A DNA stretch of 20,559 nt from a virus. This document shows, one piece after another, positions 1-20,559 of this stretch. How positions within the stretch are numbered: position 1 is the stretch's first letter; each line of letters begins with the position of its first letter. The position numbers and the translations under genes were made by a program. The notes below the pieces were generated by a model. It was not told the DNA's origin. It searched no databases and worked only from the letters and a program-made list of their open reading frames with translations. The DNA lies in the IMG/VR virus record IMGVR_UViG_3300021406_000526, positions 1 to 20,559 of that record, one strand, 5' to 3'.

Positions 1-240
1 TCACCCGCTGCCGAGCCCTCCCCTCGCCAGCGCGCTCTTGCCGCCGCGTTGAGGGGTGCGCGCTCCAGGGACGACGAACTCGCTGCGCTCGCCGTCCATG
101 ACGATCTTGTCCGGGCTGAGGGGGCTCTGGAGTTCTATTCGGCTGGCGTCGGTTTCAGTGAGCGCGAGGACGACGGTCAAGTAGCTCGTGATGCCCTTGA
201 GGGACAGTCCAGCGGGCATAGACGGACGGTGGCCCGATGA
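1..240 (+). CDS. C-terminal part of an unidentified gene (5' end outside window)
   Basis: This frame is open from the first base to a TGA at 238-240. It is rich in Ala, Arg, Asp and Glu, with no recognisable motif. The main support is architectural: its stop overlaps the ATG of the next gene as ATGA (237-240), the same junction used through the rest of the operon. A TTG at 49 could be an internal start, but no good SD precedes it. Caution: the opposite strand also has a protein-like reading from an ATG at 219 down to a stop at 1-3 (72 aa). It lacks a clear SD and would sit back to back with the next gene with only 17 bases between. The forward reading is preferred, but not strongly. Confidence 0.4.
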   Translation, partial: SPAAEPSPRQRALAAALRGARSRDDELAALAVHDDLVRAEGALEFYSAGVGFSEREDDGQVARDALEGQSSGHRRTVAR

Positions 241-404
241 TCGCGGTCGAAGTGCTTGGTTGGGCTGTGATCGCCTTGATTGGTCTCGCGGCAGTGGCTT
301 GTCTCGCCGCACTGTATGTCTACGTGCTCGTGGGGATGGGGATCCCGTGGCTGATCCGTGATGCGTTCCGGTGGCTGGCCGGCCATAGGAGCACCGAGGG
401 ATGA
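237..404 (+). CDS. Small single-helix membrane protein (55 aa)
   Basis: ATG at 237 overlaps the previous stop (ATGA), and its own TGA at 402-404 overlaps the next ATG at 401, so both ends fit a coupled operon. The protein is strongly hydrophobic from about residue 7 to 38, broken only by small residues, and ends in a basic tail (IRDAFRWLAGHRSTEG). This gives one long or two short membrane helices with a positively charged, probably cytoplasmic, C-terminus. No family is recognised. A small phage membrane protein could act in lysis (holin-like) or exclusion, but nothing here decides that. No strong SD is visible, so translation probably depends on coupling to the upstream gene. Confidence 0.62.
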   Translation: MIAVEVLGWAVIALIGLAAVACLAALYVYVLVGMGIPWLIRDAFRWLAGHRSTEG

Positions 405-769
405 GCGAGCAGTGGTCAACCCCAACGCCTATTGATGATGTGACGCTAGCGTTCCCGGCGAATGCGCTGGATCTGATGCCTTCGCGCGAGGAATGCGAAG
501 TTGGCCTAGCCGAGTTGAGCGAGAAGGATCGCCGCAAGTGGATCGACTTCCAGTCCCAGTGGTTTAGCTGTGGGCTACCGGAGGGCGTCGAGCTCCATAT
601 GCGGGACGGCATCGACGGCGAGATAGCGTTCCGGCATCTCTCGGCGATCCAGGGCTCCTTCGCTCCGAAGCACGAGCACAAGATGGAAGCAGTGGCCTAT
701 CTCGCGAGCCGGTGGATCAAGAAGGTCGAGATCCAGAAGTCGGCGGGGCATAGGAGGCCGGGAGCGTGA
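401..769 (+). CDS. Conserved-looking phage hypothetical protein (122 aa)
   Basis: The ATG at 401 overlaps the stop of the membrane-protein gene, and the stop (767-769) overlaps the GTG of the next gene. The soluble, mixed-charge protein has a Trp/Phe-rich middle (WIDFQSQWFSCGLPEGVELH, about residues 46-65) and a basic helical C-terminal third (ASRWIKKVEIQ). There is no signal peptide, membrane segment or metal-binding cluster. Codon use matches the surrounding genes. Its place in the small-gene operon suggests an early or accessory phage function, but no family can be named. Confidence 0.65.
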   Translation: MSEQWSTPTPIDDVTLAFPANALDLMPSREECEVGLAELSEKDRRKWIDFQSQWFSCGLPEGVELHMRDGIDGEIAFRHLSAIQGSFAPKHEHKMEAVAYLASRWIKKVEIQKSAGHRRPGA

Positions 770-990
770 GCCGGGACTATGCACGTCTTGCCTGTTGTTG
801 TGTTCTGTTGTTGCCGTTCGCGTCGTGTGGGTCGGCGTGGCAGGATCGCCAGACGTATGAATGGCCGGTGGCTACTGGTGTAGCGGTCAGGGAATGCGCG
901 TCGCGTCGTGCTGGCGAACGGGTGATGCCCGAATCGTGGGAAGTGGTTTTTGAATGTGGGGTCGGGCTGCCGCGTGTGGTGTCTCGATGA
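766..990 (+). CDS. Small secreted or lipoprotein-like protein (74 aa)
   Basis: The GTG start at 766 is chosen because an AGGAGG at 752-757 lies 8 bases upstream and the start forms a GTGA overlap with the previous stop. The N-terminus has a short polar region with two arginines, then a hydrophobic stretch (LACCCVLLLPFASC, residues 8-21). The last four residues resemble a lipobox, though with Phe rather than Leu/Val at -3. The mature part would be about 53 residues, with Cys at about 43 and 64. It could be a surface lipoprotein; small phage lipoproteins often act in superinfection exclusion, which is inference only. If the Cys is not lipidated, a plain signal peptide or a single membrane anchor remains possible. 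Confidence 0.5.
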   Translation: MSRDYARLACCCVLLLPFASCGSAWQDRQTYEWPVATGVAVRECASRRAGERVMPESWEVVFECGVGLPRVVSR

Positions 991-1304
991 GGTATAGGGA
1001 AGCGGTCTTGAGTGGGTTGACGGTGCAGCAGCGTCGAGCGGTCGTGCGTGCTCGAGCTGGTGTTCTGGCGCGACTCTGGGATAAAAAGCGTGGCGGCTGT
1101 AGGACTTGTCTTTCTATCTGTTCGACGTGCAGGTCGGGTAAATATATGGAAGGAAAGGACTATCGCGATCAAGGCCTGTGGCATTGTGAGTGGGTCGCTA
1201 CGGGCTTGTCCGTTGAGGAGATATTGCGTATCGACCCGATGATCGTGGGGTCGAATCTGTTGATGCTTGAACTGAGTATCGCTGAAGCAAACGGGGTTGT
1301 ATGA
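987..1304 (+). CDS. Small Cys-rich protein with a CxxC cluster (105 aa)
   Basis: I start this gene at the ATG at 987, where it overlaps the previous stop (ATGA 987-990), rather than at the in-frame ATG at 954 deep inside that gene. A short, very basic N-terminal helix (about residues 10-36) is followed by CRTCLSICSTCRSGKY (about 38-53), four Cys spaced like a zinc site. A C-terminal part resembles a short regulatory helix (GLSVEEILRIDPMIVG). The stop overlaps the next ATG. The family is unknown; a small nucleic-acid-binding zinc protein is a reasonable guess. Confidence 0.55.
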   Translation: MRYREAVLSGLTVQQRRAVVRARAGVLARLWDKKRGGCRTCLSICSTCRSGKYMEGKDYRDQGLWHCEWVATGLSVEEILRIDPMIVGSNLLMLELSIAEANGVV

Positions 1305-1630
1305 TGGCTGATTCTCAGCGGATAGACCCTGTACTGGTCGAGAAGGCGCGCACATGCGTGGGCACGCGACTACCCGACGACACGTTCCCCGAAGAGCCCG
1401 GCGCCTACTCCAAGGTCTTCGGTGGCGAATGGGTGGTAAGCACGCCCGATGGGTGCATCTTCCACCTCGCGAGCGAGCGAAGACCGGACCGCAACGGCAA
1501 ACACCATGAGGTCGAGGAGCACGAGGACGGTTCGATCAGCGTCCTCCCGCGCCCGGGCAATAGCAACTCGATCCTGAGTCCCAAGGGCTGGCACGGTTAC
1601 CTGGAGCGCGGCGTCTGGAGGGCAGTATGA
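1301..1630 (+). CDS. Small phage protein with DGSISV / GWHGYL motifs (109 aa, possibly DUF6527-like)
   Basis: ATG at 1301 overlaps the preceding stop; a second ATG at 1304 is also possible. The C-terminal two thirds show a pattern I associate with small phage proteins of the DUF6527 type: an aromatic strand ending in PDGCIFHL (about residues 49-56), a DGSISVLP segment (about 76-83) and a terminal GWHGYLERGVW (about 97-107). The paired Cys of canonical members are largely missing, so the assignment is weak. The protein is probably a compact beta fold. The stop overlaps the next ATG (1627), continuing the operon. Confidence 0.6.
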   Translation: MMADSQRIDPVLVEKARTCVGTRLPDDTFPEEPGAYSKVFGGEWVVSTPDGCIFHLASERRPDRNGKHHEVEEHEDGSISVLPRPGNSNSILSPKGWHGYLERGVWRAV

Positions 1631-1932
1631 CCATCGATCGGATGGTCGAGAAAGTGCAGGTAGCCCCTGAGGTCTGCCCTGTATGCGATGAGAAGCGCGC
1701 TCGACCGGGCTGCGTCCATCCAGTGCGATGCGGTCAGTGCGGTGAGCCTGTCTGTGTCGATAACCCTTGCTGCGGGCGTCCAGTAGAGCAAGGAGACGCC
1801 GAGGTGCAGGCCCATCAATGCCCTCGTTGTGAGGGGCTCGGCCGGGTCACGACCGACAGTGCGCTGGGTATGACGGGGCGTTGTCGGCTGTGCGATGGCG
1901 AAGGCGAGATCGAGCAAGGAGACACCAAGTGA
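1627..1932 (+). CDS. Multi-zinc protein with DnaJ-type CxxCxGxG repeats (101 aa)
   Basis: ATG at 1627 follows a GGAGGG five bases upstream and overlaps the previous stop. There are twelve Cys in 101 residues. An N-terminal cluster has C17/C20, C29, C35/C38 and C43/C48/C49. Two DnaJ-type zinc repeats follow: CPRCEGLG at 65-72 and CRLCDGEG at 86-93. In DnaJ such repeats pair into zinc centres that contact unfolded protein; phages and Actinobacteria also carry small stand-alone versions of unknown role. There is no J domain. The likely product is a cytoplasmic zinc-binding adaptor or chaperone-like protein. The stop is overlapped by the GTG of the nuclease gene. Confidence 0.75.
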   Translation: MTIDRMVEKVQVAPEVCPVCDEKRARPGCVHPVRCGQCGEPVCVDNPCCGRPVEQGDAEVQAHQCPRCEGLGRVTTDSALGMTGRCRLCDGEGEIEQGDTK

Positions 1933-2231
1933 GCTCGAGCGCGCTCAAGCAGAGCGAGAAGCAGTTCCAGGGTGCGGTGGTCGAGTATGCCGAGCTGAAC
2001 GGTTGGAAGACATATCACACGTTCGATTCGAGGAGGAGCGATCCGGGCTTCCCCGATCTGGTCCTCTCACGCGATGATCGGCTCGTCTTTCTGGAGCTGA
2101 AGTCGGAAACGGGCCGAGCCTCGACGGCACAGCGAGACTGGTTGGATGCTCTGCAGCGTGCTCCGGGGATCACTGTCGGCGTGATGCGTCCTCGTGACTG
2201 GGCGACTCTCGAAGAAATGTTGAGCCGATGA
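1929..2231 (+). CDS. VRR-NUC domain nuclease (100 aa)
   Basis: This is a stand-alone VRR-NUC domain of the PD-(D/E)xK superfamily, of minimal length for that family. Catalytic signatures are GFPDLVL with D43, FLELK with E56 and K58, and a downstream Q68 in AQRDW. An N-terminal helix carries the family's E/Q pattern (SEKQFQGAVVEYAELNGW). Phage VRR-NUC proteins are metal-dependent, structure-selective endonucleases, sometimes implicated in resolving branched DNA before packaging. I start at GTG 1929: AAGGAG lies at 1917-1922 and the start overlaps the previous stop as GTGA. The same frame is open further upstream, to an ATG at 1881, but that part lies inside the zinc-protein gene and reads as an Arg-rich shadow. 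Confidence 0.87.
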   Translation: MSSSALKQSEKQFQGAVVEYAELNGWKTYHTFDSRRSDPGFPDLVLSRDDRLVFLELKSETGRASTAQRDWLDALQRAPGITVGVMRPRDWATLEEMLSR

Positions 2232-2524
2232 TTAAGCGTGTGTGTCGCTGTCCAAAGAAAGAGTCGTTGGAGGGTATGCGTACTGATGCGGTCTGGGCTT
2301 CGAAAGCATGTGCGCTGCGCTGGAGTCGCGAAAACCCCGGCAAGGAGCTTCCCGGCCGTGGTAATGCGCACATAATCGACACACGGGGACGGTCTGGGAG
2401 GCAAGTGAGCGCCCGAAAGATGGAAAGGGTGCTCACTCACAAGTACGGGTGGCCGCACTCAGTAGCTCACGAGGCTGTGAATGAGGCGTTGCCCGAGGCT
2501 CAACGATCAAAGGAGGCAGCGTGA
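2228..2524 (+). CDS. Small Cys-containing phage protein, possible paralogue of the frameshifted gene at 2973 (98 aa)
   Basis: ATG at 2228 overlaps the nuclease stop. The N-terminus reads as a degraded zinc knuckle: C6 and C8 (CRCPKKESLEGMRTDA), then WASKACALRWSREN with C28. The layout CxC, then R-x-D-A-x-x-x-S-x-x-C-x-x-R, is common in small phage zinc proteins and recurs in the downstream 2973 locus. The remainder is basic and unstructured (about 34-62), then a helical tail (HSVAHEAVNEALPEAQ). Function is unknown; nucleic-acid binding is plausible. The stop is overlapped by the next GTG. Confidence 0.6.
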   Translation: MIKRVCRCPKKESLEGMRTDAVWASKACALRWSRENPGKELPGRGNAHIIDTRGRSGRQVSARKMERVLTHKYGWPHSVAHEAVNEALPEAQRSKEAA

Positions 2525-2736
2525 CCATTGCTCACAATCACGCGGCGGGAACGATCTGTGGCGAGAGCTGCCCGTTGCTGCATGAGCGGGTGGCGCCGGG
2601 TACGAAGTCGAGCGTGAGCGACTGGGCGCGCTATCGCATTGCACTCGAACGCATACGCGACCGAGGCTGGGTCGAGGACGCCCTTGATCCGCAAGGTGCT
2701 GCACGGATCGCAAAGGAGGCGCTTGGCGATGTCTGA
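2521..2736 (+). CDS. Small His/Cys-containing hypothetical protein (71 aa)
   Basis: GTG at 2521 has an AAAGGAGG four bases upstream and overlaps the previous stop (GTGA). His and Cys sit near the N-terminus (H5, H7, C13, C17, H21), suggesting a metal site. An amphipathic helical half follows (about residues 33-69, YRIALERIRDRGWVEDAL and IAKEALGDV). No family is recognised. It overlaps the next gene by 8 bases, and an AAAGGAGG inside its 3' end serves that gene. Confidence 0.6.
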   Translation: MTIAHNHAAGTICGESCPLLHERVAPGTKSSVSDWARYRIALERIRDRGWVEDALDPQGAARIAKEALGDV

Positions 2737-2926
2737 TCTTCCTCTAGACGAGACCGCGCTAGCCGCAGCAGCATTGGATGCGCCGTTTGTGGGTCGCTCG
2801 GTGGTTGAGCGCATCGTCTCTACTTATCTGAGAAAGGCGCGATTCGAGGTGGTGACTTTGTGCGGCAGGACGTATGTCAAGACTCCGTGGGTTTCTGTTG
2901 TCCAAGCCGAGAGCGAGGAGGAGTGA
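2729..2926 (+). CDS. Small hypothetical protein (65 aa)
   Basis: The ATG at 2729 is supported by AAAGGAGG ending 9 bases upstream. The frame is open from 2639, but the upstream part lies inside the previous gene and has no SD. The protein has an acidic/Ala-rich start, a helical region (FVGRSVVERIVSTYLRKARF, about residues 20-39) and a short strand-like segment (FEVVTLCGRTYVKTPWVSVV). No motif is recognised. Its stop (2924-2926) touches the ATG of a 16-codon ORF. Confidence 0.55.
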   Translation: MSDLPLDETALAAAALDAPFVGRSVVERIVSTYLRKARFEVVTLCGRTYVKTPWVSVVQAESEEE

Positions 2927-2976
2927 TGGGCTCTAAAGACTTGGAGAAGGATGAGCGAGAGGGAGCGGCGGCGTGA
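2926..2976 (+). CDS. Possible 16-aa mini-ORF linking two genes
   Basis: A GAGGAGG SD ends just upstream of ATG 2926, which shares one base with the preceding stop (TGATG). The ORF encodes MGSKDLEKDEREGAAA and ends at TGA 2974-2976, overlapping the GTG at 2973. It therefore fills the only gap in an otherwise fully coupled stretch. The peptide is too short and charged to suggest a domain. It may serve only to carry ribosomes to the next gene, or it may be chance. Confidence 0.3.
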   Translation: MGSKDLEKDEREGAAA

Positions 2977-3199
2977 CCCGTCTCTGCGCATGCAACTGTG
3001 GTCAGCCGGTCGCTCCTCGTAAGGTGCCCGCTACGCAACTTCAGCGTGCCGGACGCGGGATTGGACAGAGTCTTTCAGGACTATCGGATGGAGGATCATC
3101 GAGTGTTCGTTTCGCAAGCAGAGATCGACCAGATCAGAGGCAAGATGCGCCGCCGCGTTCTCGAGCTCCCTGTCGAGTACGGCAAGCTGGGCGAGCTAA
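2973..3199 (+). pseudogene. Frameshifted small zinc-binding phage protein
   Basis: From GTG 2973 the frame encodes MTRLCACNCGQPVAPRK, the first knuckle of a common phage zinc-protein type. It then turns into low-complexity shadow sequence. In the -1 frame from base 3023 the expected second half appears: GARYATSACRTRDW. Joining the two at 3018-3025 restores a normal CxCxCG...ARYxxSxACRxRxW architecture. The -1 frame then stays open to TAA 3197-3199, overlapping the next gene by 97 bases, so the original end is unclear. I see no X-XXY-YYZ slippery heptamer, so a one-base deletion or an assembly error is likelier than programmed frameshifting. Read without the shift, the original frame runs to 3269. 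Confidence 0.5.
3090..3094 (+). promoter_or_regulatory. Shine-Dalgarno site setting the GTG 3103 start
   Basis: GGAGG sits 8 bases before GTG 3103. Earlier in-frame starts at 2998 and 3088 lie within the zinc-protein locus; the SD overlaps the ATG at 3088, which argues against that codon as the start. Confidence 0.55.
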
Positions 3200-3831
3200 A
3201 GCTTCCCGTGAGGGAAGGCGGTGTCTATACGCTCAAACCACCGATCCCATATGTCCGGTATCGCGGTGAAGCGGAACGACACCAGCCGACACGCGCGATA
3301 GCTGTCTTGCGGCTGATCGACCTGTGCGACATGCCGAGGCGGACGGTCACGATCACCGTCACCCATCCCCCGGAACGTCAGGGTGACAAGTGGCTGATCC
3401 GTTTCGAGAAGGGTGACTGGCGAAACGAGTTGGGCGACCCCGTCTACCTAGCCAAGTACGGTGACTTCACGATGACCGCGAGCAAGCAAGCCGTCCCTGG
3501 AGACCCCGAGCTGATGAGCCCGTTCGCTGAGGATTTGGCGCGAGCTCGAGCACGAGCGCTCGAACGGCGCATCAGCCCTGACCGGGAAATCGTCCGGAGG
3601 ATCAAAGGCGAACTCTCGCCGCTACAGAAGAGCATGATCGCGATGAAGGCCCGCAACCGTCTGAACCTGATCTTGAAGGAGATGGACAAGCTCGACGCTG
3701 AACTTTCGGTGGATGAGGCTGCTACATTCCCGGAGTCAGTTTGTGCTGCCCGCCAAATGTCCGCTGCAGTAGAAGGCGAACCCCGGCCATGCGGCACCGA
3801 ATCCGTCGTGTCTCTAGAGTCAGCAGCATGA
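3103..3831 (+). CDS. Unknown phage protein, possibly ASCH-like N-terminal fold (242 aa)
   Basis: I use GTG 3103 because of the GGAGG 8 bases upstream. The first half has alternating strands and basic loops: QIRGKMRRRVLELP, then VREGGVYTLKPP, then TRAIAVLRLIDL. This order (basic helix, a G-x-x-Y strand, then a hydrophobic strand) loosely resembles ASCH/PUA-type RNA-binding domains, but the match is weak. From about residue 145 it becomes helical and Arg/Lys/Glu-rich (LARARARALERR, MIAMKARNRLNLILKEMDKL), probably a coiled coil. The tail (about 207-242) looks disordered. It is the largest gene in the left operon, and its stop overlaps the next ATG. No confident function. Confidence 0.68.
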   Translation: MFVSQAEIDQIRGKMRRRVLELPVEYGKLGELKLPVREGGVYTLKPPIPYVRYRGEAERHQPTRAIAVLRLIDLCDMPRRTVTITVTHPPERQGDKWLIRFEKGDWRNELGDPVYLAKYGDFTMTASKQAVPGDPELMSPFAEDLARARARALERRISPDREIVRRIKGELSPLQKSMIAMKARNRLNLILKEMDKLDAELSVDEAATFPESVCAARQMSAAVEGEPRPCGTESVVSLESAA

Positions 3832-4091
3832 GCGATTCCGCTGACCAGCCGACTGTTTCCCATGTTGCGGAGAAGCTCCACGCCTACCGGATGATCGAGG
3901 ACAACTACGTGGGTGGCGTTGTTCACATCGTCGTTGACGACGGGAACGTCGAGCAAGCTCATGCGGACTGGTGCCTAGACCAGGCGAACGCAAATGGCAA
4001 TCCCATCGATATTGAGATCGCAACGCTTGTCGCCGCTCTGTCCGATGCTGAGCGCAGGGAACTTGCGGACCTCGATACTTACCCGCGATGA
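3828..4091 (+). CDS. Conserved small phage protein with HIVVDDGN motif (87 aa)
   Basis: ATG at 3828 overlaps the previous stop, and its stop overlaps the ATG at 4088. The protein matches a recurring type of small phage protein: an N-terminal helix (EKLHAYRMIEDN), a central GGVVHIVVDDGNVEQAHADW (about residues 27-46), a helix with WCLDQANANGN, and a C-terminal helix ending in LSDAERRELADL. Such proteins are common in actinophage and other phage small-gene clusters, but I know of no demonstrated function. It is acidic, soluble and of typical length. Confidence 0.68.
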   Translation: MSDSADQPTVSHVAEKLHAYRMIEDNYVGGVVHIVVDDGNVEQAHADWCLDQANANGNPIDIEIATLVAALSDAERRELADLDTYPR

Positions 4092-4351
4092 CCACCACGC
4101 CGCGCGACGAACTAGCGTCTGAACTGAAGGCAGCAGGCTTTGCGGGTGAGGTCAGCACGGTCGATTACTGTGCGATTTGCGACACACCAGCGATTCCAGT
4201 GAGCGACGGTTGGGTTTGTGCGGAGCATCCTGCGCATCCCATCATCCACGTTGAGGTTGTATCCGCTATCGAGGCGCTTGAGATTGCCAAGCAGCGCAAC
4301 GAGGCCGTCCAACAACTTGCCGAAGTCCGCAAGGTCTTGGAATCCGAATGA
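4088..4351 (+). CDS. Small zinc-ribbon-like protein (87 aa)
   Basis: ATG 4088 overlaps the preceding stop, and the stop at 4349-4351 overlaps the ATG of the terminase small subunit. A short zinc-ribbon-like motif (CAICDTPAIPVSDGWVCAEH, residues 28-47) offers C28, C31, C44 and H47 as ligands. A C-terminal amphipathic helix, probably coiled coil, follows (SAIEALEIAKQRNEAVQQLA, about 59-78). It may be a DNA- or protein-binding adaptor. Its position just before the terminase genes is suggestive but not diagnostic. Confidence 0.62.
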   Translation: MTTTPRDELASELKAAGFAGEVSTVDYCAICDTPAIPVSDGWVCAEHPAHPIIHVEVVSAIEALEIAKQRNEAVQQLAEVRKVLESE

Positions 4352-4941
4352 CCAAGCGCACCTGCAAGGGCACCACCAGGAAGGGCACGCCATGTGGTGC
4401 GAACCCCTTGAAGCCCGGCACGATCATCGAAGGCGTTACGGTCACCGGCAAGTGGTGTCGTACCCACGACGGAGATCTTCCATCTTCAGCCAAGTTGCAC
4501 GCTACGCGCACGCGTGAGCAGATGGGCGGCAGACCAAAGAAGCCCAGTCCAACAGAGATTGAGCGTCGCCTGATCGAGGAGAACGTGATCGCGTGGCAAC
4601 GCCCGTATTGGCGGACGTTGGGCTACGACATGGTGATGGGCGAGGACGGCCCGGAACTGTTGGAGCGCGAGGATGGTGGCGCGAAGCTGTTCGGGGAGAG
4701 CAAGGACGGCTATATCAACGTCAGTCCGCACGAGGATTTGGGCGCGATGATCGCAGCAGCCGAGAAGCTTAGGGATCGTGTATTCGGCCGTCCGAAGCAG
4801 TCGAGTGAGGTGACGGTCATTACCCAGGACGTGATGGATCAGGCGATCGAACGGTTGGAGGCGGAACTTGCCATCAACGATCCAGGTAGCGGCGAGCCCG
4901 GAGTCGATCGAGCGATACAAGCAACTGAGGGCTCAAGCTAA
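4348..4941 (+). CDS. terS: Terminase small subunit (probable)
   Basis: ATG 4348 overlaps the previous stop, and the gene directly precedes and overlaps the large terminase gene, the usual place for the small subunit. The N-terminus carries a zinc-finger-like signature (C6, C16, C37, H40; CKGTTRKGTPC ... GKWCRTH) seen in phage DNA-associated proteins. GGRPKKPSPTEIERRLIEEN (about 60-79) begins a helical DNA-binding region. The segment AAEKLRDRVFGRPKQ (about 137-151) is typical of the C-terminal part of small terminases. Its role would be to recognise phage DNA and load TerL. The sequence is divergent, so the call rests on position plus this motif. Confidence 0.68.
   Translation: MTKRTCKGTTRKGTPCGANPLKPGTIIEGVTVTGKWCRTHDGDLPSSAKLHATRTREQMGGRPKKPSPTEIERRLIEENVIAWQRPYWRTLGYDMVMGEDGPELLEREDGGAKLFGESKDGYINVSPHEDLGAMIAAAEKLRDRVFGRPKQSSEVTVITQDVMDQAIERLEAELAINDPGSGEPGVDRAIQATEGSS
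4857..4861 (+). promoter_or_regulatory. Shine-Dalgarno site setting the TTG start of the large terminase
   Basis: GGAGG six bases before TTG 4868 is the only good SD near the start of the long terminase frame. It lies inside the small-subunit gene. Confidence 0.7.
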
Positions 4942-6628
4942 AGCCCGTCGAACGCAACACAAGGATGCGACGCCCGGCGTTCTGGCGCGCAGGCTTGATC
5001 CTCTGACAGTCCAAACATCCGCCCTCGACCTTATCGACGGGGAGCTTGTCCAGATCCGTGACGGGCTTCGCATGATGTTCGAGCGGCGCAGTCACTTCGC
5101 CAGACTAATGGCCGCCGGCTTCTCAGACGCCGAGGCGATCCAGGCCGCACAAGACGAGGTACCTCAAGCAGGCAATGATCGCTTGACGGTCTCGATGCCG
5201 CCACAGGAGGGCAAGAGCAGCCGTGTGGGCCGCTACGGAATCCTGTGGTTGCTACGCCAGTTCCCCGGCTTGCATATCGGGCTCGTCTCCTACGATGGCG
5301 ACCATGCGAACCGGATCAGCTACATGATCCGCGGCGATATCGAAGTCTTCAATGGTGAAGGTGGCAACCCCGACTTGGGTTTGCGGCTCGCTAAGAACCA
5401 GAAAGCTATCGGCCGGTGGATGCTCGCCCAACCCCACGGTGGGGACGTGTATGCCATCGGCATCGGCGGAGGCATCACGGGACGCCCGATCGACCTGCTG
5501 TTGATCGACGATCCAGTCAAGGACATTCGGGCAGCCGACAGTGTGCTTCTTAGCAGTCAGGCATGGGATTGGTGGCAGACCGCCGCACGTCCGAGGCTCG
5601 CACCGTGGGCACCAGTGATCGTCGTAGCGACGCGCTGGCACGAGGCTGATCTGATCGGGCGGATGCTTACCAAGCAACAGGAGGACGAGCAGGCCGGTCT
5701 TGAACACTTCGACCGCTGGCATGTCGTCAACATCCCGGCGCAGGCCGACCATGATCCCAACAAGGCCGAGACAGACCTTCTAGGACGTGAGCCGGGCGAC
5801 TTCATGTCCAGTGCCCGTGGACGTACCCGCGAGCAGTGGGAGGCCACGAAGGCTGCGACAGCACCACGCTTCTGGACCGCGCTCTACCAGGGACGCCCAA
5901 CACCAGATGTCGGTGACGTGTGGCTGAAAACATGGTGGCGCCGGTATGACGAGCCGAAGTGGTCACAGCAACCCGACGGCACATTCAAGCTGCCCGGTGC
6001 CGATAGTGCGCTCCTATCAATCGACTGCGCCTTCAAGGACAAGAAGGACAGCGACTATGTGACGATGGGCGTCTGGGCGAAGTACGGCGCCGACAGCTAC
6101 CTGATCTACCAGGTGTGGGCACGACTGAACTTCACCGACACCTGTACGGCACTCAAGCGTGTCGCTCGCCTGTTTCCCGGTGCGCACCGCAAGCTCGTGG
6201 AGGATAAGGCGAACGGGACCGCAGTTATCGAGTCCCTGAAGCGGACGGTGCCGGGCATCATCCCGATCACCCCAGTCCAACACAAGCGTGCTCGAGCGGA
6301 AGCCGTCAGCCCGTTCATCCGGGCAGGCAATGTGCACCTGCCGACATCCAGCTTGGCTGCCATGTCCGCCGAGATCAGCTGGGACGTTGAGACGTTCCTA
6401 GTCGAGGCGACATCGTTCCCAAACGGTGCCCACGACGACCAGGTAGACCAAGCATCCCAGGCCCTCGCCGAGCTGTACCTGGGCAAACACGGTCCAGCGC
6501 AGATCCTCACACCGCAAGGCGAAGTGCCGCGTCGTATCAGCTCACCAGAACGCGGCACACCAACAAACCTTCCTCCCCATTTGCGCAGGCTGACAGAACG
6601 CCAATTGCAACGACCGAAAGGCAGATGA
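4868..6628 (+). CDS. terL: Terminase large subunit (ATPase/nuclease packaging motor)
   Basis: This 586-aa protein has both TerL domains. ATPase: Walker A as PPQEGKS (111-117), Walker B as LLLIDD (210-215), and a coupling-type motif ATRWHEADL (254-262). RNase H-like nuclease: acidic residues at D386 (LLSIDCAFKD), E445/D446 (LVEDKANGT) and D523/D524 (NGAHDDQVDQ). It cuts concatemeric DNA and drives it through the portal into the procapsid. The PPQEGKS form is typical of actinophage-type terminases. The TTG start at 4868 is chosen for the GGAGG at 4857-4861 and makes the gene overlap the small subunit by 74 bases, unusually long for this window. The protein has full family length and no disrupted motif. 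Confidence 0.95.
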   Translation: MPSTIQVAASPESIERYKQLRAQAKARRTQHKDATPGVLARRLDPLTVQTSALDLIDGELVQIRDGLRMMFERRSHFARLMAAGFSDAEAIQAAQDEVPQAGNDRLTVSMPPQEGKSSRVGRYGILWLLRQFPGLHIGLVSYDGDHANRISYMIRGDIEVFNGEGGNPDLGLRLAKNQKAIGRWMLAQPHGGDVYAIGIGGGITGRPIDLLLIDDPVKDIRAADSVLLSSQAWDWWQTAARPRLAPWAPVIVVATRWHEADLIGRMLTKQQEDEQAGLEHFDRWHVVNIPAQADHDPNKAETDLLGREPGDFMSSARGRTREQWEATKAATAPRFWTALYQGRPTPDVGDVWLKTWWRRYDEPKWSQQPDGTFKLPGADSALLSIDCAFKDKKDSDYVTMGVWAKYGADSYLIYQVWARLNFTDTCTALKRVARLFPGAHRKLVEDKANGTAVIESLKRTVPGIIPITPVQHKRARAEAVSPFIRAGNVHLPTSSLAAMSAEISWDVETFLVEATSFPNGAHDDQVDQASQALAELYLGKHGPAQILTPQGEVPRRISSPERGTPTNLPPHLRRLTERQLQRPKGR

Positions 6629-6631
6629 ACC

Positions 6632-6973
6632 ATGGCTGCAGGAACAGGCACGGAAGACAACGCAGAGAAGCTCCTCAAAATCCTTCACCGGAGCGAAAGC
6701 CCGGCATTCTCCGAACCGACGCTAGTCTCGGGCACCGCACAGCAGGACGCGACCGGCGTCAACACCACCTGGTACATACCAGTCGTAGGCGGCACCGCTG
6801 GCACGGTCAAGGTCGAAATCGGCCCAGTCGAAGCAACGGCGCATACACTCATCCCGGCAACGGCCGCGAACGCCGTATCCGGGCAGACGCTCACCGTGAA
6901 ACTGCCAGCAAACTGGTGGATCAAGGTGACCACAAGCGTCGCTACGGTCGGCAAAGCAGTCGTCAGCACCTGA
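6632..6973 (+). CDS. Conserved phage beta-rich protein with LPxxWWIKVT motif (113 aa)
   Basis: ATG 6632 lies three bases after the terminase stop. The sequence is Thr/Val/Gly-rich and beta-strand-like after a short N-terminal helix (EKLLKILHR). It has the order GTAQQDATG, TTWYIPVVGG, GTVKVEIGP and LPANWWIKVTTS (about 91-102). I associate a closing LP-x-x-W-[WY]-[IV]-K motif with small virion or accessory proteins of actinophages, often near structural genes. Its position between terminase and portal suggests a virion-associated role such as decoration or fibre, but that is inference. Confidence 0.65.
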   Translation: MAAGTGTEDNAEKLLKILHRSESPAFSEPTLVSGTAQQDATGVNTTWYIPVVGGTAGTVKVEIGPVEATAHTLIPATAANAVSGQTLTVKLPANWWIKVTTSVATVGKAVVST

Positions 6974-6976
6974 GCC

Positions 6977-7312
6977 GTGAACGTCGAGTTGTTGCGGCGG
7001 GACGTTCATCCCGCCGAGATCGCCATGCCCGACGGCACGGTCCTATCAGGCTGTCGTGTGTTCGTGACTACGCACCGTCTGATCGCATGGCAGGTCGTCG
7101 GGCATAAACCCACACAGGTGCTAGATGTCGAGTTGGCCGAGCCAAACAGCGTGCCAGCAAGCAGGGCGACACTACCTGGCAATGGCCGTCTTGAGTGTCG
7201 GCTGGTTGATGGCGGCACGGCCTGGGTCAACAAAGGACGCGGTTGCGGTTGTGGGTCGCCGTTGAAGGCGCTCGGGCCGCCTGTGCCTTGGACACGACGG
7301 GAGGCGACATGA
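6977..7312 (+). CDS. Conserved phage protein with CGCGSPLK motif (111 aa)
   Basis: GTG 6977 lies three bases after the previous stop. The protein is beta-rich (LSGCRVFVTTHRLIAWQV, about 23-40). It ends with a Gly/Cys motif, RGCGCGSPLKALGPP (about 88-102), which I recognise as recurrent in small actinophage proteins of the head module. The three clustered Cys could bind a metal. No function is established to my knowledge. The stop (7310-7312) overlaps the ATG of the next gene. Confidence 0.65.
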   Translation: MNVELLRRDVHPAEIAMPDGTVLSGCRVFVTTHRLIAWQVVGHKPTQVLDVELAEPNSVPASRATLPGNGRLECRLVDGGTAWVNKGRGCGCGSPLKALGPPVPWTRREAT

Positions 7313-7479
7313 CTAGCAGTACGCCACTCCGATGGCCGGTCAGCACGGCCACGACCTTCACTGCTGGCATGACTCGTTCGATGAACGGTCCAGCGACCGG
7401 ATACTCGATCTGCGTGCCGGGCTTCGAGCCATATGGGTTGTGGAATGCGCCGCTATTCGAGGGAAGCGATATGCCGTGA
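7309..7479 (+). CDS. Very small hypothetical protein (56 aa)
   Basis: ATG 7309 follows a GGGAGG four bases upstream and overlaps the previous stop as ATGA. Its own stop overlaps the GTG at 7476. It is short, with many small and aromatic residues (GYSICVPGFEPYGLWNAPLF, about 31-50) and no membrane segment. Coupling at both ends and a good SD argue that it is translated. No family is recognised; it could be a small virion component. Confidence 0.5.
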   Translation: MTSSTPLRWPVSTATTFTAGMTRSMNGPATGYSICVPGFEPYGLWNAPLFEGSDMP

Positions 7480-7820
7480 GCTTCACGACGATCACGATCA
7501 CCACCACCGAGATACGGCCCAACGGCGAACCGGCCCAAGGCACCGTCACAGCCACGTTGAGCGAGCCGATCACAAACGGTACGACCACGATCGACCCGAC
7601 ACCGATCCTGGCCGAACTGAACGGTGAAGGCAAGCTCAAGGCCCAGTCGGGTGAGGCGTTCACGCTCGTCGCCAACGACGACACGGGCACTACACCCGAG
7701 GGTTCCGAGTACACGTTCCTGATCGAGATAGCCGACGCACCCGTCCGCTCGTTCAAAGCGATCGTGCCGCACACGGCCACCGAAGGCAAAATCACTCTGG
7801 CCGAACTGGAGGAGCTGTGA
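7476..7820 (+). CDS. Ig/CnaB-like beta-sandwich phage protein (114 aa)
   Basis: GTG 7476 overlaps the preceding stop (GTGA). The protein is a single beta-sandwich domain of the kind found in phage fibres and head decorations. It has Thr-rich opening strands, a P-x-G-x-P-A-x-G-T-V motif (about residues 14-23), an aspartate/threonine turn, and TPEGSEYTFLIEI (about 75-87), where CnaB/transthyretin-like folds have their P-x-G-x-x-Y signature. A final ITLAELEEL matches the short helical ending of many such proteins. It may be a surface-exposed head fibre or an Ig-like accessory. The stop overlaps the GTG of the DUF1360 gene. Confidence 0.65.
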   Translation: MSFTTITITTTEIRPNGEPAQGTVTATLSEPITNGTTTIDPTPILAELNGEGKLKAQSGEAFTLVANDDTGTTPEGSEYTFLIEIADAPVRSFKAIVPHTATEGKITLAELEEL

Positions 7821-8080
7821 CGCATTCTTTCTGGTGGCTGATCGTTGACGCGCTCGCGGTCTACCGGCTCGCCATCCTCATCACCAAGGACTCGATCACT
7901 CAGCCGATCCGCGACGCTGCGGGCGAACGCATGGTGCTGTTCTTGACATGTCCCTGGTGCGTTGGCATCTGGATCGCCGGCGCCATAGTCGTCCTGACTC
8001 GCTTCGTACCATCAGCATGGCAGTACGCCGCATTCGCCTTGGCATTGTCGGGCGTCACAGGTTTCCTGGCGGAGCGATAG
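7817..8080 (+). CDS. DUF1360 family membrane protein (87 aa)
   Basis: GTG 7817 has GGAGGAG closely upstream and overlaps the previous stop. The protein matches DUF1360: an opening helix (WWLIVDALAVYRLAILIT, about 6-23), the conserved KDSITQPIRD turn, the family signature CPWCVGIWIAG (45-55), then hydrophobic segments (about 52-62 and 70-84). It should be an inner-membrane protein with two or three helices. DUF1360 proteins occur in Bacillus spores and in many actinophage genomes, often near the portal gene; their phage role is not known to me. It ends three bases before the portal ATG. Confidence 0.78.
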   Translation: MTHSFWWLIVDALAVYRLAILITKDSITQPIRDAAGERMVLFLTCPWCVGIWIAGAIVVLTRFVPSAWQYAAFALALSGVTGFLAER

Positions 8081-8083
8081 CCG

Positions 8084-10609
8084 ATGGCCAAGCGCCGGCT
8101 GGCCCTCAGGCGAAAGGCGACACCCCAACGCCAACCAGGACTACGAGTCCTAACCGCCTCTTCACGCCGTCTTGACCTGAAGAACAAGACGGAGGCACGC
8201 CAGTTCCGTGCACTTCGACAAGGCTGGCAAGCAGACGCCTGGAACGCTAGGGACTCGATAGGCGAGCTGCGATACGCCGTCCAGTTCCTAGCAAACAGCG
8301 CATCGAGGATGCGTCTGTTTGTTGCTGCGGAGCCGAGCGAAGGTGAGTCAGACGACCCGATCTCCCTGGACAAGGTCGAGGGCGTTCCCCCCGAGGTCGC
8401 TGAAGTTGCGACGCAAGCAATGCGAGATCTCGGACGCGGCAAGCTCGCACTGAAAAACCTCCTCAAGGCGCAAAGCACAAACGTCTCAGTGGCCGGCGAG
8501 TGCTTCCTACTCGGCCAAACCGACCCGGAAACCGGGGAAGAACACTGGTCCATCCGCTCCACTGACGAGATCGTGGCGAAGGATGAGGCGTGGTGGATGC
8601 GCGAGATCCCCGACGGTCCACAGGGGATCATTCCGTGGGTCAAGCTCGACCCGGAACTGACGGTCGTCTCACGCATCTGGGTGCCGCATCCCAGGTTCGG
8701 GCTACTCGCGGATTCCGCAGTCAAGGCAATCCTCGACGATCTGGATAGCCTCGGAATCCTGCGCCGCGGCATCCGTGCTGACGCTAAGTCTCGTCTTGGG
8801 CGAGGTGTCCTGCTCGTGCCGGAGGAGGCAATCCTCAAGACTCCGACCGACGACAACGAAGACCCTCAGGCGGACCCGGTCTTCGATGCGATCACCCGCG
8901 CGCTGATGGAGCCCATCTCCGATGAGGGTGTCGCTTCTGCTGTCGCACCGATAGCGATCCGTGCACCTGCGGAAGCTCTCAAGGAGTTCAGGCATCTGAC
9001 GTTCGCACAGCCGTTTGAAGAGCAGGCCGCGAAGGCCCGCGAAGAGCTGATCGGGATCATCGCCACCAGCATCGACCTCCCCAAGGAGGTCATCATGGGA
9101 ATGGCCGATCTAAACCACTGGACATCGTGGCAGGTCGACGACAACACGTTCAGGTATCACGTCGAGCCGCACGTCATCGGACTCTGCGACGGCCTCACCG
9201 GCGCTTATCTACGACCATATCTCAAGGCTGCTGGCGTCGATCCCGAATGGGTCCGACGGCTCGTCATCTGGTACGACCCGACCGAGCTCGTCACCCACCC
9301 TGACCGGACAGCCGATGCCGAAAAGGCTCACGCCGCGTTCGTCATCAGCGACGAGGCATATCGGGACGCCGCGGGTTTCACCGACGCGGACAAGCCAAGC
9401 GTCGAGGAGCTTGAGTTTCGTCAGTTCCAGCACATTCGGACAATGCCCCCGAACCTCCTCATGGAGTTCGCGCGCCGCGCAGACCCCACGCTTGTCGTGC
9501 CGCCGATCACAGTTGCGGGCACCATTCCAGGTATCAAGCCCGGCGGTGTCGACGCTGGACCTCCCGCATCAGTCGCACCCACCGGCGGGCTGCCGTCGTC
9601 GCCAACCTCGCCGGTTGGGCAGCCGCCGGTGGGTGAAGACGATCCACCTGCCGACCAGCCCGCCCAAGGACCACCACCGATCACCGCGTCGGGCTACTCG
9701 AACGCTCAGACGGTTCGTCTGTCACGCAAGCTCGCCTCGATCGACAGGGATCTCCGGGCACGACTCCAAACAGCAGCGAACGCGGCGATGCTCCGTCAGC
9801 TCGAGCGTGCCGGCGCGAAGCTCCGCACCAAGGTCGCGAAGGACGAGACACTGCGCACGAAGATCGCTCACCGTCCAAACGAGCGTGTACCCGCGATCTT
9901 GGGTGAATCGCTCGTAGCAGCGACCGGGCTATCTTCGGCGGATTTGATGGGTAGCGATGATTGGTCTGGTCTGAAGGCCCAGTTCTACAGTTGGACCGAG
10001 ACCGCGCAGAAGCAAGCGATTGCCACAGCCATCCGCATCGGTTCGCTCGCGGAAGACGCCGATGCTGTCAAGGCTGCGGAAGCCGCAATGGCCACAGGCC
10101 GCGACTTGGGTTGGGAAGTCCTCACGAACGCACTCACCAACCTCGGCCACCATCTCCTCTACAACCCCGACCCGAACGTCGGCCCCGGCGACTGGGCGGA
10201 CCTGAACCCCGACACGCTCGTACCCACCGGCACGATCCGAGCAGCACTCGGAGTAGCGGGCGGGGGAGACCTCGGGATCATCCCTGGCAGCGAAAGCACG
10301 ATCGCACTCGGCTCCCCGATAGGCCAGATCGGGACGGGAGCGACGATCACCGAACTGATCGAAAGCTCAGGGACCGTCGAACAGGACAAATACGAATGGG
10401 ATCACGGGCCGAGCCTCAACCCATTCGAGCCACACCTCAACCTAGACGGAACGGACTTCGCGAGCTTCGACAGCGAAGCCCTAACGAACGGCACCGGCTT
10501 TCCTGACAACGCCTACTACTTCCCGGGCGACCACGAAGGCTGCTCATGCGATTTCACCCCCTTGTGGGTGCAGGCGGAAACCGAATCATCAACCGAAGGA
10601 GAGTCATGA
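8084..10609 (+). CDS. Portal protein fused to a C-terminal MuF-like domain (841 aa)
   Basis: Residues about 30-460 form an actinophage-type portal: the clip/stem region includes SAVKAILDDLDSLGILRRGI (211-230), EELIGIIATSIDLPKEVIMG (320-339) and the DLNHWTSWQVDDNTFRYHV segment (about 342-360). A Pro/Gly-rich linker (about 480-535) leads to a second, helical region (540-700). The C-terminus (about 775-828) ends in PHLNLDG ... YYFPGDHEGCSCDFTPLW, resembling the closing Cys/His motif of MuF-type head proteins. The portal is the 12-subunit DNA channel; MuF-type domains ride inside the head as minor or ejected proteins. ATG 8084 has GGAG about 9 bases upstream. The last ten codons are part of the duplicated 53-bp unit. 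Confidence 0.9.
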   Translation: MAKRRLALRRKATPQRQPGLRVLTASSRRLDLKNKTEARQFRALRQGWQADAWNARDSIGELRYAVQFLANSASRMRLFVAAEPSEGESDDPISLDKVEGVPPEVAEVATQAMRDLGRGKLALKNLLKAQSTNVSVAGECFLLGQTDPETGEEHWSIRSTDEIVAKDEAWWMREIPDGPQGIIPWVKLDPELTVVSRIWVPHPRFGLLADSAVKAILDDLDSLGILRRGIRADAKSRLGRGVLLVPEEAILKTPTDDNEDPQADPVFDAITRALMEPISDEGVASAVAPIAIRAPAEALKEFRHLTFAQPFEEQAAKAREELIGIIATSIDLPKEVIMGMADLNHWTSWQVDDNTFRYHVEPHVIGLCDGLTGAYLRPYLKAAGVDPEWVRRLVIWYDPTELVTHPDRTADAEKAHAAFVISDEAYRDAAGFTDADKPSVEELEFRQFQHIRTMPPNLLMEFARRADPTLVVPPITVAGTIPGIKPGGVDAGPPASVAPTGGLPSSPTSPVGQPPVGEDDPPADQPAQGPPPITASGYSNAQTVRLSRKLASIDRDLRARLQTAANAAMLRQLERAGAKLRTKVAKDETLRTKIAHRPNERVPAILGESLVAATGLSSADLMGSDDWSGLKAQFYSWTETAQKQAIATAIRIGSLAEDADAVKAAEAAMATGRDLGWEVLTNALTNLGHHLLYNPDPNVGPGDWADLNPDTLVPTGTIRAALGVAGGGDLGIIPGSESTIALGSPIGQIGTGATITELIESSGTVEQDKYEWDHGPSLNPFEPHLNLDGTDFASFDSEALTNGTGFPDNAYYFPGDHEGCSCDFTPLWVQAETESSTEGES

Positions 10610-10682
10610 CCGTTTACGACCTGATCCATGAAACCGAATCATCAACCGAAGGAGAGTCATGACCGTTTACGACCTGATCCAT
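10577..10682 (+). repeat. Perfect 53-bp tandem duplication at a gene junction
   Basis: Bases 10577-10629 are repeated exactly at 10630-10682. The unit contains the last ten portal codons, the SD AAGGAG and ATG of the next gene, and its first eight codons. The flanks differ immediately outside the unit (G versus T before; A versus G after), so this is exactly two copies. Because 53 is not a multiple of three, the extra copy creates a short out-of-phase ORF instead of extending either protein. Confidence 0.97.
10606..10662 (+). CDS. 18-aa chimeric mini-ORF created by the duplication
   Basis: The ATG at 10606 overlaps the portal stop (ATGA) and has AAGGAG upstream. It encodes MTVYDLIHETESSTEGES: the first eight residues of the next gene product fused to the last ten of the portal. 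Its TGA overlaps the second-copy ATG at 10659. It should be translated if the neighbours are, but the peptide is probably only a coupling relay. Confidence 0.5.
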   Translation: MTVYDLIHETESSTEGES

Positions 10683-10856
10683 AAGCTCTCGCAGTATCCG
10701 GCGGACACCAAGGTCATGGTGGCCCAGGACTGGAGTGAGCCACTCGTTGACGATGAGTATTTGATAATCGAAGGCGATCCGACGCTCGCGATCCACGGTA
10801 CCGGCCATGCGATCCGCCCGGACGAGCTTGCGCGGCTCACGGCCGCAACGGCATAA
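10659..10856 (+). CDS. Small phage protein, MTVYDLIHKLSQYP type (65 aa)
   Basis: The ATG lies in the second copy of the 53-bp duplication with its own AAGGAG, so initiation signals are intact. The protein has the common small-phage layout of an N-terminal helix (YDLIHKLSQYPADTKVMVAQ) followed by strands (EYLIIEGDPTLAIHG) and a closing helix (RPDELARLTAAT). I know of no function for this type. Before the duplication it would have been coupled directly to the portal stop; now an 18-codon ORF lies between. An untranslated gap of 27 bases separates it from the protease gene. Confidence 0.72.
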   Translation: MTVYDLIHKLSQYPADTKVMVAQDWSEPLVDDEYLIIEGDPTLAIHGTGHAIRPDELARLTAATA

Positions 10857-10883
10857 GCCACGACGAATAGGGAGGCGATCACA

Positions 10884-12890
10884 ATGAAGAAGCGCAAACT
10901 CTCCAACCCGCATTCGCGTGCGGAGCTGATCGCCTCCTACGCCTACGGCGAAGGGTCGGCTAAGCCACCCGTCGAACCGAAGCCCAACGAAAAGAAAGAG
11001 CCGGCCACCGACCCGGACGCGGAAGTCAGCGCGGCCCTCGACGCTGCGAAGGCTGCTGTAGACAAGGCTGTCAAGCTCCAAGAAGCGGACCCTGACGGCA
11101 CGACCGATCCGCACGACAAGGCTGTGCTCGAAGGGCTGGCGCCTACCACCGATCCGATCGACGAGAACGGCAACGTAGACGACGAACATGCCTGCACCAA
11201 CCCTGACTGCAACCACCTCGCCTCAGCCCACGCCGACACCCCAGACGGCAAGAACCGTGGCCCATGCTCGATGCAGGGCTGCGAGTGTCCCGCGATGGAG
11301 GTCAGCAGCGAACACAACGAAACCGAAGGGGAAGCTGAAGGCGATGGCGATGAACCCGAGATCGGCAAGGAAGATACTGCTGCGTCGGGCGACGCTTTCG
11401 CCACGGTTGTACCAGCCGAGCCCGAGGCGCGGGCGCCAACGGAGGCCGCGCCGGACCCGAACCTGAACGCTCCACCGGCTGTCGAGCCCGGTGAAGCGAT
11501 GGGACCCGAATTCTCCGGCGTCCTCATCATCGAGGGCCAACCCACCGGTGATGGTCGCGAAATCGCACCCGAAGCACTCACCTGGCGCGATCCCCCGCTC
11601 CCGCTGATGGGCCTAAAGACCGAAATCCATGATCCCGAGGGTTTCGACATGAACGACCCCGCAGTCATCGCGGGACGCATCGACACCCTCACCCGCGAAC
11701 CCGGCGAAGGCAACACGCAGCTCATCAAGATCAAAGGGTTCTATCTCGCCAACGAGGACGGCATGTACTTCGCCGACCTCACAGAGGCAATGGGTCGGAT
11801 CGGCATGTCAGGCGACGTCGCGATCCAAGCATCTGAGGTCACGGTCGAGGACGTAGACGAGATGGGCTTCCCGACCGACATGAGCGAGGTCCTGACCGAG
11901 GGCACCATCATGGGCGGCACAGCCTGCCCATTCCCTGCTTTCCAGGGCGCCTATATCGTTCTCGGTGACGGTACGGACACTGCTGAAGCGAAAGCTATCC
12001 CACAGCAGACTGAGACACCAGAAGTGCCCGATCAACCACCCGCTGCCGTGACGGCTGGCGGCCAGTTGATCCACTGGATGACCTACGAGGAGTGTGAGCC
12101 CTGCTCCCAAGGCGTAGAGGTGATCGTCGCCTCCGGCGCTGGTCCGACTAGGCCACCGAAGTCGTGGTTTGAGGACCCAAACTTCACCGAGGGTGACGGG
12201 CGACTAGTCGAGATATTGGACCGTCGTGGGAAGCGTGCGCTCGGCGGCAAGTTTGCCTGTCCACTCACCATCGAGGCGAACGGCCGGGTCTACGGGCATA
12301 TCGCACCTTGGGGTATCTGCCACACCGGGATCGACGGCCAGTGCATCCTCGCACCACGCTCCGCTGTTGATTACACCCACTTCAAGCGCGGCCAACATAT
12401 CCTCACTGCTGAGGGAGAGAAGGTACGTGTGGGTGTCCTGACAGCCGACGCCGGCCATGCCGCCACCAAACTATCCGCATCCGCGGCAATGGCGCATTAC
12501 GACAACAGCGCATGGGCTGCCGCAGACGTAAATGCCGGCAATGACGAGTACGGCATCTGGATCGCTGGTGCGGTTAGGCCAGACGCCACCGAGGCACAAA
12601 TACGCGCTCTAACCGCTGCAAGCATCTCCGGTGACTGGCGTGAGATCGGTGGCCAGCTCGAGCTAGTCGCCGCGCTCTGCGTCAACCAGCCCGGTTTCCC
12701 TCTCGCTGTTGTGGCGGCCGGGAAACGCGAGAGCCTCGTCGCTTACGGTGGCGGTGTGATGCACCGACTCAAGCATCCCGTCCAACCGGCACAACCCGAG
12801 GGTGACATCGCCCTCCGTGCAGCCATGGGACCTCTCCTCGGTGAGGCCAAGAGTAGGGCGCGCGAGCGCATCGCAGCACTCACCAGCTAA
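10884..12890 (+). CDS. Capsid maturation protease with N-terminal Cys/His knot (668 aa)
   Basis: ATG 10884 has GGGAGG 8 bases upstream. The N-terminal 200 residues are acidic, Pro- and Ala-rich and probably scaffold-like or disordered. They contain a compact knot, CTNPDCNHLASAH ... CSMQGCECP (about 104-136), with Cys/His spacing suited to zinc. The protease region follows (about 208-360): FSGVLIIEGQPTGDGR, a TEIHD segment with H249, AGRID, and GRIGMSGDVA with S309. H249 and S309 are candidates for the Ser/His pair of HK97-type prohead proteases. The C-terminal half (about 425-612) has the conserved actinophage pattern GRVYGHIAPWGICH, AMAHYDNSAWAAADV and SGDWREIGGQLELVAAL. It should cleave scaffold and itself during head maturation. 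The catalytic assignment is inferred. Confidence 0.85.
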   Translation: MKKRKLSNPHSRAELIASYAYGEGSAKPPVEPKPNEKKEPATDPDAEVSAALDAAKAAVDKAVKLQEADPDGTTDPHDKAVLEGLAPTTDPIDENGNVDDEHACTNPDCNHLASAHADTPDGKNRGPCSMQGCECPAMEVSSEHNETEGEAEGDGDEPEIGKEDTAASGDAFATVVPAEPEARAPTEAAPDPNLNAPPAVEPGEAMGPEFSGVLIIEGQPTGDGREIAPEALTWRDPPLPLMGLKTEIHDPEGFDMNDPAVIAGRIDTLTREPGEGNTQLIKIKGFYLANEDGMYFADLTEAMGRIGMSGDVAIQASEVTVEDVDEMGFPTDMSEVLTEGTIMGGTACPFPAFQGAYIVLGDGTDTAEAKAIPQQTETPEVPDQPPAAVTAGGQLIHWMTYEECEPCSQGVEVIVASGAGPTRPPKSWFEDPNFTEGDGRLVEILDRRGKRALGGKFACPLTIEANGRVYGHIAPWGICHTGIDGQCILAPRSAVDYTHFKRGQHILTAEGEKVRVGVLTADAGHAATKLSASAAMAHYDNSAWAAADVNAGNDEYGIWIAGAVRPDATEAQIRALTAASISGDWREIGGQLELVAALCVNQPGFPLAVVAAGKRESLVAYGGGVMHRLKHPVQPAQPEGDIALRAAMGPLLGEAKSRARERIAALTS

Positions 12891-12972
12891 CCCAGTTTTC
12901 ACCTCACACAAGTTCCCGCCTGGGAGCCTGCTATAAGTTTCGGCACGGTCGTAATAGCGGCTGGTCGTCACG
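12891..12972. other. Upstream part of the capsid leader, no gene seen
   Basis: The gap between the protease and capsid genes is 164 bases, by far the longest non-coding stretch here. In this first half I see only weak hairpins (CCCAG 12891-12895 with CTGGG 12920-12924; TCCC with GGGA at 12914-12925), no T-run, and a TATAAG-like hexamer at 12932 without a convincing -35 partner. It also contains ATAGCGG (12954-12960), a second copy of the strand that pairs with the capsid start region. Confidence 0.5.
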
Positions 12973-13057
12973 CATAGCGGACTCCCTCAAGACGCAACGG
13001 CATAGCCGGGGAGCGTCACCTCGTAACTCATCGAGCCCTGAAGGAGTCCCCGCTATG
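12973..13057 (+). promoter_or_regulatory. Three-stem leader RNA enclosing the capsid SD and AUG
   Basis: Closing stem: CATAGCGG (12973-12980) pairs perfectly with CCGCTATG (13050-13057), which includes the capsid ATG. It continues as ACTCC (12981-12985) with GGAGT (13043-13047), part of the SD AAGGAG (13041-13046), with a 2-base CC bulge at 13048-13049. Inside are two hairpins. The first is GACGC/GCGTC (12991-12995 with 13013-13017), capped by CGGC/GCCG around an ATA loop (12998-13008). The second is CTCG/CGAG (13020-13023 with 13032-13035). The fold would be a three-way junction hiding both ribosome signals of the most highly made virion protein. The pairings are read from the sequence; a regulatory role is inferred. 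Confidence 0.62.
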
Positions 13058-14773
13058 GACCGCATCAACGAACTACTTGAGAACCTGACGACCCTCTCCG
13101 ACGAGGAGCTGACAGAGCTACGCTCGGCCATCTCCGACGAGTTCGGCCGCCTAGACGGCGAGGCCACGACCGTCGAGAACGTCGCCCTCATGAACAAACT
13201 CGCCGACGCTGGCGACCAGGTCATGGCGGAGTCCGCAAACCGCGAGGCCGCACAACAGCAGGCCGAGGCCGACAAGGAGTCCGCCCGCCAACGCATCGCC
13301 GCCCTCAACGGTGAAACCGAAGACGAGCCCGAGGCAGAGCTCGAGGTCCCCGAGGCCGAAGAGAAAGAGGACGATGAGGATGAGCCCGAGGCGGAGACGG
13401 AGGAGTCCGTCGAGGAGCCCGAGGCCGTCGTCGCCACAGGTGCCGTCGCTCGAATGGCCGCCCGCCAAGGGAAAGCCAAACCAAGCCCCGAGGCCGAGTC
13501 GCCTACCGGCACTGCCCTTGTTGCTGCCGCCGGCTACCAGGCCGGACGTCCAGTCACAGACAGAAGGGATCTCGGCCAGATGCTCGGCGAGGTGGCGTGG
13601 CAGCAGGTCAGCGGAAACCTCCTCAACCAGAAGGTGATCGTCGCCTCAGCCAAATTCGAGTACCCCGAGGATCGAATCCTCGGCCCCGACGCACAGCGCA
13701 ACACGGAGCTGATGGAGGCCATCGCGGGAATAAACGCGCCACGCTACGACCGCCAGACCGGTGCTCTCGTCGCATCCGGGGGCATCTGCCAGCCCGGGAA
13801 CGTGGACTATTCCATTCCAACGCTTGCGTCTGCTGAGCGTCCCCTGAAGGAAGGCCTCACGGCTTTCGAGGTGACGCGCGGCGCCCTGCGGTTCATCAAG
13901 CCCGGCGATCTCGCTGAATGGGAATCCGCCACGGGGATCTGGACTGAGGTGACCGACGCTGAACCAGCTGGTGCTACGAAGCCTGTGAAGGTGATGGTCT
14001 GCGGTGAAGAAGTCGAGGTGTTCGTTGAGGCCGTCTCGACGCGGCTCGGGTTCGGCAACATGCAGTCACGGTTCGCCCCCGAGCAGATCGCCGCGAATAC
14101 CGACCTCGCTTTCGCGGCGGCTGCGAGGGTCGCGGAGAACAATCTCCTCAAGCTGATCAGCGAAGTCGCGGTTGCGGATCAGACCAGCGGAGCCCTGTTG
14201 GGTGCCACCCGTGACCTGATCACGGTGATCGACCAGACGGTCGCCGCATACAGATGGCTACACCGTCTGTCCGACTCGCAGGCCCTCACCGCGATCTTCC
14301 CGGCATGGTTGCGGGCGATCATCAAGACCGACATTGCTCGCGAAATCGGGCACAGCCAGAACGACGGTTGGAACGCATTGATGATCTCCGACCAGCAAGT
14401 CGACGATCTGATTACTGCGCACGGTGTCAACCCGATCTGGCACATGGACGGTCAGGCCGCGAAAGGCAGCGAATGGCCACTCCAGGGCTTCGCAGCCCCG
14501 ACAGCCAAAGGTGCGGTTGTGAAATATCCGACGAAGCTGCTCTGGTATTTCTTCGCCGAGGGTCAGATCCAGTTCCTCGACGGTGGCCGCTTGGACCTCG
14601 GCGTCGTCAGAGATGCGACCCTGGATGCGACGAACGATTATGAGACGTTCGTCGAGACGTTCGAGGGGATCGCGGACCGTGGGTTCGCCAACGGCGTGCT
14701 CCAGCTCTCCACCGAACTCTGTGCCAACGGTGGAACAGCCGGCACGATCGCCACTGCCGGCGACTGCGCCTAA
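13055..14773 (+). CDS. Major capsid protein with N-terminal scaffold-like domain (572 aa)
   Basis: ATG 13055 follows AAGGAG (13041-13046) with an 8-base spacer. Residues 1-85 are helical coiled-coil sequence (INELLENLTTLSDEELTELR; QQAEADKESARQRIA). A very acidic stretch follows (about 88-124), then a short basic segment (about 132-142). This is the delta or scaffold arm normally removed by the maturation protease. The HK97-fold coat region starts near residue 155; typical features are AAAARVAENNLLKLI, the WPLQGFAAPT segment, and the ending FLDGGRLDLGVVRDATLDATNDYETFVETFEG. It forms the icosahedral shell. The cleavage site is likely near 140-165, but I cannot place it exactly. Its leader has a striking predicted RNA fold. 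Confidence 0.9.
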   Translation: MDRINELLENLTTLSDEELTELRSAISDEFGRLDGEATTVENVALMNKLADAGDQVMAESANREAAQQQAEADKESARQRIAALNGETEDEPEAELEVPEAEEKEDDEDEPEAETEESVEEPEAVVATGAVARMAARQGKAKPSPEAESPTGTALVAAAGYQAGRPVTDRRDLGQMLGEVAWQQVSGNLLNQKVIVASAKFEYPEDRILGPDAQRNTELMEAIAGINAPRYDRQTGALVASGGICQPGNVDYSIPTLASAERPLKEGLTAFEVTRGALRFIKPGDLAEWESATGIWTEVTDAEPAGATKPVKVMVCGEEVEVFVEAVSTRLGFGNMQSRFAPEQIAANTDLAFAAAARVAENNLLKLISEVAVADQTSGALLGATRDLITVIDQTVAAYRWLHRLSDSQALTAIFPAWLRAIIKTDIAREIGHSQNDGWNALMISDQQVDDLITAHGVNPIWHMDGQAAKGSEWPLQGFAAPTAKGAVVKYPTKLLWYFFAEGQIQFLDGGRLDLGVVRDATLDATNDYETFVETFEGIADRGFANGVLQLSTELCANGGTAGTIATAGDCA

Positions 14774-14818
14774 ACCGCACTAGTAAGAAGTCGGAGCGGA
14801 TAAGGGAGGGATTGCGAT

Positions 14819-16108
14819 ATGACCAGCACGCGCTTGGCGGTACCTGTTCCCGCGATCCCTCCCGAACCGCCAGTAATCACACTCCTCGACTCAGCACTCA
14901 GACCAGACAAGACGACAGACCCCAGCGGACAGCCGCTCGATGCGATCACGCCAGAGCAGATGGCGGCACTCCCACCTGATCTCAGGGCTGAGCTTGAGGC
15001 CCGCAAAGGCGACTACTGGCTGAAGGGCATCACCTATGCGCCAGAGAACCATTGGCCAGTCGAGCTACGCGACGCCTGCGACGGGTCGAGTATCGACCTG
15101 CCGCCAATCCCGGCCCCTCGCGGCTTGACACTCACCGAAGAGGCCGGCGGCACGGTCAAAGCAGAAGAACTCGAATACCAGGTGACCGGCAAGAACGCCA
15201 ACGGAGAGACCACCGCCCTGGCCGCAGTCAAAATCACGCCCTCCAAAGAAGGGTCTGTCAAGCTCACCTGGGAAAAGGACAACGAGACCGCCCAATACAA
15301 GATTTACGGTCGAGCGAAAGGCAGCCTGAAACTCATCAAGACGGTGGGTCCGTTCGACGACGATGAAGCTGCCGAATGGGTAGATAACGGGTCACTCGCG
15401 CCGGGTTCACCCAAACCACCATCATCCAACACCACGGGCGGTGGGGGCTCCTACACCAACCTGCCGAACGTCATCGCGATCCCCTACGGCATGGTCGCCG
15501 AGGATTACTGCAACACGTTCAGCTTCGACGCCCGCGACTTCAAGGGCCGCGCCGAACGCCTCCTCGAGAACGGCAAGTACCAGGCTACGGAGAAAGAGTT
15601 CTGGACCGGCACCCTCGCACAAGCCAAGGGCCTGCCAAACAACTACCTGGCGAAGGAAGGCACCGCAACCAACCTCACACCAGGGACCGTCCCGTCGATC
15701 GAACGCGGGCTGGAGATCATGCAGGCCGCGCTCAGCGAATGCGGCTTCGGCGGTAGGGGCATGATCCACGTCCAACGCCAAGCTGCACCAAACCTGCTGC
15801 GTACCCGCCGGGTAGGGAATCTGTTGCTTGACATGTTCGACAACATCGTCGTCCCTGGCGTCGGCTACACAGGCACAGGACCAGGTGGTGTCGAACCGAA
15901 ACCCGGCTGTTCGTTCATCTACGCCACCGACATGGTCGCCGCGCGGGTCGAGGACGAGTGCCAGGTCTTCACCGAGACGTTCGCTGAAGCGACCGACTGG
16001 TCACAGGGCGGGGAACCGAACACGATCCGGATGCGCGCCCAAAAGTTCGCGATCGCCTATTTCGACGCCGCGTGCTGTTTCTGCACCGAAGTAGAACTAC
16101 AAAAATAG
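14819..16108 (+). CDS. Virion structural protein with inserted FN3/Ig-like domain (429 aa)
   Basis: ATG 14819 has GGGAGGG upstream, after a 45-base gap from the capsid stop. The N-terminal 95 residues are Pro-rich, then come an FN3/Ig-like domain (about 98-192) and a Gly/Ser linker (SSNTTGGGGSY). The Ig-like region includes GLTLTEEAGGTVKAEELEYQ and YKIYGRAKG. The C-terminal core (about 213-429) is typical of a protein encoded just after the capsid in actinophages: EKEFWTGTLAQ, RGMIHVQRQAAPNLL, VPGVGYTGTGPGG and a closing AYFDAACCFCTEVEL. It is probably a head-associated or minor capsid protein; the exact role is not established. The Ig-like part resembles one in the next gene. Confidence 0.72.
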   Translation: MTSTRLAVPVPAIPPEPPVITLLDSALRPDKTTDPSGQPLDAITPEQMAALPPDLRAELEARKGDYWLKGITYAPENHWPVELRDACDGSSIDLPPIPAPRGLTLTEEAGGTVKAEELEYQVTGKNANGETTALAAVKITPSKEGSVKLTWEKDNETAQYKIYGRAKGSLKLIKTVGPFDDDEAAEWVDNGSLAPGSPKPPSSNTTGGGGSYTNLPNVIAIPYGMVAEDYCNTFSFDARDFKGRAERLLENGKYQATEKEFWTGTLAQAKGLPNNYLAKEGTATNLTPGTVPSIERGLEIMQAALSECGFGGRGMIHVQRQAAPNLLRTRRVGNLLLDMFDNIVVPGVGYTGTGPGGVEPKPGCSFIYATDMVAARVEDECQVFTETFAEATDWSQGGEPNTIRMRAQKFAIAYFDAACCFCTEVELQK

Positions 16109-16128
16109 TCAATTCAAGGAGTTAGCAG

Positions 16129-17349
16129 ATGACCGTCATCAACCCCACCGCATCAATTTTCGCGGTTGCTACACGCATCTGCGCTCTAGACGTCGAAGGC
16201 TACCCCGACCCCGGGAACGCCATGTACGTCACCGAACAAATGATGAAGACCAGCCTCACACCTGTCATGGAGACGGGTGATGAACCCGTCGTGAAGAACG
16301 CCGCGGGCAACATCGCCGCATGGGCGAAGCACGCCGACATGGTCAAGTACGGCACCATCGCACTCGAACTCTCCATCCCAGACCCCGCGCTTGAGGCGCT
16401 CTGCACCGGAGCGACGCTGCTCGGGTCGTCTGCCGCCGCCCTGGGCGAACCGTCCGGTCTGACCGTCACACCGCAGATCACGGGTGGGGAACTCGCCGCG
16501 AGCACCTACGGCTACCGTGTATCCCAGTACAACTCGTTCGGAGAGTCGAAGGCCCTCACCGACGTATCGGCCGCTGTTGCCTCGGGCACCACGGGTGCGG
16601 TCGTCGTGTATGCAAAGCCTGTCGCTGGAGCTCTCGGGCTCAGGGTGTACGGCCGTACGATCGGCGTCGAGCAGTTCTTGGGCACGATCCCCAACATCGG
16701 GGAACCCGAAACGAACGCGGCGATCAAAGCCGAAACACCCACATCGATCACTTGCGTCGCCCTCACAAAGTCGATACCGAAGGGCACTAAGTTCGTAGTC
16801 GAATCAGATGCCGACACCCCGAAGGTTATCTTCACCACTACCGCATTTTGTCCGGTGGGCGTTGTGACGATCCCTGTCGAAGCATCCGGAGCCGTCGGGA
16901 CAGAAATCGCTACGAAAAAGAAGCTGCTCGCAGTCTTCGTAGACACGGGTGCGATCACACCGTCAGGCAACCTTCCCCAGGAAGACCAGACGGCAGGGGC
17001 TGGCGAAAACCTGGGCGTGAACGCTTCCGAACTCGGGATCGTCGGCAACGAAAACGGTGTCTCGATCGAGGTGTTCGCGAAGGCCATCGAACACGGCCGC
17101 CAAGCTAACAGGCTTCCGTTCGTCCACTGGATACTCCCGAGGGTTACAGGGATGCACATTCAGCCCCGTGATCTTACGAACGCGAACACGGCCACGATCC
17201 TTGAGGGTCAGGCTGGCGAGAACCCGAACTGGGGTACAGGCCCTGTCGGCGACTGGCCGTCAGCTTCTACTCGCTGGTATGGCCGGTTGCGGTGTGGGCG
17301 TGCGATCGTCCCGAAAGCGTCGTTTGAAAACACGCCAGCGACCGTCTAA
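16129..17349 (+). CDS. Virion structural protein with FN3/Ig-like insertion (406 aa)
   Basis: ATG 16129 follows AAGGAG with a short spacer. Residues 1-105 form the start of a structural domain (MYVTEQMMKTSLTPVMETGD; LELSIPDPALEALCTGATLL). An FN3/Ig-like insertion lies at about 107-200 (GLTVTPQITGGELAASTYGY ... LRVYGRTIG), clearly akin to that of the previous gene. A small beta domain follows (about 207-270, ALTKSIPKGTKFVVESDADT ... VGVVTIPVEASG). The C-terminal part (about 270-406) returns to the structural fold. Its place between the capsid-adjacent protein and the connector is compatible with a tail-tube or head-associated protein; I cannot choose between these. Confidence 0.68.
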   Translation: MTVINPTASIFAVATRICALDVEGYPDPGNAMYVTEQMMKTSLTPVMETGDEPVVKNAAGNIAAWAKHADMVKYGTIALELSIPDPALEALCTGATLLGSSAAALGEPSGLTVTPQITGGELAASTYGYRVSQYNSFGESKALTDVSAAVASGTTGAVVVYAKPVAGALGLRVYGRTIGVEQFLGTIPNIGEPETNAAIKAETPTSITCVALTKSIPKGTKFVVESDADTPKVIFTTTAFCPVGVVTIPVEASGAVGTEIATKKKLLAVFVDTGAITPSGNLPQEDQTAGAGENLGVNASELGIVGNENGVSIEVFAKAIEHGRQANRLPFVHWILPRVTGMHIQPRDLTNANTATILEGQAGENPNWGTGPVGDWPSASTRWYGRLRCGRAIVPKASFENTPATV

Positions 17350-17351
17350 CC

Positions 17352-18236
17352 ATGATCCCGCGTAGTGGTGCTTGCGCCCCGTGGATCTCGGTCCCGGAAG
17401 TGCAAGCACTACCGAAGGTCAAGACCCGCGGCGAAGCGGTCATCGAGAAAGGCGAACTTGAAGACGTCCAGCTTGAAGACCTGTGTGCTGAGAGCGCGAC
17501 CGCGGCGTCAGACATCCTCTACGAGCTGTCGGGGTGTATCTTTCCCGGTGAGTGCGGGCCCGTCACCGTCAGGCCTGTTTCGCGACCGACGGATATCGAT
17601 ACACGATCGTGGGCGAGCCTATCTCCGGTCGGATGGATATCAACACAGGGCCTCGCCTCAGCCTATGGCTCGTATAATCCGGCCGTCCTCGCGCGCTATG
17701 GTTCGTTGGAGCCACCGACGATTGAGTTGCCCTATGCGGTAACAGGAATCGTGCAGGTCAAGATCGACGGTGAAGTAATTCCTGCGGATGAATACGAACT
17801 CCGCGACTTCAAGTCGCTCGTCAGGATCAGACCGTCATCGAGCACGGTACCCGTCGCTCGCTACGGATGGCCGACATCGCAGATCATGGATTTGGCCGAT
17901 ACGGAACCGGGCACGTTCAGCATCACATATATGTTCGGTGTGCCACCGCCGGCAGCGGGCAAGCTGGCCGCAAAGAAGCTAGCCGAATATCTCATCATGC
18001 CTCAGCTCGGGGATGCGACACACTATCCGCAGCGGATACGGTCGATCAGCAGGCAGGGCGTATCAGCAATGGTGACAGACGTGCTCGACCTGCTGAAGCA
18101 GGGGATGCTCGGCATCTACGAGTGCGACCTGTTTATCAACAGTGTCAATCCGAACCGGAACGCTCGACAGGCCGCTGTCTGGAGCCCCGACCTAGGGCGT
18201 CCCGGCCGGCGTACCGAAAGACCCTCACTCTCCTAA
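17352..18236 (+). CDS. Head-to-tail connector / adaptor protein (294 aa)
   Basis: ATG 17352 lies two bases after the previous stop. The pattern is that of actinophage head-tail connectors: ESATAASDILYELSGCIFPG (47-66), VTVRPVSRP (71-79), an IVQVKIDGEVIPADEYEL strand pair (133-150), WPTSQIMDL (173-181), TFSITYMFGVPPPAAGKLAA (188-207) and SISRQGVSAMVTDVLDLLKQGMLG (231-254), ending in NPNRNARQAAVWSPDLGRPGRR. These proteins sit under the portal and close the filled head for tail docking. Length and motif order look complete. The basic tail (PGRRTERPSLS) may be flexible. Confidence 0.82.
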   Translation: MIPRSGACAPWISVPEVQALPKVKTRGEAVIEKGELEDVQLEDLCAESATAASDILYELSGCIFPGECGPVTVRPVSRPTDIDTRSWASLSPVGWISTQGLASAYGSYNPAVLARYGSLEPPTIELPYAVTGIVQVKIDGEVIPADEYELRDFKSLVRIRPSSSTVPVARYGWPTSQIMDLADTEPGTFSITYMFGVPPPAAGKLAAKKLAEYLIMPQLGDATHYPQRIRSISRQGVSAMVTDVLDLLKQGMLGIYECDLFINSVNPNRNARQAAVWSPDLGRPGRRTERPSLS

Positions 18237-18246
18237 GGAGGGCGCG

Positions 18247-20559
18247 ATGGTGGATGAAGCGCTACCCATACGCCGACTGACCGAAGCGGGAATGACCACA
18301 GGCGAGCTCGCGAAGCTCGAAAATACTTGGCGTGAGTATCCAGACAACCGTAAGCAGATCGTCAAGTTCTTCGCCAAACTCGCCCTCGAAGACATCATCG
18401 AATGGCTCGAAGTTCAACGGGTGGTCGGTCACTTCTCAACGACTTATGATCCGGTGACTGACCCGGTGCAGGTCGGGTTGGACGAGGGCCTCGCATTGAG
18501 TAGCTTTATCCCGCTTACCCAGAAGGGCGCGTCCGAAGGTGTAGCGACACTCAACAGCAAAGAAGAACTCGCCGCGTCGCAAGTGCCGGTTTCGGTGGTA
18601 AGCGGAAGTTCCATCCCGGCTGCTACTTCGGGGCAGGTGCCGGTGTCAAACGGTGAGGGGAGTTGGACACCGGAAACGATTGCTGGTCTCGGGAACGCTC
18701 TGCTGTTCGTCGCGCAGGCGCTGACTTCCTCTCAGAAGGTTCAGGCGCGCTCCAACATCGACTTCCTGTTGACCCTCGCTGCTGCGATCGACTCAACGGT
18801 ACGGACGAACCTAGCGACGAACCCGGGGTTGGAGGCGGCGGAAACTAACTGGGTCAACTTCGCGGGTACCGGGGGGGCGCTTACTGCTAGCCGCGTGACC
18901 GATGCCACTCTGGGGCACGCGTATGAGCTGACCTGGACGACTGAACCCACGGGCGTCGGGGGTGGGGGGTTTGGTTCTACGACCGCCGGGATCGCTGTGG
19001 TGCCAGGCCAACCGTTTGCCGCGTCGCTGGGGGCGTGTCCGAGTATCGCGCAGCAGATGTGTGTGCTCGTGAAGTTCTACAAGTCCTCTGGGGTGCAGGT
19101 GGGATCGACGTTGTTTGGTCCCTCCCGGACTATTGCTGCTGGGGAATATGTAACGCTGCTCGCTCCCGCGAGCACGCAGGTCCCGGCTGAAGCGGCGTTC
19201 GCGACTGTTCAGGCAACCCCCACGGGTGGAGGTGCCGTCCTTTGGCCGGTCGGCGCGACGCTCCTTCTCGGGCAGTGCATGGTCGAGGCTGCTGCTGCTG
19301 TTGGCCCGTGGTTCGATGGTGACTCGCAGACAGGGAGCTGGACCGGCACGGCGCATGCTTCTACGAGCCAGGGCGTCTTGCAACAGTTTGCTCCTCTTTC
19401 GCAGCCGAACTTCACCGGGGCTGTCGTTCCGTCCTGGAATGGCAGTGCACTGGCGACCTTCTCACAGGCAAACAGTTTCAACTCCTCAGCGATGCACAAC
19501 AAGCTCGGGTGGGTGACCGCCACCGCGTTCAATGTCTGGGATCTTGTTTACGTCGAGGGGAACCTGTGGTTTGAGTGCATCAGTGCGCACATATCGGGGA
19601 CGTTCCTAACGGACTGGCAGGCCGGTAAGTGGCGGCTCATATCGAACGGGACAAAGAATCTGAGCGAGCCACCGAGAGCGATCAGCGATTACGCCTCAGC
19701 GCGCCTCGCGGCAGTCAGCGCGGCGCTGCATCCCCTTCCTCCGACAGTGTCCTATCTCGCGTCGGGATTCTCGCTGTCAAGCATTCTCGGTTCGACGTAT
19801 GTCGAACACGTCTACAGCGAAGGCGGCTTGCCGGTCCGCAAGGTCGGTGTCGTGACTTCGACCGTCAGCGAGGGAGGCGTGAACTGCGAGCGGAACGTCG
19901 CGGTCGGCTCCTCTTATGCAGGAGGGGCAAGTGGACCGAGCCCGTACAGTCTTGAGTTCATACTCTCCGTTCCGAAAACTGCTGATGGGACGATCGTGCT
20001 CTCCCATGTCCCTCAGGTCATCTCCGGTGGGCCTGGGGTGGGTGTTTGGGTCGAGATCGATGGTCGTCCTGCGACATGGGCGATGCAACGCGACAGCGCT
20101 CCGGTCAGCGGGTCGCTGCGAGGGATAGAAATCACCGGACTGCCGACGGGGACACATCTGATCCGTCTCACTTGCCAGCAGATCGACTGGCATTCAATCT
20201 CCGTCACCGGTAACGCACAAATCGCCGCGTCAACATCGACACGCAAGACGGTTTATATCCTCGGTGATTCGTGGATCGCGGGCGGCGGCTCGACCAATGC
20301 GCACCCTACATGGCCGCACTCCATTGCACCGTTGCTCGCCAAGCTACTCGACGCGGACACCGCGTTTGGTGGTCAGGGATCGACGGGATATTGCGTGAAC
20401 CCCGGATCGCCTGCGAGCGTGTTCGGTTCGACCGATCGACTAAATGCCATCACGGCCTACGCACCGAACTATCTACTGGTGTTCGGGTCCGAGAACGACG
20501 ACACGTCGGCCTCGAGTGTTCAGGCCGCGGCGACGGCCCTCTACAGCGCCATCGCGACC
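18247..20559 (+). CDS. Tail / receptor-binding protein with CBMs and SGNH hydrolase (partial, 771+ aa)
   Basis: ATG 18247 follows a strong TAAGGAGGG SD, and the frame stays open to the last base, so the C-terminus is outside the window. Residues 1-185 are a helical and linker region. A jelly-roll CBM lies at about 190-372 (opening NPGLEAAETNW, closing VGPWFDGD ... WTGTAHASTS). A small CBM5/12-like module spans 422-464 (GWVTATAFNVWDLVYVEG ... GKWRLIS). A beta-sandwich (about 520-660) precedes an SGNH hydrolase: block I YILGDSW with S675, block II GGQGSTG (708-714) and block III FGSENDD (746-752) with N750. Such enzymes deacetylate or de-esterify glycans; in a tail protein this suggests modification of a host capsule or wall polymer. 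The catalytic His lies beyond the window. Confidence 0.85.
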   Translation, partial: MVDEALPIRRLTEAGMTTGELAKLENTWREYPDNRKQIVKFFAKLALEDIIEWLEVQRVVGHFSTTYDPVTDPVQVGLDEGLALSSFIPLTQKGASEGVATLNSKEELAASQVPVSVVSGSSIPAATSGQVPVSNGEGSWTPETIAGLGNALLFVAQALTSSQKVQARSNIDFLLTLAAAIDSTVRTNLATNPGLEAAETNWVNFAGTGGALTASRVTDATLGHAYELTWTTEPTGVGGGGFGSTTAGIAVVPGQPFAASLGACPSIAQQMCVLVKFYKSSGVQVGSTLFGPSRTIAAGEYVTLLAPASTQVPAEAAFATVQATPTGGGAVLWPVGATLLLGQCMVEAAAAVGPWFDGDSQTGSWTGTAHASTSQGVLQQFAPLSQPNFTGAVVPSWNGSALATFSQANSFNSSAMHNKLGWVTATAFNVWDLVYVEGNLWFECISAHISGTFLTDWQAGKWRLISNGTKNLSEPPRAISDYASARLAAVSAALHPLPPTVSYLASGFSLSSILGSTYVEHVYSEGGLPVRKVGVVTSTVSEGGVNCERNVAVGSSYAGGASGPSPYSLEFILSVPKTADGTIVLSHVPQVISGGPGVGVWVEIDGRPATWAMQRDSAPVSGSLRGIEITGLPTGTHLIRLTCQQIDWHSISVTGNAQIAASTSTRKTVYILGDSWIAGGGSTNAHPTWPHSIAPLLAKLLDADTAFGGQGSTGYCVNPGSPASVFGSTDRLNAITAYAPNYLLVFGSENDDTSASSVQAAATALYSAIAT

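Follow-up and report, generated by a model that had tools for sequence, protein, structure and literature searches.

In the RNA phages MS2, Qbeta and PP7, a dimeric coat protein reads a small hairpin near a start codon and thereby represses translation. Among phages with double-stranded DNA genomes, the scaffolding protein of P22 provides a case of post-transcriptional autoregulation of a head gene, while the put RNA of HK022 has a pair of hairpins close to the 5' end of its transcript and acts on RNA polymerase. Tailed phages need hundreds of capsid subunits per portal, and to our knowledge the post-transcriptional setting of this capsid:portal ratio is mostly unknown.

Here, we analyzed the leader of a major capsid gene in a viral DNA stretch of 20,559 nucleotides (hereafter, the window), in which all features described below lie on the plus strand. 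The leader (12891-13054) is the 164-bp gap between a gene of the protease region (10884-12890) and the capsid gene (13055-14773), which matches phrog_777 with an E value of 1.4e-56 and whose start is backed by the alignment of an M-D-x-I motif with relatives; gap and capsid assignment had both been correctly recognized in a preliminary description made from the sequence alone. That description had further proposed that the 85 nucleotides ending with the start codon fold so as to hide both the Shine-Dalgarno sequence (SD) and the AUG. Compared with shuffled controls in RNAfold, the fold proved more stable, both for the 85-nt segment (12973-13057; -37.2 kcal/mol, z -4.81, none of 200 shuffles as stable) and for a 131-nt version (-52.5 kcal/mol, z -2.96, 1 of 200 shuffles as stable). 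All of the proposed pairings were found at their positions, and those of the closing stem (P1), drawn as 8 bp plus 5 bp, are present, but in the RNAfold structure their register is slightly shifted, with two bulged C's at 13050-13051. The predicted closing pairs are 12973-12978 with 13052-13057, 12979-12985 with 13043-13049, and 12987-12989 with 13039-13041. The 5' strand of P1 (12979-12989, the anti-SD GGACUCC followed by UCA) thus faces the 3' strand (13039-13049), which carries the SD AAGGAG (13041-13046); this assignment draws on the minimum-free-energy structure, the conserved SD pairing and pair counts. Below it, the extension CAUAGC::GCUAUG (12973-12978 with 13052-13057) hides the AUG in the fold of the window and is not kept family-wide. 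Both inner hairpins of the preliminary description also appear in the RNAfold structure, namely P2 (12991-13017, GACGC::GCGUC), which carries a further hairpin, H2, and P3 (13020-13035, CUCG::CGAG), with hairpins similarly placed in several relatives. In the predicted ensemble of the window, the SD core and the AUG are almost fully paired, with an unpaired probability of about 0.00 for the core GGAG.

As the preliminary description had presumed, the structure does not correspond to a known Rfam element. At the gathering threshold, Rfam 15 gave no match in the window, and a relaxed search over the leader returned mir-2040 as its best sub-threshold candidate (15.1 bits against a required 51, E 4.9). 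The sole Rfam match in nine relatives was a tRNA gene (64 bits; L031:2633-2707), situated just 5' of the capsid leader of its phage. A literature search found nothing on this capsid-leader element, and a search for intrinsic terminators or attenuators, defined as a G+C-rich stem followed by a U run, identified no plus-strand terminator within 12700-13300.

For comparison, we collected more than 100 relatives of the capsid protein, from 57% identity downwards, by tblastn, scans of viral contigs, one genome scan and named phages. Many of them are metagenomic contigs, two (L001 and L022) represent the same phage as the window, and leaders were read only where the capsid start could be placed; in distant genes the start was placed by the SD, and a few may be off. 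One capsid relative resides in a bacterial genome (Amycolatopsis tucumanensis contig NZ_JAKGSD010000023.1), and its leader contains two hairpins with CUA tips. Ten leaders were aligned (alignment A6), with the variable P3 region replaced by N and three bases between P2 and H2 of L031 omitted, an omission that leaves the columns of P1, H2 and the 5' hairpin H1 unaffected. Across H1, P1, P2 and H2, the covariation score of A6 was 0.378, compared with 0.155 for shuffled alignments (0 of 500 as high), a control that leaves relatedness uncorrected; with slid partners, which corrects for relatedness but favors a structure chosen from these same sequences, it reached at most 0.11. Overall, 84% of the cells were paired and 11 of 18 pairs had changed on both sides, including all four scored P2 pairs and all three H2 pairs, the latter paired in 10 of 10 rows. 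Compensatory changes in relatives, which the preliminary description had named among its checks, are therefore strong.

A covariance model (R1) recovered held-out capsid leaders, strongly for L034 (E 1.8e-6) and L035 (E 9.2e-6) and more weakly for L032 (0.0068), L023 (0.012), L115 (0.11) and L111 (0.19). Over 720 kb, R1 matched no site outside capsid leaders below E 0.3. In 14 whole contigs the strong site was always the capsid leader, accompanied by a few weak extras (best E 0.085, in G006); the contig of L001 contained a weak second match (G001:C1:36599-36701, E 0.29), probably by chance. A separate descriptor, run over all fetched loci, gave 15 matches, 13 of which were clear capsid leaders, compared with 3 matches in reversed sequence of equal length. 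Judged by these sequence comparisons, the fold of the window is real and is part of a conserved RNA element in phrog_777 capsid leaders of actinobacterial-type phages.

The feature with the strongest support is a pair of small hairpins with matching tips that change together. The preliminary description had noticed a repeated ATAGCGG but not that one copy is part of CGC-AUA-GCG (12971-12979), a small hairpin that shares its AUA tip with the inner hairpin CGGC-AUA-GCCG (H2, 12998-13008), nor that the two tips change together. The former is the core of H1 (12967-12982, GUC(A)CGC-AUA-GCGGAC), which is supported by its overlap with P1 and by pair counts over 19 leaders aligned on the tips only. 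In this anchored count, whose anchors were picked by eye and which is corrected by the unanchored scan below, the second pair of H1 was canonical in 17 of 19 leaders (GC 8, CG 8, UA 1; 8.7 when permuted) and that of H2, with five types of pair, in 16 of 18 (7.5 when permuted). The apparent failures, L034, L035 and L115, do pair once a single base is bulged 3' of the tip, and the same bulge occurs in L146 and L037. The H1 and H2 tips were identical in 13 of 18 leaders, compared with 6.5 when permuted (P 4e-4, optimistic, as are all our permutation P values, because the phages are related and not independent). In the unanchored scan, 31 of 84 non-redundant leaders contained a pair of C-NNN-G hairpins with identical triloops. 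Shuffling gave 2.5 +- 1.5 such leaders (at most 7 over 300 rounds), and other regions of these loci gave 5.8 +- 2.4 (at most 13). Reverse-complemented leaders also scored (21), as such hairpins look alike on both strands, so that the scan carries no strand information; when viral contigs were scanned for the tips as DNA patterns, each scan gave about 50 matches.

The matched tips, AUA in both hairpins of the window and GUA, CUA, UUA, AUG, ACG or CCA in both hairpins elsewhere, are mostly of the form N-Y-R, and the exceptions (GGC, UGC, CUU and CCG) were each seen once or twice, which is the chance level. Five two-hairpin leaders have unlike tips (L031, L032, L034, L035 and L145). In another group, eight leaders carry two hairpins with pentaloops, mostly U-N-N-A-U/C, that seem to match in a similar way; L103 has UGGAU twice, L112 deviates with GUAAU, and the upstream hairpin of L043 is unclear. 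Loop identity is kept within an RNA while the stem sequence is free and its pairing is kept, the pattern of a coat-protein-type operator. Kissing of H1 with H2 was rejected, as the tips are identical rather than complementary.

The tip state common to both hairpins has undergone at least 10 changes on the capsid tree, and neighbors differ; for example, L003 (AUA/AUA) and L102 (ACG/ACG) are neighbors with full support, and the two-pentaloop clade is nested within the triloop clade. Both copies must therefore have changed in concert repeatedly. Recent duplication fails as an explanation because the H1 and H2 stems of one leader usually differ. Such concerted change of the tips is the mark expected of a single reader that has two equivalent sites.

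To separate the hiding of the SD from that of the AUG, the SD, the start codon and the downstream bases of 42 leaders were held fixed and the upstream part alone was shuffled. The SD was less accessible than in the shuffles (mean unpaired probability 0.18 versus 0.34, Wilcoxon P 1.3e-5), whereas the start codon was not (0.34 versus 0.37, P 0.50). Thus, SD hiding is the conserved function of the closing stem, and this half of the original proposal extends to the relatives; AUG hiding fails as a general feature and was rejected as a conserved function. The SD pairing is predicted, conserved in relatives and accompanied by compensatory changes, as in an SD-sequestering regulatory leader. The AUG is closed in the window and in L028 and L102, and the AUG-hiding stem of the window is best explained as a lineage-specific strengthening of P1. 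Many distant leaders (e.g. L118 and L276) have no matched pair or clear P1, and the Gordonia GMA2/Forza/Sixama group has P1 with at most one adjacent hairpin. In the cultured Gordonia phages SchottB, Delrey21, Sitar, Tiamoceli and Lilbeanie (L269, L271, L272, L267 and L273, respectively), the AUG is hidden in a different form, CAUCGCUGG::CCAGCGAUG (CAUCGCU(GG)::(CC)AGCGAUG), and a competing hairpin, CUGGC-NNNGG-GCCGG, lies on the AUG-hiding strand; these phages offer a laboratory system for the same question.

H1 and P1 share sequence. H1 is the longer of the two hairpins, with a fifth pair in 14 of 19 leaders compared with 3 of 18 for H2 (Fisher P 8e-4), and a hairpin overlapping the 5' strand of P1 occurs in 31 of 78 leaders, compared with 15.7 +- 3.3 expected. 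Because H1 extends into this strand, an extended H1 and a full P1 compete. In the window, the outer 3' strand of H1 (GAC) is common to P1, and H1 is mutually exclusive with the AUG-hiding extension. In the free fold, the AUG-hiding form is favored over H1 by about 4 kcal/mol; forcing H1 costs 3.9 kcal/mol (-45.8 versus -49.7 kcal/mol), and the second ATAGCGG (12954-12960) then pairs with 13050-13056 and keeps the AUG closed. The two competing folds suggested in the preliminary description, together with this alternative partner, are thus supported.

Promoter-like boxes were seen about 105-145 nt before the capsid start in several relatives. L103, L110 and L112 have a near-consensus CTTGACA-N16/17-TAGATT or TATTCT at about -145 to the capsid start, and L003 (TTGCAT-16-TATACT) and L102 (TTGAAG-18-TACACT) have -10-like boxes at a similar distance. 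In the window, a possible extended -10 (TGC TATAAG, 12929-12937) would place the start of a capsid-specific transcript at about 12943-12946; it has no accompanying -35, and a consensus scan made no promoter call. Taken together, these boxes weakly suggest that the element may begin a capsid-specific transcript. A GAGYGCC / AGUGCC motif recurs in the Gordonia, Microbacterium and DSL-LC01-like leaders L011-L019, L045 and L051, where it lies 80-110 nt ahead of the capsid start and upstream of the stem that hides the SD. Many cultured phages of Gordonia, Streptomyces, Microbacterium and Mycobacterium have, immediately 5' of the capsid leader, a small ORF of about 47-73 aa with an N-terminal C-x-C (often M-G-C-x-C-x-R/K), which was not seen in the window (L266:506-652, L267:498-644, L269:486-632, L271:403-552, L273:265-408, L270:548-733, L277:143-364 and L021:1355-1525). 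This ORF is a possible candidate for a factor that reads the tips. Downstream of the capsid gene, the next gene in the window (14819-16108, phrog_779) and the major tail gene (16129-17349) each have about 80-90 residues that match phrog_19622 (esterase/lipase) and may represent an insert domain common to the two.

We consider it probable that the element is a translational operator that sets capsid output and whose reader is a dimeric or two-site factor, probably phage-encoded. In the proposed mechanism, a cis-acting RNA at the 5' end of the capsid transcript would control translation; P1 pairs the SD with an upstream anti-SD, as the comparison of leaders shows, and both tips would be read by a single factor that has two equivalent sites for RNA, most probably a dimer encoded by the phage. 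Binding of this factor, which may be a late protein, would shift the balance between H1 and P1 and thereby set capsid synthesis, either as feedback repression, with the SD-hidden form locked, or as activation, with H1 kept in place and P1 opened at its base. That a protein times or doses capsid synthesis, one of the options raised in the preliminary description, is an inference. More tentatively, and with slightly less than even confidence, we propose a new family of phage mRNA operators in a large group of actinobacterial dsDNA phages, in which identical tips and a two-site factor would have co-evolved through at least 10 specificity changes (NUA, AUG, ACG and CCA triloops and UNNAU pentaloops) while the SD-hiding stem was kept.

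The main rival to a factor-read operator is a passive element, namely a fixed translational damper and mRNA stabilizer that keeps capsid output constant or stops ribosomes from reading through, and that needs no factor. The very stable fold would suit such a role, as would the promoter-like boxes just upstream in several loci and the SD hiding itself, which is more widespread than any other feature and also occurs in leaders without matched tips. Stability, however, requires neither identical, co-changing tips nor an H1 that competes with P1, and we regard a purely passive role as unlikely. The remaining explanations rank lower still.

The tips could instead act by RNA-RNA recognition, in which they would pair either with a trans-acting RNA or with the start codon, CAU to AUG and CAC to GUG. 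Complementarity is indeed complete in the window and L028 (CAUAG/CUAUG) and in L102, which has a GUG start (CCACGG/CCGUGG). Over the leaders, tip-start complementarity was not clearly higher than when permuted (4.05 versus 3.86, P 0.064), tips with GUA, CUA or UUA lack it, and a search downstream found no further conserved complement (P 0.62). Pairing of tip and start codon was consequently rejected as a general rule, and we judge recognition by RNA very improbable.

Ranked just behind is the possibility that the hairpins mark DNA, as two small inverted repeats that bind a DNA-binding regulator beside a promoter. Their spacing of 21-43 bp and the nearby possible promoter would be compatible with this, and on either strand a palindrome resembles a hairpin, as the scores of the reverse-complemented leaders illustrate. 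The half-sites, however, are free to vary as long as they still pair and differ between H1 and H2 of one leader, while the center does not change, opposite to what a dyad operator would show; the G-U pairs and the one-sided single-base bulges (L034, L035, L115 and L146) fit RNA, and H2 lies within P2 and P1, which covary as RNA. DNA operators are accordingly given very little credence. Least probable of all is a protein-free sensor (a thermosensor or an ion or metabolite riboswitch), for which alternative folds do exist, but the model keeps the SD paired at all temperatures between 20 and 55 C, which led us to reject in silico an RNA thermometer and with it the temperature control raised in the preliminary description, no Rfam riboswitch matched, and the changing loop sequences speak against a conserved small-molecule pocket.

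If the operator reading holds, an RNA element that is found at the capsid gene alone and whose two tips serve as a specificity code would make control of the capsid:portal ratio directly testable, also in the cultured Gordonia phages with related leaders, and natural hairpin-factor pairs of many specificities would serve as orthogonal RNA tags. Compared with the known systems, the element most recalls the operators of MS2, Qbeta and PP7, which likewise are small hairpins with a short sequence-specific loop and which the C-NYR-G tip and the occasional single-base bulge bring to mind. Unlike these, it belongs to a DNA phage and occurs in two copies per leader, 5' of and inside the SD-hiding stem. 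With the ribosomal-protein-type autogenous leaders of bacterial mRNAs it shares a structured 5' leader, an occluded SD and the capacity to switch, whereas here the gene encodes a phage structural protein, no mimicry of rRNA is apparent and Rfam gives no match. P22 resembles it in the control of a head gene, although gene and phage group differ and P22 is not known to have a defined RNA operator to compare. In contrast to the put RNA of HK022, the element is restricted to the capsid gene, and its second hairpin lies inside the stem that hides the SD.
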